This document shows positions 1-64,000 of a stretch of DNA of 64,000 nucleotides, piece after piece (within the stretch, counting starts at the first letter, position 1; each line of letters begins with the position of its first letter). The DNA is from Methanocalculus natronophilus (GTDB lineage Archaea; Halobacteriota; Methanomicrobia; Methanomicrobiales; Methanocorpusculaceae): NCBI RefSeq assembly GCF_038751955.1, contig NZ_JBCEXH010000001.1, positions 142,300-206,299 of the forward strand, read 5' to 3'. Both the position numbers and the translations under genes were made by a program. A model generated the notes under the pieces. The model had not been told where the DNA came from. It did no database searches and saw only the letters and a program-made list of their open reading frames with translations.

Positions 1-2255
1 GCCCAGAAGAGGTTGCCCCGTATCCGTCCCATCACTTTACGCGCAAGCTGGATGGCTGCAGCCGCATCGATCAGATCGTCATGGATAAGGACAACGCCCC
101 CGCTCTCGACTGCAACATCTGTTCCTCCGGAGATTGCAATCCCGACATCGGCCTGTGCAAGAGCCGGGGCATCATTGATCCCATCCCCGATAAATGCAAC
201 CACCTCACCCTGCTCCTGGAGCCTGGATACCTCGCCAGCCTTCTCTCCCGGAAGCACACCTGCAAGTATCCGCCTGATACCTGCCCTCTCCCCGATGACC
301 TGGGCGGTGTGCTGGTTATCCCCGGTGATCATGACAACCTGGAGGCCCATATCCTGGAAGACTGAAACCGCAGCAGCTGATGTCGGTTTGAGGGGATCGG
401 TGATCGCAATACAGCCGGCATACCCGCGATTCATGGCAACCAGTACAACAGTCTTCCCGTCAGTTTCGGACCTGACAATCGCACCAAGCGCACTTTTTGG
501 GATCTGGATGGATCGGCTGTCAAAGAGGGCCCTGTTGCCGATGAGAACAGGTACGCCATTGACAGAGCCGCTGATGCCAAGGCCTCCGAAGGTCTCAAAG
601 CCTGTGGCCTCCTGGATGGGTGCCCCTCTTCGTTCTGCTTCGTGCATGATTGCCATGCCAAGGGGGTGAAGAGACTGCTTCTCAACCGAGGCTGCAGATG
701 AGAGGAGTTCTTCCTCAGTGCAGGAGTATGGTATGGTATCGGTCACCACCGGCCTGCCTGCGGTCAGGGTGCCGGTTTTATCAATCGCCACTGTTGTTAT
801 TGTCCCTGATCGTTCCAGTACCTCGCCATTTCGTATCAGGATACCAAGTTCTGCGCCACGGCCGACCCCGACGGTGATGGCGGTGGGAGTGGCAAGACCA
901 AGAGCACAGGGGCAGGCAACAACCAGCACAGCAATGAGTGCGGTCACGGCAAAGAGGAGAGGCGATCCAGCGATGAAATACCAGAAGAGAAAGGCAAAAA
1001 CTGCAATGCTGAGAACGACCGGTATGAAGTAGGAGACGACCCGGTCTGCAATACGCTGGACTTTTGGCCTGCTTGCCTGTGCCTCCCCGACCATCCTGAT
1101 AATCCGTGCAAGGACCGTATCACTGCCGACACGGGTTGCACAGACAGTCAGTACCCCGGTTGTCGAGATGGTTCCGCCTATAACGGTTGCATCCCTGCTT
1201 TTAAAGACCGGGATGGGCTCTCCAGTCACCATGGATTCATCAACATGGCTCTCACCGTCCATGACCACACCATCAACTGGTACCGCCTCTCCCGGCCTGA
1301 CAACGACGAGATCATAGGGGACAATCTCCTCCAGTGGCACCTCGATCTCTGTCTTCTCCCTGATGACGATCGCCTTCTTTGGCTGAAGGCTGATTAACGC
1401 CCTGATGGCTTCGCCAGCCTTTCCTTTTGCCCGTGCCTCAAGATACCTGCCAAGGGTGAGGAAGGCTGTGAGCATGACTGCTGTCTCAAAGAAGATGAAG
1501 TCTGCTGAGAGAAAGATGCCAAATGTGCCAAAGACACTGGCTACATACGCTGTTCCGATACCAAGGGAGTACATGACATCCATATCCAGGATACCATGCC
1601 TGAGGGAGCGGACTGCGGCAAAAACGATCGGGTATGCCAGGTAGAGGAAGAAGGGGGTTGTGATGAGAAACAGGAGAACCGGCATGGGAAGGGGAAGTGG
1701 AGGCTGAAGGTGCATCAGGAGCATGAGAAGAGCCGAAACTGCAAACCCGATGATGGATCTATGAAGTTTATTACGGAGATCGCGGGCAGCCTCCTCCTCA
1801 TAAAGCCCGGATGCATCATCCCCTTCAAGGCCGGTTGCCTGATAGCCTGCATCACGAACTGCTTGTCTGATGGAATCAACTGTTTGGATGTCTGGATAGA
1901 ACGCCAGGTGCGCCTGCCCGGTCCCGAGATTGACTGATGCCGCGGAAACCCCGGGAAGGGATTTCAGGGTCTTTTCGATTGCCTGTACACACATTGCACA
2001 GGTCATGCCGCTGATACGGAGTGTGAGTTTTTCAGGGACGGGATCAAAGCCTGCTTTTTTAATTGCATCCTCTATCGACTGTATAGTAACCTGATTGGGA
2101 TCAAATGTGATCCTGAGCTTTTCAGAGGCAGGATTCACTGACGCATGAGAGACGCCATCAAGCACACCAACGGCTTTCTCAATTGTTCCTGCACATGTTG
2201 CACAGTGCATCCCGCTGATTCCGAGATCAGCGGTAATGGCGTTTTGTCCATCCAT
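1..2255 (-). CDS. copA: Copper-translocating P1B-type ATPase (CopA), 3' end cut by window edge
   Basis: Membrane pump that exports Cu+ with ATP. Reading the minus strand from an ATG at 2255 gives an uninterrupted 751 codons to the window edge. It has two N-terminal heavy-metal-associated domains (GMHCATC near residue 15 and GMTCAMC near residue 85), then membrane segments, the transport motif CPCALGLA, the phosphorylation motif DKTGT, TGDN, and the hinge motif GDGINDAP. The last visible residues, RIRGNLFW, lie just before the final membrane pair, so roughly 80-100 residues are missing. A purine-rich Shine-Dalgarno sequence (GGGAGAT) lies just upstream of the ATG. The ferritin gene lies 75 bp upstream in the same direction, so the two may form a metal-handling unit. 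Identification is firm; Cu+ rather than Ag+ specificity rests on the CPC motif. Confidence 0.95.
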   Translation of the reverse strand, partial: MDGQNAITADLGISGMHCATCAGTIEKAVGVLDGVSHASVNPASEKLRITFDPNQVTIQSIEDAIKKAGFDPVPEKLTLRISGMTCAMCVQAIEKTLKSLPGVSAASVNLGTGQAHLAFYPDIQTVDSIRQAVRDAGYQATGLEGDDASGLYEEEAARDLRNKLHRSIIGFAVSALLMLLMHLQPPLPLPMPVLLFLITTPFFLYLAYPIVFAAVRSLRHGILDMDVMYSLGIGTAYVASVFGTFGIFLSADFIFFETAVMLTAFLTLGRYLEARAKGKAGEAIRALISLQPKKAIVIREKTEIEVPLEEIVPYDLVVVRPGEAVPVDGVVMDGESHVDESMVTGEPIPVFKSRDATVIGGTISTTGVLTVCATRVGSDTVLARIIRMVGEAQASRPKVQRIADRVVSYFIPVVLSIAVFAFLFWYFIAGSPLLFAVTALIAVLVVACPCALGLATPTAITVGVGRGAELGILIRNGEVLERSGTITTVAIDKTGTLTAGRPVVTDTIPYSCTEEELLSSAASVEKQSLHPLGMAIMHEAERRGAPIQEATGFETFGGLGISGSVNGVPVLIGNRALFDSRSIQIPKSALGAIVRSETDGKTVVLVAMNRGYAGCIAITDPLKPTSAAAVSVFQDMGLQVVMITGDNQHTAQVIGERAGIRRILAGVLPGEKAGEVSRLQEQGEVVAFIGDGINDAPALAQADVGIAISGGTDVAVESGGVVLIHDDLIDAAAAIQLARKVMGRIRGNLFW

Positions 2256-2330
2256 ACATATCTCCCGGTGATAGGTAGTTCTGAAAACTTAAAAAGGAGA
2301 TGGGGAGTATTATGATACGTTATGGGCCAT

Positions 2331-2816
2331 TCAACGTTTTCCAAGGTGGTGATCGAGTTGGAAGAGCCCGCCGGTTGAGTCCCCGATCTTCTCAAGTTTT
2401 GCGACGATTTCTGAGGCGTTTGCCTCTTCCTCAACCTGTTCGGAGACAAACCACTGGAGCATGATCTCCGAGGCATAGTCTTTCTGTTTGATTGCTTCTG
2501 CCATCATCGTGTTGATCATCTGCGTGACCTTCTGCTCATGGGCATATACCTCCCTGAAAAGGGTAAGCGGATCTTTCCATTCTGCTTTTGGAGCATCTAT
2601 TGCAGCAAGTTTAACTGTTCCTCCACGCTCGTTGAGATAATCATAGAACTTCATTGCATGCTCAAGTTCCTCCTGTGCCTGAAGGCGAAGCCAGTGGGCA
2701 AATCCATTCCATGTCTCTTTGGTGCACCATGCAGACATGGAGAGGTACAGGTACGATGAGTACAGTTCCGCATTGATCTGGTTGTTGATTAGGTCTTCCA
2801 TCTTATTTCCTATCAT
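2331..2816 (-). CDS. ftnA: Ferritin (non-haem, FtnA type)
   Basis: Iron-storage ferritin of 161 residues, the usual length, assembling in the cytoplasm into a 24-mer that oxidises Fe(II) and stores Fe(III). The four-helix fold carries the ferroxidase ligands E17, E50 and H53 (motif EELEHAMKFY), and a later helix ends QWFVSEQVEEE. An in-frame GTG sits three codons earlier, but the ATG at 2816 is preceded by GGTGA at the right spacing, so I start there. It is transcribed toward copA. A 7-bp inverted repeat lies about 20 bp upstream of the start and could be an operator. Confidence 0.95.
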   Translation of the reverse strand: MIGNKMEDLINNQINAELYSSYLYLSMSAWCTKETWNGFAHWLRLQAQEELEHAMKFYDYLNERGGTVKLAAIDAPKAEWKDPLTLFREVYAHEQKVTQMINTMMAEAIKQKDYASEIMLQWFVSEQVEEEANASEIVAKLEKIGDSTGGLFQLDHHLGKR

Positions 2817-2837
2817 GCTATTCACCTCATGTTCATC

Positions 2838-2852
2838 TGCCGCACTGCGGCA
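2838..2852. promoter_or_regulatory. Inverted repeat in the ferritin leader, possible operator
   Basis: TGCCGCA-C-TGCGGCA is a perfect 7-bp inverted repeat with a 1-bp spacer. On the minus strand it lies about 25 bp downstream of a weak TATA-like stretch (AACAATACAA, 2871-2880), that is, near the expected transcription start. Position suggests a repressor site, perhaps for an iron-responsive regulator; no binding protein can be named. Confidence 0.35.
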
Positions 2853-2913
2853 ACAGGAGAGGATGTAATTTTTGTATTGTTAAGGGTTTCGATAGCTGAA
2901 ATTGAATGGATCA

Positions 2914-2961
2914 GGTGACAGGCAGAAATGGTGACAGGCAGAGCCGGTGGCAGCCGGGGGT
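2914..2961. repeat. Degenerate 16-bp tandem repeat
   Basis: Two 16-bp units (2914-2929 and 2930-2945) share their first 13 bases, GGTGACAGGCAGA. A third, poorer unit follows at 2946-2961. It lies in the 311-bp spacer between the ferritin gene and tRNA-Arg, which otherwise shows no coding sequence. Confidence 0.55.
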
Positions 2962-3045
2962 CAGGTGATATGCTCTCTTCTCTTCTGACCATGATACGGA
3001 ATAACAGGTTTTTCCGGGAAGACCGCAGAAAGCCCGGATCCGGAT

Positions 3046-3072
3046 CAGGATTCGGATCCTGCCTGGGCAGGC
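3046..3072. other. Two adjacent hairpins upstream of tRNA-Arg
   Basis: CAGGAT-TCGG-ATCCTG (3046-3061) is followed at once by GCCTG-GG-CAGGC (3061-3072). They lie about 55 bp before the tRNA gene and upstream of its likely TATA element (AATAAAA, about 3091-3097). No gene on the plus strand reads into them, so a terminator role is not obvious. Confidence 0.35.
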
Positions 3073-3127
3073 ATCAGAGAGACAATAAAGAATAAAACCA
3101 TAGAGAACATACTAATATAACCCTTCC

Positions 3128-3202
3128 GGGCTTGTGGCTTAGCCAGGATAGAGCGTCGGGCTTCTAACCCGAATGTCGGGGGTTCGAATCCCCCCAGGCC
3201 CG
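3128..3202 (+). tRNA. tRNA-Arg (anticodon UCU)
   Basis: A complete 75-nt cloverleaf without intron. The acceptor stem is GGGCTTG paired with CAGGCCC (one G-T pair) and the discriminator is G. The anticodon arm is TCGGG-CTTCTAA-CCCGA, giving anticodon TCT. The T arm is GGGGG-TTCGAAT-CCCCC. The 3' CCA is not encoded. It decodes AGA/AGG arginine codons. Confidence 0.97.
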
Positions 3203-3613
3203 CTTCTTTTCATTTTGATTGGAGAAGGTGTATACGGATTTAGTCTCTGCGTTGGTATAGCTGCCAACCAGAGGGTGACCAGTATTCTTCATATCCCCAT
3301 GAAGACGGAGAGACATGCCAATTCTGAGCCAATTATCCGCCCTGGCTGCAAGACTGATGCAGAGCAGGTACTGTCTTCTTTTAAGATTCCAGACAGAATT
3401 CATTATTGTTAGACAAAATGATATGGAAAGAAAAGAGGGAGTGTAGGAATACAAAATGGGTGGGGAAGGATATGGCACCTCGCTCAAAAAGTGAGGTCAT
3501 CAGGGGGAGAGGAGATCCATATCAGGCTTCTGCCACCGACAGGGAGTAGAAGCAGGATCGTTTGTGGAGAATAAAGTGGCTCAGACCTGGATCAGACCCG
3601 AATCAAAACCGTT
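3203..3613. other. Intergenic region, tRNA-Arg to Rpn gene
   Basis: No supported gene in 411 bp. The only structure noted is a stem-loop, ACCTCGCT-CAAAA-AGTGAGGT (one G-T pair), near 3477-3497. It lies 3' of the minus-strand Rpn-family gene and could form in that transcript's tail. Confidence 0.4.
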
Positions 3614-4504
3614 TCAGATCAGGTGGCGAATCTCCTCTTCCGGCAATCCGGTGACCTCTGAGATCTCACTGATGGACATCCCAAATGCCTTCATCCTGCG
3701 GAGGAGTGTACGGCGCTCCTTAACAACCCCTTCGGCTATTCCTTCTTCCTTCAGCTCTGCTGTCCATCTTTTGACCTTTTCTTGTAACATGATATCCCCA
3801 CAAAACGGATTTGGTAGTGGTTTATCTTCATCTGTCTTTAAGGTATTCTCAAAGAATAATGAGAAATCCCGGCGCAATGGATCGAGATCCGGGTTCTTCC
3901 TCATCCAAATATTCAGCCGTCTCCCAAGCCGGAAGAGATCCTCACTTCCAGATGACTGCTCAAGGCCAAAGAGGCTGGCTGCAAGGTTTCGTACCTCAAC
4001 AAGATGATGGACCGATAGCCGGAGTTCGTCAACCACCAGGTATGGCACCGACGGCTTGAACCTGAGCACCGGATCCGGCATCAGGATGCTCGCCCCGATA
4101 TCATCAGGAACTGTCCATGGTATCTCACCATTGTAGAGCACAACCGGAATGATCCCCGGCAGTGATCCCCTGGATGAAATCTGGCCGGTTCTGATCAGAT
4201 CCTGCCAGAGGAGTGCCATATATGACATGATCCGAACCGGCATTGTCGGATCAGGTGCTGACTGAAATTCTATTAACAGGTAGATAACCAGAGTCCGGTC
4301 ACCATACCTGACACTCCAGATGAGGTCATCTTCACGCTCCCTGAGATCGTCGGTCACATAACTGCCATTGCACCGCTTCAGTGTCTGAAAGTCGCAGGCT
4401 GAGGCAAAGTCGGGATGAAGAAAGCCGGTAATAAAATCTGCCATCATCTCTTTGTGGCTGAAGAGGCGTTTATACGGGTGATCTGAATCTGAGATGTTGT
4501 TCAC
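3614..4504 (-). CDS. Rpn/YhgA-type PD-(D/E)XK nuclease-transposase family protein
   Basis: A 296-residue protein of the family annotated as Rpn recombination-promoting nuclease or putative transposase YhgA. Typical features are the N-terminal HPYKRLFSHKEMMADFITGFL, the nuclease core with REREDDLIWSVRY then VIYLLIEFQS, and a C-terminal helical tail ending in a small helix-turn-helix-like segment (ISEISEVTGLPEEEI). E. coli Rpn proteins are DNA endonucleases that raise recombination; archaeal members are uncharacterised. The start codon is GTG (codons GTG AAC AAC ATC); a GGAG lies 11 bases upstream. It stands alone, flanked by more than 400 bp of non-coding DNA on each side, typical of this mobile, patchily distributed family. 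Confidence 0.85.
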   Translation of the reverse strand: MNNISDSDHPYKRLFSHKEMMADFITGFLHPDFASACDFQTLKRCNGSYVTDDLREREDDLIWSVRYGDRTLVIYLLIEFQSAPDPTMPVRIMSYMALLWQDLIRTGQISSRGSLPGIIPVVLYNGEIPWTVPDDIGASILMPDPVLRFKPSVPYLVVDELRLSVHHLVEVRNLAASLFGLEQSSGSEDLFRLGRRLNIWMRKNPDLDPLRRDFSLFFENTLKTDEDKPLPNPFCGDIMLQEKVKRWTAELKEEGIAEGVVKERRTLLRRMKAFGMSISEISEVTGLPEEEIRHLI

Positions 4505-5022
4505 ACTCCAAATGACTCCTGCTGAACCATTGCATCAGTAGCGAAAGGATTATTCTCATTCCATGATGCAGGAATGGAATGCAAAGCACTGATTATGAAG
4601 TATTCTGTCAGATCGCGTTATAATGTTCTTGAGCGGAGGGCGAAAGTAAAGATGGCTGAACCTGATCGCGTAGAATCACATATCCAGGTGACGATAGCAC
4701 CTTCAGGAGATCATTGCCGCTCGCAACAGGCTCACCCGCCATTTTGTTCTTGCGACAAGCTCGCCTGCCTTCCACCACATGCCGGTTGAAGAGAAGCGGG
4801 TGAATCTCCTGAAGCTGATAAGAGACCTTTTGACCACTTCATCCGTTATGAGATGGAGGCTGACAACGATACTTAGGAACGGCACTCGCCCGAACTTGCT
4901 ACTGGCAGTCTGCCAGCCCTATGGCAGAATTGTCAATTGAGTGGCGCTTTCTTAATGGATCCGGATCCAGGCCTTTCCTGAAGAAACGAATGCCTTTTCT
5001 GCTTCAAGGTATATCCAGACGT
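4505..5022. other. Intergenic region before ilvA
   Basis: No recognisable gene in about 520 bp. Short open frames (for example 4574-4789) have no family features and lack good ribosome sites. There is a small inverted repeat, CATTCC...GGAATG, near 4558-4577, and two loosely similar 18-bp stretches (GCAACAGGCTCACCCGCC and GCGACAAGCTCGCCTGCC) near 4724-4775. The ilvA frame is open back to 4921, but that extension is not conserved-looking. Confidence 0.35.
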
Positions 5023-6222
5023 ATGCTCACGCCTGAGGATATCGCTGCTGCACGGAAAAGGATAGAACCCTATATTCACAGGACACCGCTTGTCTATTCG
5101 CCGACATTTTCCACGATGACCGGGTGCGAGGTGTACCTCAAGCTTGAGACCCTCCAGAAAGCTGGTTCGTTCAAGGTGAGGGGTGCTGTCCATTCGATTC
5201 TGCAGAACAGGGAAGCCATCAGTAAAGGCGGCGTGGTTGCTGCATCCGCAGGCAATCATGCACAGGGAGTGGCAATTGCTGCTGGGAGTGCCGGTACCAG
5301 GGCAACCATTGTGATGCCTGCTGGATCATCTGTTGCCAAGCAAGAGGCGACACGGGGCTACGGTGCTGAGATCGTCCTTGCAGGGCGAAACCTGGAAGAA
5401 TCTATCAGGTATGCGGGTGAACTTGAAAAACGAGGCCTCTTTTTTATTCATCCCTATGATGATCCAAATGTAATAGCCGGAGCAGGGACAATCGGGTGTG
5501 AGATCCTTTCCGATCTGCCGGGTGTTGATTATGTGATTGTTCCGGTTGGCGGCGGAGGCCTGATTGCTGGTATTGCTACCGCCATCAAAGGAGTTCAGGA
5601 GAAGACCCGGATCATCGGTGTCCAGTCAGATGCAAGCGACGCTGCATACCAGGCATTTACCTTTGGCAGCAGGGAGGCGGTCAGCCCCGGCAGGACAATT
5701 GCAGATGGGATTGCAGTTCCGGTGCCGGGCAGGGAATCGTTCACCCTGATGAAGAAATATGTTGACTGGATGTATACCGTCACCGAAGAGGAGATGATAC
5801 AGGCGATACTCCTTCTTCTTGAACGGAAGCACCTGGTCGTGGAAGGGGCGGGCTCGGCGGCACTTGCATTTCTCCTCTCAGGAAAAGCAGTTTTTCCCCC
5901 GGCAAGCAGGATTGTGCTGGTGCTCTCGGGAGGCAACATCGATCTCGGGCTCCTCTCCCGGGTGATGCACCAGGCCCAGCTCAGGCGGGATCGGGCGATG
6001 TGGATCTCGGTTGTCATCAGCGATTCTCCCGGTTCCCTTGCACGTATGCTTGGAATAATAGCAGATACAGGTGGAAATATTATGGATCTCATCCATAAAA
6101 GGGATGAGAAGGGGCTCCACCCGACCGAGATCCGGGTGGAGATCGAGATCGAGACCCGCGGGGCAGATCATCAGCAGAGGATACGATCAATGCTTGCTGG
6201 TGCCGGATATGCCCTGAGGTGA
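5023..6222 (+). CDS. ilvA: Threonine ammonia-lyase (threonine dehydratase) with ACT domain
   Basis: PLP enzyme that deaminates threonine to 2-oxobutyrate, feeding isoleucine synthesis or threonine breakdown. From the ATG at 5023 it is 399 residues, the normal length. The PLP lysine is K51 in KAGSFKVRGA; SAGNHAQGVA and the glycine-rich phosphate loop VGGGGLIAG follow. The last ~70 residues (ISVVISDSPGSLARMLGIIA) form an ACT regulatory domain. The frame stays open upstream to 4921, but the family starts with the sequence beginning MLTPEDI, so I use 5023. It converges tail to tail with metG, whose stop is adjacent. Confidence 0.93.
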   Translation: MLTPEDIAAARKRIEPYIHRTPLVYSPTFSTMTGCEVYLKLETLQKAGSFKVRGAVHSILQNREAISKGGVVAASAGNHAQGVAIAAGSAGTRATIVMPAGSSVAKQEATRGYGAEIVLAGRNLEESIRYAGELEKRGLFFIHPYDDPNVIAGAGTIGCEILSDLPGVDYVIVPVGGGGLIAGIATAIKGVQEKTRIIGVQSDASDAAYQAFTFGSREAVSPGRTIADGIAVPVPGRESFTLMKKYVDWMYTVTEEEMIQAILLLLERKHLVVEGAGSAALAFLLSGKAVFPPASRIVLVLSGGNIDLGLLSRVMHQAQLRRDRAMWISVVISDSPGSLARMLGIIADTGGNIMDLIHKRDEKGLHPTEIRVEIEIETRGADHQQRIRSMLAGAGYALR

Positions 6223-8223
6223 TCACCTGACCCCTGTGCCGGGAGGAACGTCCCGGTTCGGGATGAGGAGCGCTGCTTCATCGCCTGCCGCAAGGATCAT
6301 GCCCCTGCTCTCGACACCAAAGATTGTTGCCGGCTCGAGGTTGGTGACGACGACGACAAGGGATCCATTGAGTTGCGCTGGGTCGTGGAACTGGGCGATC
6401 CCTGCCACAACCTGCCGCTCTTCGGTGCCGATATCAACCCTCATCTTCAACAGCTTTTTTGAGCCTTTGATGGGATCGGCTGCCAGGATTCTGCCCACCC
6501 GGAGATCGAGCTGTGCAAACAGATCGACTGGCACTGTCGGAATCTCTTCTTTCTCCGGCTGTTCCCGCTTCTTTGCCGCCTCTACCCGTGCAGCAAACGT
6601 TGATTCAAGAGATTCGTACTGGTCATTCTCAATCCGTGCAAAGAGCGGTTGCGCTTTCTGAAGGGTGACGCCTGAGAGTTGAGTAGTACACTCATCAAGG
6701 GTATGATCAGTAAGCGGTGTTGTATAGCCAAGCATCTCCCAGGCCCGCCGGGCGCAGTCGGGCATCACCGGTTCGATCAGGAGACAGAGTGCCTTGACGA
6801 TCTGCAGGCAGTCGGCAATCACAGCTTCCGCAGCTTCCCTATTGTCCTTTATCAGCTTCCAGGGAGCGTTCTTCTGGATATGGTTGTTGCCAAAGGTCGC
6901 CAGCGCCATGATGCCGTCAACTCCGGATTTGAACTCAAATGCACGGAAGGCTTCATCAATTGTTTCCCTGCTCTTCCCGATCTCGTCAAGAATCTCTGCT
7001 GCAGGCGGAGTTGCCGGGATACCGCCAAGTTTTGCCTCGGCAAAGTACAGTGACCGGTAGATGAAGTTTCCAAGGGTATTGACGAGTTCGTTGTTCACCC
7101 GTTCCTGGAATGCCTTCCAGGAGAAGTTCAGCTCTTTTGTGTGGCTTGTATAGCTGAGGAGATAGTACCGGAGATAGTCTGAGGGGAGGCCGACATCAAG
7201 GTAATCCTCGTTTGCCCAGACGACATAGCCGCGTGATTTTGAGAATTTCTGGTCCTCAACTTTCAGCATGCCTGATGCGACGACGGCATCGGGGGTCCCA
7301 TACCCTGCCGCATGGAGGAGGGCTGGCCAGAAGATACAGTGGTGGTAGATGATATCTGATCCGATGAAGTGCGTCACGTCCCCATCGCCGCACCAGTACT
7401 GCGTCCAGTCGGCATTGTGGCTCTCTGCCCACTCTTCGGTAAACGAGATGTAGCCGATTGGCGCATCAACCCAGACATAGACGACGAGATCCTCGTTTCC
7501 AGGGAAGCGGACACCCCACTCCAGGGTGCGTGTGATGCACCAGTCGCGAAGCTCGTTCTCGATCCAGCCGATGGCATAGTTCCGGGCATTGATCGTTCCT
7601 TTCAAATTGGGGAGATAATCCAGGAGATAATCCTGGAATCTGCTCAGCCTGAAGAAATAATGCTCCTGTTGCCGCATCTCTGCCCTGGTATGGCAGGTGG
7701 TGCAGGTGGGGTTTTCGATCTCGCCTGGTTCAAGGTGTCGGCCGCATCCCTGGTCGCATTCATCCCCGCGGGCGTGTTTGCCGCAGTGGGGGCAGTCTCC
7801 TTCGACATACCGATCGGGGAGGAATCGTTCACAGGAGGTGCAGTAGCTCTGGCTGACGATCTCCGAGTAGACATAGCCGGCATCGGTCAGCCTGTTGATG
7901 ATCGATTGTGTCCGTGCGTGGTTGGTTTCGTTGTCCGTCATCCCGAAGTGATCGAAGATGACACCCATCCGTTCGAAGGTTTCCTTAAAATGGGTATGGT
8001 AACGCTCGGATAGTTCACGGGGGGTTGTGCCGGCTTCTTCTGCAGAGACGACGATCGGTGTCCCATGGTTGTCTGAACCGCAGATAAAGAGGACATCTTC
8101 ACCGGCCCGCCGGAGATACCGGACATAGCAGTCTGCGGGCACATACGTCCTCAGGTGCCCGATGTGGCATAATCCATTGGTATACGGAAGACCACAGGTG
8201 ACCAGTTTCGGTTTGCCACTCAT
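6223..8223 (-). CDS. metG: Methionyl-tRNA synthetase with fused C-terminal tRNA-binding domain
   Basis: Charges tRNA-Met with methionine. A 666-residue class I synthetase: HIGH-type motif in LCHIGHL near residue 16, zinc knuckles CPHC/CDQGC/CTTC around residues 144-182, KMSKS variant KFSKS near residue 332, anticodon-binding helices, and a C-terminal OB-fold tRNA-binding domain from about residue 565 (FAQLDLRVGRILAADP). In many archaea the last domain is a separate protein. The ATG at 8223 is about 27 bp from a TATA element, so the mRNA is probably leaderless. Confidence 0.97.
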   Translation of the reverse strand: MSGKPKLVTCGLPYTNGLCHIGHLRTYVPADCYVRYLRRAGEDVLFICGSDNHGTPIVVSAEEAGTTPRELSERYHTHFKETFERMGVIFDHFGMTDNETNHARTQSIINRLTDAGYVYSEIVSQSYCTSCERFLPDRYVEGDCPHCGKHARGDECDQGCGRHLEPGEIENPTCTTCHTRAEMRQQEHYFFRLSRFQDYLLDYLPNLKGTINARNYAIGWIENELRDWCITRTLEWGVRFPGNEDLVVYVWVDAPIGYISFTEEWAESHNADWTQYWCGDGDVTHFIGSDIIYHHCIFWPALLHAAGYGTPDAVVASGMLKVEDQKFSKSRGYVVWANEDYLDVGLPSDYLRYYLLSYTSHTKELNFSWKAFQERVNNELVNTLGNFIYRSLYFAEAKLGGIPATPPAAEILDEIGKSRETIDEAFRAFEFKSGVDGIMALATFGNNHIQKNAPWKLIKDNREAAEAVIADCLQIVKALCLLIEPVMPDCARRAWEMLGYTTPLTDHTLDECTTQLSGVTLQKAQPLFARIENDQYESLESTFAARVEAAKKREQPEKEEIPTVPVDLFAQLDLRVGRILAADPIKGSKKLLKMRVDIGTEERQVVAGIAQFHDPAQLNGSLVVVVTNLEPATIFGVESRGMILAAGDEAALLIPNRDVPPGTGVR

Positions 8224-8248
8224 CGTTATGCTTTTTGCACCCGGATCG

Positions 8249-8256
8249 TATAAATA
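8249..8256 (-). promoter_or_regulatory. TATA element between metG and the 8268 gene
   Basis: TATAAATA on plus, read as TATTTATA on minus, centred about 28 bp upstream of the metG ATG. That spacing predicts a leaderless metG transcript. Read on the plus strand, it would place a start near 8278, close to the fifth codon (ATG at 8280) of the divergent gene. Confidence 0.55.
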
Positions 8257-8267
8257 CAGTGTGAGTT

Positions 8268-9002
8268 ATGGCGAAGCGAATGATGATCCCTGTACGCGGA
8301 CTCGGATCCGCGGTTTCTCCACCGTCCGTCTCCGCTCTTGCAGCATGGGCTGGTGAACGCGCAGGGATTGGCGGTGACCTGGTCACCTACTACCTGACAG
8401 AGACACTCAGGCCACAGAAAGAGATCGATCTGCCTGCAGCGGGAGGGTGGTTTTACCATGAGCGTGCTGCTGCAGCCTGTCTCCCTGATGCGCCGGCAGA
8501 TGATATACTAGAGGATATCCGGACTGTTTTGTCGATGAAGAGGGACTGCTGGTGGTCCCTGCCGTCAGCTGCCGCACTCTGTGATGATCCGGATGAAGAC
8601 CAGGTGATGGCATACCGGCAGGTTCTCAGGATGATGCGGGATGCAGGAGTCTATGGCCATGTCATTCTCTCTGCCCAGGTGCCGACCTCTCTTGAGCTTG
8701 AACTGATCAATGGCAGGCGTGCATTCTGGTACCTGCCTGTACCAACTGAGCAGGGCCTGGAAAAAGTGCTTGAGGTTCAGAGGGATATTGCAGTGCCGCC
8801 TTCACGGCTCCCGCTCCTGCAGGAGCTGATGGGATCCTATTCGGTCCGGAAGGTGATCGTGGTGGATGCGGGCGAAGCCGATCTCAGGCAGGCTCTGGAG
8901 CTTGTGGATGCAGATAATATCATGACCGGAGGGTTTGCACCGGCAGAGAACCGCACCCGGTACTGGAGTGCTCTGGTTGCCGGGTCGTACATCCCAAGGT
9001 AA
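8268..9002 (+). CDS. Conserved-looking hypothetical protein, 244 aa
   Basis: I do not recognise this protein. It is soluble (no signal peptide or membrane segment), rich in hydrophobic beta-strand and helix alternation (VYGHVILSAQVP, VRKVIVVDAGEADLRQALELVD), and its composition matches the flanking housekeeping genes, so it is very probably real. It is divergent from metG with only 44 bp between starts and converges with a DHH phosphoesterase. Start choice is uncertain: ATG at 8268, or ATG at 8280 if the TATA element at 8249 serves it as a leaderless message. Confidence 0.75.
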   Translation: MAKRMMIPVRGLGSAVSPPSVSALAAWAGERAGIGGDLVTYYLTETLRPQKEIDLPAAGGWFYHERAAAACLPDAPADDILEDIRTVLSMKRDCWWSLPSAAALCDDPDEDQVMAYRQVLRMMRDAGVYGHVILSAQVPTSLELELINGRRAFWYLPVPTEQGLEKVLEVQRDIAVPPSRLPLLQELMGSYSVRKVIVVDAGEADLRQALELVDADNIMTGGFAPAENRTRYWSALVAGSYIPR

Positions 9003-9070
9003 GTGGGAATCCGAGGCACGTGAGAATCCAGGGCCAGTGGGGAGCCAGAGCACGTGGGGATCCAGGGCAA
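9003..9070. repeat. Four degenerate 17-bp tandem units
   Basis: Directly after the stop of the 8268 gene, four 17-bp units run head to tail: 9003-9019, 9020-9036, 9037-9053, 9054-9070. The pattern is GTGgGaAtCCagGGCac; the best pair differs at about four positions. It fills the gap between two convergent genes. It is not a CRISPR array, since there are no spacers. Confidence 0.7.
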
Positions 9071-9091
9071 AAGAGGGATCAGAAAGTCACG

Positions 9092-10096
9092 TCACCGGCT
9101 TTCATCCTTGAGACTGAGGGTTTCGGCCACATTCACGAACTGATCGAAGTGGGCTGTCCTCCCAAGGAGGGAGAAGGATATTTTGTCCCTGAATGTGAAG
9201 GGAAATGTCCCGCCGGAAGCGTTTGGGTGGCCTCCGCCGCCAAACTCGGCGGCGATGAGATGGGAGACCGGCGGAACTGACCTGAGAGAGAAACGGCCGT
9301 TGTCAGAGACGATAACCTCAATATCGGTATTAAATGAATCCCGGATGGCAGCTGCTGTTTCGCTTGGATAGTTGTAGAGAGGTGCAAAGGCGATTCGAAA
9401 CCGCCCTTCCCTGACTTTTGTCTTCCTGATGCTCTTTGCGACAGCCAGGTTTCGTTCTGTTTCAATGGCGTGGTACGTTGTCCTGATCCAGTCGTCTGAA
9501 AAGATGCCTGCTTCCAGGCGGTCCCGGAGCGGCCGGAGGTTTTTGTTGATGGATCCGATCTGGCCAAGGACTGCGGATCTCGGATCGGTATGGTTCCAGA
9601 GATCATAGTCGCAGACGACCTTCGCAATCTCAACAGATACCGGATCGTCGGCTGCAATTGCCCGGGCGACAAGCCCGCAACCGCAGGTGGAGGTGTCGAT
9701 GGTGAGTTCCCCGGTATACTTTCTGATCTCGTCGATCTCGTTCTGTTTCCAGCGATGGTGGTCGCGCCAGATAATCTGCCAGCCGGCTTTTTTTGCGCGG
9801 CGGGCAGCCTCGTCGACTCCTTTCTGGTACCCGAGATCCGAGATGGAGATGATATTGCCCCTGCCGGGGATGTTTGCCAGCGTATTGAGGTTTTTGACAA
9901 ACCTGCCGACCGGCGAGAAGATGGTAAAGACCTCGTCATGGCCATAGACACGCCTGTGGATTGCATCTGCTCCGGCAGCGTCAAGGTCGTTGTGCGTCAG
10001 GTGGATGATCTCCGGCATCCGTTCCCGCACCCGCTCCTCAAGGGTTGGCCCCTGCTTCTTTTCTCCTCTGCCTGCACTGCCAAAAGGCCATCTCAT
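9092..10096 (-). CDS. DHH/DHHA1 family phosphoesterase
   Basis: A 334-residue protein of the DHH superfamily (RecJ/NrnA-like), metal-dependent phosphodiesterases acting on short nucleotides or single-stranded nucleic acid. Motifs in order: HNDLDAAGADA (residues 35-45), ISDLG (85-89), RDHHRW with the DHH triad at 112-114, and the C-terminal DHHA1 substrate motif EFGGGGHPNASGG near residue 290. Substrate (oligoribonucleotides, pAp or cyclic dinucleotide product) cannot be told from sequence. A TATA-like ATTTATC about 28 bp upstream of the ATG suggests a leaderless message. Confidence 0.9.
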   Translation of the reverse strand: MRWPFGSAGRGEKKQGPTLEERVRERMPEIIHLTHNDLDAAGADAIHRRVYGHDEVFTIFSPVGRFVKNLNTLANIPGRGNIISISDLGYQKGVDEAARRAKKAGWQIIWRDHHRWKQNEIDEIRKYTGELTIDTSTCGCGLVARAIAADDPVSVEIAKVVCDYDLWNHTDPRSAVLGQIGSINKNLRPLRDRLEAGIFSDDWIRTTYHAIETERNLAVAKSIRKTKVREGRFRIAFAPLYNYPSETAAAIRDSFNTDIEVIVSDNGRFSLRSVPPVSHLIAAEFGGGGHPNASGGTFPFTFRDKISFSLLGRTAHFDQFVNVAETLSLKDESR

Positions 10097-10251
10097 GGAT
10101 ATGTATCTGTTCCATTGCGTGATAAATGGGGGCGGTGGCGGTGAGGGGGGAGGGATGGGAGGTGAGATCAGGTGTCACCAGCTGTATTGTTATGTGGGCA
10201 ATTGTAAGATTTCTCAGGAAGAAGTAAATTTACTGAGGCTGATGAATGGTT

Positions 10252-10425
10252 ATGGCAGAAGTAAAAAATGATATTAATGATATACTCTTTCTCCTTCAGA
10301 AGATTGAAAGTATCATAGACACCCGGCTCATTGGAGAGATTGAGCCGGATGATGATGAGATTAGCCTGATTGCCGGGTACCAGGAGCGAAAGAAGAAAGG
10401 GACTCTGGTGCTCCATGAAATATAG
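10252..10425 (+). CDS. RelB-like antitoxin, 57 aa
   Basis: A short frame from ATG 10252 to TAG 10423-10425. The protein is acidic in the middle and ends with a charged tail (EIEPDDDEISLIAGYQERKKKG), the pattern of archaeal RelB-type antitoxins, which bind and neutralise RelE mRNA interferases. Its last 11 bases overlap the start of the RelE-like reading frame (ATG at 10415), the usual coupling in these pairs. The reading frame is intact although its partner is broken. Confidence 0.75.
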   Translation: MAEVKNDINDILFLLQKIESIIDTRLIGEIEPDDDEISLIAGYQERKKKGTLVLHEI

Positions 10426-10692
10426 GGTTTTCCTAGAGAATCGGGCAAAACGAGAACTTGAATTAATTGATGAGCCCGATCATCAGTATATAAACAATAG
10501 CATATAAACAATAAACTACAACAATTAAAGGAAGGATTCGCTCCCGATCTGGATATTCGAAAATTAAAAGGGATAAAGAATACATACCGACTTCGAGTAG
10601 GAAGCTGGCGAATAATCTTTGAGCTCGGCCCGGACTATCAGATTGTTATAATTGGAATACGACCCGGAAAAAGCGCGTATAGAGATTATTAG
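10415..10692 (+). pseudogene. RelE/ParE-superfamily toxin, frameshifted by a 14-bp duplication
   Basis: Frame 1 starts at ATG 10415 (MKYRVFLENRAKREL...) and stops at the TAA near 10505. A second frame continues to TAG 10690-10692 with unmistakable RelE features: KLQQLKEGF, LDIRKLKGIKNTYRLRVGSWRIIFEL and IIGIRPGKSAYRDY. Removing one copy of the 14-bp repeat at 10486-10513 rejoins the frames as DHQYINNKLQQLKEG, giving a full-length toxin of about 87 residues. The toxin is therefore a recent knock-out, or a reversible switch if the repeat can contract. A sequencing error is less likely because an entire repeat unit is involved. Confidence 0.85.
10486..10513. repeat. 14-bp tandem duplication inside the RelE-like gene
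   Basis: Units GTATATAAACAATA (10486-10499) and GCATATAAACAATA (10500-10513) differ at one base. Deleting either restores one open toxin frame. Confidence 0.9.
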
Positions 10693-10850
10693 CTCATGTT
10701 TAGCTCATGTGCCGGGATTGATTTTTTTTCTTTATACTCCTGTGATTCTGAAAAGAGAGCAATATCCAAAGTCCAAGGTAAATATTGAGACGACAAGAAT
10801 TAAAAGGGCATTCCTGACTGCTTTCTTATCACAATAGAGCAAAAGCGGAT

Positions 10851-10859
10851 GTATTAAAT
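10851..10859 (+). promoter_or_regulatory. TATA element of tRNA-Phe
   Basis: GTATTAAATA lies 30-38 bp before the first base of the tRNA, the usual place for an archaeal tRNA promoter. Confidence 0.5.
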
Positions 10860-10888
10860 AGAGATCTGGCGTATATTGTAATCCCAAA

Positions 10889-10962
10889 GCCTCAGTAGCT
10901 CAGACTGGGAGAGCGCCAGACTGAAGATCTGGTTGTCCCCGGTTCAAATCCGGGCTGGGGCA
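10889..10962 (+). tRNA. tRNA-Phe (anticodon GAA)
   Basis: A 74-nt intronless cloverleaf. The acceptor stem is GCCTCAG with CTGGGGC (two G-T pairs) and discriminator A. The anticodon arm is CCAGA-CTGAAGA-TCTGG, giving anticodon GAA. The T arm is CCCGG-TTCAAAT-CCGGG. No CCA is encoded. It sits within the accessory patch; I saw no repeat of its 3' end nearby that would mark it as an integration site. Confidence 0.97.
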
Positions 10963-11399
10963 TCCCAATTTTAAGTTCAATGCGTTTTTATGCAATCGTA
11001 ACCTGAATATAGGTGTATGATCCCGCCAGTCTCACCCACCAGAGCAGATTCTCTGTCAGTTTTTCAAATGCGCCTTTTTCTTTGAAAATTGAGATCAAAA
11101 GTATATTTCCACTGGAACCACTGTTTTTCATCAACATCGAAGCGATTTAAGCCACTTTTCATAACTCACCCATACTTTGTGTATCAGATGCACGGATATG
11201 TGCGGGTTTATGAGGGAATACACCGCTATTGAGGCGTGGGTTTGTAGGAATTGCTAGCATGAAGTATCCCCCTTTGAACCGATAGAACCATTGAATACAT
11301 AGAAGCAACAATATAAAAATCGGCAAGGATTGGGATAGACCAGGAGCGGTATTACCGCTATCCCGCCTTCCAATAGGTATGTATCCTTTTTCCCAATAA
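10963..11399. other. AT-rich intergenic region with a strong hairpin
   Basis: No supported gene in 437 bp. Near its end GGGATAG (11332-11338) can pair with CTATCCC (11358-11364), enclosing AGCGGTA-T-TACCGCT (11345-11359), a perfect 7-bp inverted repeat. As RNA this folds as GCGG-UAUUA-CCGC or as the outer stem. It lies just 3' of the minus-strand HNH gene, so it may be that gene's 3' structure, or a remnant mobile-element end. Confidence 0.4.
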
Positions 11400-11771
11400 T
11401 TATGAAGAGCCCTTTAATATCGCTTTGATTGTATCCGCTTTATCTTTTGAACGATTACGAACAGTGTTTTTTAATTTTGTTTTATCGAGAATTTCACCAG
11501 TAGGATTTTTCCCATGTGCATTATTATGGCAAAATCCACAAAGAACAATCAAATTGCTATAAACGTTATTATCTCGCTTCCAATCAATGTGATGCACTTC
11601 TTGGGCTGGGTTTTTACATCCTCGAAACTCACAAACCATCACTTTATTTTTTATCTTATTTCTCTTGGTTTGGGTTAGATTGGAAGTTTTTTTAGGCTTA
11701 TTAGCTTTACTATCCCATACCAAAGATTCAAAAAAATCTGAGGAGTCAGAAGGTGTTTTTTTACGAGCCAT
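11400..11771 (-). CDS. HNH endonuclease domain protein
   Basis: A 123-residue small HNH nuclease. The metal-binding core is CEFRGCKNPAQEVHHIDWKRDNN, then the N in NLIVLCGFCHNNAHG; the four cysteines form the zinc knuckles and HH/N/H the catalytic beta-beta-alpha metal site. Such stand-alone HNH proteins cut DNA in restriction, homing or phage contexts. The lysine- and serine-rich N-terminus (KKTPSDSSDFFESL) resembles that of the 41-residue protein encoded 18 bp upstream on the same strand. The pair is clearly more AT-rich than the flanking genes, suggesting acquisition by transfer. Confidence 0.85.
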   Translation of the reverse strand: MARKKTPSDSSDFFESLVWDSKANKPKKTSNLTQTKRNKIKNKVMVCEFRGCKNPAQEVHHIDWKRDNNVYSNLIVLCGFCHNNAHGKNPTGEILDKTKLKNTVRNRSKDKADTIKAILKGSS

Positions 11772-11789
11772 TAATAATCAAACCGTATC

Positions 11790-11915
11790 TTATTTTTTTC
11801 GTTTCTTGGAAGAACCAGCACCATCAAAAAACTTCTCAAAATCCGTCTTTTTTCTCCCATCTCCTGTTGAGGCTTTTCTAACCATTCCTTTTATCGTTTT
11901 AGGCTCCTTCCACAT
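11790..11915 (-). CDS. Small basic protein, 41 aa, paired with the HNH nuclease
   Basis: ATG 11915 to TAA 11790-11792. The peptide is strongly basic (ends SSKKRKK) and contains KTDFEKFFDGAG, reminiscent of SDFFESL in the downstream HNH protein. It lies 18 bp before the HNH start, so the two are likely co-transcribed. I do not recognise a family. Coding status is inferred from the intact frame, position and the shared motif; it could also be the residue of a longer gene. Confidence 0.45.
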   Translation of the reverse strand: MWKEPKTIKGMVRKASTGDGRKKTDFEKFFDGAGSSKKRKK

Positions 11916-12074
11916 TTAAATCCCCAATAAATTTTATATGTGTTGCTTTATTTTCATTCATATTGAATATTTCGGAGAGGTTTTAAGACAAAATAAGCAA
12001 CCATAGGTAACGTAACAAACCTTGTTTAAAAAAAAGATTGGCATTCTGGAAAGAAAGCAATTGATGATTTGTGC

Positions 12075-12212
12075 GACTTCTTTGCCATAATATCACTCCA
12101 TACACTTACCGGGATCACAATTGCCGAGACCGGGGTGTATGGCGAGGGGGCGAGGTTTGAGATAACTGTGCCGGGTGGTGTCTGGCGGAGGGGTGGGGAC
12201 GAAACCAACTGA
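12075..12212 (+). pseudogene. Histidine kinase C-terminal remnant
   Basis: An open stretch without a usable start reads ...ISLHTLTGITIAETGVYGEGARFEITVPGG... and stops at TGA 12210-12212. This matches the end of a HATPase domain; the kinase at 17267-18958 ends ITGMGIQETGTYGEGARFEIFIP. The rest of the kinase is gone: 5' of 12075 the sequence is unrelated AT-rich DNA. It marks a deletion or replacement event in this patch. Confidence 0.75.
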
Positions 12213-12217
12213 ATATC

Positions 12218-12248
12218 AGGTACAATCCTGAGGTACAATCCTGAGGTA
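12218..12248. repeat. 13-bp perfect tandem repeat, 2.4 copies
   Basis: AGGTACAATCCTG at 12218-12230 and 12231-12243, then AGGTA at 12244-12248. Lies just after the kinase remnant. Confidence 0.9.
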
Positions 12249-12296
12249 AATCCCACTATTGTCTGGAGAGACTGAACCTGCATCAGACAAAACCCG

Positions 12297-12324
12297 GCTG
12301 TATCAATCATGCTGTATCAATCAT
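12297..12324. repeat. 14-bp perfect tandem duplication
   Basis: GCTGTATCAATCAT occurs twice without a gap (12297-12310, 12311-12324), about 65 bp before the TPR gene, in its likely promoter region. Confidence 0.9.
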
Positions 12325-12388
12325 ATGCGAGTAACGCTTATGTACGAGTAAACCGAAAGCAAATTCTTGAAAAGGGGGGGGCAGGCTG

Positions 12389-13069
12389 ATGAAGAAACCC
12401 GGGGTTTTTTTCATAACCATCATTCTCCTCATTGCAACAGCAGGCATGGGGGTCTACATGGCAGCACTGGATATTACGGTGAGACATCCGCATGAGAGAA
12501 CAGTGGTTGACGTTGTGGAGATGTACGATGAGGCCACTGAGCAGTTGACCCTCCAGCAATACAAGGCTGCCATCGCCAGATATGACAGGCCGCTCCAGAT
12601 AAACAATAATGATCCCATGGCATGGAACAACAGGGGCGTTATGATGAGTAGACTCGGCAGGTACGAGTCTGCCATCGCATCATATGACAGAGCGATCGAG
12701 CTAGATCCCGGTTATTTCTTTATATGGTCCAACAGGGCTGTTGCGCTCGAGAGACTGGGCAGGTACGAAGCTGCCATTGCATCATATGAAAAAGCACTCG
12801 AGCTTGAACCGGATCATGTACATGCATGGAAACACCGGGCTGGCTTGCTTCTTGGCCTCGAACGCTACGAGGATGCCGTTGCATCATATGACAGCTATAT
12901 CAGACATGATCCTGATGATGCAGACGTCTGGGTCGGCCGGGGCGATGCACTGACAGAGCTTGGCCAGACTGCAGATGCAATAGCATCCTACAACAGGGCG
13001 CTGGCAATAGATCCAGACCACGCCTGTGCCCGGGATAAACGGGGTCGTCTGCTCGACGAACTCAGGTGA
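12389..13069 (+). CDS. Membrane-anchored TPR repeat protein
   Basis: A 226-residue protein. Residues 5-26 are a hydrophobic signal anchor (FFITIILLIATAGMGVYMAAL), so the rest is probably extracytoplasmic. From about residue 45 it has five tetratricopeptide repeats of 34 residues, with the consensus AWNNRGVMMSRLGRYESAIASYDRAIELDPG. TPRs bind partner proteins; no enzymatic domain is present. The ATG at 12389 follows a G-rich run (GGGGGGGCAGGCTG) that includes a ribosome site. The first repeat is the most diverged. Confidence 0.88.
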   Translation: MKKPGVFFITIILLIATAGMGVYMAALDITVRHPHERTVVDVVEMYDEATEQLTLQQYKAAIARYDRPLQINNNDPMAWNNRGVMMSRLGRYESAIASYDRAIELDPGYFFIWSNRAVALERLGRYEAAIASYEKALELEPDHVHAWKHRAGLLLGLERYEDAVASYDSYIRHDPDDADVWVGRGDALTELGQTADAIASYNRALAIDPDHACARDKRGRLLDELR

Positions 13070-13229
13070 GCTATGGATGCTGTAGCACGATTATGCCTGA
13101 AGAGCCTGAAAGAAACCTGAGGGCATCAATGCACTAATACGGAGCAGTAAACCATTAAGGAGCATCCGGCTCAGAAGAATGCCTGCGAGGCTGTAGTCAT
13201 AGCATCAATACGAGAGGCCGGGCAGGCAA

Positions 13230-13272
13230 AGATGGAGAATTTCAGTTTCCTTAGCCCGTAATATCTCCATCT
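13230..13272. other. Long-stem inverted repeat in the spacer before the GYD gene
   Basis: AGATGGAGA (13230-13238) pairs perfectly with TCTCCATCT (13264-13272) around a 25-nt loop. It lies in the 266-bp spacer 13070-13335, which has no gene I can support. It could be a terminator-like or leader structure. Confidence 0.35.
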
Positions 13273-13335
13273 GCATCCCCCGCCATTTGGAGACACCACT
13301 ACCTTTATGGTCTGATACTCCCATCTCCGTGCATT

Positions 13336-13620
13336 ATGGCACTATTCATCGTCCTTGGGAAACTGACCGATCAGGCTATTGCAAAGTTGAAGGAAGCAAG
13401 GGCAAGGGATGAGAAGGCAAAAGAGCAGATCGAGCAGGCAGGAGGGGTGCTGCATGGCCTGTATTACACGTTTGGCCGGTATGACTTCGTCGCTGTCATC
13501 GAACTACCATCCCCGGAGATACTCGCAGATGTCATCATCAACATCAGCCAGTGGGGTACCGTCAGCACCGAATCCCTGACAGCGCTCCTTCCCGAACAGG
13601 TCTATGATATGACAAAGTAA
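13336..13620 (+). CDS. GYD domain protein
   Basis: A 94-residue GYD-family protein, named for the motif seen here as TFGRYDFVAVIELPS near residues 46-60. The fold is a dimeric alpha/beta barrel; the function is unknown, though members occur widely in archaea and bacteria, often near signalling genes. Start ATG 13336 follows closely on a possible promoter (CCTTTATGG about 45 bp upstream). It is a single gene, followed by the winged-helix regulator at 13849. Confidence 0.85.
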   Translation: MALFIVLGKLTDQAIAKLKEARARDEKAKEQIEQAGGVLHGLYYTFGRYDFVAVIELPSPEILADVIINISQWGTVSTESLTALLPEQVYDMTK

Positions 13621-13848
13621 GCGGGAAGCACGCGTAACCGGCATTGCTGAAAAGACCGGATAATTGGGAAGACGCACAAAGTATCGCCATGAAACCATTC
13701 TGAAGAGGAATGTCAGGATCCGGCACCGGCATTTCTCTGTCTCCACAATTTCTATTGTATTTCCATTTGCCATTTCAACTGGAGATCCAGCCTGATTACG
13801 AAACTATATCAGAAGAATGCATCATATACAGACTAAAGAATCGAAGGT

Positions 13849-14784
13849 ATGACAGCAATCGATAACAGGTTCAGGCTTCTTGGGTATATCGCCATCACAA
13901 GGGAAGCAACAGTATATGATATTTCGAAGGTGTTGAGCCTCGATTCGGCATATGTCCACCGAATGGTCAAAAAACTGGTGGATGAAGGCCTTCTGATCAG
14001 GTGTGATCCCATCCGGAACGAGAAGGGTGCACCCACAAAGCCGATCCGCCTGACACTGCATGGATTGCAGGAGATTTTTTGCCATGCTCTCTCAGCTGCC
14101 AGGAAGAGCAAAAACCCCTATCATACAGATACGACCGGGGAACTCCGGGTTGGGACAAGAACGATCCGATCCATGATCGCCCATAACCAGGATCTCCATC
14201 CCGCCCTGCATGCATATCTCTGTCTCTTTGATACCTGTGCAGAAGAGTTCTTTCAACCCGAACCTGAGCAGGAGGAGGCATATCAGAACGTCCGCTGGGT
14301 ATCCACCCTGACGATGATGATCGAGGCACTGGTTACTGCCCTGCCACCAGGAACGCACAGCCAGTTTGGTTCAGCAGCCCTGGACAATGGGGGATTGGGG
14401 CATCCATCAGAGAGGAAATCGGGGGATGCCACCACAGGCAGGGAGACAGGCAGGGACACAGAGACGAGCACCATGACCGATTTCGATGCAGATTCGTTTG
14501 GAGCAGATCTCTTTCTGGAGATGGAGAGGGTGGTATTGGCAATCTCCAGACATGCAGAATCAGAAGGAAGAGGAACCCATATCCTTCAGTACTTCTCAGA
14601 TGAGATCCTCCCTCTCTGCAAGCCATTTGAAGACGCAATTACTGCCAGGATCATGGAATATGAAAAACGGGCTGCACATCTCCAGCAGATCCGCCATCAG
14701 CTTGCACTCATTGACGCCGGTTCATTTGAATGCAGTGGGAAGACCACCAGCCATGAGATGTCTGCCCAGGCAAAACGCTCATGA
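13849..14784 (+). CDS. Winged-helix (MarR/ArsR-like) transcriptional regulator
   Basis: A 311-residue protein. Residues 1-75 form a winged helix: RFRLLGYIAITREATVYDISKVL (helices), LDSAYVHRMVKKLVDEGLLI (recognition helix) and a wing at GAPTKPIRLTLHG. The remaining ~235 residues are mostly helical with an acidic, low-complexity linker around residues 175-215 (SERKSGDATTGRETG...). The C-terminal part is probably a sensor or oligomerisation region that I cannot assign. The start is ATG 13849 with AAGGT just upstream. Target genes are unknown. Confidence 0.75.
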   Translation: MTAIDNRFRLLGYIAITREATVYDISKVLSLDSAYVHRMVKKLVDEGLLIRCDPIRNEKGAPTKPIRLTLHGLQEIFCHALSAARKSKNPYHTDTTGELRVGTRTIRSMIAHNQDLHPALHAYLCLFDTCAEEFFQPEPEQEEAYQNVRWVSTLTMMIEALVTALPPGTHSQFGSAALDNGGLGHPSERKSGDATTGRETGRDTETSTMTDFDADSFGADLFLEMERVVLAISRHAESEGRGTHILQYFSDEILPLCKPFEDAITARIMEYEKRAAHLQQIRHQLALIDAGSFECSGKTTSHEMSAQAKRS

Positions 14785-14809
14785 TGCCGCTCTTTTCCAA
14801 AATAAAGAT

Positions 14810-14938
14810 CTATTCATCTTCATTCTTCTCATAGTGTTTCCTCAGAAACTTCCTGACCAGCTCTGATTCAAGCAATCCCTGATCAAGCTGGTCGATGATG
14901 GCATCAATCCTCTTCACCTCTTCGATGACCCGCTCCAT
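14810..14938 (-). CDS. Possible small protein, 42 aa
   Basis: ATG 14938 to TAG 14810-14812, on the strand opposite the regulator and converging with it. The peptide is charged and helical (MERVIEEVKRIDAIIDQLDQ...) with protein-like composition. The purine-rich GGAAAGGAG touches the ATG directly, so initiation is unclear. No family recognised; may be a short regulatory protein or chance. Confidence 0.35.
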   Translation of the reverse strand: MERVIEEVKRIDAIIDQLDQGLLESELVRKFLRKHYEKNEDE

Positions 14939-15157
14939 CTCCTTTCCCCCGCGAGAAAAAAAATTGAGAACCCACAGAAAATGTGCCGGTCAGCAGATTA
15001 AATCCAACACCAGACCGCGGTAGGAAGCAGGCATCCCCTGATGGTGATTGTTGGGATACGTCATGGTCATTTTCATGGAGCCAGAAACCTTATGATGCCG
15101 GGGCGAGATAGGAAAGCAGCCATGCCAACAGATAGCATGGCGACAGGAGGCGAGACC

Positions 15158-15685
15158 ATGAAACGGATACTACTATCCCTCATACTCATCGGCCTTGCCG
15201 TGATCTCGTGTGGAGCAGCACTCGAGGTTGATGCACTGGCTGATGAGTACAATACAGGAGATACCTTTGAGATCTCCGGAACCACCAATCTTGCTGCAGG
15301 AAACGAACTGATCGTGACAGTTGTATCGCTCTCTTTTGCACCGACAGTAAAGGAGACGCCTGCAGGTTTTACCGGGACAGCCGGAAAAACGACAGTCGTT
15401 GAAGGAGTGGAGGAGAATACCTGGTCATTTACCGTTGATACAACCGACTTTATCCCGGATGACTATATGGTAACGGTTGAAGCAATCGAGCCGGATATTG
15501 CTGCACACACTACCTTCACCCTGCTTGAGGCACCACCACCCACCCCTGAGCCGACACCTGAACCGACACCGGAGCCGACACCAACACCTGAACCTGAGCC
15601 TGAACCACCAGTGACTCCTGGTTTTGGGGTTTTCGCTGCAGCAGCCGGGATTGCGTTTGCACTGATGGCAATCAGGAGACAGTAA
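15158..15685 (+). CDS. Secreted surface protein with PGF-CTERM anchor
   Basis: A 175-residue exported protein. Start ATG 15158 has GGAGG 7 bases upstream; the frame stays open further back but this start begins a clean signal peptide (KRILLSLILIGLAVISCGAA). A beta-sandwich-like region follows (VDALADEYNTGDTFEISGTT), then a Thr/Pro/Glu spacer of PEPT repeats (residues ~140-152), then PGFGVFAAAAGIAFALMA and RRQ. That tail matches the PGF-CTERM signal processed by archaeosortase and joined to lipid, so the protein should be displayed on the cell surface. Confidence 0.85.
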   Translation: MKRILLSLILIGLAVISCGAALEVDALADEYNTGDTFEISGTTNLAAGNELIVTVVSLSFAPTVKETPAGFTGTAGKTTVVEGVEENTWSFTVDTTDFIPDDYMVTVEAIEPDIAAHTTFTLLEAPPPTPEPTPEPTPEPTPTPEPEPEPPVTPGFGVFAAAAGIAFALMAIRRQ

Positions 15686-15707
15686 AAAAGCCGCTTTGAG
15701 AGAGGAT

Positions 15708-16604
15708 TCATCCAAGGATCGCTATGACACCTGCACCGGCAACCATGATAATCGCGCCAGTAATCCTGCCCAGTCCCGATTGCTCCCCAAAGAAAAGTAT
15801 CCCAAAGACGACAGAGAAGACGATGGCAAGTCGCTTGATACTGATCACATACGGAACAATCGCATGGGTATAGGCGAGGTTTATCATCACAATCTCAAGA
15901 GCCAGGATGAGGCCGACAAGAGGATACGCAAGCATGAGCAGAGAGGGTGAAGAACAAAAAACAGATCCCTTCACCCCCTTTCTCCGATTGTCAAAAATAG
16001 TGAGAGCCAGAAAGGCTGTCGCAAGAAGGGTGAAGACTATCATTGAGCCAAAGAATGGATCAGAGTTTTCCACCACCTGTTTATCGAAGTTGACAGATAT
16101 CGAGAAGAGAAACGCAACCGCAAGCATCGACTGGACACCGCGATCATGCCTGAGCCTCTGAAAGGGCGTGGCAAGTGTTGCACAGCGGTTTTCACCGGGA
16201 TCAAGATGGAGAATATAGGCTCCAGACGCCACGAGCAGCATCCCGACAGCCCCGCCTGTTGTTGGGATCTCACCCAGGATCAGAAAGGACGTCACAAGCA
16301 GAAAAACAGGTGTGAAGGCAAGCATCGGGATACAGAGTGAGAGATCGCTTCTGGTGAGAGCCCGGTACAGCAGGATTGTCGCAAGGATATTAATCATGAC
16401 CGTGCCCGAGATGGCAGGGAAGAGGCCGGGCCCAAGCGGGGGAATCCCCAGTGCCAGAATCACAATACCAAGAAAAAACGATGCAGCAAGAAACGAAAAA
16501 CCTGCAAGCGGGTACAGCCGCTCCTCTGTAAGCAGGCGTTTGACCATTCCTGCGTATACTGCCTGGGATACAGCCCCGCCAAGAGCAAACAGAAACCAGA
16601 GCAT
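15708..16604 (-). CDS. EamA family (DMT superfamily) membrane transporter
   Basis: A 298-residue integral membrane protein with about ten hydrophobic helices in two halves, the EamA duplication (first half ends LLVASGAYILHL, second half contains IKRLAIVFSVVFGILFFGE). Members export or import amino acids and other small metabolites; the substrate is unknown here. Each half has the typical ending seen in YxxxxxP... SxxRP-like linkers (PYVISIKRLA). Start is ATG 16604. A 6-bp inverted repeat ACCAAT/ATTGGT lies 36-54 bp upstream. Confidence 0.88.
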   Translation of the reverse strand: MLWFLFALGGAVSQAVYAGMVKRLLTEERLYPLAGFSFLAASFFLGIVILALGIPPLGPGLFPAISGTVMINILATILLYRALTRSDLSLCIPMLAFTPVFLLVTSFLILGEIPTTGGAVGMLLVASGAYILHLDPGENRCATLATPFQRLRHDRGVQSMLAVAFLFSISVNFDKQVVENSDPFFGSMIVFTLLATAFLALTIFDNRRKGVKGSVFCSSPSLLMLAYPLVGLILALEIVMINLAYTHAIVPYVISIKRLAIVFSVVFGILFFGEQSGLGRITGAIIMVAGAGVIAILG

Positions 16605-16774
16605 CGCACACCCCGGATAGAGAGGGGATGTACTGCCGTACCAATTGAATGCATTGGTTCTACCAGGGGAGCATGCCTTGAGAGCGGAGAAAGAGCAGCA
16701 TCAGGCATACAGCAGAAAGGGTGTATCCAGCCGGATAAAACCCGCTGATCCTCAAAAAAAAGCAGGATATCAGG

Positions 16775-16966
16775 TCAGGCGTACGCAACGAGCCTGATAC
16801 CCATCTTCTTCTCGATCTCCTGGATCTGCATGAGATCGGCTTCAGATAGCGGTGCAACCGGGGTCGGCTTCTCATGAGCCAGAAGAACAACACCAAGCTC
16901 ATCCTCAAGGTGTGCAATCCGTGAGATGGCTGCTGGTTCCAGGTGGGCATATGCTGTACATACCAT
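16775..16966 (-). CDS. Small hypothetical protein, 63 aa
   Basis: The frame is open back to 17143, but the ATG at 16966 has GGTGAT close upstream and a strong TATA (TATATATT, about 16997-17006) 30-40 bp away, so I start there. The protein begins MVCTAYAHLEPAAI and has helical, amphipathic character; no family recognised. It is monocistronic and divergent from the kinase at 17267. Note that a T7-G-A8 tract (17122-17138) lies inside the discarded upstream extension. Confidence 0.65.
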   Translation of the reverse strand: MVCTAYAHLEPAAISRIAHLEDELGVVLLAHEKPTPVAPLSEADLMQIQEIEKKMGIRLVAYA

Positions 16967-17230
16967 ACTATCACCATCCCCTACTAGTGTCATGACAAAT
17001 ATATACTTAACTATAAATTTAATTTTACCTATAGAAAATTCCCTGATGTACATGAGCAGGCTCCAACTGATTTCCCAGGAAACGGGGACGCAACAGAGCA
17101 GATCCTGATTCATTTGTTTCACTTTTTTTGAAAAAAAAGCCACAATAACCCTTTAGAAAGCCAGACGAGATGAAAGCCGTGTATCTGCACCCCATCCACC
17201 CTCTTTTTTTTGGATCTGCTGATGGACAGG

Positions 17231-17238
17231 CTTATAAA
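17231..17238 (+). promoter_or_regulatory. TATA box of the 17267 histidine kinase
   Basis: CTTATAAA, centred about 32 bp before the ATG, implying a leader of only a few bases. Confidence 0.6.
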
Positions 17239-17266
17239 ACAAGAGGTGTAATCAGGCAGCTATCCA

Positions 17267-18958
17267 ATGGCAATCCAGTTTTCAATCCTGACCCCTCTCC
17301 TGTTCATGTTGTCTCTTTTATTTGTGAGCATCGGATTTCTACTCCGCAATACCTGGGACAGGGAGCTGAAGCTGCCTATCACCCTCTTCTTCGTATTTGC
17401 TGCCATCTGGTGTGCGGGAGACGCAGTATTCTACATATTTACTGACGCAGAATTCCAGCTTGCCGCAACAACCATATCCTTCATCGGGATTGCCTTAATT
17501 CCCGTTGCATTGTTTCTGATAGCCTTTGCATACGCCGGTATGGGCCCGTTCTTTACCCTGAGAAAAAAACTTGCACTCTTCATTATTCCAGGTATAACCA
17601 TCATGCTGGTTGCAACAAACAGTCTCCATTATCTCTTTTACTCCGGAGTAACCAGGCAGTATCTGTTTGGCACTGTCATCTGGGAAGTCTCATATGGACC
17701 ACTCTACCCAATCCACATCATCTATTCATTCTTCCTGGTTGCAACCTCAATTGGTATCCTCCTCTACACCTACACAAACAGCAGTGGTCTTATCCGGCGC
17801 CAGATATCCTGGCTTTTTCTTGGAATACTCGTTCCTCTCACAATCAATATACTCCATATCCTCCGGATCGATCCCCATCCGGGCCTGGACTGGACACCGT
17901 TTGCCCTTATCTTCACAGCAGGCATTCTTGTCAGCGGCCATGCCCGTATCAGGCTCTTCTCTATTGTCCCCCTTGCACGCGACAGGATCATCGAATCTAT
18001 GGAAGATGGGATTATCGTCCTTGATCGGGATTATCGGATCATTGACATGAACAAATCCGCCACACTGACAGTTGGCGAGACATTCAGGGACGTGGAAGGG
18101 ACTGATGGAACAGCCATCCTCAACCGGTGGGGATCCCCTGACCCAAAAAAGCAATCCGTGCTGGTTCACCGAAAAATCGACAACAGGACATTTGAGGTGC
18201 GTTCCCACCGGCTCAGGGATAAAATCGGTAATGAATACGGGGTAATCATCTTTATTCGGGATATAACAGAGGTATACCGGGCACGGAAAAGCCTTGAGGA
18301 GGCAAACAAAAAACTCAACCTCCTCTCCTCAATCACCCGGCACGATATCCTGAACCAGATTACTGCAATTCTTGGGTATGGATCGTTAATCCGGGAAGAA
18401 CTCCCCGATGATCCCGAGATACAGAACTACATGAGCAGACTCAATGCTGCGGTCAGGACGATACAGCGCCAGATCTCATTCACCGCAGACTATGAAAACC
18501 TCGGTATGGCTGATCCGGTCTGGCAGCATGCAGAGACGGTCATCCACCGTGCCATGCAGGAGACAGATACCGGATCCATTCCAATAGAGGTGAAGACAGG
18601 TAATCTTGAGATCTATTCCGATCCCCTCTTCTTCAAGGTCTTTGCAAACCTTTTTCAGAACACCATCCACCATGCAGAGGGAGCAGCAAAGATCACCATC
18701 TGGTTTGAAAAACGTGGAGACGACGGCGTGCTGGTTGTCGAAGATGACGGTATCGGCATCCCTGAGAATATGAAAGAGAGGATATTCACCCATATCCGTG
18801 GAAGCAAGATGGGGCTTGGCCTCTTTCTCATTCGCGAGATCCTCTCGATCACAGGCATGGGCATTCAGGAGACGGGCACCTATGGAGAAGGTGCCCGTTT
18901 TGAGATTTTTATTCCTGAAGATACATTCCGGAATGCACCAGAGAAGACTGGCTTTTAG
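17267..18958 (+). CDS. Sensor histidine kinase: 7TM N-terminus, PAS, HisKA-like, HATPase
   Basis: A 563-residue membrane sensor kinase. Residues 1-225 hold seven hydrophobic helices of the type found at the N-terminus of many methanogen kinases. A PAS domain follows (MEDGIIVLDRDYRIIDMN, about 245-345). The phospho-acceptor is H359 in SSITRHDILNQ. The HATPase domain has N box NTIHHAEG (~466), DDGIGIP (~500) and GLGLFLIREI. This is the archaeal HisKA_7TM/PAS architecture, whose output often goes to a stand-alone receiver protein; none is adjacent. Its final 30 residues resemble the remnant at 12075-12212. Confidence 0.93.
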   Translation: MAIQFSILTPLLFMLSLLFVSIGFLLRNTWDRELKLPITLFFVFAAIWCAGDAVFYIFTDAEFQLAATTISFIGIALIPVALFLIAFAYAGMGPFFTLRKKLALFIIPGITIMLVATNSLHYLFYSGVTRQYLFGTVIWEVSYGPLYPIHIIYSFFLVATSIGILLYTYTNSSGLIRRQISWLFLGILVPLTINILHILRIDPHPGLDWTPFALIFTAGILVSGHARIRLFSIVPLARDRIIESMEDGIIVLDRDYRIIDMNKSATLTVGETFRDVEGTDGTAILNRWGSPDPKKQSVLVHRKIDNRTFEVRSHRLRDKIGNEYGVIIFIRDITEVYRARKSLEEANKKLNLLSSITRHDILNQITAILGYGSLIREELPDDPEIQNYMSRLNAAVRTIQRQISFTADYENLGMADPVWQHAETVIHRAMQETDTGSIPIEVKTGNLEIYSDPLFFKVFANLFQNTIHHAEGAAKITIWFEKRGDDGVLVVEDDGIGIPENMKERIFTHIRGSKMGLGLFLIREILSITGMGIQETGTYGEGARFEIFIPEDTFRNAPEKTGF

Positions 18959-18962
18959 CAGT

Positions 18963-19784
18963 TCAGGAAGCAATCTCAGCTGATGCGTGTGGATCAAAGG
19001 GATTTGTCCGCACAGAGAGCGAGAAGAGGTACGGGTAGTGATTTTTCAGGTACTCCATGTAGTCGAGCCACCCGATAAGCAGGTGAAGAACCACCCGTTC
19101 ACAATCCCGGGAAAGATGCATAAGGTCAGGTTCAGAGAGATCCCTCAGATCCCGCCGTGCCGAGAGTTCATCTCCAAAATGGGAGAGCGCGGTAATCATC
19201 TCTGCAAACGGTTCGTCTTCGAAGAGCATCGGGTGCTGGAGGAGCTGGATCATCACTCCCCGCTTCCGTGAGAGAAACTGTTCCAAAGCCACCAGATCTA
19301 TCTTCCCGAGTTCACAGCGGCACTCCATCCCAAGAAGACTCTTTCGGGCTGCTCCAAACCGTCTCGCATCCCAGTCATCCCCGATGAGGAGATCATCTCT
19401 GCCTGACAGAACAGACGGAACAGCGTCTTTCAGCCGGTATATACAGGGAACACCAAGCTCAGAGAAGAAGACGCCGATCAGCATCCCGATTTTTTTCTTC
19501 CTGGCCTGCTGGTTGCTCCGTGAGACCGTCATGTCTATGATATAGGCAATGACGGTAAGAAACGTGCCGACACCGGCAAGGATCAACAGAAGGACAAGGG
19601 TGCGGCCGGCATCGGTCTTTGGAACAATATCGCCATACCCGACTGTTGCGATAGTCACGATGATGAAATATACCGCCTCAAAGAGCGAGAGACCCTCAAG
19701 TGCCGCAAGGCCAAGAGATCCGACGAGGAAGACCAGGAGAAGAATCCCAAGGTAGAGACGAAAACGCTGATCATCAGTTCCCAT
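18963..19784 (-). CDS. Two-TM potassium channel-like protein
   Basis: A 273-residue ion channel subunit. Two membrane helices (about 12-32 and 70-92) flank a pore loop with the K+ selectivity filter TVGYGD at residues 47-52. The C-terminal ~170 residues are cytoplasmic and do not look like an RCK/TrkA-N nucleotide-binding domain (no GxGxxG); they may be a ligand-binding or assembly region. An in-frame TTG lies at 19811, but the ATG at 19784 is the likely start. Tail to tail with the kinase at 17267, leaving only 4 bp. Confidence 0.85.
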   Translation of the reverse strand: MGTDDQRFRLYLGILLLVFLVGSLGLAALEGLSLFEAVYFIIVTIATVGYGDIVPKTDAGRTLVLLLILAGVGTFLTVIAYIIDMTVSRSNQQARKKKIGMLIGVFFSELGVPCIYRLKDAVPSVLSGRDDLLIGDDWDARRFGAARKSLLGMECRCELGKIDLVALEQFLSRKRGVMIQLLQHPMLFEDEPFAEMITALSHFGDELSARRDLRDLSEPDLMHLSRDCERVVLHLLIGWLDYMEYLKNHYPYLFSLSVRTNPFDPHASAEIAS

Positions 19785-19916
19785 AGAGACAGATGAGTGG
19801 TATGATACCAATCAGATAAGAAAGGATCCCTCCCAACCGGGATCGGTCACATCCATACCAGAGGAGTTATTATCATTCTGGATGAATATATACTGATGAA
19901 GCTGCCGATCCCTCCA

Positions 19917-21989
19917 ATGGGCGTCAGAACAAAAATATTACTTGCATTTCTTGCAATATCAGTAATTTCACTTCTCATCGCAGCCGGAATAGCATCTTCT
20001 GTGATTACCACACTCGGAACAACAGCGATAAAGGAGAGTGAAAGTCTCGGCAGGCAGGCAGTCGGGGACAGTACCTCGGCTCTGATCGAAGATGCAGAAG
20101 ACTATATCCTGAGGGCAGCACTTGACCAGGCAGAACAGATCTCGTTGTATTTTGAGGATACTGAGAAAGCCATCATGACAATGGCAGTATATGGAAGCGG
20201 GATCTTTGATCTCCCCCCAATCCATACTGCAACGCAGTCAGGCGAGATTATCACACCGGGCAGCAGCCCAACACCAGAAGAACGCCTCTGGCTCATGCAG
20301 ATGGAACGGATCATGATACCTGTTGCCACAACCCATCCTGACATAACCTGGTGCTATATCGGAACAGAGACTGGAATCGTCAGGATCTTCCCAAAAGCTG
20401 ATCTCCCGGAGTCATTTGATCCCAGAACCCGTGATTGGTACCGGAACGCACGTTTGAGCGAGCAGGTCGTCTGGTCACGCCCCTATATCGATGCGGGCGG
20501 TGAAGGCCTCACGGTCACGGGATCGTATTTGATCCAGGATATCGATTATACGTGGGTGCTTGGAGCTGATGTCACCATAGAGACCATTAACCAGATGATC
20601 ATCGAAACCACAATCAGCGGTGACGGATACGCGATGCTCATTGATGCAGACGGCCACGTCATCAGCAGGCCTGGTCTGGATGCAGGCGATCGGCTCTGGG
20701 ACGAGTCATTCACCACCGAGAATCTGCTGGAGTCAGCAAACCGTGAACTCAGGGCAGTTGTCCTGAAGATGGTGGATGGACAATCCGGGATCAGCAGAAT
20801 ATCGCTTGACCAGAATGAGGTATTTATCGCCTATGCCCCTGTCCGGAGCACCGGGTGGAGCATTGCTGTTGTGATGCCGGTTGAGACGGTCATCGCACCG
20901 GCTCTCCAGACAGGAGAGAGGCTTGAGGAGCAGACAGCAAAAACGGCTTCCAAGATCGACAGCCAGATCACCAGAACACGACATCTCTTCATCGTTACCA
21001 TGGTGGTTCTGATCGGATCTGCCATCATCGGCTCAGCCCTCTTCTCCCAGGCGATCACCCGGCCGCTCAAGCGGCTGAGTGAAGGAGCAGAAGCTATCGG
21101 GAGTGGAGACCTGGCATACCGGGTCGATTGCGGGACACGTGATGAGTTTGCCGACCTGGCATCAAATTTCAACCAGATGGCAGAGGATCTGCATACTATG
21201 ATGGAGGACCTCAAGAGAACGACTGCTGAGAGGGAACGCCTCTCACGGGAGCTTGAGATTGCCCGGAGCATCCAGGAGAGTTTCCTCCCTGACCGGGCAC
21301 CCATCATCAAGGGCTTTGATCTCGCTGCAAGAAGTGTCCCTGCCCTCTTTGTCGGGGGAGACTTCTACGACTTCATTCCAATTGATGAGGGTCGCTACGG
21401 TCTTGTGATCGCAGATGTCTCAGGAAAAGGAGTCTCTGCTGCCCTCTTCATGGCGCTCTCAAGAACCCTTGTCCGGGCAAGTACCGCAGATGAGCCTTCA
21501 CCCGCTGTTGCAATAGCCCAGGCAAACAGGCTCATCTACGAGGATTCACGGACAAGCATGTTTGTCACGCTCTTCTACGCCATCCTTGATGCACACAAGA
21601 GAACACTGACATACGTGAATGCCGGTCATAACCCCCCGATTTTCCTGCGTGGCGATGATCATTCGATCACCCTCCTGAAGGCTGAGGGAATAGCCCTTGG
21701 TGTCATGGAGGAGATCGAGCTTCAGACAATCGAGATTCCGCTCCATGAAGGAGATCTCCTCATTCTCTACACCGACGGCGTTACAGAGGCAGAAGACAAA
21801 AACCAGGAGCTCTACGGGGAGGAGCGGCTTGAGAAGGTGATGATGGAGATCCAGGGAAGAACCGCATCAGGGATTATTGATGCTGTTATGGAGGATATTG
21901 CAGCATTTGTCGGCGATGCACCCCAGTCAGATGATATCACGCTTCTGGTGATGAAAGCAGAAACAAAGACAGACCAGTTGGAGGAGTGA
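19917..21989 (+). CDS. Cache-HAMP-SpoIIE (PP2C-type) serine phosphatase
   Basis: A 690-residue membrane receptor with an RsbU/SpoIIE-type phosphatase output. Order: TM1 (RTKILLAFLAISVISLLIAAG), extracellular double Cache domain (~35-330; contains WYRNARLSEQVVWSRPYID), TM2 (~355-378), HAMP (~380-435), a coiled linker, then the phosphatase from about residue 460 with metal ligands in GGDFYDF, DVSGKGVSAALFM, NAGHNPP, LYTDGVTEA and QSDDITLLV. It should dephosphorylate a STAS-domain protein; a candidate STAS protein is at 49372. An ATG at 19896 is in frame, but the TATA-like AATATATAC (19883-19891) points to 19917 as a leaderless start. Confidence 0.92.
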   Translation: MGVRTKILLAFLAISVISLLIAAGIASSVITTLGTTAIKESESLGRQAVGDSTSALIEDAEDYILRAALDQAEQISLYFEDTEKAIMTMAVYGSGIFDLPPIHTATQSGEIITPGSSPTPEERLWLMQMERIMIPVATTHPDITWCYIGTETGIVRIFPKADLPESFDPRTRDWYRNARLSEQVVWSRPYIDAGGEGLTVTGSYLIQDIDYTWVLGADVTIETINQMIIETTISGDGYAMLIDADGHVISRPGLDAGDRLWDESFTTENLLESANRELRAVVLKMVDGQSGISRISLDQNEVFIAYAPVRSTGWSIAVVMPVETVIAPALQTGERLEEQTAKTASKIDSQITRTRHLFIVTMVVLIGSAIIGSALFSQAITRPLKRLSEGAEAIGSGDLAYRVDCGTRDEFADLASNFNQMAEDLHTMMEDLKRTTAERERLSRELEIARSIQESFLPDRAPIIKGFDLAARSVPALFVGGDFYDFIPIDEGRYGLVIADVSGKGVSAALFMALSRTLVRASTADEPSPAVAIAQANRLIYEDSRTSMFVTLFYAILDAHKRTLTYVNAGHNPPIFLRGDDHSITLLKAEGIALGVMEEIELQTIEIPLHEGDLLILYTDGVTEAEDKNQELYGEERLEKVMMEIQGRTASGIIDAVMEDIAAFVGDAPQSDDITLLVMKAETKTDQLEE

Positions 21990-21990
21990 G

Positions 21991-22155
21991 ATGCACGAAA
22001 CCTGGCTCTGCCCCTACTGTGAAAACACCTTCATTCCGCAGGTGCGATGCGCCACATGCGGTCCGGGGCCGGAGTTTGCAACCTGTCCCCGGTGTGAGGC
22101 AACACTTCGAAGGCCAGTAAGAATGGTCTTCTTCTCAGGAATGGATGAAGAATAA
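21991..22155 (+). CDS. Small zinc-ribbon protein, 54 aa
   Basis: ATG 21991 follows the phosphatase stop by one base, with its ribosome site (GGAGGAG) inside the end of that gene, so it is translationally coupled. The peptide has three Cys pairs (CPYC, CATC, CPRC), enough for one or two zinc knuckles, and ends FFSGMDEE. Short rubredoxin-like ribbons of this type act as protein- or nucleic-acid-binding modules. The coupling suggests a role with the phosphatase; this is inference. Confidence 0.75.
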   Translation: MHETWLCPYCENTFIPQVRCATCGPGPEFATCPRCEATLRRPVRMVFFSGMDEE

Positions 22156-22193
22156 AAGTTATTGGAAATGTATTGTTTCATACAGGAAAAATA

Positions 22194-22199
22194 TTTTTT
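22194..22199. terminator. T-rich tract between convergent genes
   Basis: T6 in an AT-rich stretch (ATATTTTTTATT) 40 bp after the zinc-ribbon gene and 20 bp before the stop of the opposing response regulator. Oligo-T is the archaeal intrinsic termination signal. Confidence 0.45.
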
Positions 22200-22219
22200 A
22201 TTGAGTAGTTGTGACTGCT

Positions 22220-22591
22220 TCAGCTGGTTTTTGAGAAGTAATCCTGCAGGGTTGCTTCGAGTTCCTTGAAAGATACCGGCTTCTGGAGAATGAGCACAAT
22301 ATCATCCTTATATGGAGCAATCTCCTCGTCCCGTATATATTTGGCAGTAAAAAGCATTACAGGCACTCCGTCAAGCCCGGCTTTCTTTAATTCATCGAGA
22401 ACCTGCCACCCGTCGATCGGGGTCATCATCAGGTCAAGAAGGATGAGATCCGGCATCTTCTCCTGAATAGCAGAGAGTGCATCCCAGCCATTGTTTATCG
22501 TGATTGCTTCATAGCCAATCTTCTTTAAGAGCAGACCCATCACGGTAAGATTGGGGATGTCATCATCAACCACCATCACAGTCTTCGTCAT
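22220..22591 (-). CDS. Stand-alone response regulator receiver
   Basis: A 123-residue CheY-like receiver with no output domain. Acidic pocket D9/D10/D11 in VVDDD, phospho-acceptor D53 in LILLDLMM, T in MLFTAKY, and the conserved lysine in LQKPVS. The start overlaps the stop of the 829-residue kinase upstream by 4 bp (ATGA), so the kinase and this receiver are almost certainly a cognate pair. Output must be by protein contact or further phosphorelay. Confidence 0.95.
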   Translation of the reverse strand: MTKTVMVVDDDIPNLTVMGLLLKKIGYEAITINNGWDALSAIQEKMPDLILLDLMMTPIDGWQVLDELKKAGLDGVPVMLFTAKYIRDEEIAPYKDDIVLILQKPVSFKELEATLQDYFSKTS

Positions 22592-25077
22592 AGTTGTATC
22601 ACCATGGGAAGTCTTACCGTAAAAATACTCCCATCTCCAACCCTGCTCTCAAGCGTTATCCCGCCACCATGAAGCCGCACATACCTATCAGCAATAGAGA
22701 GGCCGATGCCCAGCCGATCATACGTCCGGCTGAGTTGTTCTGAATCTGTGATATAGAAAGGTGCGAAAATTTTGCACTTTTCGATCTCATCAATGCCATA
22801 TCCATTATCTGCAACATGGATGAAATGGTTTTCACTATCAGATGTATAGCCAAGCGAGATTGTTCGTGGGGGATCACTAAACCGCACAGCATTGGATAAC
22901 AGGCTATGGAAGACCTGGTAGAGGAGAGCCGGATCACCATTGATTGTGAGCGTCTCCGGCAGATCATTGGAGACCATGGCCAGTTGACGGCACCCATGAT
23001 CCGCCAGAAGTTCCTCAATAAGGGAGTATATCGAGACCTCCTTGAGATTGGGAGAGAGTGATGCCGAATCAGCGATCGATAGATCGATCATCCGGTCGAT
23101 GATCCGGCGTTCCTGTTCAAGATTGTTCTGGCAGCTCCAAAGCAGCTGAACCACTTCACCGGAGAGTTGATAGCCATCCGGATCATGCAGAAGCAGGCTT
23201 AAGTAGCCCATGACAGGTTGGAGAGGGGTTCTGAGCTCATGAGAGGCTATCATGACAAAATCTGATTTCCATTCAATCTCACGTCGAAGCGTATCTTCAA
23301 GGATAGTCCGTTGTGTTGTATCAAGAAGGATGCCCAGGGTAACCTCTTCACCATTATGCAGGTATTTTTTGCAGACGACTTCGCCCATCCGTCCTGTCCC
23401 GTCTTTTGTTGCGTACCCTCTATCTCCTGGCTGTTTTTCCGAGAATAGAAGGCCTGATTCCGGAAAGAGGAAGCTTATAGGCTGGTTTTTGAAATCTTCC
23501 CAAGAATAGCCTGTCATCGAGCAGAGTGCCGGGTTAACAAACTGAAAGCTCCCATCCACGATAATAAAAACGCCAACAGGCAGGTTACTGACAAGCTGCT
23601 CGTAGTTATTCTCATGATCCCGGATCAGCTCAAGCATCCGGTGCTCTTCGGTGATATCAATGATCGAAACGATACGGTGGGTGGTGTCTGCTATATGAGC
23701 GGTGAGAAGCATGCAGTCAAGAACGTCCCCATCTGCAGCAATGATCTGCACTTCATATTCTTCATGCAGATCGGGATCCTGCCTGGAGAGCAGGCATGAC
23801 TGCATAACCTGCTGATCACGCTCCTGGAAGAGGGAGAGAATAGTTTCCCCGGTGATATCCTCCTTCTGGTACCCGGTCAGCATGCAGAACTCATCATTCA
23901 CGGAGTGAATCTGCCCGTCCTCATCAAGGATAAGTATACCCGCACCCGCATTCTCAAAGATAGCCCGATGTGCGGCCTCGGTCTTCTTCCAGAGCGATTC
24001 GGTATTCTTCCTCTGTGTGATATCCTCTATGATAACCGTTGCACAATCCCTGCCGTCATCTGCACCCAATGGATGGATTGTGGTATCATACCAGTGCAGT
24101 ACCCCATCTTCCTCATGCCTCACTTCGCGAGTAACCGGGATCTTCTTCAGAAAGATCTTCTCAACACATTCCGGGTCCCGAAGAAACGAGAGGAAAGGAT
24201 AGATATCTTCAATGTTCTTCCCGATTATGCCGGGCTGTCCCTCTTCCTGCTGATACCCCCTGGCTGCAGCACTATTATGAAGGATAACGGACAGGTGCCT
24301 GTCAACAACCAGTACAGGCTCAGGTATTGAATTAAGTGTTGCCTGGTAGGTAGCCTCAAAACGTGAGAGTTTCTGCTCAGCCATCTTCAGAGGCGTTATA
24401 TCCACAGCTGAGATGCCGATTGTTTCATCATCAAGGATGGATCCAGACACCCGGACAAAACGCTCTCTGCCGTCTTTCCCAACGAGAACAGCCTCCTGAT
24501 CCCCAACACCCAAAGACTGCTCAATCTGTTCAAGGAGTGTATCAGCCTTCTCCTGCTCCTGCCAGAGATTCCGCATGGGCCTGCCATGGAGATCATGGGG
24601 TATGTAATCAAGCAGGTGAACACAATACGAGTTGATATCCTGTATAGTCCCTGATCTCCGGTCAATGATCCAGTTGCAGGATTTTGCCTGTTCAAGAACC
24701 CCTGAATACCTCCTTGAACGGGAACGCACCTTTTCAGAGATACTGGATACGAGCAGGCCAAATAAAACAAAAAGAGTGAAATTTATTGTGGAAGTATAGA
24801 CCATCCAGACATCATGGCCTGCGAGCGAGTAGACGAGGCCAAAATATCCAAGGGCGACTGCAACAGCAATGATCGTCTCACGCCGTGGGAAGAAGAATGC
24901 GGCAATAATGATGGGGATAAAGAAGAGGAACGGGTAGACATCAGTGATACCATGCTGAATACCATGATAGGTTATAAGATATGCTGTTAGTGTAAGTGCA
25001 GAAAAAACCCATATACGAAAAATAAGAGACGGCGTGGAGTTCCCTCCGAAAAATGGGGATGCAGTGTCACCTACCAT
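22588..25077 (-). CDS. Hybrid-less sensor histidine kinase with four PAS domains
   Basis: An 829-residue kinase. The N-terminal ~120 residues carry four to five membrane helices (VFSALTLTAYLITYHG, PIIIAAFFFP). Four PAS domains follow (about 130-235, 240-365, 370-485, 490-605; for example NAGAGILILDEDGQIHSVND). HisKA: H613 in MIASHELRTPLQ. HATPase: N box SNAVRFS, VADNGYGI, and RLGIGLSIADRYV. The ATG at 25077 is about 28 bp from TTTTAATAAG (25101-25110, minus), fitting a leaderless start. The following gene encodes its receiver. Confidence 0.95.
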   Translation of the reverse strand: MVGDTASPFFGGNSTPSLIFRIWVFSALTLTAYLITYHGIQHGITDVYPFLFFIPIIIAAFFFPRRETIIAVAVALGYFGLVYSLAGHDVWMVYTSTINFTLFVLFGLLVSSISEKVRSRSRRYSGVLEQAKSCNWIIDRRSGTIQDINSYCVHLLDYIPHDLHGRPMRNLWQEQEKADTLLEQIEQSLGVGDQEAVLVGKDGRERFVRVSGSILDDETIGISAVDITPLKMAEQKLSRFEATYQATLNSIPEPVLVVDRHLSVILHNSAAARGYQQEEGQPGIIGKNIEDIYPFLSFLRDPECVEKIFLKKIPVTREVRHEEDGVLHWYDTTIHPLGADDGRDCATVIIEDITQRKNTESLWKKTEAAHRAIFENAGAGILILDEDGQIHSVNDEFCMLTGYQKEDITGETILSLFQERDQQVMQSCLLSRQDPDLHEEYEVQIIAADGDVLDCMLLTAHIADTTHRIVSIIDITEEHRMLELIRDHENNYEQLVSNLPVGVFIIVDGSFQFVNPALCSMTGYSWEDFKNQPISFLFPESGLLFSEKQPGDRGYATKDGTGRMGEVVCKKYLHNGEEVTLGILLDTTQRTILEDTLRREIEWKSDFVMIASHELRTPLQPVMGYLSLLLHDPDGYQLSGEVVQLLWSCQNNLEQERRIIDRMIDLSIADSASLSPNLKEVSIYSLIEELLADHGCRQLAMVSNDLPETLTINGDPALLYQVFHSLLSNAVRFSDPPRTISLGYTSDSENHFIHVADNGYGIDEIEKCKIFAPFYITDSEQLSRTYDRLGIGLSIADRYVRLHGGGITLESRVGDGSIFTVRLPMVIQL

Positions 25078-25148
25078 ATACTTATATATCCCCCTTCATG
25101 CTTATTAAAAGTGTTTTTTTGTTGCATACTGGTTTTTACAGACAAAAC

Positions 25149-26117
25149 TCAGAGGGCGAGGGTTCCGACAACACGGAGCCTGCCTCCTTCCAGGTAATGG
25201 ATGATCGCTCTATCACCGGGATAATAGATGAGTGGCTTATCCAGCCTGAGGGCAATATGCTGGCTGCCACGATCAGCTGCTTCCATAACCCCTGTCACCT
25301 TACCGCTTACAAACTGCATCCAGTGGCCGCAGTAGAGAACCATACCTTCCCTGATTGGTGTCTGCCAGTACTGCACAAGCCCAAGGTCAGCGTCAATCTC
25401 AGTTGTACTGGAGAGAGCCGGATCAGTTGAGAGGACAAAACCCCGGTCAAGCTGATCAGCCTCTATATTCTTCAGGGCAAAGCCGACCCGGTCATGGAGA
25501 ACCGCATACTCATAGTCATCATCATGTTTCTGGATGGACCGGAGTGTTGCCGTCAGTTCATCAGGGAGAACCGTCAGCTGATCGTGTTTCCGGAGACAGC
25601 CAGAGACAACCTGTCCAAGGACAACCGTTCCAATTCCCTTGACATTGAAATGATGATCGATTGCCATTGTGCCGTTTGGAGCCTCACCTTTCTGCGGCTT
25701 CTCAGATGGCACTCCTGATGCCAGTTCAAGAAAATGTTCCTTGATTCCGATCCAGTTCTCTTCACAGTACTGGTATCCTTCCAGTACCGTTCCCCGAAGG
25801 AGCGGTTCAACCTGGTCGCGGCCAAGATAGTTCCTGAGCACGATTATCCCCTTTTGAATCCCGGCAGCATCAAGCATCAGAATACACTCCCCAAGCCGGG
25901 GGGTTATCTCATCGATGACAAGAAGTGCAGCCTGTGCCAGTGAGACAGAGAAGAAGAGAGAAGATATCTTCTCAGGGTAGCGGGATGGTGCAACCAGGGT
26001 GACGGTATGCTGGTTTCGTTTCAGATCATATATCGTAATATCTGATACAGTCCCTTTCTTTCCGATCTCACGAAGAATATCAGGTGGAGCAAGTGCGGCA
26101 ACAGTAAGGTTTCCCAT
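25149..26117 (-). CDS. SelB-like translation-factor paralogue with degenerate G domain
   Basis: A 322-residue protein. Residues ~145-322 match domains 2 and 3 of EF-Tu/SelB-type factors (DHHFNVKGIGTVVLGQVVSG, LPDELTATLRSIQKHDDDYEYAVLHDRVGFALKNIE, RGFVLS). The N-terminal ~110 residues have the outline of a G domain but no P-loop GHVDHGKT and no NKxD; the matching place reads VLRNYLGRD. This fits the archaeal SelB-like (SelBL) family, in which some members have lost GTPase motifs. Role unknown: it need not imply selenocysteine use. It is divergent from arfC, monocistronic, with 97 bp between the starts. Confidence 0.75.
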   Translation of the reverse strand: MGNLTVAALAPPDILREIGKKGTVSDITIYDLKRNQHTVTLVAPSRYPEKISSLFFSVSLAQAALLVIDEITPRLGECILMLDAAGIQKGIIVLRNYLGRDQVEPLLRGTVLEGYQYCEENWIGIKEHFLELASGVPSEKPQKGEAPNGTMAIDHHFNVKGIGTVVLGQVVSGCLRKHDQLTVLPDELTATLRSIQKHDDDYEYAVLHDRVGFALKNIEADQLDRGFVLSTDPALSSTTEIDADLGLVQYWQTPIREGMVLYCGHWMQFVSGKVTGVMEAADRGSQHIALRLDKPLIYYPGDRAIIHYLEGGRLRVVGTLAL

Positions 26118-26180
26118 GCCTATATGAATCGCTTCAGAGAGTAAAAAAGGGATTGGCAGTCCGGAGGAGAAACCGTATCA

Positions 26181-26188
26181 TTATAAGA
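26181..26188 (+). promoter_or_regulatory. TATA box of arfC
   Basis: TTATAAGA in CATTATAAGAG, centred about 31 bp upstream of the arfC ATG; the predicted start lies within a few bases of the ATG. Confidence 0.6.
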
Positions 26189-26214
26189 GCCCTAACTCCA
26201 AACCTCACTTTTGC

Positions 26215-26892
26215 ATGCGACCATACGTCATCATCAATGCCGCAATGAGTGCCGATGGAAAAATATCAACCCGGGAACGGAGACAGGTCAGAATATCCGG
26301 ACAGGAGGACTTTGCCCGTGTTGACAGGATGCGTGCGGATGTGGATGCAATTCTTGTCGGTATCGGGACAGTGCGATCAGATGATCCGTCGTTAACCGTC
26401 AAATCTCCCGCCCTCAGGGAGGATCGGAGAAGGCGTGGAAGAGATGAGAACCCGGTGAGGATCGTCATCGATTCACGGGGGGAGACACAACCCACTGCAG
26501 ACATTCTCAACAAAGGTGAGGGGAAGCGGCTGATTGCAGTCACATCCGCTGCAGACCAAAACAGAGTACGGGAGCTCTCAAGGCACGCTGAGATCATCTC
26601 GTGCGGCGATGATACAGTTGATCTCACCTGCCTCCTCAGAGAACTGCAGGTGCGCGGGATCAACACACTGATGGTCGAGGGTGGCGGAAGCGTGATATGG
26701 TCGTTTATCAGCCAGGGGCTCTTTGATGAACTTAACGTCTACCTGGGCGCAATGATCATCGGCGGCAGTACTTCCCCGACGTTAGCAGATGGAGAAGGAT
26801 TTATTGACGAGTCCCAATTCCCCGGGCTTGTCCTTGATGATGTCCAGCGGATGGATGATGGCCTCCTCATCAGGTGGAAGAAAAAAGTGTGA
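26215..26892 (+). CDS. arfC: 2,5-diamino-6-ribosylamino-4(3H)-pyrimidinone 5'-phosphate reductase
   Basis: Riboflavin/F420 precursor pathway: NAD(P)H reduction of the ribosylamino side chain to ribitylamino. At 225 residues it is the stand-alone archaeal type, related to the RibD C-terminal reductase and to DHFR. Motifs: the N-terminal RPYVIINAAMSADGKIST, DAILVGIGTVRSDDPSLTV, and the NADPH loop MVEGGGSVIWSFI. The ATG directly follows the promoter region. It converges with a lipoprotein gene 14 bp away. Confidence 0.92.
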   Translation: MRPYVIINAAMSADGKISTRERRQVRISGQEDFARVDRMRADVDAILVGIGTVRSDDPSLTVKSPALREDRRRRGRDENPVRIVIDSRGETQPTADILNKGEGKRLIAVTSAADQNRVRELSRHAEIISCGDDTVDLTCLLRELQVRGINTLMVEGGGSVIWSFISQGLFDELNVYLGAMIIGGSTSPTLADGEGFIDESQFPGLVLDDVQRMDDGLLIRWKKKV

Positions 26893-26906
26893 GAACAGCT
26901 GGCAGA

Positions 26907-27374
26907 TTACAGCTCTCTCACATGGATTCTGTCATAGACGACGACAACTTCGCCCGTCATATAGTAGGCAGTTGCCTTGATCCGATCCACCCCACGTGTC
27001 CCGGTAAAGGTGATGGATTTCCCCCGTGCAAGAGGCCGTTCAATACTCTGCTCTTCGATCCTGCCGTCTGATGCATACATCGTCACATCTATCCGGGTAA
27101 CAAAGGTCATCCCTTCTCCTCCATCAAACTGAACCCTGATCTCATTTTTTATCGGGTCCTTGACGGCTGATACAGAGATTGCCTTTCCAGCAGGCATCTG
27201 GCCAAGCGGTCCCGGAGTGAGTTGTAACTCCGCTGGAGCCTCATCAGGCTCAACAGGTGTCTCAACAGGAGCAGGTGTTGGAATCAGCTCTTCAACCGGT
27301 GTTTCAGCACATCCTGCCACGACAAGTGCAAGAGTGAGCAGGAGAGCTATCAGCAGAAAGTGTCTGGTTCTCAT
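26907..27374 (-). CDS. Secreted lipoprotein, 155 aa
   Basis: Signal peptide with a lipobox: RTRHFLLIALLLTLALVVAGC, lipid attachment at C22. A Pro/Thr/Glu-rich linker (residues 24-60) is followed by one compact beta-rich domain of about 90 residues (KNEIRVQFDGGEGMTFVTRI ... AYYMTGEVVVVYDRIHV). Similar tethered domains are common in methanogen genomes; function unknown. It stands alone. Confidence 0.8.
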   Translation of the reverse strand: MRTRHFLLIALLLTLALVVAGCAETPVEELIPTPAPVETPVEPDEAPAELQLTPGPLGQMPAGKAISVSAVKDPIKNEIRVQFDGGEGMTFVTRIDVTMYASDGRIEEQSIERPLARGKSITFTGTRGVDRIKATAYYMTGEVVVVYDRIHVREL

Positions 27375-27441
27375 ATGCCAGAATAGGATGAAACAACTAT
27401 ATTATGCTATCGTACAGCCGGATTCACCCGCCCTCTTCCGG

Positions 27442-28293
27442 CTACTTTCTGATCTGCCGGGTTTTGCCTATATTTTCTTCCAGTTTCAGGATATAGCCGA
27501 TGATATCTTTTCGGATATTCTTTCTCAGCAGGACTTTCATATGAACTGCCTTCCTCTTTCCTGCCCTGTTCTGGATAATGATGTCATGGCCTGTTCCGAT
27601 GACGACACTCTCCCGGATGGCTTCCCACAGGGTATCATATTGTTTCGTCGTTAGTGAAGCCATCTTAAAACTGACGATTTTATCGATTGGGTGGAAAAAC
27701 GCCTTTTTATGAGCCAGTCCAAGGATATGTTCGGCATAGGGGTTCATGAAGAGGACGCGGCCGCGTGGGTCGAGAAACAACACACCCTGGTCAAGATGAA
27801 GAAGTTCCTTGAATTTCCGGTTATCGTTTCCGGAACGGTACTGGGAGTTCTCATAGGAGTTGATTGCTATCTCGATCGCACTGAAGAGTTCACGATCGGT
27901 AAATGGTTTGGTCACATACCCAAACGGCTGTGCTGCTTTTGCCCGTGCCAGGACATCACTGCTGTAATGAGCTGTGCAGAATACGATAGGTATTGAGAAG
28001 AACTGGAAAATGACTGTTGCTGCCGAGATGCCATCTGCCCTGCCCTCGAGTCCGATATCCATCAGTACAAGATCAGGATTGGATTCAATCGCCTGCATGA
28101 CCGCCTCATCAGCAGAAGCCGCAACCCCGGCCACCCCATACCCGAGTTTTCTGAGCATGACAGTGAGCATCTGTACAATCAGGGGGTCGTCTTCAACAAT
28201 CAGTATCTGCTTAACAGCCATCACCTTCCAGGCAGGAATATTTGTATTTCTGATTAGAGTATTCGATAGATCACCTTTTAATGATTTCTTCAT
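27442..28293 (-). CDS. Response regulator with receiver and PAS domain
   Basis: Receiver domain begins at VKQILIVEDDPLIV; the phospho-acceptor is the D in LVLMDIGLEG, the conserved T is in FCTAHYSS, and the lysine in VTKPFTD. The C-terminal ~110 residues form a PAS-like sensor (DQGVLFLDPRGRVLFMNPYAEHILGL). This receiver-PAS arrangement is frequent in methanogens and lacks a DNA-binding output. Start is uncertain: ATG 28293 has only a weak ribosome site; ATG 28221 (24 codons later) begins exactly at the receiver but its GGAAGGTG abuts the ATG. Confidence 0.88.
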   Translation of the reverse strand: MKKSLKGDLSNTLIRNTNIPAWKVMAVKQILIVEDDPLIVQMLTVMLRKLGYGVAGVAASADEAVMQAIESNPDLVLMDIGLEGRADGISAATVIFQFFSIPIVFCTAHYSSDVLARAKAAQPFGYVTKPFTDRELFSAIEIAINSYENSQYRSGNDNRKFKELLHLDQGVLFLDPRGRVLFMNPYAEHILGLAHKKAFFHPIDKIVSFKMASLTTKQYDTLWEAIRESVVIGTGHDIIIQNRAGKRKAVHMKVLLRKNIRKDIIGYILKLEENIGKTRQIRK

Positions 28294-28349
28294 TATTTCT
28301 TCATTCCGCCTGCCGGATCATACACCTTCATGATTCTTTTCAGAAACTA

Positions 28350-28361
28350 TTATTATAATTC
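28350..28361 (+). promoter_or_regulatory. TATA region of the DUF2193 operon
   Basis: TTATTATAATTC, about 25-30 bp before the centre of the palindrome at 28379-28398. The transcription start therefore probably falls inside the palindrome. Confidence 0.55.
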
Positions 28362-28378
28362 AGAACTATCCCCAGCTT

Positions 28379-28398
28379 TAATCGGATCGATCCGATTA
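28379..28398. promoter_or_regulatory. Perfect 20-bp palindrome, likely operator
   Basis: Half-site TAATCGGATC followed by its exact reverse complement. It overlaps the predicted transcription start and lies 16 bp before the DUF2193 ATG, with the ribosome site (GAGGTG) just after it. A palindrome of this length by chance at a promoter is very unlikely; a dimeric repressor or activator is the simplest reading. Confidence 0.7.
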
Positions 28399-28413
28399 TG
28401 AGAGGTGTGACAA

Positions 28414-29913
28414 ATGACAAAACTCTATCGAAAAATTATCGCTGAGGCGATGGCTGCCCAACGGGCAGATGTTGAGACCATTAAGCAGAAGCGGGGGACG
28501 CAGTTCACCCTGTCAGATGTTGAGCCCTATGTGGAGGCTGTGAAGAAGATGATGCCCATTGAAGGGCAGAGTGAAGCAGTCATTAATCTCCACAAGACAT
28601 CGGTTGTATCCCATTTCAACGCCTTAAATGGACTTACAAAGACTATACGCCCGGAAGACGACCCGTTTGTTGAGCATTACCAGACACCGGTTGTGCTTGA
28701 GATCCTCTCTGACGAGGACAAATCATTTGCCAAGAGCATGGATGCCTTTGTCAGCCGGATTGGCAAGTCTGAGGCGCTCATCGGGCGTGAATCTGCACGC
28801 CGCTATGCAGGATTCTACGGACCAACCTGTGTGGTCGACTTTGCGCTGATCCCGGGGAGCACAAGTGCCGTTGTGAACCAGATCCTGAAAAAGACAGATA
28901 TTCCTGAAGCTCACAAAAAAACAATACTGGCAGCAAAATCCTGGGGAATGAACACATCATATGGTGTCGGGGAAGTCTTTGCCACACAGATCGAGGAAGG
29001 CGACACCCTTGCTGATGCAAGCGCAAAAGAGGTGAAACAGATCCAGGAGATCTATAAGAATCCAGTGAAAGCCCAGGCTGAGCTGATGGATGGCGCCGGC
29101 CACACCTCATTTGATGTCAGGAAATACATGGACAAGTACCGGGAGCATATCACCCCTGCAGTGAAGGCAGCAATTGATGATGGCGTCCATTATGGGAATA
29201 TCGTCACAATCCCCGCATACTGTGTCGGAGATATTGCCCACCATATCGCACAGTCCACATTCAACATGTGCAAGGATGACGTGATCATGGCAACCATTGA
29301 CGCAGTCACCGGTGTGATGGAGAAGACGCTGGATGCCGGTGTCGATACCATGAAGAGCGAGTTCGATATCCTCTCGGTTGCAACCGGTGCATCAGCCTGT
29401 GCAACAGAATATATCCTGGAACTCGACGGATTCAACGCACCGATGATCGTTGATCTCCTCACCAAGCGCTTCCACAACCTCGTCCAGCTCAACCCGACCA
29501 GGGGTGCTGCTGCTGAACTGCATAACTGCGACTTCATGGATATGCTCTACCGGGGATGGAAGATCCTTGACCGGGCACGGAGAGGAACTGCCGGATCAGG
29601 CGAGAAGCTCGTCCCGAAAGTGGCTGGCTGTGAGATCGATCTCTCTCCGATACACGAGAACGAGGTGCTGATGAACCCGCAATGGTATGCATACCCCGCC
29701 TGTGCCATCACCGTGAGGGCATCAGCCCTGATGCGGCTCTCAGACTACCCGTGCCTGCTGACAAGTGAGCCGGTAACTGCCACGATGATGACCAATATCA
29801 TCGCCCTCAACAAGGAATGGGCAGCAGCCCCGGTTCGTGCCTGCAAGGATTGTGCAGCCGCATGCCTTGTTGACTTCAGGCACCAGTACTGTGAATACAA
29901 GGATGCAGTCTGA
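28414..29913 (+). CDS. DUF2193 family protein
   Basis: A 499-residue soluble protein that I place in DUF2193, a family known from methanogens and of unknown function. The start reads KLYRKIIAEAMAAQRADVETIK. Conserved-looking acidic and histidine residues (GAGHTSFDVRKYMDKY, VGDIAHHIAQSTFNMC) hint at a metal or cofactor site, and a C-terminal cysteine cluster CKDCAAACLVDF could bind a metal or Fe-S centre. The start has GAGGTG eight bases upstream. It is first in an operon with DUF2180 and an aquaporin. Confidence 0.85.
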   Translation: MTKLYRKIIAEAMAAQRADVETIKQKRGTQFTLSDVEPYVEAVKKMMPIEGQSEAVINLHKTSVVSHFNALNGLTKTIRPEDDPFVEHYQTPVVLEILSDEDKSFAKSMDAFVSRIGKSEALIGRESARRYAGFYGPTCVVDFALIPGSTSAVVNQILKKTDIPEAHKKTILAAKSWGMNTSYGVGEVFATQIEEGDTLADASAKEVKQIQEIYKNPVKAQAELMDGAGHTSFDVRKYMDKYREHITPAVKAAIDDGVHYGNIVTIPAYCVGDIAHHIAQSTFNMCKDDVIMATIDAVTGVMEKTLDAGVDTMKSEFDILSVATGASACATEYILELDGFNAPMIVDLLTKRFHNLVQLNPTRGAAAELHNCDFMDMLYRGWKILDRARRGTAGSGEKLVPKVAGCEIDLSPIHENEVLMNPQWYAYPACAITVRASALMRLSDYPCLLTSEPVTATMMTNIIALNKEWAAAPVRACKDCAAACLVDFRHQYCEYKDAV

Positions 29914-29928
29914 TCCGTGGTGAAGACC

Positions 29929-30135
29929 ATGAAATGCTATATCTGTGCAGAACAGGGAAAAGACACCGATGCTGTTGCAATCTGTATTGTATGCGGCATG
30001 GGTGTCTGTATGGACCATGCAATACGGGAAGAGATCGAGAAATGGGAGGGTGGATATCCCTTCCCGGCAAAGAAGCTCAAACTGAGCATCCCACGCATTC
30101 TCTGCCCTCCATGCTATAATGCAATGAAATCGTGA
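29929..30135 (+). CDS. DUF2180 small zinc-binding protein, 68 aa
   Basis: ATG 29929 with GGTGA five bases upstream (two in-frame GTGs earlier are less likely). The peptide has CYIC at residues 3-6, CIVCGMGVC around 19-27, MDH, and CPPC near the end, forming a B-box-like double zinc finger. It belongs to the DUF2180 family of archaeal small proteins. Situated 15 bp after DUF2193, and before the aquaporin; probably a regulatory or scaffold protein of this operon. Confidence 0.85.
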   Translation: MKCYICAEQGKDTDAVAICIVCGMGVCMDHAIREEIEKWEGGYPFPAKKLKLSIPRILCPPCYNAMKS

Positions 30136-30144
30136 GGTGCGGAG

Positions 30145-30882
30145 ATGTCTCTACTGAAAAAATGTGTTGCTGAGCTTATCGGAACATTTATGCTCGTCTT
30201 CTTTGGAGCAGGTGCAGCCGCAATAACCCTGATGCTTGCAAAAGGAGAACAACCCATGTCTGATTTTAGTATCGGTATTGGGTATCTCGGTGGACTTGGG
30301 GACTGGCTTGCCATCGGTCTTGCCTTTGGTCTTGTAATAGCCGCTTCCATTTACGCACTCGGAAGAATATCCGGCGCCCATATCAACCCGGCTGTAACGA
30401 TTGCACTCTGGGCAACAAAACGGTTCCCAACCAGAGAAGTGCCACCCTATATCATCGCCCAGCTCATCGGAGCAACTATGGCAAGTGTTCTCTTCTTTGC
30501 CTGCGCAGGTCCTGAATCGGTCACCACCGGCGGACTTGGTGCAACTGCCCCCTTCCCGGGTATCACCTATAGCCAGGCGATCCTGGTTGAGGCCATTGGA
30601 ACATTCCTCCTGATGCTTGTCATCATGGGGGTGGCAGTTGATAAACGGGCACCCGAGGGCTTTGCAGGGCTGACCATCGGTCTTACGGTAGCAGGTATCA
30701 TCACCACAATCGGAAACATTTCAGGTTCAGCAATCAATCCGGCCCGTACATTTGGCCCCTATGTCGGAAACACCCTTTTCGGCGGTGATAACCTCTGGGA
30801 GTTCTTCCCGATCTATGTCATTGGCCCGATAGCTGGTGCACTGGTTGCAGTATTCCTCTATGACTGGCTGAACTCTGAGTAA
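30145..30882 (+). CDS. MIP family aquaporin (AqpM-like)
   Basis: A 245-residue channel of six membrane helices with two half-helices carrying NPA motifs: HINPAVT (N81) and AINPARTFGP (N198). The arginine after the second NPA is the selectivity-filter Arg. Isoleucine precedes both Asn, as in archaeal AqpM, which conducts water and also small neutral solutes such as glycerol, CO2 or H2S poorly or well depending on the filter. The ribosome site lies in the 9-bp gap after DUF2180, so the three genes form one operon. Confidence 0.92.
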   Translation: MSLLKKCVAELIGTFMLVFFGAGAAAITLMLAKGEQPMSDFSIGIGYLGGLGDWLAIGLAFGLVIAASIYALGRISGAHINPAVTIALWATKRFPTREVPPYIIAQLIGATMASVLFFACAGPESVTTGGLGATAPFPGITYSQAILVEAIGTFLLMLVIMGVAVDKRAPEGFAGLTIGLTVAGIITTIGNISGSAINPARTFGPYVGNTLFGGDNLWEFFPIYVIGPIAGALVAVFLYDWLNSE

Positions 30883-30961
30883 GCATCCGAAAACGGCCAC
30901 ATACAAACTCCAACCATCACCCTTTTTACATACACCATCCAATCGAGAAGACGATTATATC

Positions 30962-31531
30962 ATGGCAACAGTAATCCTGATGAACGCAAGCCCCCGTGCA
31001 GGGGGGAATACCGAATGTCTGCTTGAAGAATGCAGAAAGGCAATCGAGGCAGAAGGTGTCGGAACAAAAATTATCAGCCTCCGGGGAAAGCAGATAGCAT
31101 CCTGCATTGCATGCTACTCCTGCAAAAAGACCGGGAAATGTGCACTTGATGATGGTGTGAACGAGATGATCGAGGAGATCCGCTCGGCCGATGGCCTGGT
31201 TCTTGCAAGCCCGGTCTATTTTGGAACGGCACGTGGAGATCTGATGGCTGCCATCCAGAGGATCGGTATGGTGTCGCGTGGGAATGACCAGTTCCTCTCA
31301 CGAATGGTCGGCGGACCAATTGCAGTAGCACGAAGAGGCGGGCACACGGCGACGATCCAGGAACTCCTGATGTTCTATCTTATCAATGACATGATCGTCT
31401 GCGGATCAACCTACTGGAACATGGCCTTTGGCAAAGAAGCCGGTGAAGTGCAGTCAGATACCGAAGGACTTGACACTATCCGGAGATTTGGAGAGAATGT
31501 CGGGTTCTGTGTACAAAAGCTAAAAAAATAA
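30962..31531 (+). CDS. Flavodoxin-fold NADPH-dependent FMN reductase / iron-sulfur flavoprotein-like
   Basis: A 189-residue FMN-binding protein: phosphate loop NASPRAGGNTE (residues 9-19), cysteine motif CIACYSCKKTGKC (46-58), and FMN ring loop SPVYFGTARGD. The cysteine spacing resembles that of iron-sulfur flavoproteins of methanogens (Isf), which pass electrons between ferredoxin and O2/peroxide, but also occurs in NADPH:FMN reductases without a cluster. Possible leaderless start; a TATA-like TTTTTACATAC lies about 35 bp upstream. Confidence 0.85.
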   Translation: MATVILMNASPRAGGNTECLLEECRKAIEAEGVGTKIISLRGKQIASCIACYSCKKTGKCALDDGVNEMIEEIRSADGLVLASPVYFGTARGDLMAAIQRIGMVSRGNDQFLSRMVGGPIAVARRGGHTATIQELLMFYLINDMIVCGSTYWNMAFGKEAGEVQSDTEGLDTIRRFGENVGFCVQKLKK

Positions 31532-31542
31532 TAATTTTTTTT
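31524..31542. terminator. Bidirectional A/T terminator between convergent genes
   Basis: AAAAAAATAATAATTTTTTTT spans the stop of the flavoprotein gene and the stop of the opposing DUF473 gene; T8 on plus and T7 on minus serve both transcripts. Confidence 0.5.
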
Positions 31543-31933
31543 ATACCGCATGGAAGCAGGTGCATTTGATAACATCCACGGTTGTGGCCTTGCAATAGCT
31601 ATTCTCGATGACGCTTTTGATAATTGAGGTGCCACAGTACCGCAGCTTCACCCGTGCAGACGTTCGTTCACGTTCCTCAAAAAATGACCCATGCGAAAAC
31701 TCCACCATCCGTTTCATGGAGATTGATACCGCCTGAACCTCCAGGATAATGCCTGAGTCTCCGGTTGAGAGATCTTCTGGGGCTACGTGTGTCAGAAAGA
31801 GATGATCTCCCGGATTAACCTCCGAGAGTGTCACGATATTATGTGCGCTCTGGAGTTCAATGGTACGTGGTTTGCCCTGTTTCAGATCGGTAATAACCTG
31901 TGGAGAAATACCTGTTAATGCTGCAACATTCAT
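31541..31933 (-). CDS. DUF473 family protein
   Basis: A 130-residue archaeal protein assigned by recall to DUF473 (opening MNVAALTGISPQVITDLK; middle GDHLFLTHVAPEDLSTGDSG). Function unknown; a beta-rich fold is likely. A GTG lies three codons earlier, but the ATG at 31933 has GGGTGAG five bases upstream. It overlaps the end of the PAC2 gene closely (stop at 31939-31941), so they are co-transcribed. The last residues (KATTVDVIKCTCFHAV) carry two cysteines. Confidence 0.7.
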   Translation of the reverse strand: MNVAALTGISPQVITDLKQGKPRTIELQSAHNIVTLSEVNPGDHLFLTHVAPEDLSTGDSGIILEVQAVSISMKRMVEFSHGSFFEERERTSARVKLRYCGTSIIKSVIENSYCKATTVDVIKCTCFHAV

Positions 31934-31938
31934 AGTGC

Positions 31939-32664
31939 TCACCCATACATCGGCAGATTTTCCTTCTTCTGGGGTACTTCCGAAGACTGCACTTCCTCAG
32001 CAAACTGCTGCATCGTCGCCTCGATCTCCTCTGCCTGTTCAAGGAGCGGGTTTGTATCAACATTCAGTTCATACAGCTCATTGAGTACCTCAACAGCAGA
32101 TATCGCCGCACGTGGATCCGGATTGTTCACGGTCTCTCCAAGGAGCCCGATACAGGGAATCTTCCGTAACTTGCACTCTGTGAGGAGGCTTGCGGCTATC
32201 CCGGAGATGCTTCCCATCGGGAGGATGATGGCGTGGTCTTCGATTTTTTCAACTGATTCGGCATTGCTCGCCACCCCAAAAACCCTCTTTTCGGACTCGT
32301 TTGTGATAATGCCTGCAATCGTTACGATTTCTTTGATATCGAACTGATCAAGCCAGTCAAGGATGCCATTTGCCACCTCGTAACAGATCGTCGGATGAAT
32401 CGGGATATCTGCAATAACAGCAGTATACTGCTCTTTTTCATAGATCCGGACAGCTGCATTGATAACCCCCTTCTGCATCATCGACATCGGGGGGAAGAAG
32501 CGGCTTGTGATATCACCGATATGCTCGAACTCAAGTTGTTCAACCATATACTGCAGAGCGATACTCCCTACAAGGCCAGAGCCTGGAAAACCCATCATCA
32601 CAACAGATCCCTTCCGACTGAGATCACGTGAGATGATCTTGAGATCACTTGTTTCTTTGGACAT
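31939..32664 (-). CDS. PAC2-family proteasome assembly chaperone homologue
   Basis: A 241-residue PAC2 family protein, related to eukaryotic proteasome assembly chaperone 2 and to archaeal PbaB-like proteins. Motifs: VVMMGFPGSGLVGSIALQYMVEQL, FPPMSMM, YTAVIADIPI, PMGSISGIAASLL, and the tail GLLGETVNNPDPRAA. An ATG at 32688 is in frame, but TATA-like GTATAATG at 32690-32697 favours ATG 32664 with little or no leader. Divergent from the 32699 gene. Confidence 0.85.
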   Translation of the reverse strand: MSKETSDLKIISRDLSRKGSVVMMGFPGSGLVGSIALQYMVEQLEFEHIGDITSRFFPPMSMMQKGVINAAVRIYEKEQYTAVIADIPIHPTICYEVANGILDWLDQFDIKEIVTIAGIITNESEKRVFGVASNAESVEKIEDHAIILPMGSISGIAASLLTECKLRKIPCIGLLGETVNNPDPRAAISAVEVLNELYELNVDTNPLLEQAEEIEATMQQFAEEVQSSEVPQKKENLPMYG

Positions 32665-32698
32665 TAAAATTACATAGACACCCCTCATACATTATACT

Positions 32699-33013
32699 AT
32701 GCAGGAATACCCAGTAAAGCGAGGACAGACAAAAGATCTTGTCGAGAGGATGGTTCGCGGACTCCGGGAAACATTCGGAGCCGAGCCGGTGGAGCAGGAC
32801 GGACGCTACCGGATTGCGTATGGCGCTCTCAAAAGGCTGGAAGTATGGCCGGGTGAGAAGAACAAGACTGTTTTTGTCGATACAGAATCCGATATCAACG
32901 CTGATGACGACCTTATCCTGGATACCAACAAAAAATTCAGGCTCTACCTTGATCTCCTCACCGGATTCTCCACAAAAGAGCGTGTGAAACGGGCAAAGCC
33001 AAAAGAAGAATAA
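32699..33013 (+). CDS. DUF5611-like archaeal protein, 104 aa
   Basis: Small soluble protein (QEYPVKRGQTKDLVERMV ... RYRIAYGALKRLEVWPGEKNKTVFVDTESD) that I associate with DUF5611, found in methanogens; function unknown. The basic tail (KERVKRAKPKEE) suggests nucleic-acid or ribosome contact. An AT element (TTAAAATTA, about 32664-32672) sits about 30 bp before the ATG, so the message is probably leaderless. Converges with leuS. Confidence 0.7.
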   Translation: MQEYPVKRGQTKDLVERMVRGLRETFGAEPVEQDGRYRIAYGALKRLEVWPGEKNKTVFVDTESDINADDDLILDTNKKFRLYLDLLTGFSTKERVKRAKPKEE

Positions 33014-33078
33014 TTTTTTCCCGCAGGGCACATCCAGCAGACAGCAGGAATCACACGCCCCGGGGGAGTATGAGCCTT

Positions 33079-35865
33079 CTACTCAACCACAATTGCCGGT
33101 TTGAACGGAAGAGCCATCTTCGCCTTCGGATGGCTGCTCTCTTCTGCTGCCTGTATATCCACTGCAACAGAGAACTCCTCCTCAAGAAAAGCTGCAGCCT
33201 GTGTAAATATTGCATGCTCATCAAACATCTGTGACTGGATGCTTGCAACAAGCTGCGGCGGCAGGCTGTGAATCAGTTTTGTCACCTGCGTGATCGTGTT
33301 CACAGCATCTTTTCCACGTGTCCGCATGGCCTCATCTTTCATCAGCTCTTTTGTCACCATTCTGGGATCAGCAGCAGTAGCAACCTTTCTGAAGACATCC
33401 AGCTTCCACTCAGGCGCAAGGAAGAGGGTGACCTTCTCCGGTGTAATCGGGAGGATCTTTTGAATCGACTCAATATCCTCTATGGTCCGGCCGGTCAGCT
33501 CTTCTGCAAGCTCAAGGTCAGGCCTGATCAGATCAGGCCTTGACACCGGCCATTCTGCAAATGAGACAGACCCGCTCTCTCCAAGACCCTGCCAGAGCTC
33601 CTCGCAGGTGAAGGGGATTATGGGTGCAAGCAGCCTCACCCAGGCACTGGCAACATCCCTGAGCACCGCTCCTCCTGGTGTATTGGCAGGCAGCCGTCTC
33701 CGGTACCATTTGAGATCAGACTCAATACCAAAATATGCCTCCTGGAGAGCCTGCCTGGTCTGGAAGAGTTCAAGAGCTTCTGTCGTTCTGGCTATGCGCT
33801 GCTGGAGACGGGATGCAAGCCAGTGATCCATATCTCCTCCATCGCCATGAGCGGTGTGATCATTTACATACCCGACAAACCGTTCAATCTGTTTTTTGGT
33901 CGACAAAACAAGCTCATTTCTCCAGTCAAAATCCTGCCATGGTTCAGCTGAGCCAACCAGAAACATCCTGACAGTATCTGCGCCAAACTCGTCTGCCGCA
34001 TCATCAAGGAGGAAGACGTTTCCTTTACTTGACGACATCTTCGCCCCATCAAGCAGCCCCATGCCGAAGACAACCATACCCTTTGGCTGGAGTTCATCGG
34101 GGAAGATTGCCCGGTGGTGGAAGAGCTGGAATGTCAGGTGGTTCGAGATGAGATCTTTTGCAGAGAACCTGTAGTCATATGGATACCAGTAGAGGAACTC
34201 GGCTCTCAGCTCATCAAGGGTTGCCTGCTCAACTCCCTCCGGATTTCCACGACCAAGGAAGATGTAATCAAAGACGGCGGGAGTGAGTTTTTCAGCAGGT
34301 ATCGCACTGATTTTGTGTGCGATAGTATAGTATGCCATGTAGACGGTCGAATCAGATAAGGGTTCGATGAGCCAGTCCGGATCCCAGGGAACCTTTGTGC
34401 CAAGGCCAACCCGGCGTGTGCATGCCCAGTCCTTCAGCCAGTCGACAGTGCGGTCAAATTCCACACGCACCTCAGGCGGAACAAAAGCAACCTTCTCTAC
34501 CTGGTCATGCACCTCTCTTTTCCATTCAGGGTCACTGTAGGTGAGGAACCACTGATCATCCAGAATACGGACATACGCCCTGCTTCCGCACCTGCAGACA
34601 ACCGGCTGCTGGTCAAAGTCATAGAACCAGATCGATTCATACTCCCGCTCCATCACCTCTGCAAGATCCTCCCGTGCTGACCGGACACTTTTTCCGGCAT
34701 GCACACCACAGAGTGGAAGCAGTTTTCCCCGTGAAAACTCAGCAGCATACACTTCCTGGGTGATCTCGTCCATCGCCGGATCAAGCTGGTTTTTGATACC
34801 ACGACGGAGAACAGCCTCCATAGCCGGGATCTCACCATACCCGTCCACCCTGATGAGCGGAACCGGTTTGATATCGGTATAGAGTCCGTCTGCCTGGAGA
34901 TCTGCAAGCGCGATATAATCATAGGGAGCATGTGCCGGCACACTCATGACGATACCGGATCCCATATCCGGATCGACAAAATCAGCAGGCAGTATCCGGA
35001 CTTCACCGGAGAGCGGATGGGTTACAGTCGTATCAACCAGATCAGATCCCGCCATCTCCCCTGTGATCTCCACATCATGTTTCTGCAATGCGAGTTTATC
35101 GGCTGCTTCCCGTGAGAGAAGCCAGGTGGTTCCATCAACCAGGGCTGTGACATACCTGACACCCGGGTTGATCCAGAGGTTCGTCACCCCGTAGATCGTC
35201 TCCGGCCTGAGTGTCGCACAAGGTATCAGGAAACCATCAGCCTGGAAATGAACGAAGATGAACTTCACAATCTCTGCAGCATCTCCTTCAAGCAGATCAT
35301 GATCCCCAACAGGGTTCTCGCACTGGGGACAATACTTGACCGGGTGTTCTCCCTTGACAACCCGGTTCTGCAAATAGAGATGATGAAACTGCCATTCGAT
35401 GAATTTTGAGTACTGCGGGATGATCGTGGTAAACCGTCTCCGCCAGTCGATGGAGAGACCGACCCGCCGCATCACCCGCTCATACTCATCTGAAAAGTGC
35501 TCAACAATTGCGAGAGGATCAGAAAATTTGGAGAGGATATCGCGGGGGACGTTATAGACATCGCGGTAGAGAGAGATGGTCTGCTCATCTCCGCGGGCAA
35601 TCCGCTTTGAGATCCCGATAACAGGCGATCCCGTGACATGGAACGCCATCGGATAGAGGACCTGCCGTCCTCTCATCCTCCAGAACCGTGCAATGACATC
35701 AGGTACAATATAGGTTCTGCCATGACCAACATGCATTGCCCCGCTTGGGTAGGGATAGGCGACATTGATGTAGCACTTCTCCTTTCCTGAAGGATCTGAT
35801 TCAAACGATCTCATCCATTCATCCTGTTCACCCGCACCAGAGCCACCCGGCTGTACGTCACTCAC
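33079..35865 (-). CDS. leuS: Leucyl-tRNA synthetase, archaeal type
   Basis: Charges tRNA-Leu. About 928 residues. HIGH motif as MHVGHGRT, editing (CP1) domain with [17 protein letters not shown] as AKMSSSKGN, an anticodon-binding helical domain, and a C-terminal extension. The frame begins at TTG 35883, but GTG at 35865 has GGAGG nine bases upstream, so I start there. The PIN-ATPase-KH gene ends 28 bp upstream on the same strand; the two are probably co-transcribed. Confidence 0.95.
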
Positions 35866-35893
35866 AATAATCCGCCTCCACAATAATTTTTAT

Positions 35894-37798
35894 CTAATCA
35901 ACCGGACGAACCGTGATCTCTTCTCCTTCGGTGTAGCGCCTGAGCATCTCCTGGGCAATGGAATTATTCTTTGCAAGGAGGATCTCCCCGTTCTCCTCAA
36001 CGGTGCCGGTGAAGAGATACTCCTTGCCGGAGAAGACATCAACGATCTTTTTTGCATGGTCGGTGCAGTCGATGATCAGATATTTCTTATCGGTCCGGAT
36101 CAAAACTCCCGAATTACTGGGTGCAGCAGTGCTGATCTCCTCATCCTCTTCTGCAGATTCATCCAGTTCCGACCGTGACCTGATATCAATTCCGACCCCG
36201 ATTTTATTGACAATGGAAGAGATGTTCTTTCCGCCTTTTCCAATCGCCGCAGGGATATCTCGATCCTCGATATAGACGCTCGCCTTGGTATCAGAGATCA
36301 TGATGACATCAACATCACCTTCAGTGAATCTCCCGATCTCTTTCTGGATCTCCTTTTCTATTGCCTTCCAGTGGCTGGCAGCAGGAGTTTCTGCCGCCTG
36401 CACCGGATTTTCGGAAGGCTCCTCCGGAACAATGTTCTGTGAAGCGGCAAAGGGAACGACAATAGTCTCGCCGCCATAGTGGAAGATTTCAAGCTCAGGC
36501 TTCCCGGTATCGGTGTTTTTCACCGTGACAACGGGTGTTGGCTGGATCTCCATGCCAAATGCGGCGAGTCCGCCTGGCCGGTCAATTGAGAGGGTAACAG
36601 AACAGACCCGTTCAATCTGGCCATTGGATACAAAGATGATTGATGGGATCACCTGGGGAAGGAGCGTGAACTCTATCCGTGAGATAAGCCGCTGGATTGC
36701 GTCCTGCACCCTCTGCGCATGGAGAACACCGATCATCCCGATTCCTGAGAGCCGCAGATCCGAGTAGATCGAGAAGTCCTCTGGTTTTCTGATCTCATCA
36801 AATATCACAAAGTCCGGCCTGACCAGGCTGAGCAGTTCTGCAGTCTGCTCCATGCTCCCGTTCAATGAGGTGTACTGGGTGATGTGGTCAGGCACCTGGA
36901 GATCACGGGGCGTCTCCATTGTTTTGACAACGAAATTCTCTTCGGCAAGATACATCGCCAGGCTCTGGGCAAGTGTCGATTTACCTGACCCGGGCGGGCC
37001 GACGATTAACGTACCGCAACCGTCAGTTACAATGGACTCTTTGATCCGATCGGCATTCCGGTAATCCTCAAGAGATACATCGGCAATCGGGCGGATAACA
37101 GAGATCTCCATGCCATCTGAGAATGGCCTGCGGGTGATGGCAATCCTGAGGGATCCGATCTGAACAACAGTCACACCGCGCTGCTCAAGCTCGATGAACC
37201 CATCGGGATCGCGTTTGGCTCGTTCGAGGATCTCCTGGGCAAGCCTCCGGAGCTCGTATTCTGTCATTGGGGTATCGCGTAAGGGAACAAGCTCCATCTC
37301 GGTGAGCCGGCCTTTCCTGGCATACGGGGTGACACGCTCCTTGAGGTAGACAGCCACTGTATTTTCATCAAAGAAGTGATCGATTCCAAGAGGCGTGAAG
37401 TTCTCCTGCTGCGCCTTCATGAAGATAACAGAAATACCTTTTGCCCGTGCCACTTCAGCCTGGACAATATCAGAAGTCATAAACGAGGCATCATACTCGA
37501 TTGCGGCATTTCGTATCATCGCATCGATCTCGCCGCCGCTTGCAAGTTTTACCTGGTCAAGGCGGGGCCGTTCGCCGACAAATTTCAGATCAATCAGCCC
37601 CTCATCACGCATCCTGCAGAGTTCCTGGATCTCTGTCAGGCCCGAGAAGCCGATCTCCCGTCCATGGTTTGCCTGTGCCTCAAGTTCTGCAAAGACCGCT
37701 TCGGGTATGATTATTGTGGCATCTTTGCATTCTCCGTTCTGTATCATTGATGTTATGCGCCCGTCGATGACGACGCTCGTATCGGGTACCAGTTTCAT
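35894..37798 (-). CDS. PINA: PIN domain - ATPase - KH protein
   Basis: A 634-residue archaeal PINA family protein. N-terminal PIN nuclease-like domain (VPDTSVVIDGRI, then acidic residues E35... ASFMTSDIVQAEVA), a PilT/VirB11-type ATPase with Walker A GPPGSGKSTLAQS near residue 268 and Walker B FVIFDEIRKPED, then a KH domain (IPAAIGKGGKNISSIVNKIGVGIDI, ~510-540). Archaeal PINA forms hexamers, acts as an ATPase/helicase, and interacts with Holliday-junction enzymes in Sulfolobus. The ATG is 37798; it is first in the leuS operon. Confidence 0.93.
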   Translation of the reverse strand: MKLVPDTSVVIDGRITSMIQNGECKDATIIIPEAVFAELEAQANHGREIGFSGLTEIQELCRMRDEGLIDLKFVGERPRLDQVKLASGGEIDAMIRNAAIEYDASFMTSDIVQAEVARAKGISVIFMKAQQENFTPLGIDHFFDENTVAVYLKERVTPYARKGRLTEMELVPLRDTPMTEYELRRLAQEILERAKRDPDGFIELEQRGVTVVQIGSLRIAITRRPFSDGMEISVIRPIADVSLEDYRNADRIKESIVTDGCGTLIVGPPGSGKSTLAQSLAMYLAEENFVVKTMETPRDLQVPDHITQYTSLNGSMEQTAELLSLVRPDFVIFDEIRKPEDFSIYSDLRLSGIGMIGVLHAQRVQDAIQRLISRIEFTLLPQVIPSIIFVSNGQIERVCSVTLSIDRPGGLAAFGMEIQPTPVVTVKNTDTGKPELEIFHYGGETIVVPFAASQNIVPEEPSENPVQAAETPAASHWKAIEKEIQKEIGRFTEGDVDVIMISDTKASVYIEDRDIPAAIGKGGKNISSIVNKIGVGIDIRSRSELDESAEEDEEISTAAPSNSGVLIRTDKKYLIIDCTDHAKKIVDVFSGKEYLFTGTVEENGEILLAKNNSIAQEMLRRYTEGEEITVRPVD

Positions 37799-37892
37799 AA
37801 AAAATCTACCATAATGTAGGTGTCATTCATGCTTATTAGTATACACCTCTTCAGCCACCCCAAAAATATGTCCGGCTCTGCCGGTCATCATG

Positions 37893-38681
37893 TCAGACCG
37901 GCATTCCCAGAACCGCCCTCATCAGGATGAAGAGGATATCTCCGACAGTACAGGAGAGAATCAGTCCGGCTGTGATCGGGATGAAGAACGGCACCCCATA
38001 GGAGATCCAGACAGAGCCTGCCCGCGAGTAGAGATACAAATCCTTATGATACTCCTCAGGATAGTCCCTGAGATCACGGGTAAAGATACGATCGTCCCGT
38101 GTCATCCTCCCGACAGCCTCCCTGAATGGAATGAACCGGCGTGATATCCCCTCAGCCGTCTCCTGAATATCTTCAATAACAAAGCCAAAGACAGACCGGA
38201 TATCCTCAGCCTTCACCGGAAATCCTATGCATTTATAGAGAAGGGGGGCTTTATTCCCCTGAATTATATTAAAGAGCAGGAGAAAGAGTGGGATCCCCAG
38301 GTTCAGTATCAGGGCATTTGTCAGGACGCTGAAGGCAAAGACCGGGAGAGGAGGATACCCAAAGAGTGGCTCAAGCGGAAAGATGGGTATGAGAAGCGCA
38401 ATGAAGATCAGACCCCAGGCATCTGCACCACCAAAGAGTCCAAAGTATGCAATTGCATACATGAAACAGCAGAAGATGAGGATTACCGAGGTGATGAGCA
38501 TGAAGAGTGCCATATCTGAGATAAGAAGCTGGTAATAGGTCCATGCAGCAAATGGAAGCGAGACGGCAATCATCGGGTACCATGTTTTAAACGGCACCCT
38601 CCTGTCACGGAGATCAAGAACCGATCCATAGAGAAACGTCACCGCAGCTGCAAGAAACGGAATGATCAGGGGAGGTATCAT
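37893..38681 (-). CDS. Archaeal prepilin peptidase (A24 family)
   Basis: A 262-residue membrane aspartyl protease that removes the class III signal peptide of pilins or archaellins. Catalytic aspartates: D in GSVLDLRDRRVP (~residue 23) and D in FGGADAWGL (GxGD-type motif, ~residue 87). About six membrane helices with a cytoplasmic insert at ~165-225. It is divergent from the pilus secretion cluster at 38915, the likely functional partner. TATA CATATATAATC (38707-38717, minus) is about 30 bp from the ATG. Confidence 0.9.
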   Translation of the reverse strand: MIPPLIIPFLAAAVTFLYGSVLDLRDRRVPFKTWYPMIAVSLPFAAWTYYQLLISDMALFMLITSVILIFCCFMYAIAYFGLFGGADAWGLIFIALLIPIFPLEPLFGYPPLPVFAFSVLTNALILNLGIPLFLLLFNIIQGNKAPLLYKCIGFPVKAEDIRSVFGFVIEDIQETAEGISRRFIPFREAVGRMTRDDRIFTRDLRDYPEEYHKDLYLYSRAGSVWISYGVPFFIPITAGLILSCTVGDILFILMRAVLGMPV

Positions 38682-38914
38682 AACCTGAAGGTATCTGACT
38701 GATAGATTATATATGGTATGGCAGAGAATTCAAAAGATTAAGAGAACCGGCCTTCAGGATAGGGGGTACACGGTGGAGGATAAAAGGTTTGGAATTGTAA
38801 TGTAATATATTCCAGACAACCATCGAGTGCAACGACAATGGCATGGAGTTCCCTTCCGTTTGGCGGGGGGCAGCCAACGAGCAATGAATCCGATACGGAA
38901 AGACTGGAAGTGAC

Positions 38915-39502
38915 ATGAAACACGGTCTGCTTGGAGAGTGTATTCAGGAAGCCCTGAGAACAGGTTTTACAGGCGAAATTCTCTACCAGGATGATACAAT
39001 AGAGAGAGCTGCCGTCATCTTCATCTCCGGAGAGCCTGCAGGCGCAGAATATACTGATCAGGCAGGCTCCATCTTTGGCGATACCGCCGTACTCAGGCTT
39101 CCCATCAGATCGATGTATACCCCTCTCCCGGCCACAGCCGGCGAAGCAGCAGAGCGTGCCAGACGGATGCGGATATTCCATCCAAAACGGTTGTATGCCC
39201 ATGCAACCATCAAACCAGAAAAGACGGCACGCTCTTCAGATCAGGGTGGTGCCGGAACAGTTACTATCAGTCTTTGTGAGGGTAGATGGATCGTGCCGGG
39301 CCTTCGGGTAGAGATCTGGAGCAGGGGCCTTATTGTCGGATCAGACATGCCGGATCAGTCCGGAAAGGCATCTTTTCGTCTTCTGGAAGGAGAATACGAA
39401 TGCCGTATCCGTGACGGCATCAGGATCGTATCCAGAAAGACCTTTCAGTATCCGGGTGGAGATCTTGAGATCCAGGTAGCAGAGAATGGAGCGGCCCAAT
39501 GA
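38915..39502 (+). CDS. Unknown protein at head of the pilus operon, 195 aa
   Basis: Not recognised. Soluble, no signal peptide. Residues 1-75 form a compact region (KHGLLGECIQEALRTGFTGEILYQDDTIERAAVIFISGEPAGAEY), and residues 110-190 look like a carboxypeptidase-regulatory or PEGA-like beta-sandwich (TVTISLCEGRWIVPGLRVEIWSRG ... GEYECRIRDGIRIVSRKTF). The start of the secretion ATPase overlaps its stop by 4 bp, so it is part of that operon and may regulate or dock the ATPase. Confidence 0.7.
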   Translation: MKHGLLGECIQEALRTGFTGEILYQDDTIERAAVIFISGEPAGAEYTDQAGSIFGDTAVLRLPIRSMYTPLPATAGEAAERARRMRIFHPKRLYAHATIKPEKTARSSDQGGAGTVTISLCEGRWIVPGLRVEIWSRGLIVGSDMPDQSGKASFRLLEGEYECRIRDGIRIVSRKTFQYPGGDLEIQVAENGAAQ

Positions 39503-41538
39503 ACAGCGGGAGAAGGGAACGAAGCTTCTGGTTCTGGAAGAGAAAGCAGCAGCCTCCGGAGGAGGAGGAAGAGGTGCCGGGTTCCGAAGACAACCTTGAA
39601 GTGCTGGTTGAGGATCTCATCGCAGCCACACGCAAGGAGGATACCGGGGCAGGCACCGAAGAGGAGCAGGTTCTGCATACTGAAGAGAAGGAGCAGATAG
39701 AAGAAGAAATGGAGCGGCATACCGGGGAGGAAGAGATTCCGGTGCAGTATACCAGCAGTGATGACAGCCCCCAGACGCTCCAGGAAGAGGCGCTCTACCA
39801 GGCAGACAGTACATCCGGATCCAACCAAAGCCCCCATCCACTCCCACTTGAAGACCTGGCAATCGATAGTACATACCATGACAGGATTGACGATGCAGCC
39901 GGAGAGGATTCACCAGGAGAGGGTGGGGAGCTACCGGCCAGGGCCGCACAAAAGCGTTCTTTCTTCGACAGGTTCAGGCTTCTGAGCAGGAAAACCGAAG
40001 AATACAATCCCGAAACTCACGGGCCGCTTGTTGACCTTGAATACACCCCTGCACCCGGTGTTGAGGAGGTGGAGGTCTACCCGGTTCACCCGCCCTATGC
40101 ATACATCCGGATCCTCTATGATGTCATCTCCCACGAGTATGCCTACCAGGTGATCGAGCCGCTCCTGACACCTGGAGAGGAAGAGCTCTACAATGAGATT
40201 AAAAACAGGCTCTTCGACACACTTGATATCAGTACACGCGGGCTTACCCAGGGTGAGACACGAAATCTCCTGCGCGAGGCCAGCCAGCGGATCATTGACG
40301 ACTTTGAGATACGTCTTGATCCTGTTGAGAGAGAGAAGATCCTCTACAGAATGGACCGGGAGTTTCTTGGAGACGGTATCATTGATCCGATTATGCATGA
40401 TCCCTTTATCGAGGATATCTCCTGTGACGGCCTGAAGACGCCGATCTTCGTCTACCACACACGGTATGAATCGGTTGCGACAAATCTCTCGTACACAAAT
40501 GCCGCCGAGCTCGACTCGTTTGTGACAAAACTTGCCCAGAGAGCAGGAAAATACATCTCGATTGCAGAGCCGATCCTGGATGCGACAATGTCGGATGGAT
40601 CCCGAATCCAGATGACACTTGGAACCGAAGTGACCGCACATGGTTCAACCTTCACGATCCGGAAGTTCCGGGAGGAGCCGATCACCCCGACTGATCTCAT
40701 CGAATGGAAGACCTTCTCACCGCTTTCCATTGCATTCTTCTGGCTTGCTGTTGAAAGCGGAAAATCCTGCCTTTTTGCCGGGGGAACAGCATCGGGGAAG
40801 ACCACGTCACTGAATGCGATCTCGCTCTTTATGCCCCCGCTTGCAAAGATCATCACGCTTGAGGATACGCGTGAACTGAAACTGCCGCATGCAAACTGGA
40901 TCCCAAGTGTCACCCGCGACTCCTTTGATACCGGCGGCCGGGGCGAGATCGATCTCTATGAGCTCCTGAGAGCCGCACTCAGGCAGCGGCCGGAGTACCT
41001 GCTGGTTGGCGAGGTCAGGGGCAGGGAAGCCCTGACGCTCTTCCAGGCGATGAGCACCGGACATATCACCTACTCAACGATCCATGCCGATTCGGTTCCA
41101 AGCGTGGTTCACCGCCTGGAGAACCCGCCTATGAATGTGCCACGAAACATGCTCTCCGCACTCAACCTGGTCTCTGTCCAGGTACAGGCACGGGTTGGCG
41201 GCCAGCGGATACGGAGAAACAAGGCGATCATCGAGATCCTGGATATCGATCCACGGACAAACGAATTGATCACCAATGAAGTATTCCGCTGGAAGCCCTC
41301 AACTGATGAGATACAGTACCTTGGCAAGTCCTATATCCTTGAGGAGATCATGGAAGAACGGGGCTGGAATGATGAGCGGATTGCAGAAGAGCTGAAACGC
41401 AGGCAGGAGGTTCTTGAATGGATGAGGGTGACAAAGATCCGCCATTACAAGGATGTTTCAGCCATCCTGATGGAATATTACCGCAATCCTGACGATGTGA
41501 TCACCCGGATACGAGCTGAGCTGTATGAACAGGTTTGA
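39499..41538 (+). CDS. Type II/IV secretion system ATPase (archaeal pilus, PilB-like)
   Basis: A 679-residue assembly motor. Residues 1-155 are an unusual acidic, Glu/Gln-rich low-complexity tail (QPPEEEEEVPGSEDN). After it come the N-terminal domain (DVISHEYAYQVIEPLL) and the GspE/VirB11 core: Walker A GGTASGKTTSLN (~428-439), Asp box EDTRELKLP, Walker B LLVGEVRGREA, His box STGHITYSTIHADS. The layout resembles PilB3 of haloarchaea rather than the archaellum FlaI. Ribosome site GGAGCGG precedes the ATG. Followed by two membrane platform genes. Confidence 0.93.
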   Translation: MNSGRRERSFWFWKRKQQPPEEEEEVPGSEDNLEVLVEDLIAATRKEDTGAGTEEEQVLHTEEKEQIEEEMERHTGEEEIPVQYTSSDDSPQTLQEEALYQADSTSGSNQSPHPLPLEDLAIDSTYHDRIDDAAGEDSPGEGGELPARAAQKRSFFDRFRLLSRKTEEYNPETHGPLVDLEYTPAPGVEEVEVYPVHPPYAYIRILYDVISHEYAYQVIEPLLTPGEEELYNEIKNRLFDTLDISTRGLTQGETRNLLREASQRIIDDFEIRLDPVEREKILYRMDREFLGDGIIDPIMHDPFIEDISCDGLKTPIFVYHTRYESVATNLSYTNAAELDSFVTKLAQRAGKYISIAEPILDATMSDGSRIQMTLGTEVTAHGSTFTIRKFREEPITPTDLIEWKTFSPLSIAFFWLAVESGKSCLFAGGTASGKTTSLNAISLFMPPLAKIITLEDTRELKLPHANWIPSVTRDSFDTGGRGEIDLYELLRAALRQRPEYLLVGEVRGREALTLFQAMSTGHITYSTIHADSVPSVVHRLENPPMNVPRNMLSALNLVSVQVQARVGGQRIRRNKAIIEILDIDPRTNELITNEVFRWKPSTDEIQYLGKSYILEEIMEERGWNDERIAEELKRRQEVLEWMRVTKIRHYKDVSAILMEYYRNPDDVITRIRAELYEQV

Positions 41539-42448
41539 ACGATTCTGTTTCAATCTTCTCGGTGCGAGGATGCGGGAGAAACGGGAGAGCTACAGCGAAT
41601 TGCATGGGAGCCTCATCTCCGCACGCTTCCACACCCCGTTTGAGGCATATCTTGCAACAGCCACCATATCATCGGTGATCGCAGGGCTGATTGGCGGTAT
41701 TGTTATTGGGATCTTCACATACCTTCTCAGAATACCTGAGATGATCGTCTACCGTGGCGCCCTGCCCGGGTTTGTGTATGAGTATGCTGAATACCAGCTT
41801 CTGGCTGGCACGCTCGCCATCACCATCATCTCGCTTCTGGTTATCGGTGGTGCCACCTATATCCTCTTCCTGGTCTACCCCTCCATTGTCGCGGGAGAGC
41901 GGAAACGAAAGATAGACGCAACCCTGCCTCATGCGATCAATTATATCACCGCTATGTCGACTGCAGGCATCACGCCTGCTGAGATCTTCCGCCTGCTTGG
42001 AGAGTCGCCTGTGTATGGGGAGAGTGCAAAAGAGGCACGGTATATTGCACGCGAACTCGATCTCTTCGGCCGGGATCTCATTGATGCAATGAGGATTGTC
42101 TCAACAATTACCCCGAGTGAGAGACTAAAAGAGTTTCTTCAGGGTGCAATGGGGGCGATCTCAAGCGGAAGCAACCTGACTGAATACTTCAAGCTGAAGG
42201 CGAACCAGTATGCATTCGAGAACCGGCAGCAGCAGAAGGCATTTCTTGAGACACTGGGGCTGATATCCGAATCCTATGTCACCGCGCTTGTTGCAGGGAC
42301 ACTCTTCCTGGTCATCCTCCAGTCTGTGATGTCGATGCTCTCAGGGTCAGCCAATCCGCTCTTTCTCTACGTGATCATCTACCTGATAATGCCCTTTGGA
42401 AGCATGATGTTTCTCGTCATGATAAGCTCAATGACACCGGAGGCCTAG
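41525..42448 (+). CDS. Type II secretion F family (TadC-like) membrane protein 1
   Basis: A 307-residue pilus platform subunit that overlaps the ATPase stop by 14 bp. Helices near residues 42-65 and 95-118 precede the cytoplasmic T2SSF domain (HAINYITAMSTAGITPAEIFRLLG ... GAMGAISSGSNLTEYFKLKANQY), followed by two to three more helices at the C-terminus (VTALVAGTLFLVILQSVMSM). Together with the next gene it makes the two-part platform seen in archaeal type IV pili (PilC-like). Confidence 0.9.
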   Translation: MNRFERFCFNLLGARMREKRESYSELHGSLISARFHTPFEAYLATATISSVIAGLIGGIVIGIFTYLLRIPEMIVYRGALPGFVYEYAEYQLLAGTLAITIISLLVIGGATYILFLVYPSIVAGERKRKIDATLPHAINYITAMSTAGITPAEIFRLLGESPVYGESAKEARYIARELDLFGRDLIDAMRIVSTITPSERLKEFLQGAMGAISSGSNLTEYFKLKANQYAFENRQQQKAFLETLGLISESYVTALVAGTLFLVILQSVMSMLSGSANPLFLYVIIYLIMPFGSMMFLVMISSMTPEA

Positions 42449-42449
42449 G

Positions 42450-43439
42450 ATGCGGAGGCTCGCTCTCTCAAAAAAGCCAGAAAATGACGAGTCTCCTGAT
42501 GAGAGAATCAGGGAGAGAATTATCAGACGGGAGAAGAAAGAGCAGGGATTCTCAGGCTTCATCCGCCATCCGATCAGATCGCTTGTAAAGAGCCCTGCAC
42601 ACTCCCTCTTCCTGACCGTGCCGCTTGCCCTTGGAATCGCCTCAGTCTGGTTCTACCTTGCAGTCAGCGAGTATGGAATAGACCGCGTCCTTGGGACAAC
42701 CATCATTGATGACATTCTGATCGTGACCGTGCTCATCATCATCACCCCGCTCTCCCTCCTCGACTTCTTTGACAACCGCCGCCAGCAGAGCCTTGAATCG
42801 GCGCTCCCAAACTTCTTCCGCGATCTTGCGGGCATGAACGAATCGGGGATGACACTCCCCGGGGCAGTGGCCCTTGTTGCACAGGCTGAATACAAGGCGC
42901 TAACCCCGCATATCCGCAGGCTCGACCAGGAGATGTCATGGAGTGTACCGTTTGTCGAGGCGATCACCCGGTTTGGTGAACGGCTCAGGACACCACTTGC
43001 AACACGCAGTGTTGATTTAATCGCAAAGGCAAGCCGTGCAGGAGGCGACATATCCAATGTACTGCGTGCAGCAGCAATTGACTCCTATGAGTTTGTCACC
43101 CTGAAGACAGATCGGCTGAATAATATGTTCATCTACATCGTCATCATCATCATCTCCTTCTTCGTCTACATGTTTGTCATCGGCATCCTCACGTCAACGT
43201 TCCTTGAAACGATGGCATCAGCAGGCCAGGCTGCAGAAGGATCCGGTGCTGGTGCAGGATTCATGGCCACGATCGATATCGATTTTTATAAACGGATCTT
43301 CTCCCATGCAGTCATTCTACAGGGTTTCTTCTCAGGGCTCGTGGCAGGCCAGATGGGAGAGGGCAGGGCACTTGCTGGCCTGAAATACTCAGCCATGATG
43401 GTCTTCATCGGCTGGATGGTATTCCGTTTTCTTATCTGA
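42450..43439 (+). CDS. Type II secretion F family (TadC-like) membrane protein 2
   Basis: A 329-residue second platform subunit. A charged N-terminus (ERIRERIIRREKKEQGF) precedes two helices (FLTVPLALGIASVWFYLA; ILIVTVLIIITPLSLL), a T2SSF domain (LPNFFRDLAGMNESGMTLPGAVALVA ... IAKASRAGGDISNVLRAA) and three C-terminal helices. Start ATG has GGAGG in the end of the preceding gene. Last gene of the operon; no pilin with a class III signal is seen within the cluster. Confidence 0.9.
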   Translation: MRRLALSKKPENDESPDERIRERIIRREKKEQGFSGFIRHPIRSLVKSPAHSLFLTVPLALGIASVWFYLAVSEYGIDRVLGTTIIDDILIVTVLIIITPLSLLDFFDNRRQQSLESALPNFFRDLAGMNESGMTLPGAVALVAQAEYKALTPHIRRLDQEMSWSVPFVEAITRFGERLRTPLATRSVDLIAKASRAGGDISNVLRAAAIDSYEFVTLKTDRLNNMFIYIVIIIISFFVYMFVIGILTSTFLETMASAGQAAEGSGAGAGFMATIDIDFYKRIFSHAVILQGFFSGLVAGQMGEGRALAGLKYSAMMVFIGWMVFRFLI

Positions 43440-43479
43440 AAGCGGTTACCCTCCGGAATAGTCCCATCTGACAGCAGCA

Positions 43480-43498
43480 GTTTTTTTTGAAAAAAAAG
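43480..43498. terminator. Bidirectional T8/A8 terminator
   Basis: GTTTTTTTTGAAAAAAAAG lies between the pilus operon and the opposing aIF1 gene. It gives an oligo-T tract on both strands. A near-identical sequence occurs at 17121-17139. Confidence 0.55.
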
Positions 43499-43509
43499 TC
43501 AGGGTAAGA

Positions 43510-43815
43510 TCAGTTTATATTGTCAATCTTATACCCCTTCTGCGAGAGCAGGTCCTTGACCCGGTCACGGTGGTTCCCCTGCAGCTCGATAGTATTTCCT
43601 TTCACTGTTCCTCCACAGGCAAGCTTGCCTTTCAGGAATTTCGAGAGGTCTTCAAGATCGATCTCATAGGGATCAAGCCCATCGACGACTGTCACCTCTT
43701 TGCCATATCGCCTGCGGTTAATCTTGACCAGGATCCTCTGCTGTTCCTTGGCGACCTCCTCACAGATACACAGCTCTCTGGGAAGTCCACATTTCGGGCA
43801 TATGCCACTGTTCAT
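43510..43815 (-). CDS. Translation initiation factor aIF1 (SUI1)
   Basis: A 101-residue archaeal homologue of eIF1/SUI1, which helps the small ribosomal subunit select the start codon. N-terminal zinc-type pair CPKC...CIC, then the SUI1 fold ([52 protein letters not shown]). The open frame extends seven codons further, but a TATA box centred 28 bp upstream makes ATG 43815 a leaderless start, and the family begins with this zinc segment. Confidence 0.93.
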
Positions 43816-43839
43816 TAACCAGTACTGGACGTTCATCTC

Positions 43840-43847
43840 TATTTATT
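43840..43847 (-). promoter_or_regulatory. TATA box of aIF1
   Basis: AATAAATA on the minus strand (TATTTATT on plus), centred 28 bp from the ATG at 43815. Confidence 0.6.
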
Positions 43848-43892
43848 GTATGTGGTGCGGGACGGGTAATTGGCAACAGACAGATGATGCCC

Positions 43893-43901
43893 CTTTTTAT
43901 T
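43893..43901 (+). promoter_or_regulatory. TATA-like element of cobQ
   Basis: CTTTTTATT centred about 31 bp before the cobQ ATG; again a leaderless arrangement. Confidence 0.45.
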
Positions 43902-43927
43902 CCAATAGGCTGAGTACGTACTGAACC

Positions 43928-45382
43928 ATGTCGCTTCTGGTGCTTGGAACCGCTTCGCACGTCGGAAAGAGCGTGACTGTCGCCGGTCTATGCCGTGCGC
44001 TCCTGAACAGGGGATATGCGGTTACTCCGTTCAAGGCGCAGAATATGAGCCTGAATAGCTATGTCACCGCGGATGGATTAGAGATCGGGATCGCCCAGGC
44101 GATGCAGGCAATTGCCGCAGGGCAGGTGGCAACAGCCGATATGAACCCGATTCTCCTCAAACCAAAAGCGGATAGTGTATCACAGGTGATAGTACTTGGA
44201 AAACCATACAGGGACCTTCCAATCCGGGAGTATTACAAAGAGACCGAAAACCTCCTTGAGGTGGCGGTTTCAGCCTATGAGCGGCTCTTCCAGGAGACAG
44301 GATGCGTTCTCTGCGAAGGAGCCGGGGGAGCAGCAGAGCTGAATCTCTATGAGAGGGATATTGCCAATATCCGGCTTGCCAGGCGGCTTGGGATTCCAAT
44401 TGTCCTTGTTGCTGATATCGAACGGGGCGGTGTCTTCGCACAACTCTATGGGACAATTGAGCTTCTTCCGCCAGACATCCGTGCACTTGTATCCGGTATC
44501 ATCATCAACAAGTTCCGTGGAGACAAGGAGATCTTTGCAACCGGCGTGACACTCATTGAAGAATACTGCAATGTCCCGGTACTTGGTGTTGTTCCCGCAT
44601 GCGATCTGACAATCCCAAGTGAAGACTCGCTCTCACTCCAGGATAAGCGCGCATCCTCTTCGCCTGTCAGAATAGCAGTCATCCACCTGCCCAGAATTGC
44701 CAATTACACTGATTTTGAAACCCTTGAACGGAATGCGTCAGTCACCTATGTCCGGCCGGGGGAGAGCCTGAAGCACTATGACTGCATCATCATTCCGGGA
44801 ACAAAAAATACTGTTCTGGATCTCCTCCACCTCAGGGAGCATGGAACAATCAGCGAGATAGAGGAGGCTCGCGATCGCGGCATTCCAGTAATCGGGATCT
44901 GTGGAGGATTTCAGATGCTCGGAAGAACTATCCATGACAACTGCATAGAGTCAACAGACGTTGCTTCATACGAGGGAATCGGCTTCCTCCCTGTTGAGAC
45001 CTGGTTTTCCGAGTACGCAAAGACAACCATCAGGGTTACCAGGAAAGCAGAGCCGATCGGACCAATTCTTGGAGCAATGGATACCGTGAGCGGGTATGAG
45101 ATACATATGGGCAGATCAGAGCGGATTGGAGGTAGAGAGGCATTTTCAGGGGACGGGGCAGTATCAGATGACGGGCTTGTGTTTGGGACATACCTGCACG
45201 CCCTCTTCAGCAACCAGTCCGCAGTCTCCGCACTCCTCACGTACCTCTACAGAACAAAGGGGCTTGAATTTACTATGGCAGCGGAATGTGATCCATATGA
45301 TCAGTTTGCTGAGCACCTTGAGGCGCATATTGACATGGACCGGATAATCCAGCTCGCTTCGCCACGTCAGAGGGTCTCATAA
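43928..45382 (+). CDS. cobQ: Cobyric acid synthase (adenosylcobyrate a,c-diamide amidases)
   Basis: Corrinoid biosynthesis: amidates four side chains of adenosylcobyrinate diamide using glutamine and ATP. 484 residues, normal length. N-terminal dethiobiotin-synthetase-like ATPase (GTASHVGKSVTVAGLCRAL; FKAQNMSLNSYVT), then a class I glutamine amidotransferase domain with nucleophile C325 in GICGGFQMLG and the histidine in YLHALF. Methanogens need corrinoids for methyl transfer. It is followed 51 bp later by a ribbon-helix-helix gene. Confidence 0.95.
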   Translation: MSLLVLGTASHVGKSVTVAGLCRALLNRGYAVTPFKAQNMSLNSYVTADGLEIGIAQAMQAIAAGQVATADMNPILLKPKADSVSQVIVLGKPYRDLPIREYYKETENLLEVAVSAYERLFQETGCVLCEGAGGAAELNLYERDIANIRLARRLGIPIVLVADIERGGVFAQLYGTIELLPPDIRALVSGIIINKFRGDKEIFATGVTLIEEYCNVPVLGVVPACDLTIPSEDSLSLQDKRASSSPVRIAVIHLPRIANYTDFETLERNASVTYVRPGESLKHYDCIIIPGTKNTVLDLLHLREHGTISEIEEARDRGIPVIGICGGFQMLGRTIHDNCIESTDVASYEGIGFLPVETWFSEYAKTTIRVTRKAEPIGPILGAMDTVSGYEIHMGRSERIGGREAFSGDGAVSDDGLVFGTYLHALFSNQSAVSALLTYLYRTKGLEFTMAAECDPYDQFAEHLEAHIDMDRIIQLASPRQRVS

Positions 45383-45433
45383 GCCAAACTGGCCTCTCTG
45401 AATCGGATTCAGGTAAGGAAAAGGGATAGTGTC

Positions 45434-45787
45434 ATGAGCATCCGGTTATCATTTACCCTGGAAAGCGATCTGGCTGACCAGATCGATTCGTTTGCACGTG
45501 AAAAGCGTATTGAACGGAATGAAGCAATTCTCCGCCTTATTGAGGCTGGCATAGAGAAATATGAAGAGGATGGCGAATTCAACCCGCCACCCCGCGAGAG
45601 GAGTTTTGAGGAGGTAAAAGATATTGCCAGATCCCTCGATAACCTCACAGCCACCGTATCTGATCTGAAAAAAGAGGTCAGGGTTGTCCACCATATCCTG
45701 GATCTTGAGTGGCAGCGGGAGGCAGGCAGGACGCGTGATCCCCCGGCAGCAGAGCGGAGATGGTGGGAGTTCTGGAAAGGGCTCTAA
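45434..45787 (+). CDS. Ribbon-helix-helix domain protein
   Basis: A 117-residue protein. Residues 1-45 form a CopG/MetJ-type RHH (SIRLSFTLESDLADQIDSFAREKRIERNEAILRLIEAG), a dimeric DNA-binding unit. Residues 60-90 are a coiled coil (FEEVKDIARSLDNLTATVSDLKKEV), and the tail is aromatic (RRWWEFWKGL). It could be a small regulator or membrane-touching adaptor. Position after cobQ (51 bp) suggests co-transcription, not necessarily shared function. Confidence 0.75.
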   Translation: MSIRLSFTLESDLADQIDSFAREKRIERNEAILRLIEAGIEKYEEDGEFNPPPRERSFEEVKDIARSLDNLTATVSDLKKEVRVVHHILDLEWQREAGRTRDPPAAERRWWEFWKGL

Positions 45788-45794
45788 ACCGGGT

Positions 45795-46061
45795 TCAGCT
45801 GATGATCGACATGATGCTCCGGTATCCTTCAGCATCCATGTCATCGCACCAGACCCGGGTCACATGCTGTAAGTCCACCTCCTCAGTATCACCGCTCCGT
45901 GAACAGTATGCCCGGGCAGGGGAGATGACCCGTTTGCCGTTCACAAGAAAATACCGTGAATGTGCACAGAATCTGCACCGGTCCAGTGTCACCGGATTCC
46001 CCGGCAGACAGGGGACTTTTCCCTTTTCAACATCAAGTAATCGCATTCCTTCGTCATGCAT
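45795..46061 (-). CDS. Small cysteine-containing protein, 88 aa
   Basis: Start ATG 46061 overlaps the end of the YkgJ-type gene (ATGCATGA), with GAGGT in that gene as a ribosome site. It has CRFCAHSRYF, a YCS and WCDD, so it may bind zinc, and no recognised family. The frame stays open upstream but runs in a different frame of the YkgJ gene. Likely partner of the upstream gene because they are translationally coupled. Confidence 0.65.
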   Translation of the reverse strand: MHDEGMRLLDVEKGKVPCLPGNPVTLDRCRFCAHSRYFLVNGKRVISPARAYCSRSGDTEEVDLQHVTRVWCDDMDAEGYRSIMSIIS

Positions 46062-46536
46062 ACAAAACAACCTCATATCCGGCATCTGTAAGTGCCTTCT
46101 GGACTGCCTGCTTCCAGGCAGGATCACCGGATCCTCCATATGACTCTTTCAGCGCATTCCACAGTTCCCTGAGAGTGGGATCTTCTGTCTGGAGATCCCG
46201 CCTTCCCTTCATCACGCCGAGAACCTCCCCGTCATGCAGCACTTTTCCTGTATGACAGATATATTCCCTGCAGAAGCGGGGACGGGACTGGTAGATGGTG
46301 CAGATGATTCTTTGCCCGTCTTTCCTGAGAAAAGGGCAGGCATGCGGGTTTTCCAGGAGGAATGACCGCTCTTTGAAGAGACTGAACCGCCCCGGATCAA
46401 GTGTGGCCATGAAGCTCTCCTTTGTCAGGGAGAGGGTACATCCATATGCCCCGCCAATCGTCTGGTTAATGGTAATGTACCTGCCAAACCCCATGCAGCA
46501 CCGCCCGCAGAGGGTGCAGGTGAAACCAGCATCCAT
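46054..46536 (-). CDS. YkgJ family cysteine-cluster protein
   Basis: A 160-residue protein of the YkgJ (CxxCxxxCC) family, which binds zinc or an Fe-S cluster. Cys motif CTLCGRCCMGFGRYI at residues 7-21, then CTL, then CPFLRKDGQRIICTIYQSRPRFCREYIC. Family members are often encoded beside flagellar, pilus or metal genes; function is unproven. In an overlapping pair with the gene at 45795. Confidence 0.87.
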   Translation of the reverse strand: MDAGFTCTLCGRCCMGFGRYITINQTIGGAYGCTLSLTKESFMATLDPGRFSLFKERSFLLENPHACPFLRKDGQRIICTIYQSRPRFCREYICHTGKVLHDGEVLGVMKGRRDLQTEDPTLRELWNALKESYGGSGDPAWKQAVQKALTDAGYEVVLYA

Positions 46537-46621
46537 ACCCTCTTATCTCAAAGTACAAGGTGAAAAGTGTATCCAAACAAGATCCATCTCAATTAATTGA
46601 TAGCAAGTCCATCTTCATACT

Positions 46622-47800
46622 ATGAAAGTCTGCATCATGTGCGGCGGCGAGGGGACACGGCTTCGCCCCCTGACGTTTGAGCGGCCAAAACCCTGCATCC
46701 CGATAGCAGGGGTTCCATCCATCCGGCACCTGGTTGTCCATCTTGCAGACCTTGGTTTTACTGATATCGTCATCACGCTTGGGTATCTTGGCGATGCGAT
46801 CAAAGAGGTGCTCGGTGACGGATCCCTCTGCTCGGCGGATATCACCTATGTTGAAGAGAAGACCAAGCTTGGGACTGCCGGATCGGTGAAGAATGCACAG
46901 GAATATCTTGACGGCACGCCGTTCCTCGTTGTCGGCGGCGATCATGTAACTGACATCAATCTTCTTGAATTTTTCCGTGAACATAAAAAGAGCGATGCGA
47001 TCGCGTCGATTGGGCTTATCAGTATCGATGATCCCAGTGAGTACGGCATAGCAGAGCTTGATGCCACCTTTACAATCGGGAGATTTAAGGAGAAACCATC
47101 ACCTGGTGAGATATTCTCAAATCTTGCCAGCACCGGGATGTATGTCTGCAACCCGGAGATATTCGACTTTATTCCTGCAGGCACTCCATTTGATTTTGCC
47201 CGGAACCTCTTCCCGCTCCTGATGGAGAACGGGTATACCCTGAAAGGCTGGCTTGCACATGGCAACTGGACGGATGTCGGGTCTCCATCCATGCTCCGGC
47301 AGGCAGAACGGTGGAAACTGGATGAGGTCGGAACAACGAGCATAGAGGGGACACTCAATGTTATGAATGCACAGATCACCGGCCCTGTCAGGTTCGGCGA
47401 TGGCATTACCCTTGGTGCGAGATCCCGGATAATCGGGCCGGTATCTATCGGGAACGGGACAAGCATTGGTGAAGACGTCATCATAGGGCCCTATACCTCA
47501 ATTGGCGATAACTGCACCATCATACAGCAGGCAAAGATCTTCTCCTCATCACTCTACAGAGGCGTGACGATCGGTGCGGGCTCTACGGTCAGCGGGAGTA
47601 TCATCGACAATGACTGTAGAATCGGGGACGGGTGCTCTATTGAAAATGATACCGTCATCGGCCCGCGTGCAAGAGTACAGGATAATGTTGTGGTCCACTC
47701 CCGGACACGGCTCTGGCCGGAGGTGGATGTTATGGCCGGCGAGGTGGTGAAAGAGTACGTCTTAAATGACGCTTTTGATACACGGTGCGAGGGATCCTGA
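46622..47800 (+). CDS. Sugar-phosphate nucleotidyltransferase with left-handed beta-helix
   Basis: A 392-residue NDP-sugar pyrophosphorylase. N-terminal nucleotidyltransferase with signature GGEGTRLRPLTFERPKP (8-24), LGTAGSVKNA, FLVVGGDHVTD and the metal Asp, then from about residue 245 hexapeptide repeats of a left-handed beta-helix (GDGITLGARSRIIGPVSIGNGTSIGEDVIIG). Candidates are mannose-1-P guanylyltransferase or a GlmU/glucose-1-P thymidylyltransferase-like enzyme for surface glycans. The TCAATTAATTGA palindrome at 46589-46600 contains its likely TATA, about 27 bp upstream. Confidence 0.88.
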   Translation: MKVCIMCGGEGTRLRPLTFERPKPCIPIAGVPSIRHLVVHLADLGFTDIVITLGYLGDAIKEVLGDGSLCSADITYVEEKTKLGTAGSVKNAQEYLDGTPFLVVGGDHVTDINLLEFFREHKKSDAIASIGLISIDDPSEYGIAELDATFTIGRFKEKPSPGEIFSNLASTGMYVCNPEIFDFIPAGTPFDFARNLFPLLMENGYTLKGWLAHGNWTDVGSPSMLRQAERWKLDEVGTTSIEGTLNVMNAQITGPVRFGDGITLGARSRIIGPVSIGNGTSIGEDVIIGPYTSIGDNCTIIQQAKIFSSSLYRGVTIGAGSTVSGSIIDNDCRIGDGCSIENDTVIGPRARVQDNVVVHSRTRLWPEVDVMAGEVVKEYVLNDAFDTRCEGS

Positions 47801-47912
47801 CCGGCCGATCAGAATTCTGGAGAAAGAGTCCTCGTTCTACCCCTTGCAAAAGAAGAGAGCAGGAGAATACACACCTGTTTGCAGACTGTTTTTTTCCTGC
47901 CTGTAGTCTCTT

Positions 47913-48698
47913 CTAGTCATGAGGGATAAGCCGGTGGGTGATGGCAACGAGAGGGTGCCGCGCATAATCAAGCACCTGGATATCATCGAGTGTGTAGAGC
48001 TTCATGCTCTGGGCAGTCCGCTCAAGCCCCAGCTGGATATCCTCGTCGATATTGATGATATAGGCTTCCAGGTTCTTGATCCCAAGCCGTTTAGCAGCAA
48101 TTGCCCGGTGATGTCCATCCACCATGATCCATTTTCCCGGTCTCCTGACAACGATAACAGGCTCGGCAAGGCCTTTCCTGGTCTCATACATCCTGCCTTC
48201 AAGTTCATCCTGGTATATTTTCCCCTGTGTCGGCCGGATCCGATCAACCGGGACCATCCCGCGCTCAAGAGTTGGTTCTATGCCATAGAGCTTCGTCAGC
48301 GTCGTCATGAAGTTGTATACTTTCTCAGGAGAGACATGCTCAATCTGCGAGCGGATGACATCGGCATTTGAGATGATCCCGACAAGTTCGTTTGTATCAT
48401 CGACCACGGGGAGTTTCTGGATGCCTGAGCGGAAAATAACGCGTGCTGCATCGGTGATGCACATCTCGGGGTCGGCCACTATCAGGTGGCGGGACATGAT
48501 CTGCTCTACCTTTGTTGATGGATGCACCCCGATGATGTCGCGTGCGGAGATATACCCGACAACCTTGTTGCCCCTGAGAACAGGGAAGCCATCGTGCTGG
48601 GTTGACCGGATATGTTCGATGACGTCCTTGACGATACCATCAGATCGTACCGTCACGACATCAGAGGTCATGTAGTCACTGACCCGTTTCTTTTCCAT
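47913..48698 (-). CDS. CBS-domain protein with ParB/sulfiredoxin-like C-terminal domain
   Basis: A 261-residue fusion. Two CBS domains (VSDYMTSDVVTVRSDGIVKDVI; VEQIMSRHLIVADPEMCITDA), which bind adenosyl nucleotides, then a ParB-type nuclease/kinase-like fold (VPVDRIRPTQ, VRRPGKWIMVDGHHRAIAAKRLG). The motif DGHHRAIAA is the ParB CTP/nucleotide-binding loop type, also found in sulfiredoxin and serine kinase SerK. ATG 48698 begins the first CBS domain; the frame runs 14 codons further up. Possibly an energy-sensing kinase or regulator. Confidence 0.82.
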   Translation of the reverse strand: MEKKRVSDYMTSDVVTVRSDGIVKDVIEHIRSTQHDGFPVLRGNKVVGYISARDIIGVHPSTKVEQIMSRHLIVADPEMCITDAARVIFRSGIQKLPVVDDTNELVGIISNADVIRSQIEHVSPEKVYNFMTTLTKLYGIEPTLERGMVPVDRIRPTQGKIYQDELEGRMYETRKGLAEPVIVVRRPGKWIMVDGHHRAIAAKRLGIKNLEAYIINIDEDIQLGLERTAQSMKLYTLDDIQVLDYARHPLVAITHRLIPHD

Positions 48699-48754
48699 TG
48701 CTGTACCTGTTATACACGAGAAACCATCAAGCCATCGCAAAAAAAAGAAAGTGT

Positions 48755-49237
48755 TTATTCGATCTGGATCGGGCGCACCGCAGTCGGTTCTGTCTTCTTC
48801 AGGCGTACTTCAAGGACACCGTTCTTAAATGTCGCTAAAGCACCCTCCTCGGTGACGTCGACAGGCATCGATACGACACGGCGCATCGATCCATAGAACC
48901 GCTCTCTCATGAAGTAGTTCTCCTGTTCATCCTTCTCTTCAGTGCTCTGCCGGGTTGCGATCTCAAGGGTCCTGGAATCATGGAGCCGGAGCTGGACATC
49001 TTCTTTCTGAAGTCCCGGGAGATCCGCAACGACGACCACGTCATCATCATGGTCGCTGACATCGACCCTGAACTCGCCCTTGAGTGCAGGCATAATGCGG
49101 TCTGCCATTCCACCTTCCGGGAGCATGGGGCGGGCGCCGGAGAACATGTCCTGGAACCGCGCCTCCATCTCTGCCATCATATCATCGATCTCCCGGCCAA
49201 GTGATCCAAATGGATATCTTCGTCTTCCCCATACCAT
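48755..49237 (-). CDS. Small heat-shock protein Hsp20
   Basis: A 160-residue alpha-crystallin-type chaperone that binds unfolding proteins. N-terminal helical arm (REIDDMMAEMEARFQDMF), then the crystallin domain (GEFRVDVSDHDDDVVVVADLPGLQKEDVQLRL ... MRRVVSMPVDVTEEGALATFKNGVLEVRLKK) and the IxI-like tail RPIQIE. ATG 49237 has GGAGG eight bases upstream. Its leader carries two adjacent palindromes, probable heat-shock operators. Confidence 0.95.
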   Translation of the reverse strand: MVWGRRRYPFGSLGREIDDMMAEMEARFQDMFSGARPMLPEGGMADRIMPALKGEFRVDVSDHDDDVVVVADLPGLQKEDVQLRLHDSRTLEIATRQSTEEKDEQENYFMRERFYGSMRRVVSMPVDVTEEGALATFKNGVLEVRLKKTEPTAVRPIQIE

Positions 49238-49254
49238 AGTTTCATTCCTCCTCT

Positions 49255-49287
49255 GCCACACCTGTGGTGTGGCTAACCCCTGGTTAG
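49255..49287. promoter_or_regulatory. Two adjacent palindromes in the hsp20 leader
   Basis: GCCACACC-TGT-GGTGTGGC (49255-49273) and CTAACC-CCT-GGTTAG (49273-49287) share one base. On the minus strand they follow the TATA (49297-49306) by about 15-25 bp, so they cover the transcription start and the leader just before the ribosome site. Placement fits a repressor such as an archaeal heat-shock regulator (Phr-like). The pair could also fold as tandem RNA hairpins that melt with heat and control translation. Confidence 0.65.
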
Positions 49288-49296
49288 TGCATAATA

Positions 49297-49306
49297 ATAT
49301 TTATAA
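49297..49306 (-). promoter_or_regulatory. TATA box of hsp20
   Basis: TTATAAATA on the minus strand, predicting a start near 49276 and a leader of about 40 nt. Confidence 0.6.
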
Positions 49307-49334
49307 TTTTCTCTAAAACCATTGAGATTGAAAC

Positions 49335-49342
49335 CGTTTATA
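49335..49342 (+). promoter_or_regulatory. TATA box of the STAS gene
   Basis: GTTTATATA, a near-consensus archaeal box, centred about 34 bp before the ATG at 49372. Confidence 0.65.
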
Positions 49343-49371
49343 TACCAGGGCATACAGGTACTGGTAAAGGA

Positions 49372-49716
49372 ATGGAGACAATGGAAATTACTGCAAGCGA
49401 AAGGGAAGGAACAGCCCTTACCGTCATCACCGGCAGAATAGATGCCACAACAGCCCCCCTGGCAGAAGAGCAGCTCAGGCAGCTTGCAGCAGAGCAGGAA
49501 GGGGCGGTGATTGTCGACTGTTCAGGTCTTGAATACATAAGCAGCGGAGGGCTGCGGGCATTCCTGATTGTTGAAAAAGAGCTGAAGAAACAGAACAGGG
49601 AGATCGTGCTCTGCGCACTACGGCCGGAGGTGGAGAAGATCTTCAGGCTGACCGGCTTTACTGCAATCTTTTCCCTTGAACAGACCGTGGATGATGCAAT
49701 AGCGAATTGGAAATAG
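49372..49716 (+). CDS. STAS domain protein (anti-sigma factor antagonist-like)
   Basis: A 114-residue stand-alone STAS protein of the SpoIIAA/RsbV class. Core: LTVITGRIDATTAPLAEEQL, then DCSGLEYISSGGLRAFLI with the conserved serine to be phosphorylated in YISSGG (about residues 60-63). Alternative start ATG 49381. In bacteria such proteins are switched by an RsbW-type kinase and a PP2C phosphatase; the SpoIIE-type phosphatase at 19917 would fit as the opposing enzyme. Archaea lack sigma factors, so the downstream target must differ. Confidence 0.9.
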   Translation: METMEITASEREGTALTVITGRIDATTAPLAEEQLRQLAAEQEGAVIVDCSGLEYISSGGLRAFLIVEKELKKQNREIVLCALRPEVEKIFRLTGFTAIFSLEQTVDDAIANWK

Positions 49717-49873
49717 ACCTATTTTTATTTTTCAAAACCATCTTGCCTGAATGAGAGCACCAGCAGGCATCACGACCAGTACGCAGGCCAGCAGGAGAGA
49801 AGAAAAGTTTTTGCTGAAGTGAGAAGCCTGCACGAACCATTATCTACCACACAGGTATAATTACAGGTTTGCT

Positions 49874-50551
49874 ATGCAGACAAGACTGTTGCTCATGTGT
49901 ATGGCCGGCATATGCTGCCTCGCCTTCTGTACCATTCCGGCTGCGGCTGAGCCCACCGGCACAATCACGATCACCTCAGAACCTACAGGAGCTGAGGTCT
50001 ATATTACAAACGTCTTTCGCGGCTATACGCCACTCACCGTTCCTGAACTTCGTTCTGGTATGAACCGTATCCAGCTGAAGAGAGCAAATTATCAGAACTG
50101 GCGTGGAGTTGCCTTCATCATCGCTGGAGAAACCGTCACCCTGGATATAGAGCTCGCGAGAACCGGCACAACGCATCACGGGAACGGAAACATTGCCATC
50201 AGCTCCCTGCCAGGGGCAGCTGTCTTCCAGAACCTGAATTATCTCGGTACAACCGATGAACAAGGAGCATTCAGCATTGCACGAACCGATCCCGGCCTCC
50301 ACCTGATCAGCCTGGAAAAAGATGGGTATATCCCCTATTCCAGACTGGTCAGTGTGGAATCCGGGAGGACGAGCGGTGTTGCTGCAGATTTAAGCCCGGA
50401 ATATCAGCCCACTGCTGCGACACCACCTGCAACACCAGATCCATCAGCACCAATACCGACACCCCCTGAGAGGAGTCCGGTATCACCGGTGCCTGTAATC
50501 ATCGGACTGCTGCTTGCAGCAGGCTGTATGCTGCTTATCCGCCGGACCTGA
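49874..50551 (+). CDS. PEGA domain surface protein
   Basis: A 225-residue exported protein. Signal peptide [23 protein letters not shown], then two PEGA-type beta-sandwiches ([25 protein letters not shown], 28-98; [21 protein letters not shown], ~105-175), a Pro/Thr/Ala/Ser-rich stalk (~180-205), and a C-terminal membrane helix ([16 protein letters not shown]) ending RRT. PEGA domains are common in methanogen envelope proteins. It converges with leuB (16-bp overlap of ends). Confidence 0.87.
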
Positions 50552-51653
50552 TCCGGTCAGCTATCCAGTCGCCGACACTGCTCGTCGACTGGGACCCGCC
50601 CATATCCTTTGTGACATGTCCTGCCACAATAGAGGATTCTATACCCTTCAGGACAGCAGACGCAGCATCCTTCTCGCCGAGCGAATCCAGGAGGAGTGAG
50701 CCAGCCCAGATGGTTGCAAGGGGATTTGCCACGTTCATCCCCTTGTATTTGGGTGCTGAACCATGGATCGGCTCAAACATCGAGATCCCATCCGGATTGA
50801 TGTTGCCACCGGGAGCAAGCCCAAGACCCCCCTGGATCATGGCACCGAGATCTGTTACGATATCCCCAAACATATTCGGGGTGACCACGACATCAAACCA
50901 TTCCGGATTCTTGACAAACCACATCGTCACTGCATCCACAAAGGTAAACTCTGTCTCAACGCCGGGATAGTCCGAGGCAACCGAGGTGAAGACCTCGCGC
51001 CAGAGCCCGTAGATATCCGAGAGGACATTGGCTTTATCGACTGAAGAACACTTTTTTCCACGCTCCATTGCCCGCTCAAATGCATAGCGGATCACCCGGT
51101 CTGCGCCTTCGCGGCTGATCAGGCCGATCTGGTAGGCGATCTCGTCTGCATCGCTCTCTACATCGAGACCGAACTTGATCGAGTAGAGGTTTCGGATCAC
51201 CTCGAGGCTGGTTTTTTCTGCGCCTTTGAACCGCGATCCGATCCCGACATAGAAATCCTCGGTATTCTCCCTGACAACGACAAAGTCGATATCTTCGGGC
51301 TTTTTATTCGCAAGCGGGGTTGAGACGCCATGCAGAAGCTTAATCGGCCTGAGATTAATGTACTGGTCAAAATGAAACCGTAGCGCAAGAAGAATTCCTT
51401 TTTCAAGCACACCCGGTTTTACCCGGTCATCACCGATTGCGCCAAAATAGATGGCATCACAGGCCTCAAGGCCCTCGATATCCTCCTCGGTGAGGAGTTC
51501 TCCGGTCTTCAGATACCGATCAGATCCAATGGAAAAATCCACCCAGTCAATGTCAAAACCATACCGCTCACCTGCGGCATCCAGGACGGACTGGCCTGCA
51601 GAGACTATCTCAGGGCCAATTCCGTCTCCTCCAATTAATGCTACTCTGTGCAT
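50535..51653 (-). CDS. leuB: 3-isopropylmalate dehydrogenase family protein
   Basis: Last gene of a leuC-leuD-leuB type operon. 372 residues of the IPMDH/isocitrate/tartrate dehydrogenase family: [11 protein letters not shown] at the N-terminus, substrate arginines in [27 protein letters not shown], and the NAD motif [13 protein letters not shown]. It should oxidise a beta-hydroxy acid with decarboxylation. Leucine synthesis is the default; in methanogens paralogues (AksF) do the same chemistry for coenzyme B side-chain elongation. Its ATG overlaps the leuD stop by about 13 bp. Confidence 0.85.
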
Positions 51654-52129
51654 GTCTTAATCTCCGGATGGGCTAATGCGTATTCAACAAGTCCTCCTGC
51701 CCTGATAATCTCAAGGAGAAAATCAGGGACAGGTTCAGTCGGGTACCGTTTCCCTTCGGACTCGATGTACCCGTCACTGGTATTCACAGTCACGCTGCTG
51801 CCGTCCTTAATCGCTCCTGCACCCGGACAGGTGAGGGGAAGAAGACCGGTATTAATCGCGTTCCTGTAGAAGATCCGTGCAAATGATTCGGCGACAATCA
51901 CCCTGACACCGGCACCGCGGATGGCAAGCGGGGCATGTTCACGGGACGACCCGCAGCCGAAGTTTCTGCCGGCAACGATGACATCACCTTCTGCTGCTTG
52001 CTTGGAGAACTCATCACGCGTCCCCTCAAATGCATGCTTTGCCAGTTCTTTCTCATCATAGATCGTCAAAAAACGACCCGGTATTATTGCATCCGTATCA
52101 ATATCGTTTCCAAATTTCCAGGCACGCAT
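51641..52129 (-). CDS. leuD: Isopropylmalate/homoaconitate isomerase small subunit
   Basis: A 162-residue aconitase swivel domain, half of the LeuCD enzyme. Motifs: [18 protein letters not shown], then [21 protein letters not shown] near residue 55. The loop after IIPGRF ([10 protein letters not shown]) is where IPM isomerase and homoaconitase differ, and I cannot assign it safely. It sits 6 bp after leuC and overlaps leuB. Confidence 0.88.
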
Positions 52130-52135
52130 TGTTCT

Positions 52136-53392
52136 TTACACCTCCCTTGGATCGGTGATCTCACCATAGAGTGCGCTTGCAGCAGCTGTTGCCGGAGACG
52201 AGAGATAGACCTCTGCTTCAGTACTCCCCTGCCTGCCCCGGAAGTTCCGGTTCGAGGTGGAGAGCGAGACTTCGCCTGGTGCAAGGAGGCCAAACGCGCC
52301 CCCCATGCAGGGGCCGCAGCAGGGCGCTTCAACAAGTGCACCCGCCTCGACGAACCGCTCGATGAGCCCTGCCCTGAGAGTCTTCAGGTACTCGTCACGG
52401 GATGCCGGGATGATGATCACCCGCACCTTCTCATTGAAAGAGTCGCTCCCAAGAACCTCTGCTGCCTCCTGCATATCTTCGAACCTGCCGTTTGTGCATG
52501 ATCCAATGAAGACCTGGTCGACTTTTCTCCCGGCAACATCCTCCACAGAAACGACATTATCGACATTATGCGGAACGGCAACCTGTGGCGAAAGAGATCC
52601 GACATCATACTGCCTCTTCTCAAGATAGACTGCATCAGCATCAGGTGCAATATCCATGGAATCTCCGGATCTCCGGTCCTTCAGGTATTCAAGGGTTGTT
52701 TCATCAGGGGGGACAATGCCTGCCTTGCCGCCCATCTCGATTGCCATATTGGAGCAGGTCATCCTCCCCGCCATGGACATGCCAGAGAAGGCTGATCCGC
52801 CAAACTCAAGCGCCCGGTAGGTTGCACCATCTGCCCCGATATCTCCGGCCATCCTGAGAATAAGGTCTTTTGGCCCGACCCGCCTGTCAAATGATCCTTC
52901 TGCATCCACCCGGATCGTCTCAGGAACACGGAAGTAGAGAGCACCGTATTTGAGGGCAAATCCCATGTCTGTTGAACCGATACCGGTTGCAAATGCACCG
53001 ACAGCGCCATACATGCAGGTATGGGAGTCACTCCCGACAACGATATCACCAGGCCCGACCCTGCCTTTCTCAAGTGCCACCTGGTGACAGACACCTTCAC
53101 GGAGATCATAGTTTACAATCCCCTGCTCCTCTGCAAAGGCTCGCATCATCTGGTGGTTTTTCGCCGCCGGAATTGAATCTGCCGGTATCTGGTGATCAAA
53201 AAGGAGAATAATCTTTTCTGGATCGAATACACGTTCTCCGCCCATCTCCCAAAACTGGGTGATGGCAAGAGGCCCGGTGATGTCATGGATCATTGCCGCA
53301 TCTATTCCTGCCATGACAACGTCACCTGCACGAATACTCCGGCCGCATTTCGATTGGAATATCTTTTCAGCAACTGTCATTCCGTTGGCCAT
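52136..53392 (-). CDS. leuC: Isopropylmalate/homoaconitate isomerase large subunit
   Basis: A 418-residue [4Fe-4S] aconitase-type subunit. Cluster ligands: C in [12 protein letters not shown] (~300) and CCGPC (~360). Other motifs: [45 protein letters not shown]. First gene of the operon. TATA-like CTATAGTATACC, about 28 bp upstream of ATG 53392, suggests a leaderless start. Leucine or coenzyme B pathway not distinguished. Confidence 0.9.
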
Positions 53393-53567
53393 TGGTACAT
53401 AAATGGCATGTCAGGGTATACTATAGTTTGGATTGGAAGCGATGCAAAAGGCTCTGCAGATGCAGCCTGAACTGACAATGAGTATGCCCTGGATACCCGT
53501 CCTGAACAGAGACAACAGGCAAGATTCATGCAGGATACCCGCCAAGACTGGTATACCGGTTCCCACC

Positions 53568-54158
53568 ATGACCAACAGAGTATCGGCTACCTTAGACGAA
53601 GCAGAAGACGAGATCTCCCGCATTGTTTTGGAACTTGGGAGGCAGCAGACCAAATCCGGCCTTGCCGGTTTCATTGCCTCAGAAATCCGCCGCTATACTC
53701 CGCGTGACCTGATGGAGATTGCAGCAGCCCTCAGGCGCGAAATACAGAGCCTGCCTGCTCATTACCAGGAAGGTTATGGAGCATCTGTCCATGAGCAGAT
53801 ATTCGGCACCCACCACCGGATCCTCCTGATGGAGAGGAATGGTGCCCTGGAAGAGCTGCCCGGAGAGATACCTGATCCTGACCTGTTCCAGACATTCTGC
53901 CGGATGGTTCAGCAGGCATGCCTCTTGCCCCACCATACTGATGATGCGCACATGACCCCGATGGGGAGGCTCCTCTACTATCTCCTCTCCTGTTTTCTCA
54001 TCTTTGTCCTTGAAGAGCCGGCACATCCGATCGGCACACCCTTTCCCGGCGGGTTCAGGGTTCAGCTGAGAGGCGGTGTCGTCTGCTGCCCGGTAAAAGA
54101 GAAGGAGGGGGATGTGCCGTATGCACTCTGCCGGTTCTGCCCCTCAAAGCAGGCATAG
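53568..54158 (+). CDS. DUF2115 (UPF0305) family protein
   Basis: A methanogen-associated family of unknown function. Core: IVLELGRQQTKSGLAGFIASEIRRYTPRDL, YGASVHEQIFG, and the ending VVCCPVKEKEGDVPYALCRFCPSKQ, whose cysteines probably bind a metal. The frame is open upstream to TTG 53433, including a stretch that looks unrelated; I start at ATG 53568 where family similarity begins, though ATG 53442 is possible. Divergent from leuC. Confidence 0.72.
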   Translation: MTNRVSATLDEAEDEISRIVLELGRQQTKSGLAGFIASEIRRYTPRDLMEIAAALRREIQSLPAHYQEGYGASVHEQIFGTHHRILLMERNGALEELPGEIPDPDLFQTFCRMVQQACLLPHHTDDAHMTPMGRLLYYLLSCFLIFVLEEPAHPIGTPFPGGFRVQLRGGVVCCPVKEKEGDVPYALCRFCPSKQA

Positions 54159-54219
54159 GCGTAAAACCACCCGCCAGGAAGCCCTGCTGCCGGTAACCCT
54201 TTTGAAAACAAGCTGACAC

Positions 54220-54786
54220 TCAGGCGCTGCAGGAGTCGATCATGCCGAGGAGGACAACAAGCCGCTCACCGTCGAGCTGCGCTTCAGCAACAATACAGGC
54301 GATCATCCTGTTCTCCCTAAAAAGCAGGACTACATCGTCAATCCCGGTCAGTGAGGAGACAAGAAGCAGGAGCTTCCCTCTCTCTGTCAGGTGCCGGGGA
54401 GCTGCTGCCAGGAACCGGGTGATCGTCTCCCTGCCGTCACTGCCACCGTCAAGGGCATATTCAAGCCAGTCGTCGATGCGATCGGATTCTTCAGTCGGGA
54501 GGTATGGGGGGTTACAGAGGATCAGATCAAACCTCCCGCAGATACCATCAAAGAGATCGCATCTGACAGCTGCCACACCCCGTTGAAAGGCAGAGCGTAC
54601 AGCATGGGGATTGATATCTGTTGCAACAACAAGGCCTGCATGCCCTGCCAGTCCCTCTGAGACCTCGCCGCTGCCGCACCCGATCTCAAGAACGGTATCG
54701 CCTGGAGCGAGAACCCGGAGTGCTGCTTCTTTGAGCAGAACGGTATCTTCTGCCGGCGCATAGACCTCTGGATGGATCGGGTGCAT
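54220..54786 (-). CDS. HemK/PrmC-type release-factor glutamine methyltransferase
   Basis: A 188-residue class I SAM methyltransferase: EIGCGSGEVSEGLAG (SAM loop), ATDINPHAVR, and the NPPY motif LILCNPPYLPTEES typical of N5-glutamine methylation of translation release factor aRF1. Compact archaeal form (Mtq2-like). Last gene of the trmY-to-hemK cluster, 1 bp after ksgA, with GAGGTAG as ribosome site. Confidence 0.9.
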   Translation of the reverse strand: MHPIHPEVYAPAEDTVLLKEAALRVLAPGDTVLEIGCGSGEVSEGLAGHAGLVVATDINPHAVRSAFQRGVAAVRCDLFDGICGRFDLILCNPPYLPTEESDRIDDWLEYALDGGSDGRETITRFLAAAPRHLTERGKLLLLVSSLTGIDDVVLLFRENRMIACIVAEAQLDGERLVVLLGMIDSCSA

Positions 54787-54787
54787 G

Positions 54788-55570
54788 CTACCTCTTCATA
54801 CCAGCTGAAAGAGTATTTGCAAGTTCGATAAACTGCTGGAGCGAGAGGTTCTCGGGCCGTGCCGAGAGGGTCGCTTCATCAAGACTGTCGATCAGGGCAG
54901 TGATCTGATCCTCGCCAAAGATGCCTTTGCCACTCTTCAGGCAGTTTCTTACTTTTTTTCTCCTGTGGGAAAAGAGTGTCCTGACAAGGAGTGAAAACGT
55001 CTGCTTGTCAGCAATTGGAACAGGCGGATCAATTGGAGTGAGGCGGACAACCATTGACCAGACCTCTGGCGAGGGCCAGAAGGCACGCGGCGATATCTCC
55101 ATAAGAGGCTTGACTTTTGCATGTGCCTGCACCATCACCGAGAGACGGCTTGCATCAGCTGTACCTGCTGGAACCATCATCTTGCGTGCATACTCCCACT
55201 GGTACATCAGAACCGCCACTTCAAAGCCCGTCTCAAGAAGACGGAAGGTGATCGGAGATGAGGCAGAATAGGGGAGATTGGCAATGACAATCTCAAACGA
55301 TGGCAGCGGGCAGCTGACGGCATCACCATGAATGATCTCAAGCTGCCCGGCTTCTATCTCCTGGCAAAACTCGTCTTTCAGTGCGAGAACCAGTTCAGAA
55401 TCGATCTCAACAGCGATGACGGTTGCACCACGGTCAAGGAGTGCGCGGGTAAGCACCCCCCGCCCGGGTCCTATCTCAAGAACCCGTCTGCCATCAACCG
55501 GAAGAGCTCCTGCGATCCGGTCAACAACAGAGGGATCAATGAGAAAGTGCTGATCGTACCTGGCTCTCAT
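54788..55570 (-). CDS. ksgA: 16S rRNA dimethyladenosine transferase (KsgA/Dim1)
   Basis: Dimethylates two adjacent adenines in the 3' stem-loop of 16S rRNA. 260 residues: YDQHFLIDPSVVDRIAG, SAM motif EIGPGRGVLTRALL, AVEIDSELV, and catalytic NLPYSASSPITFRLL. C-terminal helical domain included. Overlaps DUF655 by 4 bp and is conserved with it in archaea. Confidence 0.96.
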   Translation of the reverse strand: MRARYDQHFLIDPSVVDRIAGALPVDGRRVLEIGPGRGVLTRALLDRGATVIAVEIDSELVLALKDEFCQEIEAGQLEIIHGDAVSCPLPSFEIVIANLPYSASSPITFRLLETGFEVAVLMYQWEYARKMMVPAGTADASRLSVMVQAHAKVKPLMEISPRAFWPSPEVWSMVVRLTPIDPPVPIADKQTFSLLVRTLFSHRRKKVRNCLKSGKGIFGEDQITALIDSLDEATLSARPENLSLQQFIELANTLSAGMKR

Positions 55571-56127
55571 CGTGATGTGAAGAGATGGTATTTCACATCC
55601 GGATCCATGATCTCCTCAAGAATCCGCTCAACTATCATCCGTTCAGGGTGAGGAAGCGCCTTAATCCTGGTGCGGATATCCTCAAAACTCTCAAAGGGTT
55701 TCCTGTGGCGTGCCTCAAGCACCTCGGAGAGGATCTTCTTCCCGATACCCGGAAGCAGATGGAGCATGTGTTGTTTCAGGCTTATTGGAACGGATTTATT
55801 AAAAAATTCCACAAACCGCGGTTCATTCTGTTTGACGATCTGCTCAATGGCATACGGGAGTTCAAGTTTTGCATTTGTGGTCAGCTCTTCGTAGCGGAGC
55901 CGCCGCTTCACGCGTTCAACTTTGGGCCGCTCACCATCTCCGATATAGAGCAGCTCATAGATCTCAATATCCGCAGTCTTTGGAATAATCTCAAGCAGTT
56001 TGAACTGGTCAACACCGACTGCCTGGATAAGTGGTTCGCGTTTAATTATCGGGCGTGGATCGTCTGGACGGCCGTGCTGCAGTACATCAATCGCTAGCGC
56101 TTGACTCTCTTTCTTCTCCGCTCTCAT
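55567..56127 (-). CDS. DUF655 family protein with helix-hairpin-helix
   Basis: A 186-residue archaeal DUF655 protein, usually beside ksgA and rpoF. Nucleic-acid-binding signs: an OB-like beta region (DQFKLLEIIPKTADIEIYELLYIGDGERPKVERVKRRLRYEEL) and a helix-hairpin-helix with LPGIGKKILSEVLEARHRKPFESFEDIRTRI. Probable role in rRNA or DNA/RNA binding; no activity shown. ATG 56127 overlaps the end of rpoF; an upstream in-frame ATG at 56175 lies inside rpoF and is unlikely. Confidence 0.88.
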   Translation of the reverse strand: MRAEKKESQALAIDVLQHGRPDDPRPIIKREPLIQAVGVDQFKLLEIIPKTADIEIYELLYIGDGERPKVERVKRRLRYEELTTNAKLELPYAIEQIVKQNEPRFVEFFNKSVPISLKQHMLHLLPGIGKKILSEVLEARHRKPFESFEDIRTRIKALPHPERMIVERILEEIMDPDVKYHLFTSR

Positions 56128-56137
56128 ACCAATAACC

Positions 56138-56488
56138 TCAGCTATGATCTGCAACCAGATCGAGGATCGCATCAAGTTCTTCAGGTGTCAGGGTGAAGCG
56201 TTCCTTGGCATAGATTGCCCGGAGCTCGTCCCTGTTCCGTGGCATCAGATTGACGATCCTGTATGCAATATCCGGTTTCATCTTCTCCAGTTCAAGCAGT
56301 GCATCAAGAAGGGTTCGTGAAGCATCAGGAGAGAGCTTTGTAAGGTGATTGACATGTTCAATGCTCTTCCTCAGCTCGTAGGACATCTCTTTTCCAGATT
56401 CGAGACGCTCAGCCTCAATGGCGAGAAGCGACTCGCGAAGTTCCGGAAGGGTAACCCTTTCCTCGCTAATAAATGCTTTTACTTTCAT
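56138..56488 (-). CDS. rpoF: RNA polymerase subunit Rpo4 (Rpb4/RpoF)
   Basis: A 116-residue Rpb4 homologue; with Rpo7 it forms the polymerase stalk that helps open the promoter and bind nascent RNA. HRDC-like helical fold: ERVTLPELRESLLAIEAERLE, LRKSIEHVNHLTKL, PDIAYRIVNLMPRNRDELRAIYAKERFTLTPEELDAILDLV. Start ATG 56488 with GGTGAT four bases upstream (GTG at 56497 in frame is less likely). Confidence 0.93.
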   Translation of the reverse strand: MKVKAFISEERVTLPELRESLLAIEAERLESGKEMSYELRKSIEHVNHLTKLSPDASRTLLDALLELEKMKPDIAYRIVNLMPRNRDELRAIYAKERFTLTPEELDAILDLVADHS

Positions 56489-56510
56489 GTCAATCACCAG
56501 AATAAATGAA

Positions 56511-56804
56511 TTAATATTTCTGTGCTTTTAGATGTTGTGGTCGTGCGATGACTGTCTTCGTCGCATTCCCGTCTTTGACCTCTAAGACCCATGACCGGCC
56601 GCGTGATCCGATGATCGTGCCGGTCTTTCCATGGAACCTGCGGTGGGGCATACCCTTCTGGATACTCGGTTCGACAACCAGATGAACCTTCTGCCCTTTT
56701 TCAAAGTCCTGGATGACCGAGGTTACTGGTGGAAGGCCACGTTTTCTGAGTGCTTTCTTAAACTTGTATCGAGTCTTCTTCCGTGGGCCGTTATGTAGTG
56801 CCAT
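56511..56804 (-). CDS. rpl21e: 50S ribosomal protein L21e
   Basis: A 97-residue ribosomal protein of the large subunit, archaeal/eukaryotic only. Starts ALHNGPRKKTRYKFKKALRKRG, then VHLVVEPSIQKGMPHRRFHGKTGTIIGSRGRSWVLEV and ends RPQHLKAQKY. It lies between pus10 (2 bp upstream) and rpoF (22 bp downstream). Confidence 0.98.
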   Translation of the reverse strand: MALHNGPRKKTRYKFKKALRKRGLPPVTSVIQDFEKGQKVHLVVEPSIQKGMPHRRFHGKTGTIIGSRGRSWVLEVKDGNATKTVIARPQHLKAQKY

Positions 56805-56806
56805 CT

Positions 56807-58048
56807 TTACTCTTCTCCATTCTCCGGCATACCTTCGACAGCAATGACATCGAGTGTCAGAACTGTTGCAGGGATACCGAGGATCTCTGATAGACTGGGA
56901 TTCGTCCTGCCATTATCCCCTGATACCAGTTCCTTGATGTAGAGTCCCGCTTCCCCGATCACCTCGATCAGGTACCGGTCATCCTCGACACCAAGACACC
57001 GGATACCAACAACCATACGCTCCCTTATACGATCTGCTCTCCTATGTGAAACGCGTTGCGGGGTGCGTTGACTGATTACTGCCCCATTCAGGGCTTCAAG
57101 AGCTTTTTTGACCGTTTTTGGGGAGGTATGACCCTCGATATCGACCAGAATCCTGTATGTTTTATGCGCTTTGTGCGATTTAAGGGTTTCCACCTCCCTC
57201 CTGCCACTCCACCGTGTGAGCGTAACCGTGACACGACCGCAAGCCGCAGTATTGATCGCAGACTCAAGGTCACCCAGATCAATCTGCCTCTTCCGCGGAG
57301 CAGGAATCTCCATGATAAAGGGACGGCCCGATCCGACCATGAGCGCATCGATATCCTCACGTCCGGCGCCGTGGAGGATTGCGCCTGCTGCCTGGAAGAG
57401 CCCGATTGCAGGTGTTCCGATCAGCTCCTCAACCGAATCCGGGTACTGCTTTCCTAAACCGCCGCATTCCGGACAGCCTGCGCCACGGCATGAGCGGCAG
57501 TCCCAGTGTGTCTGGGGGATGCCCCGCTCAAGTTTCCTGTACCTGCCATGGAAAAAGACGGGTGCTATCTGAACTTCGACTTTTTCCTCAGCGATATTCA
57601 GGATCACAGTCACCTCGGGATTCTTTGGGTCACCAGTCTTCCCGGTGAGCGCGGCAACGGCTTTTCCCACCTCCCTGTTCATCTCGGATTTCAGGGGTTC
57701 AGGGTCACCAAGCGAGAAGTCGCTCCAGAGCATCTCTTCAGACTCAGCCATCATCGGGGGAACCCGGGTTCCTATCACAAATGTATCATGCTCAATCCCA
57801 TCAAGGGCATCTGCCACACGCGCTGCCCAGGAGTCGATCCGGGTGAAGAGATCTGAACAGACAAAACATGTCCCTCTTTCATAGCCGGTAAAGCGGATGT
57901 GTGCATCCAGGGCATGGGCAACCCTGAGGGCGTGGCCGCGTTCTGCATTTGAGAGGCCAAAGGATCGCCGTGCAAAGAGACGGCCAAGGCAGTGATCGCA
58001 GATCGGGCCGCTCTCAAGGATTGAACCGACAAGAGGAAGGAGTGACAT
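56807..58048 (-). CDS. pus10: tRNA pseudouridine synthase Pus10 (Psi54/Psi55)
   Basis: Makes pseudouridine at 54 and 55 of archaeal tRNA. 413-414 residues: N-terminal zinc module with CDHCLGRLF and CFVCSDL plus THUMP-like region, CRSCRGAGCPECGG, then the PUA-less catalytic core with EDIDALMVGSGRPFIMEI (active-site Asp), and HRRADRIRERMV. Two adjacent ATGs (58051, 58048); the stop of trmY overlaps them. The m1Psi54 made by TrmY requires its product. Confidence 0.94.
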   Translation of the reverse strand: MSLLPLVGSILESGPICDHCLGRLFARRSFGLSNAERGHALRVAHALDAHIRFTGYERGTCFVCSDLFTRIDSWAARVADALDGIEHDTFVIGTRVPPMMAESEEMLWSDFSLGDPEPLKSEMNREVGKAVAALTGKTGDPKNPEVTVILNIAEEKVEVQIAPVFFHGRYRKLERGIPQTHWDCRSCRGAGCPECGGLGKQYPDSVEELIGTPAIGLFQAAGAILHGAGREDIDALMVGSGRPFIMEIPAPRKRQIDLGDLESAINTAACGRVTVTLTRWSGRREVETLKSHKAHKTYRILVDIEGHTSPKTVKKALEALNGAVISQRTPQRVSHRRADRIRERMVVGIRCLGVEDDRYLIEVIGEAGLYIKELVSGDNGRTNPSLSEILGIPATVLTLDVIAVEGMPENGEE

Positions 58049-58659
58049 CATGCATCCCTCCGATCAGCTTCATTGAGAAAGATGGTGATGGTGTGATCCC
58101 CATGGAGGATCTTGTTGCCAACCGAGATGCGTGGAAGGTCTGCTATCAGCTCCTCTTCGGCGTCAGTGAAGTTCAGGTGGTCAGAGAGGAGGAGGTTCCC
58201 GGGGAGGGTTTCAAGGGACCGGATATCAGTTCCTCCTTCGTCAAGGACAGCAAACGGATAGTCGGCAAGCAGCCGCAGAAGACCTCCGCACCGGATGAAT
58301 ACACCCGGAGACGTCTCCCTGAAGTCGTCACCGCATGGTTGTGCAAGCGCCTTTTTGATCAGGGCTCCCGCACTTCGCTCATCAGGGTTCAGTGACCGGA
58401 TCGTCTCACCCTTCAGGAGAATGGTCCGCTCGCCATCTTCCAGGCTCTCATCCCGGCTCACCGGGGAGTCACCGGCCGCTGCTGCGCCTTTCAGGATCAG
58501 AAAACATTCGACATCCCTCCTGAGCCCGTGGGAGAGGAAGAAGGAGGCATTCACACACCGGCAGAGAACATCCATCCGTCCGGCGCTCCCGGGCATATCA
58601 TTGAGCGGGAATCCGGGGTCGGTGACGGCACGATGGCCAATAACAGCAAATCGTTTCAT
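58048..58659 (-). CDS. trmY: tRNA (pseudouridine54-N1)-methyltransferase TrmY
   Basis: SPOUT-class methyltransferase that converts Psi54 to m1Psi54 in the T loop of archaeal tRNA. 203 residues from ATG 58659, which has GGAGATG closely upstream; the frame is open to 58743 but the family starts KRFAVIGHRAVTDPGFPLNDMPG. Knot motifs: LLSDHLNFTDAEEELI and ISVGNKILHGDHTITIFLNEAD. Overlaps pus10 by about 4 bp, so producer and user of Psi54 are co-translated. Confidence 0.93.
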   Translation of the reverse strand: MKRFAVIGHRAVTDPGFPLNDMPGSAGRMDVLCRCVNASFFLSHGLRRDVECFLILKGAAAAGDSPVSRDESLEDGERTILLKGETIRSLNPDERSAGALIKKALAQPCGDDFRETSPGVFIRCGGLLRLLADYPFAVLDEGGTDIRSLETLPGNLLLSDHLNFTDAEEELIADLPRISVGNKILHGDHTITIFLNEADRRDA

Positions 58660-59432
58660 ATACATCTCCATTATGGCTTCCCAGCGGGTATCTCGAGCCC
58701 TGGAACCGGGAAAAAGTACTATACAACTAGGAACCGCTGCCACAATAAACCTGCGTCTGGCAGCTGATGAGAGAACCTATGCCCGTTGCCAGGCAAAACA
58801 AGCGGTTTGAATACCCTGTTTGCGTAATCACTCTCTGTATGATTCTTCTCCATAGTTCTGAAGGTCATTCCTATCCAAAGACTATCATACTACACAAATG
58901 GCCTCAAATCGCAATTATATGACTAATTTTAATAATAAAAAAATACTATATTTTGACATCCATATCTATGACTTCAGCTGCTGTCCTTACGATCATTGGC
59001 GGTAGAAGACCCAAGAGACAAGTCTCGTGGTACCTTGGAGAAGGGCCGCTCGTATTTGCGTATCAGATTAAACCCCCACCGCCCCTGACCCGTCCGCAAA
59101 TGCTTCGCAAGGGAGTTTGAGCCGGGTTGCCGCAGATGCTGGCGCGGGAGGGGCGGGAATACTCCGGGGGCAGCCAGAGGAGATATGCCCCGATTCTACG
59201 AATCGTCCTGACGGATTGCTCTTTCGAGCAAGGGCTTATCACCTCTGTCCGCCTTATCCCCATCGCCTGACCCCGCCCCCCTATACCCGCGCCGCACCTG
59301 CTTCACTCACTCCCAAATGTTTCCGGTTGCTGCAATCAGGATCTCTTCCCCGGGATCGTTTCCCACGCTCCGAAGAATTCAGGAAAACCCTCATGATCAG
59401 CGAAGAGCCAGAATTTTGGAGAAGAGTCAAAA
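58660..59432. other. Long intergenic region between trmY and the MazF-like gene
   Basis: About 770 bp with no gene I can support. 58830-58960 is AT-rich and includes CTATATTTT near 58947; a 50-codon frame (58968-59120, beginning MTSAAVLTIIGGRRPKRQ) follows it but has no family features. 59070-59300 is GC-rich, without the conserved blocks of SRP RNA or RNase P RNA. A plus frame near 59370-59470 encodes protein-like EEFRKTLMISEEPEFWRRVKR just before the repeat tract; it might be the remains of an antitoxin for the following toxin. Confidence 0.35.
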
Positions 59433-59497
59433 GAACAGAAGTAAATGGAGAAGAGAACAGAAGTAAGTGGAGAAGACAAGAGAAGTAAGAGAAGTAA
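59433..59497. repeat. Purine-rich tandem repeats before the MazF-like gene
   Basis: Two 22-bp units (59433-59454, 59455-59476) differ at one base; they start GAACAGAAGTAA. After CAA, two exact 9-bp units GAGAAGTAA follow (59480-59488, 59489-59497). The toxin ribosome site GAGGAGAG comes directly after. Confidence 0.85.
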
Positions 59498-59511
59498 GAG
59501 GAGAGCCCAGA

Positions 59512-59841
59512 ATGAGCAGATATCATCCAGGCGATGTCGTCCTTGTTCCATTCCCCTTTGATCATGGAGAGGATCGGAAAGTCAGGCCGGCAATTGTGTT
59601 GTCAGTAGAATCAGGAGACGTCGTCCTGGCTCCCTGCACCCGGCAGATGGTTGTTGGAGATACCGGATCAGTCGCAATAGGGCTCGACGACTTTCTGGAA
59701 GGCGGCCTCGATCTCTTTGACGGGAGTTTTGTCCTGGCTGGCAGGAGAAGAACCCTCCCGGCAAGGACCATCATTGCACGAAAAGGCAGGCTGACAGACG
59801 AGAGCTTCAAAGAGATCCTGGTTCGTGCCAACCTATACTAA
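59512..59841 (+). CDS. MazF/PemK family mRNA interferase-like toxin
   Basis: A 109-residue protein of the MazF/PemK/Kid fold: YHPGDVVLVPFPFDHGEDRKVRPAIVLSV at the N-terminus, with the R/P pair typical of the RNA-binding face, then VVLAPCTRQM and a C-terminal helix (DESFKEILVRANL). ATG 59512 follows GGAGAG; the frame opens earlier (59467) within the repeats. No intact antitoxin gene is next to it, so it is either orphan, weakly active, or served from elsewhere. Converges with srp54. Confidence 0.82.
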   Translation: MSRYHPGDVVLVPFPFDHGEDRKVRPAIVLSVESGDVVLAPCTRQMVVGDTGSVAIGLDDFLEGGLDLFDGSFVLAGRRRTLPARTIIARKGRLTDESFKEILVRANLY

Positions 59842-59921
59842 ACAGGAGAGAAAAAGCTGGCAGGACCAAGGCAAAAACGAGGGGAGAACGGGACCGAGCA
59901 GGAGAGAGACAGGCAAAAAAA

Positions 59922-61244
59922 CTACGGCAACTTGTCGCCGCCGAACTGCTTCATCATCCGGTTCATCGAGAAGCGTCCTCCGCCTTTGAATCCTTTCAAT
60001 GCACGCTGCATAACCTTGTAATATTTGATCAGCTCCCGGACATCATCGAGGGTCGAGCCCGAGCCATGGGCAATACGCTGTGCACGCTGGGTATTGATCA
60101 GTGATGGATCTGTCATCTCCGCATCGGTCATTGAGTCCATCATAATGCGGTAGCGTTGCATCTTGACAGAGGTGACATCGTAGACCTCGCTTGGGACATT
60201 CATATTGCCAAGCGGCAGCATCGAAAGCACCTGCTTGAGGGGGCCCATCTTATTGAGGGCTTCAAGCTGCTGGTACATGTCTTTCAGGGTAAACTTGCCC
60301 CTGAGCATCGCGTTGACATCGACATCTGTGTCCATCACATCCTCGGCACGCTCGGCAAGGGCTCGTAAATCACCCATACCGAGCATCCGTGAGATGAAGC
60401 CATCCGGGTCGAACCGCTCAAGATCATCGATCGTCTCACCTGATCCGATGAAGACAATCCCGGAATGGGTCTCAGAGATCGCCGAGAGCGCACCACCACC
60501 TTTTGCGGTACCATCCATCTTCGTGACGATGACACCGTCGATTCCGATAGCGTCATGGAACCGCTTTGCCTGGTCACGGGCGGCCTGGCCGAGCGCAGCA
60601 TCGATGACGAGCCAGCGGTGATCAGGTTCTGCCAGCTCGTTGATCTGCATGATCTCATCGATCAGATCATCCTCAAGTGCATGCCGCCCGGCGGTATCGA
60701 TGATGATGATCTCACGATCACGGAGAGCATCAAGACCTTCCCTCGCAAGCTTCACCGCATCCTTCTCGGCAGGATCACCATGGACCGGGACATTCATCTT
60801 CTGGCAGAGCGTCTGGAGCTGGACAAAGGCACCCGGCCTGAAGTTGTCGCAACAGATCGCGCCAACCTTCAGCCCCTTTCTCTGGAGGTACCGGCAGAGT
60901 TTTGCTGTTGTTGTCGTCTTGCCTGATCCCTGAAGACCCGCCATCAGGATTGTCTGGGGCTTCAGGGAGAGTTCTGTCTCAGGACCCATCAGTGCAACCA
61001 GTTCCTGGTAGACGATCCTGAGCACATGATCCTTCACCCCCATTCCTTTTGGCGGATCTTCATCAAGTGCGCGCTTCTTTATCGACTGGGAGAGCTGCAT
61101 CACGAGTTTGACATTGACATCAGCCTGGATGAGTGCCCGCTGAAGATCCCGTATGAGCTCTTCAACAGCAGCACGATCCACTACAGCTTTCCCGGCGAGT
61201 TTTTTCACCGCATCTTTGAGGGATCCTGACAGGGAGTCAAGCAT
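59922..61244 (-). CDS. srp54: Signal recognition particle protein SRP54
   Basis: GTPase that binds signal peptides on the ribosome and docks at FtsY. 440 residues: N domain, G domain with P-loop GLQGSGKTTTTAKLC, DTAGRHALEDDL, TKMDGTAKGGG, and an M domain (MQRYRIMMDSMTDAEM ... GSGSTLDDVRELIKYYKVMQRALKGF). It follows ftsY with a 1-bp overlap (TGATG), so both targeting GTPases are co-translated. Confidence 0.98.
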   Translation of the reverse strand: MLDSLSGSLKDAVKKLAGKAVVDRAAVEELIRDLQRALIQADVNVKLVMQLSQSIKKRALDEDPPKGMGVKDHVLRIVYQELVALMGPETELSLKPQTILMAGLQGSGKTTTTAKLCRYLQRKGLKVGAICCDNFRPGAFVQLQTLCQKMNVPVHGDPAEKDAVKLAREGLDALRDREIIIIDTAGRHALEDDLIDEIMQINELAEPDHRWLVIDAALGQAARDQAKRFHDAIGIDGVIVTKMDGTAKGGGALSAISETHSGIVFIGSGETIDDLERFDPDGFISRMLGMGDLRALAERAEDVMDTDVDVNAMLRGKFTLKDMYQQLEALNKMGPLKQVLSMLPLGNMNVPSEVYDVTSVKMQRYRIMMDSMTDAEMTDPSLINTQRAQRIAHGSGSTLDDVRELIKYYKVMQRALKGFKGGGRFSMNRMMKQFGGDKLP

Positions 61245-62377
61245 CAGGCATCATCTCCCATAATCTCGTTAATAATGAGGTCAGGTGTAAACAAAACGAT
61301 ATCTGCATACTCCTGGCCGACACCGAGGAAGAGGAGCGGTTTGCCGATGGTATAGGCAATTGAGATGGCAGAACCGCCTTTTGGATCCATATCCGCCTTC
61401 GTCAGGATAACGCCATCAGCCCCGACAGTCCGTTCAAATTCTGCAGCCCTGACAACAGCATCGTTGCCTGCGGTTGCCTCGTCGACATAGAGGATCAGAT
61501 CTGGCTGTATCACACGCCGGATCTTATCGAGCTGGCTCATCAGGTTTGCCCGGTTATGAAACCGCCCTGCCGTATCAGCAAGCACCACATCAGCCTTATG
61601 AGCCCGTGCATATTCAACTGTATCATAGAGGACTGCAGATGGGTCAGCTCCTTCCTGGTGATGGATCAGGCGGACACCCAGCCGCTCTGCATGAACACTG
61701 ATCTGCTCAATCGCACCGGCACGGTACGTATCTCCTGCCCCGATAACAACAGAAAAACCCTCTTTCTTCAGGAAATCAGCAACCTTTGCAATGGTCGTGG
61801 TTTTTCCGGTTCCATTGACACCTGTGAAGAGGATCTTCACCGGGCGGGGCTGTGATCGGATATAGGATGGCAGATCAAATCCGTCTCCAAGCACCTCACG
61901 GAGCGCGTCCCTGAGTGTATCATTCACAAGCCCGGCTGGATCCTGCCGTATTTTCCGGTGTTTTCCCAGAAGCGAACTCCGCATATGGGAGATAATGGCG
62001 TCTGTCACGGGAAGGGCGACATCGGACTCAAGCAGGATCATCTCAAGTTCAAAGAGCGGCTCCTCAAGATCCTTCTCTGTCAGGATGAATTCACGCTCTG
62101 TGACAAGCGTTGCGAATTTTTTAAAAAAGCCTGCCTTCTCAACCTTTTTATCAGCATCAGATGCCCATTTCTGAGCCGGTGGCTGCGCCTGGCTATCTGC
62201 CGTCACTGCCTCGCCTGCAGTCTCTCCGTGAGATGAAGCAACAGGAGCCTCGATGGCAGTGGCTGTATCTGGATCATCCTGGGGGGAGGAGTCCGGGGCT
62301 GCCTGAATATTTTCCTCAATAGAGAGGCCGATCTTCGCGCGGACATCCCGCAGCTTCGTCTTCAGGCCTTCAAACAT
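61244..62377 (-). CDS. ftsY: Signal recognition particle receptor FtsY
   Basis: Membrane-associated receptor GTPase for SRP. From ATG 62377 it is 377 residues: acidic, Pro/Ser-rich A region (25-75), NG domain with GVNGTGKTTTIAKVA, DTAGRFHNRANLM, TKADMDPKGGSAIS and GVGQEYADIV. The frame is open upstream through the end of pfdA to 62521, but the family starts FEGLKTKLRDVRAKIG. The pfdA stop lies 10 bp upstream of this ATG. Confidence 0.96.
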   Translation of the reverse strand: MFEGLKTKLRDVRAKIGLSIEENIQAAPDSSPQDDPDTATAIEAPVASSHGETAGEAVTADSQAQPPAQKWASDADKKVEKAGFFKKFATLVTEREFILTEKDLEEPLFELEMILLESDVALPVTDAIISHMRSSLLGKHRKIRQDPAGLVNDTLRDALREVLGDGFDLPSYIRSQPRPVKILFTGVNGTGKTTTIAKVADFLKKEGFSVVIGAGDTYRAGAIEQISVHAERLGVRLIHHQEGADPSAVLYDTVEYARAHKADVVLADTAGRFHNRANLMSQLDKIRRVIQPDLILYVDEATAGNDAVVRAAEFERTVGADGVILTKADMDPKGGSAISIAYTIGKPLLFLGVGQEYADIVLFTPDLIINEIMGDDA

Positions 62378-62387
62378 GCTTCTTTGT

Positions 62388-62843
62388 TCAGCTCCGGCCA
62401 GAAGACTGGCCCATGCCAGCCTGGTACAGCTGCTCAAGGCGCCTTCCAACCTCTTCAGCCTGCGCCTGGAGTTTCTGGATCGTCTCTGCGAGACGCTTTC
62501 CCTGGGCTTCCATCTCAACAATCCGCTCTGTCAGATAGGAGACAGTCTCCTCATTGGTCTTCTCAACAGAAACATCAGCACCGATTGCAACAATACAGGT
62601 ATCGGGATCGAGAATTTTTGCACGGACTGCTGCACCACCGCCAATCGGGAGGAGGCATACCGCATCAGTTGTGCCGGCAAGCCCCCTGAGGGTCTCAATT
62701 GAGGTGTTCATATCCATCCGTGCATTATCGATGAGCTGAAACTGTCGGGAGAAGGCTTCAATCTGCTGATTGTACTCGTTCAGGTACATCTGAAGCGTCT
62801 GAAACTCCTGTTCAGGTGTCCGGGCACTGGTATTATTCGCCAT
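62388..62843 (-). CDS. pfdA: Prefoldin alpha subunit
   Basis: A 151-residue subunit of the hexameric prefoldin chaperone that hands unfolded proteins to the thermosome. Two long coiled-coil helices (EFQTLQMYLNEYNQQIEAFSRQF and ERIVEMEAQGKRLAETIQKLQAQAEEVGRRLEQL) flank a beta-hairpin core (DAVCLLPIGGGAAVRAKI). Overlaps rpl18a by 11 bp. Confidence 0.95.
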   Translation of the reverse strand: MANNTSARTPEQEFQTLQMYLNEYNQQIEAFSRQFQLIDNARMDMNTSIETLRGLAGTTDAVCLLPIGGGAAVRAKILDPDTCIVAIGADVSVEKTNEETVSYLTERIVEMEAQGKRLAETIQKLQAQAEEVGRRLEQLYQAGMGQSSGRS

Positions 62844-63024
62844 TGACCTTCTCTACGCTCTCAATTTTGATTAATCTTCTCTCGAGACGGTGTTTGCTTC
62901 CCATCAGGGTATAAATCCGTTCTCTTGCCTGTGCTTCGTTCGGTGCCTCGATCACCTTGATGTATGGTTTCCATGCATCACCGATCTTCATCGTACCGCG
63001 TACTTCAAATTCTGCTAACTCCAT
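62833..63024 (-). CDS. rpl18a: 50S ribosomal protein L18a (L20A/LX)
   Basis: A 63-residue archaeal ribosomal protein LX. Sequence features: ELAEFEVRGTMKIGDAWKPYIKVIEA and ERIYTLMGSKHRLERRLIKI. Placed between eIF6 (5 bp) and pfdA, a conserved archaeal order. Confidence 0.95.
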   Translation of the reverse strand: MELAEFEVRGTMKIGDAWKPYIKVIEAPNEAQARERIYTLMGSKHRLERRLIKIESVEKVNGE

Positions 63025-63029
63025 TCAGC

Positions 63030-63692
63030 TCACCGTAATAATCCAAAGACGTCTTCCATACGTCCAAGCTCAAAACCTGTTGTGGTACCGCCTGCAACAA
63101 ATCCTTTTGAGTTGGCAAGGACACCTGTTCCAACCAGATTTGAACCCATATTGACAGATCCACACCCGACCGGAAGCGAGGTGAGTGCCTCGACCCGCTC
63201 GATCTCCTGCCGGGTTGCCCGTGGAGAGAGAAGAACGCCTTTGTTTGTCGCAGCAGCTGCCATCCCGACTGTCGGGATACCGGCAACCTGCATCCGCTCA
63301 ACCACGACATTGAGAAAATCCCTGATCTGGTCAGTTATTCTAGCAGGCATCTCGGGATGAACAAGCGCAAACTCGTCATTTACCAGGATACAGTTGCCAG
63401 CGGCGTTCATCGTCTCTTCCAGAAGCATCACTTCCCCGTACTCCTCCAGCTTCCCGCGCTCCTCCCGGGATATCAGGCCTGAAGCGATCATTCCGCGGCT
63501 GTTGCCGGTGAGGAGTGAGCCGATGATGGATGACCCCTGCAGGGACATCCGCACGATCTCAACATCCAGGCTCTCCGTAACAGCGTCAGCAAAGGCATCG
63601 GAGACTGTTGCGGGAAGGACGGCAAACTCCTCAAATGCCCGGCAATAGACCCCGATATTCGGATCGCCATTGAGGGACAGGGTATGCTTCAT
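63030..63692 (-). CDS. eif6: Translation initiation factor aIF6
   Basis: Binds the 50S subunit and prevents its joining with 30S; also acts in ribosome biogenesis. 220 residues, pentein fold with fivefold repeats (NIGVYCRAFEEFAVLP, DVEIVRMSLQGSSIIGSLLTGN, NRGVL-like NKGVLLSPRAT, TGVLANSKGFVAG). The frame is open 41 codons further, but the ATG at 63692 directly follows the rpl31e stop (TGAGATG) and has GGAGAA upstream. Confidence 0.96.
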   Translation of the reverse strand: MKHTLSLNGDPNIGVYCRAFEEFAVLPATVSDAFADAVTESLDVEIVRMSLQGSSIIGSLLTGNSRGMIASGLISREERGKLEEYGEVMLLEETMNAAGNCILVNDEFALVHPEMPARITDQIRDFLNVVVERMQVAGIPTVGMAAAATNKGVLLSPRATRQEIERVEALTSLPVGCGSVNMGSNLVGTGVLANSKGFVAGGTTTGFELGRMEDVFGLLR

Positions 63693-63693
63693 C

Positions 63694-63957
63694 TCATTCT
63701 CCGGCAAGTTCTGCCTGAACCTGACCATCCGAGAAGCGCATCGCACGGATACGGATCTTTGACGGGGGCTTCTGGCCACCGCGCTCCCATACCTTCTCGT
63801 TGATGCTCCGGTCAAGTTTGACGTCGTCGCTTTTCATATGCTTTTCAAGATATTTGCGAATATCCTTCATTGCAATCTTGGAACGCTTCCATTTAGGGGC
63901 GCGTTTTGTGTCCCGGAGCGGGATGATATAGATCTGCTCCTTCTCTGCTTCTACCAT
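63694..63957 (-). CDS. rpl31e: 50S ribosomal protein L31e
   Basis: An 87-residue ribosomal protein. Features: [35 protein letters not shown] and [28 protein letters not shown], which includes the stop of rpl39e, acts as the ribosome site. Confidence 0.97.
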
Positions 63958-63960
63958 TGC

Positions 63961-64000
63961 TCACACCTTCAGAGTGCTGCGCCTCCAGTTGCGCCGCTTT
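63961..64000 (-). CDS. rpl39e: 50S ribosomal protein L39e, 5' part beyond window
   Basis: Only the last 12 codons and the TGA (63961-63963) are inside. They read KRRNWRRSTLKV, the characteristic C-terminus of the 51-residue protein L39e. The order rpl39e-rpl31e-eif6 is standard in archaea. Confidence 0.9.
   Translation of the reverse strand, partial: KRRNWRRSTLKV

Follow-up and report, generated by a model that had tools for sequence, protein, structure and literature searches.

In bacteria, a hairpin at the 5' end and the ribosome-binding site are both named as determinants of mRNA stability, and for B. subtilis messages either one of the two is described as stabilizing (PMC3997798). The ompA and papA mRNAs of E. 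coli and the leader of B. subtilis aprE each open with a short stem-loop that directly precedes the ribosome site. The element considered here, in front of the gene for a DUF2193 protein, would have the same arrangement, but it is archaeal and begins at a predicted transcription start. Methanogens offer a second comparison: in Methanosarcina mazei zm-15, the stabilization of methanol-pathway mRNAs has reportedly been linked by Cao et al. in 2014 to the 5' leader, although the leaders concerned are reportedly longer and the genes are different ones. Archaeal stem-loops in leaders seem little documented as elements of expression, an impression drawn from titles and abstracts: among those listed on stem-loops and RNase J, none of this kind appears apart from one that was predicted, a stem-loop masking the ribosome-binding site in Methanolobus psychrophilus (PMC5378194). 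At the level of DNA, the HSR1 operator of Archaeoglobus fulgidus resembles the present element in being a palindrome of an archaeal promoter close to where transcription begins, with CTAAC-N5-GTTAG as its reported site (PMC9133787).

The window, the whole stretch of 64,000 nt of Methanocalculus DNA that was analyzed, contains TAATCGGATCGATCCGATTA at positions 28379-28398, a 20-bp palindrome with no mismatches. The first-pass annotation placed this perfect palindrome at the promoter of genes for DUF2193, DUF2180, and an aquaporin, and those genes do lie downstream. As RNA read from the forward strand it is a stem of 8 bp with a UCGA loop (TAATCGGA-TCGA-TCCGATTA in the DNA). Within the 18-40 nt upstream, TTATTATA at 28350-28357 on the same strand comes closest to a TATA consensus and would be the promoter element; the palindrome begins 25 nt downstream of its middle. 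That spacing makes plausible the annotation's further statement that the half-sites span the transcription start, with the start itself a prediction; a literature search found no published transcription starts for Methanocalculus. On the other side, 3 nt separate the stem from a Shine-Dalgarno sequence, GAGGTG, at 28402-28407 (forward strand), and the palindrome ends 15 nt upstream of the DUF2193 ATG at 28414.

TAATCGGATCGATCCGATTA is the sole match to itself at up to 3 mismatches both in the window, where 100 shuffles give 0, and across the entire draft genome of 2.0 Mb. Perfect palindromes whose arms reach 10 bp or more are rare in this genome, yet not unheard of. In 400,827 bases of it there are 4, TAATCGGATCGATCCGATTA included, against an expected number of about 0.4 (4^-10 per position), so the palindrome by itself is unusual but weak evidence.

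The sample of the genus consists of eight Methanocalculus genomes, all of which encode DUF2193, and in all eight an inverted repeat precedes the gene at the same place; conservation upstream of orthologues was the check that the annotation had proposed. The 5' end of the stem lies at -32 to -35, 25-29 nt past the midpoint of a TATA-like element, which would put it at the transcription start, and 3-7 nt separate the stem from GAGGTG. The stems are short, 4-8 bp, and their letters differ. Besides the window's own arms there are ATCGGGC-N4-GCCCGAT in four genomes, TCGGGC-N4-GCCCGA in another, and CGGG-N5-CCCG and TCGGG-N5-CCCGA in one each. All eight retain a CGG..CCG core, five of them being nearly identical, with a spacer between CGG and CCG of 6, 7, or 8 bp. 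The Shine-Dalgarno sequence is unpaired in six of the eight predicted folds and partly paired in the other two (G006 and G003).

When the sequences are aligned on the center of the repeat, 85.7% of the cells in a 7-pair stem are paired, whereas sliding the partner leaves 51.8% at best. Covariation in the same stem is 0.224, a value that stems mainly from one sequence, that of the window, and that needs the centered alignment (an alignment on ATCGG shortens the loop by 2 instead); slid versions reach no more than 0.087 and 0 of 500 shuffles reach 0.224. Four of the seven pairs are altered on both sides in the window relative to the consensus of the centered alignment, and since the double changes are all the window's own, they represent few independent events.

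Nine neighboring genes served as controls, taken from the window and five named loci of the genus, with one to five leaders per gene according to the starts that could be placed. Their leaders have no conserved hairpin: WC scores run from 5 to 13 and their positions scatter, whereas all six DUF2193 leaders score 14-19 at -33 to -35. By stem score the window's hairpin ranks 7th of 141 leaders. The idea that leader hairpins form a class across the genome was tested and rejected, since a strong stem precedes the start in 31 of 243 leaders, many with naively called starts and some of these within genes, and there is no enrichment over the stretch 60 nt further upstream, which also has 31 of 243. 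The 243 leaders come from 760,827 genomic bases, and shuffling gives 19.5 strong stems. L139:4647 is an example of a naive start: for most relatives, homology within the genus sets in about 33 residues downstream of it. As strong stems are not general in leaders and this one ranks 7th, the evidence for the element is its conservation, not its strength.

Beyond the genus, 83 DUF2193 leaders were collected (80 named loci and three others), of which 82 were folded, L061 having been dropped for too little upstream DNA. The folding z-score falls below -2 in 19 of the 82, against 15 of 156 control leaders; the two sets, in which loci are related, differ with p = 0.002 by z-scores and p = 0.05 by raw folding energies. 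Seven Methanoculleus-like leaders have a common 9-bp stem at the same place, unrelated to that of Methanocalculus and with three doubly changed pairs plus U-G wobbles, and nine Methanoregula-like leaders have a weaker common stem, GGCACC/GGTGCC, both groups of rows having been picked after stems were seen there. No such hairpin was found in the DUF2193 leaders of Methanocorpusculum, a member of the same family, nor in most of those from Methanothrix. Other genera of the Methanomicrobiales vary, some having unrelated hairpins at the same place and others none. The leader stem must therefore have been gained or lost on more than one occasion, unless it is simply easy to replace.

I propose, with somewhat more belief than doubt, that the palindrome encodes a short stem-loop located at, or very close to, the 5' end of the mRNA for DUF2193, DUF2180, and AqpM (and perhaps a following FMN reductase), and that the stem-loop slows decay of the message and frees its ribosome site. 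What the relatives keep is base-pairing, not letters, which makes an RNA hairpin most likely. Transcription would start roughly where the palindrome does, and the messenger would open with the hairpin, followed after 3-7 nt by the Shine-Dalgarno sequence. A stem-loop so placed would hinder decay that depends on the 5' end, with an RNase J family protein as the candidate nuclease. The genome does encode a protein of this family (471.6 bits, the cut-off being 400), and a 5'-3' exoribonuclease of the aCPSF2 group has been reported from another archaeon, Sulfolobus (PMC3792030). The hairpin would also stop RNA that lies upstream of the ribosome site from pairing with it and so would keep the site open. 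The outcome would be a stable, well-translated mRNA. What the sequences show is where the element lies, that its pairing is kept, that its spacing varies, and that it is unique in the genome; in this model, the start, the folding of the RNA in the cell, and the stabilization are what I infer.

The first-pass annotation took another view, that a dedicated dimeric regulator was likely. In that case the palindrome would be an operator in the DNA, placed where transcription begins, through which a dimeric repressor acts on the DUF2193 operon. A perfect dyad at the predicted start is a location that suits a repressor, a core kept in 8/8 genomes (5 nearly identical) is what one would hope to see in an operator, and symmetrical change is also expected of a palindromic DNA site. 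How operator-type motifs behave in this genus may be judged from an internal example, 21 kb from the DUF2193 element, in front of an HSP20 gene (48758-49237, reverse strand) that had originally been picked as a negative control. Its promoter contains CTAAC-N5-GTTA(G), a motif of the HSR1 type, with a spacing of 5 bp and near-invariant arms in 7/7 genus genomes; the eighth has no HSP20 protein match. The DUF2193 element is unlike this, as its half-sites are 6, 7, or 8 bp apart in the orthologues and its arms change by paired substitutions. The further promoter sites that the annotation hoped for were sought throughout the genome at up to 3 mismatches, and none was found. Across the genus, six matches at up to 2 mismatches lie outside DUF2193, five inside ORFs and the sixth (L132) in DNA where ORF calling at 90 aa gave nothing. 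A regulon based on the palindrome or its genus consensus was rejected for want of a second convincing promoter site in the genome or the genus, though an operator with a single site would fail the same search. A divergent response-regulator gene is missing beside DUF2193 in two (L043 and L044) of the five named loci of the genus in which the hairpin is present, and only its receiver domain is recognized, with no HTH family. The variable spacing, the paired changes, and the lack of a second promoter site favor an RNA stem-loop; a DNA site bound by a dimeric regulator fits them less well, and I consider the operator unlikely.

The element might instead be a regulated RNA that sets how far the operon is translated, as the target of an RNA-binding protein, as a thermometer, or as a ligand sensor. 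The stem adjoins the Shine-Dalgarno sequence at a nearly constant distance, and two other genes in the window, those for HSP20 and ferritin, also have conserved leader hairpins. At 49255-49287 (reverse strand), the CTAAC-N5-GTTAG motif overlaps the start of a second, covarying stem close to the Shine-Dalgarno sequence of HSP20, seen in 7/7 genus genomes with the gene; its arms are, for example, GCCACAC/GTGTGGC, ACCACAC/GTGTGGT, or GCCATA/TATGGC, with loops of 3-7 nt across the seven. The ferritin gene (2334-2816, reverse strand) has a leader stem at 2837-2853 on that strand, TTGCCGC-N3-GCGGCA, which recurs in the same or a closely variant form in 8/8 genomes of the genus, and in five of the eight the folds also pair the Shine-Dalgarno region with upstream bases in an outer helix. 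No stem like it was seen by eye in the 25 leaders read from among 38 genomes outside the genus that have a ferritin match. The three stems, however, have no letters in common, no Rfam family reaches the gathering threshold in the DUF2193 leader (the window's hits are 2 tRNAs only), and a Shine-Dalgarno sequence that is open in 6/8 folds presents no obvious off state. A regulated element strikes me as distinctly improbable. Finally, there might be nothing more here than a chance palindrome in the window together with recent common descent, and the modest excess of perfect palindromes in the genome (the 4 with arms of at least 10 bp in 400,827 bases) lends this some color. Yet position, pairing, and distance to the Shine-Dalgarno sequence are kept in 8/8 while the letters change, and the nine neighboring leaders behave otherwise; chance is already disfavored, and I give it very little credence.

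The hairpins in front of DUF2193, ferritin, and HSP20 allow a broader idea, that the DUF2193-DUF2180-AqpM mRNA and those for ferritin and HSP20, a small set related to stress or iron, form a post-transcriptional stress regulon in Methanocalculus. Its mark would be stems close to the Shine-Dalgarno sequence that go on pairing as their letters drift and that the ribosome, a nuclease, or an RNA-binding protein would read. This is a long shot. As a separate observation, locus L234 has, at about 19121-19136 (reverse strand), a palindrome, ACCGGTTGCAACCGGT, at -47 of a thioredoxin gene.

The operon downstream of the proposed stem-loop encodes, on the forward strand, the DUF2193 protein (PF09959, 499 aa, 28414-29913), a DUF2180 protein (PF09947, 72 aa, 29917-30135), and an AqpM-type aquaporin, or MIP channel (30145-30882), whose best PDB matches, 3ne2 and 2evu, are AqpM. 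An NADPH-dependent FMN reductase family protein (30962-31531, forward strand) is probably encoded on the same transcript, judging from order and strand. The operon is strikingly conserved: 76 of the 80 named loci retain the order of the first three genes, and of the remaining four, L055 and L105 are at contig ends and L101 and L122 are not. In those last two the contig continues, with DUF2193 but neither DUF2180 nor the aquaporin nearby. In the phylum sample of 295 genomes, 105 have a DUF2193 match that exceeds the family cut-off. Its fold is predicted confidently, as mostly helical, the pLDDT being 35.7 from a single sequence and 90.9 with 40 sequences. No close solved fold or credible solved relative was found by phmmer or, with the whole-chain model, by Foldseek (best E 0.035) or a second structure comparison (best Z 3.9). 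Its C-terminal cysteines are conserved in an alignment of homologues (A4). DUF2180 is not covered in the AqpM literature among the matches listed.

Both ferritin and DUF2193 have listed positions in six genomes of genus g5, and in five of them (G040, G045, G050, G055, and G261, not G035) ferritin is encoded on the strand of the DUF2193 operon and 0.4-2.9 kb upstream of it; a Methanofollis locus, L069, likewise has ferritin upstream of DUF2193. The DUF2193 protein of Methanococcus voltae is reported to be more abundant on FeS2 (PMC9431491). The operon's neighbors and this published proteome hint at iron, sulfur, or redox stress, and a role for the operon there is a reasonable guess. If the stem-loop does act on the stability and translation of its mRNA, then the hunt for the function of the DUF2193-DUF2180-AqpM operon would move from a missing transcription factor to the fate of a message, and Methanocalculus, which can be cultured, would provide a compact, testable case.

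Follow-up and report, generated by a model that had tools for sequence, protein, structure and literature searches.

A conserved duf2193–(duf2180)–aqpM operon as the native genomic context of the archaeal aquaporin AqpM

Genes of the Methanocalculus natronophilus locus

In the stretch of M. natronophilus DNA analysed here (64,000 nucleotides, referred to as the window), genes for a DUF2193 protein, a DUF2180 protein and a MIP channel follow one another on the plus strand, separated by 15 and 9 bases (Table 1). The tight spacing noted in the initial annotation is thereby borne out. For DUF2180, a GTG codon 12 bases upstream is an alternative start. The same annotation had described a cysteine-rich tail on the 499-residue DUF2193 and a double zinc finger, and both are present: the tail carries C477, C480, C484 and C493 as well as H490, and the finger ligands are C3, C6, C19, C22, C27, H30, C59 and C62. 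The predicted channel for water or small neutral solutes does belong to the MIP family; that it is AqpM had gone unrecognised.

Table 1. Position of the operon genes and associated features in the window
Feature	Coordinates	Strand	Characteristics
Perfect 20-bp palindrome TAATCGGATCGATCCGATTA	28379..28398	.	Just 5' of the ribosome-binding site of the DUF2193 gene
DUF2193 gene	28414..29913	+	PF09959, 887 bits over the whole length (cut-off 25); 499 aa
DUF2193 C-terminal knuckle CX2CX9(H/C)X2C	29842..29892	+	C477, C480, H490, C493
DUF2180 gene	29929..30135	+	PF09947, 136 bits (cut-off 22.2); 68 aa; eight-ligand double zinc finger
aqpM orthologue (MIP channel)	30145..30882	+	PF00230, 172 bits; 245 aa
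FMN-reductase-fold flavoprotein, possible fourth gene	30962..31531	+	CX2CX2CX5C, iron-sulfur-flavoprotein-like

AqpM is the best-studied archaeal aquaporin, for which crystal structures, transport data and simulations are available. Over residues 1–245, the window channel matches the solved AqpM proteins with E-values of 1e-107 (3NE2) and 5.8e-106 (2EVU), and it is 68% identical to AqpM of Methanothermobacter marburgensis. Judged by these matches, it is an AqpM orthologue. It shares two NPA motifs and the selectivity filter with AqpM of M. marburgensis and Archaeoglobus fulgidus (2F2B/2EVU, 3NE2), the filter reading F-I-S-R as in M. marburgensis, and no difference from these channels was found. 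The AqpM filter, F/I/(S,A,G)/R, is narrow and hydrophobic. Among 138 aligned channel rows, F-[IV]-[SAGT]-R occurs in 137, the remaining row being truncated, and the NPA/NPA pair in 126. The channel itself is thus already known, and what is new is its operon context.

M. marburgensis AqpM conducts water moderately (PMC3287591) and has little permeability for glycerol. According to Mathai et al. (2009), as cited in PMC3287591, AqpM is not an H2S transporter; the idea of H2S entry via this channel had been tested and is contradicted by published data. A 2019 review gave the physiological role of AqpM as "None identified" (PMC6912568).

Distribution and conservation of the gene unit

In Halobacteriota, 109 of the 113 full-length DUF2193 genes have an AqpM-type MIP gene directly downstream on the same strand, at a distance of 42–396 bp. 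Counted by genome, full-length DUF2193 and AqpM occur together in 109 and are both lacking in 264, DUF2193 occurs alone in 3, and AqpM is retained without full-length DUF2193 in 17. The same arrangement was found at 29 of 30 DUF2193 loci in a second phylum, and at one of these the channel shares 99.2% identity with M. marburgensis AqpM. The operon of the window channel is also that of near-identical M. marburgensis-type AqpM and of the AqpM of Archaeoglobi. The DUF2193 and AqpM trees are correlated (r 0.60; permutation maximum 0.15). Since this gene order recurs in the genomes of two phyla, it lies far beyond chance, and duf2193–(duf2180)–aqpM is the native operon of archaeal AqpM, conserved as a unit in two archaeal phyla. 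The initial annotation had treated the genes as one functional unit and had asked whether DUF2193 and the channel are rarely neighbours elsewhere; linkage of this extent strongly supports the former and answers the latter in the negative. With aqpM as the last gene of a conserved operon that begins with DUF2193, in methanogens and related archaea of two phyla, AqpM gains a concrete partner, and its role becomes testable.

The middle gene is less constant. DUF2180 is present at 104 loci, on the same strand in all of them, and absent from the AqpM operon in several lineages, but it remains beside aqpM where DUF2193 has decayed. At the 3' end, the flavoprotein gene lies 36–80 bases behind aqpM in four of the five Methanocalculus genomes showing both genes (692 bases in L002), and it directly follows aqpM only in this genus. 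With a gap of 79 bases after aqpM, it may have its own promoter. An upstream MFS transporter was rejected as part of the operon, being confined to Methanocorpusculum; within the cluster showing this neighbour, L054 has no such gene directly upstream, and in L115 it is on the opposite strand. No plasmid copies of the operon were found.

DUF2193, its paralogue and a possible one-carbon role

DUF2193 has no transmembrane stretch and is soluble, and its AF2 model (pLDDT 83.8, pTM 0.87) is all-helical. The tail appears flexible in the model (pLDDT < 50 at 473–478 and 490–499), and its third ligand position is occupied by His or Cys depending on the lineage, as in metal sites. Metal-type residues conserved in both DUF2193 subfamilies are H67, E87, D102, E126, H276, H277, D288, E368, H370, D373 and D376. 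With a mean column identity of 78% in A1, the conservation looks enzyme-like. The fold stands apart: the best Foldseek match in the PDB has an E-value of 0.09 and a TM score of about 0.1–0.2, and neither a profile search of PDB sequences nor Pfam scans of five more members revealed a relative. Beyond PF09959, DUF2193 has no relative in Pfam, NCBIfam or the PDB; it shows no homology to a known one-carbon enzyme (MtrH, Mer, MtaA), its tie to these being one of gene context, and neither fold nor sequence comparison points to a type of catalysis.

The only paper found that deals with DUF2193 is PMC9431491; none was found on DUF2180. It reports a higher abundance of the Methanococcus voltae member, Mvol_0354, on FeS2 and a conserved tail of the form CX2CX6DX2(H/C)X2C, calls the protein uncharacterised and well conserved in methanogens, and proposes a function in Fe-S handling. 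Mvol_0354 belongs to the same Pfam family as the window protein and has a similar cysteine tail; the passages found mention linkage to neither AqpM nor MtrH. DUF2193 could be an iron-sulfur protein or one that acquires iron or sulfur, holding a labile cluster on its tail while AqpM passes H2S. The pyrite response and the conserved cysteines agree with such a role, but it is most improbable: the channel is reported not to transport H2S, the swap between His and Cys in CX2CX9(H/C)X2C is characteristic of zinc, and Fe/S-assembly genes do not recur nearby.

A divergent DUF2193 paralogue points elsewhere. In seven Archaeoglobi loci, an MtrH-family gene is its immediate neighbour or overlaps with it (gaps −17 to +4), and outside Archaeoglobi it stands at the end of a cluster of mtrH, mer and a gene for an aldehyde ferredoxin oxidoreductase (AOR). 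In L131, L136, L139 and L137, it belongs to a run of genes on one strand that also encodes MtrH, true Mer and AOR, joined by mtrC/B/A in L136 and by an MtaA-type methyltransferase (MtaA/CmuA) in L137. No channel lies beside it. This company of mtrH, mer and AOR ties DUF2193 to the pathway at the centre of methanogen carbon metabolism. DUF2193 is homologous to no subunit of the Mtr complex, even though its paralogue is encoded alongside MtrH, and mtr genes do not flank the AqpM-linked form: MtrH adjoins none of its copies, and in L128, the one locus with an AqpM-linked copy and MtrH, the latter lies 3.2 kb off, next to the paralogue. Mer is present in all 30 DUF2193-positive genomes tested and in 32 of 50 DUF2193-negative ones, a nesting confounded by ancestry; it is missing from all ten genomes of a family with AqpM and no DUF2193 (f10), and three f9 genomes without Mer likewise lack DUF2193.

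The explanation preferred here, though tentatively, is that AqpM serves as the route for a small neutral solute, with DUF2193 as a metalloenzyme linking this solute to the tetrahydromethanopterin (H4MPT) pool and DUF2180 as a zinc or redox switch. The solute crossing the membrane would be a small uncharged one-carbon compound, with methanol, hydrated formaldehyde and CO2 as candidates, and cytosolic DUF2193 would pass carbon to or from H4MPT. DUF2180 is proposed as a small switch because its gene persists next to aqpM where that of DUF2193 has decayed. The unit would then work in the manner of glpF–glpK, where a facilitator channel has its own enzyme for trapping or converting the solute; both operon types join a MIP channel to a dedicated soluble partner, but DUF2193 is not a kinase and has no known relative in fold. 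The operon is solid, whereas substrate and catalysis have been deduced. The suggestion in the initial annotation that a small molecule enters and is then handled fits this explanation, and can be sharpened towards one-carbon chemistry because MtrH, Mtr, Mer and AOR neighbour the DUF2193 paralogue. A stronger version, which is unlikely as it stands, holds that DUF2193 founds a metalloenzyme family of new fold moving one-carbon units between the AqpM solute and H4MPT, with the paralogue and MtrH performing the same chemistry as a pair of proteins. If true, hydrogenotrophic methanogens and Archaeoglobi would possess an undescribed route of one-carbon entry or exit.

Against a one-carbon role count the one-carbon neighbours themselves, which are those of the paralogue and not of the AqpM-linked copy, the absence of any match that would reveal the catalytic type, the 17 genomes with AqpM but no full-length DUF2193, the presence of Mer in many DUF2193-negative genomes, and the DUF2180 paralogues, which point to oxygen stress. 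For it count the linkage of the genes, the company of the paralogue, the conserved metal-type residues, Mer in every DUF2193-positive genome tested, and a report that aqpM of Methanocalculus sp. 1H1Hc7 rises 4.2-fold at 25 MPa, together with Mcr and a tungsten AOR, under a CO2 limitation inferred by the authors (PMC12727201), although such pressure alters much besides CO2. The same rise would suit AqpM as a conduit for water or a means of turgor control under osmotic or pressure change, with DUF2193 and DUF2180 as regulators or gating partners and no small-molecule substrate. Moderate water conduction agrees with this, as does an AqpM homologue in a Red Sea brine strain of Methanohalophilus, tied by its authors to salinity shifts (PMC6491703). 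Such a device is nevertheless decidedly unlikely, considering the enzyme-like conservation of DUF2193, its channel-free paralogue placed with mtrH and mer, and a filter that suits water less than that of AqpZ.

Oxygen stress, metalloids and the upstream palindrome

DUF2180 is modelled by AF2 with high confidence (pLDDT 93.3), and its fold resembles only that of ribosomal protein eS26, and weakly so (E 0.25). Its paralogues occur among oxygen-stress genes. In Methanosarcina acetivorans (L210), tandem copies are followed by an AhpD-like protein and a superoxide reductase (PF01880, 109 bits), in a cluster that also holds an FMN_red flavoprotein, the archaeoflavoprotein AfpA (299 bits, cut-off 192), a rubrerythrin-family protein and a flavodiiron protein. 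The same pair stands with rubrerythrin in L217 (303 bits, cut-off 200) and with an AhpD-like protein, ferritin and McrC in L213. Taken together, the paralogue neighbourhoods of the operon genes point to one-carbon metabolism or to oxygen-stress defence.

The main rival explanation is a defence against oxygen or peroxide, in which DUF2180 would be a Cys-rich, redox-sensing zinc finger, AqpM would pass H2O2 or water, and DUF2193 would repair or replace an H4MPT-pathway component that has been damaged, or handle the oxidant, helped in Methanocalculus by the Isf-like flavoprotein. Besides the clusters above, the CX2CX2CX5C-bearing FMN_red flavoprotein after aqpM in Methanocalculus and PNPOx-type flavoproteins adjoining DUF2193 in L207 and AqpM in L187 speak for it. 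It remains somewhat unlikely. The stress neighbours are those of the DUF2180 paralogues and not of the AqpM-linked copy: superoxide reductase, rubrerythrin or flavodiiron genes accompany only the paralogues, in L210 and L217, and no such gene is a recurrent neighbour of the AqpM operon across lineages. In addition, several lineages have the operon without DUF2180, and the DUF2193 paralogue keeps one-carbon company. The initial suggestion of stress sensing at the membrane receives only indirect support, from the DUF2180 paralogue clusters, from the rise of aqpM under pressure in another Methanocalculus strain (PMC12727201) and from that of DUF2193 protein on pyrite in M. voltae (PMC9431491); its membrane part holds for the channel but not for DUF2193, which is soluble.

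Some lineages suggest metalloids instead. AqpM might pass As(OH)3 or methylated arsenicals, with DUF2193 demethylating, binding or sensing them. ACR3 lies near the operon in Methanolinea and one genus of Methanosarcinaceae, ArsM adjoins it in L079 and L022, and an ArsR-type gene is next to DUF2193 in L208. Of 80 genomes, 4 have a PF03773-type permease no more than 6 kb away; they represent 3 of 36 genera, against about 0.35 genera expected, for which p is about 0.005, an optimistic value because this neighbour class was picked after being seen. AqpS of Sinorhizobium meliloti offers a precedent, being a MIP channel encoded in an ars operon (PMC6205960), and the juxtaposition with ArsM, ACR3 or permease genes recurs around AqpM in a few genera. 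In most genomes, Methanocalculus included, the core AqpM unit is free of ars genes: 76 of the 80 lack such a permease, ACR3 is usually far from the operon, and in the window genome there is neither an ars gene beside the operon nor an ACR3 match. The AqpM filter is also narrower than that of arsenite-conducting GlpF. A role in metalloid handling is thus very unlikely, and arsenic was rejected as a general explanation, the enrichment being limited to a few genera.

The palindrome preceding the operon is, from its sequence, a candidate operator or 5'-leader hairpin. A similar dyad, ATCGGGC-N4-GCCCGAT, is found at the same position in L004, L005 and L006, and this site is the sole exact match in the genome to the combined pattern of hairpin and ribosome-binding site. 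The leader gave no Rfam match. As a general regulator the leader hairpin was rejected, with a mean z of only −0.6 over 178 leaders; it is strong in Methanothermobacter-type and some other leaders.

The duf2193–aqpM operon and its conservation

In this Methanocalculus genome, the genes duf2193, duf2180 and aqpM lie where the initial annotation had placed them, separated by intergenic gaps of 15 and 9 bases. In a profile search, each product is a full-length match to its family, far over the curated cut-off. Among solved structures, the window channel comes closest to A. fulgidus AqpM (3NE2, E 1e-107) and M. marburgensis AqpM (2EVU/2F2B, E 5.8e-106); judged by sequence, it is an AqpM orthologue. 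The aqpM-then-flavoprotein order is seen in Methanocalculus only, and in this genus the flavoprotein gene belongs to the neighbourhood.

Features of the operon region (window positions)
Feature	Position	Strand	Remark
Perfect 20-bp palindrome	28379-28398		TAATCGGATCGATCCGATTA; upstream of the DUF2193 ribosome-binding site
duf2193	28414-29913	+	PF09959
duf2180	29929-30135	+	PF09947
aqpM	30145-30882	+	MIP-family channel
Flavoprotein gene	30962-31531		FMN-reductase fold, CX2CX2CX5C, Isf-like; directly after aqpM

The DUF2193 and DUF2180 families are already catalogued, and AqpM is well known. A literature search with subscription journals mostly outside its coverage found neither a published description of the operon nor a mention of DUF2180; DUF2193 appeared in a single paper.

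Among 393 Halobacteriota genomes, 112 carry a total of 113 full-length genes for window-type (AqpM-linked) DUF2193. Rare adjacency of DUF2193 and the channel in other genomes had been set beforehand as refuting their association; the opposite was found. An AqpM-type channel gene lies directly downstream on the same strand, 42–396 bp off, in 109 of the 113 cases. In a second phylum, reached via locus L054, DUF2193 occurs in 81 of 150 genomes, and the channel adjoins it in 29 of the 30 loci examined. Four Halobacteriota genes have no adjoining channel: two lie at or near a contig edge (genomes G322 and G271, respectively), and G183 and Methanosarcina acetivorans (G384) carry DUF2193 but no AqpM. 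Most lineages encode DUF2180 between the two; the operons of Methanosarcinaceae, of family f14 and of part of the second phylum lack it. The DUF2193 and channel trees correlate with r 0.60 (permutation maximum 0.15), as expected for genes travelling together. At locus L159, the operon channel and M. marburgensis AqpM share 99.2% identity, and the reference sequence used for the latter agrees with the PDB sequence row; the crystallised AqpM thus originates in a duf2193–aqpM operon. That the duf2193–(duf2180)–aqpM operon is real is practically beyond doubt.

Decaying operons form a series. DUF2193 is reduced to a C-terminal scrap at L198 and an N-terminal scrap at L199, with DUF2180–AqpM whole in both, and it is lost or nearly lost at L192, L195, L197, L200 and L201, where DUF2180–AqpM persist. 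Only fragments are left at L202, only DUF2180 at L203 and only a piece of aqpM at L204. DUF2180 and AqpM can thus be retained without DUF2193; window-type DUF2193 is almost never kept without AqpM. Several stop codons interrupt the DUF2193 genes of four genomes of the second phylum (G482, G423, G531 and G454), suggesting that it has lately become dispensable there. In a family with AqpM and without DUF2193, a gene assigned by eye as HbpS/GlcG-like shortly precedes aqpM (L187, L188, L190 and L191), with a PNPOx-type flavoprotein gene in between at L187.

DUF2193 and a possible link to one-carbon metabolism

DUF2193 is soluble (GRAVY -0.10, top 19-residue hydropathy 1.3) and all-helical in a good-quality AF2 model (pLDDT 83.8, pTM 0.87); no solved structure resembling it was found, by sequence or by fold. 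Alignment of the window-type form with a divergent, channel-less paralogue shows that both keep H67, E87, Q90-T91-P92, D102, E126, R129, D142, K175, W177, Y183, D273, H276-H277, D288, E368, H370, D373 and D376, which look like a metal or acid-base site. The tail, CX2CX9(H/C)X2C, is flexible in the model. Methanocalculus and most relatives have His at its third position, where Methanosarcinaceae, f14 and nearly all the paralogues have Cys, an exchange typical of metal sites.

The paralogue occurs in Archaeoglobi (family f9, which includes Archaeoglobus sp. JdFR-37), f30, f31, f36 and f37. In Archaeoglobi, the paralogue gene begins within or right next to the end of an MtrH-family gene at seven loci (gaps -17, -4 and +4), a signature of translational coupling. 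L131, L136 and L139 encode on one strand MtrH, Mer, an aldehyde ferredoxin oxidoreductase (AOR) and, last, the paralogue; this Mer is a true F420-dependent methylene-H4MPT reductase, over the equivalog cut-off in scanned members, and mtrC, mtrB and mtrA lie farther upstream at L136. The order at L137 is MtrH, an MtaA/CmuA-type methyltransferase, AOR, DUF2193 and Mer; a DUF2284 gene is also present there. By context, these neighbourhoods place the DUF2193 family in methyl-H4MPT metabolism.

A role of DUF2193 in the H4MPT methyl branch predicts that it occurs only in genomes with Mer. Mer scored over its cut-off in all 30 DUF2193-positive genomes tested and in 32 of the 50 negative ones (Fisher p 6e-5, or 5e-4 without four presumed haloarchaea, both values inflated by shared ancestry). 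Likewise, DUF2193 is absent from three f9 genomes that have no Mer. Family f10 lacks both DUF2193 and Mer, and seven of its genomes carry AqpM; given the missing Mer, this family may be ANME-1-like.

AqpM is a passive, narrow and fairly hydrophobic channel, partnered by a soluble, metalloenzyme-like DUF2193 and a small zinc-finger protein. The pairing of a channel with a soluble partner resembles glpF–glpK, in which the enzyme gives passive entry a direction. Because methyl-H4MPT enzymes accompany the paralogue and both forms have the metal-type residues in common, AqpM-linked DUF2193 might handle a one-carbon unit too. The identity of the channel, the linkage of the genes, solubility and gene context are established; substrate, direction, catalysis and the part of DUF2180 are what we infer here. 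This one-carbon reading is put forward tentatively, its confidence limited by the oxygen-stress context of DUF2180 paralogues.

DUF2180 and a possible role in oxygen-stress defence

Those paralogues, tandem DUF2180 pairs away from AqpM in Methanosarcina and families f30 and f36, are the strongest evidence that the operon might instead serve defence against oxygen or peroxide stress. Downstream of the M. acetivorans pair (L210) come genes for an AhpD-like protein, superoxide reductase, an FMN_red flavoprotein, the archaeoflavoprotein AfpA, a member of the rubrerythrin family and a flavodiiron protein. Rubrerythrin adjoins the pair at L217, with AfpA- and flavodiiron-like genes identified by eye, and an AhpD-like protein, ferritin and McrC are encoded upstream at L213. 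This points to a tie between DUF2180 and oxygen-stress defence, and its Cys-rich zinc finger is plausible as a redox switch; that the operon as a whole has this function appears rather unlikely.

Roughly 1 kb from the M. acetivorans pair lies mer, in divergent orientation; other genes intervene in G163. Tandem DUF2180 genes within oxygen-stress clusters were seen at L210, L211, L213, L214, L216 and L217, and at L213, L214 and L216 the pair lies between McrC and 2-oxoacid oxidoreductase-like genes.

Regulation, expression and arsenic-type neighbours

Other Methanocalculus species have a dyad related to the window palindrome at the same place with altered spacing, and because of this variation an RNA leader hairpin explains the palindrome better than a fixed operator would. 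A strong hairpin occupies the same position in leaders of the Methanothermobacter type (L156-L162). The palindrome pattern occurs once in the genome, so no regulon was found.

According to a 2019 review, no physiological role has been identified for AqpM (PMC6912568). H2S transport is reported to have been ruled out (PMC3287591, citing Mathai et al. 2009). In Methanocalculus sp. 1H1Hc7 at 25 MPa, aqpM rises from 2.17 to 9.19 (4.2-fold, P 0.009), alongside Mcr, V-type ATPase and tungsten AOR; the authors see the loss of dissolved CO2 as the cause of this response and leave aqpM without comment (PMC12727201). DUF2193 protein abundance is higher in M. voltae on pyrite (PMC9431491).

Arsenic-type genes near the operon exceed chance. 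ACR3 lies within a few kb in Methanolinea (386 bits, cut-off 282.8) and one Methanosarcinaceae genus, ArsM adjoins the operon at L079 and L022 (347 bits, cut-off 263), and PF03773-type permeases occur nearby in 4 of 80 genomes and 3 of 36 genera, with about 0.35 genera expected. These neighbours are a lead only, because few genera are involved and the class was picked after being seen. An ArsR-type gene adjoins DUF2193 at L208. Altogether, ACR3, ArsM, ArsR, ArsC-like or PF03773 permease genes were seen near AqpM or DUF2193 at L079, L022, L009, L011-L013, L035, L122, L025, L208 and L186.
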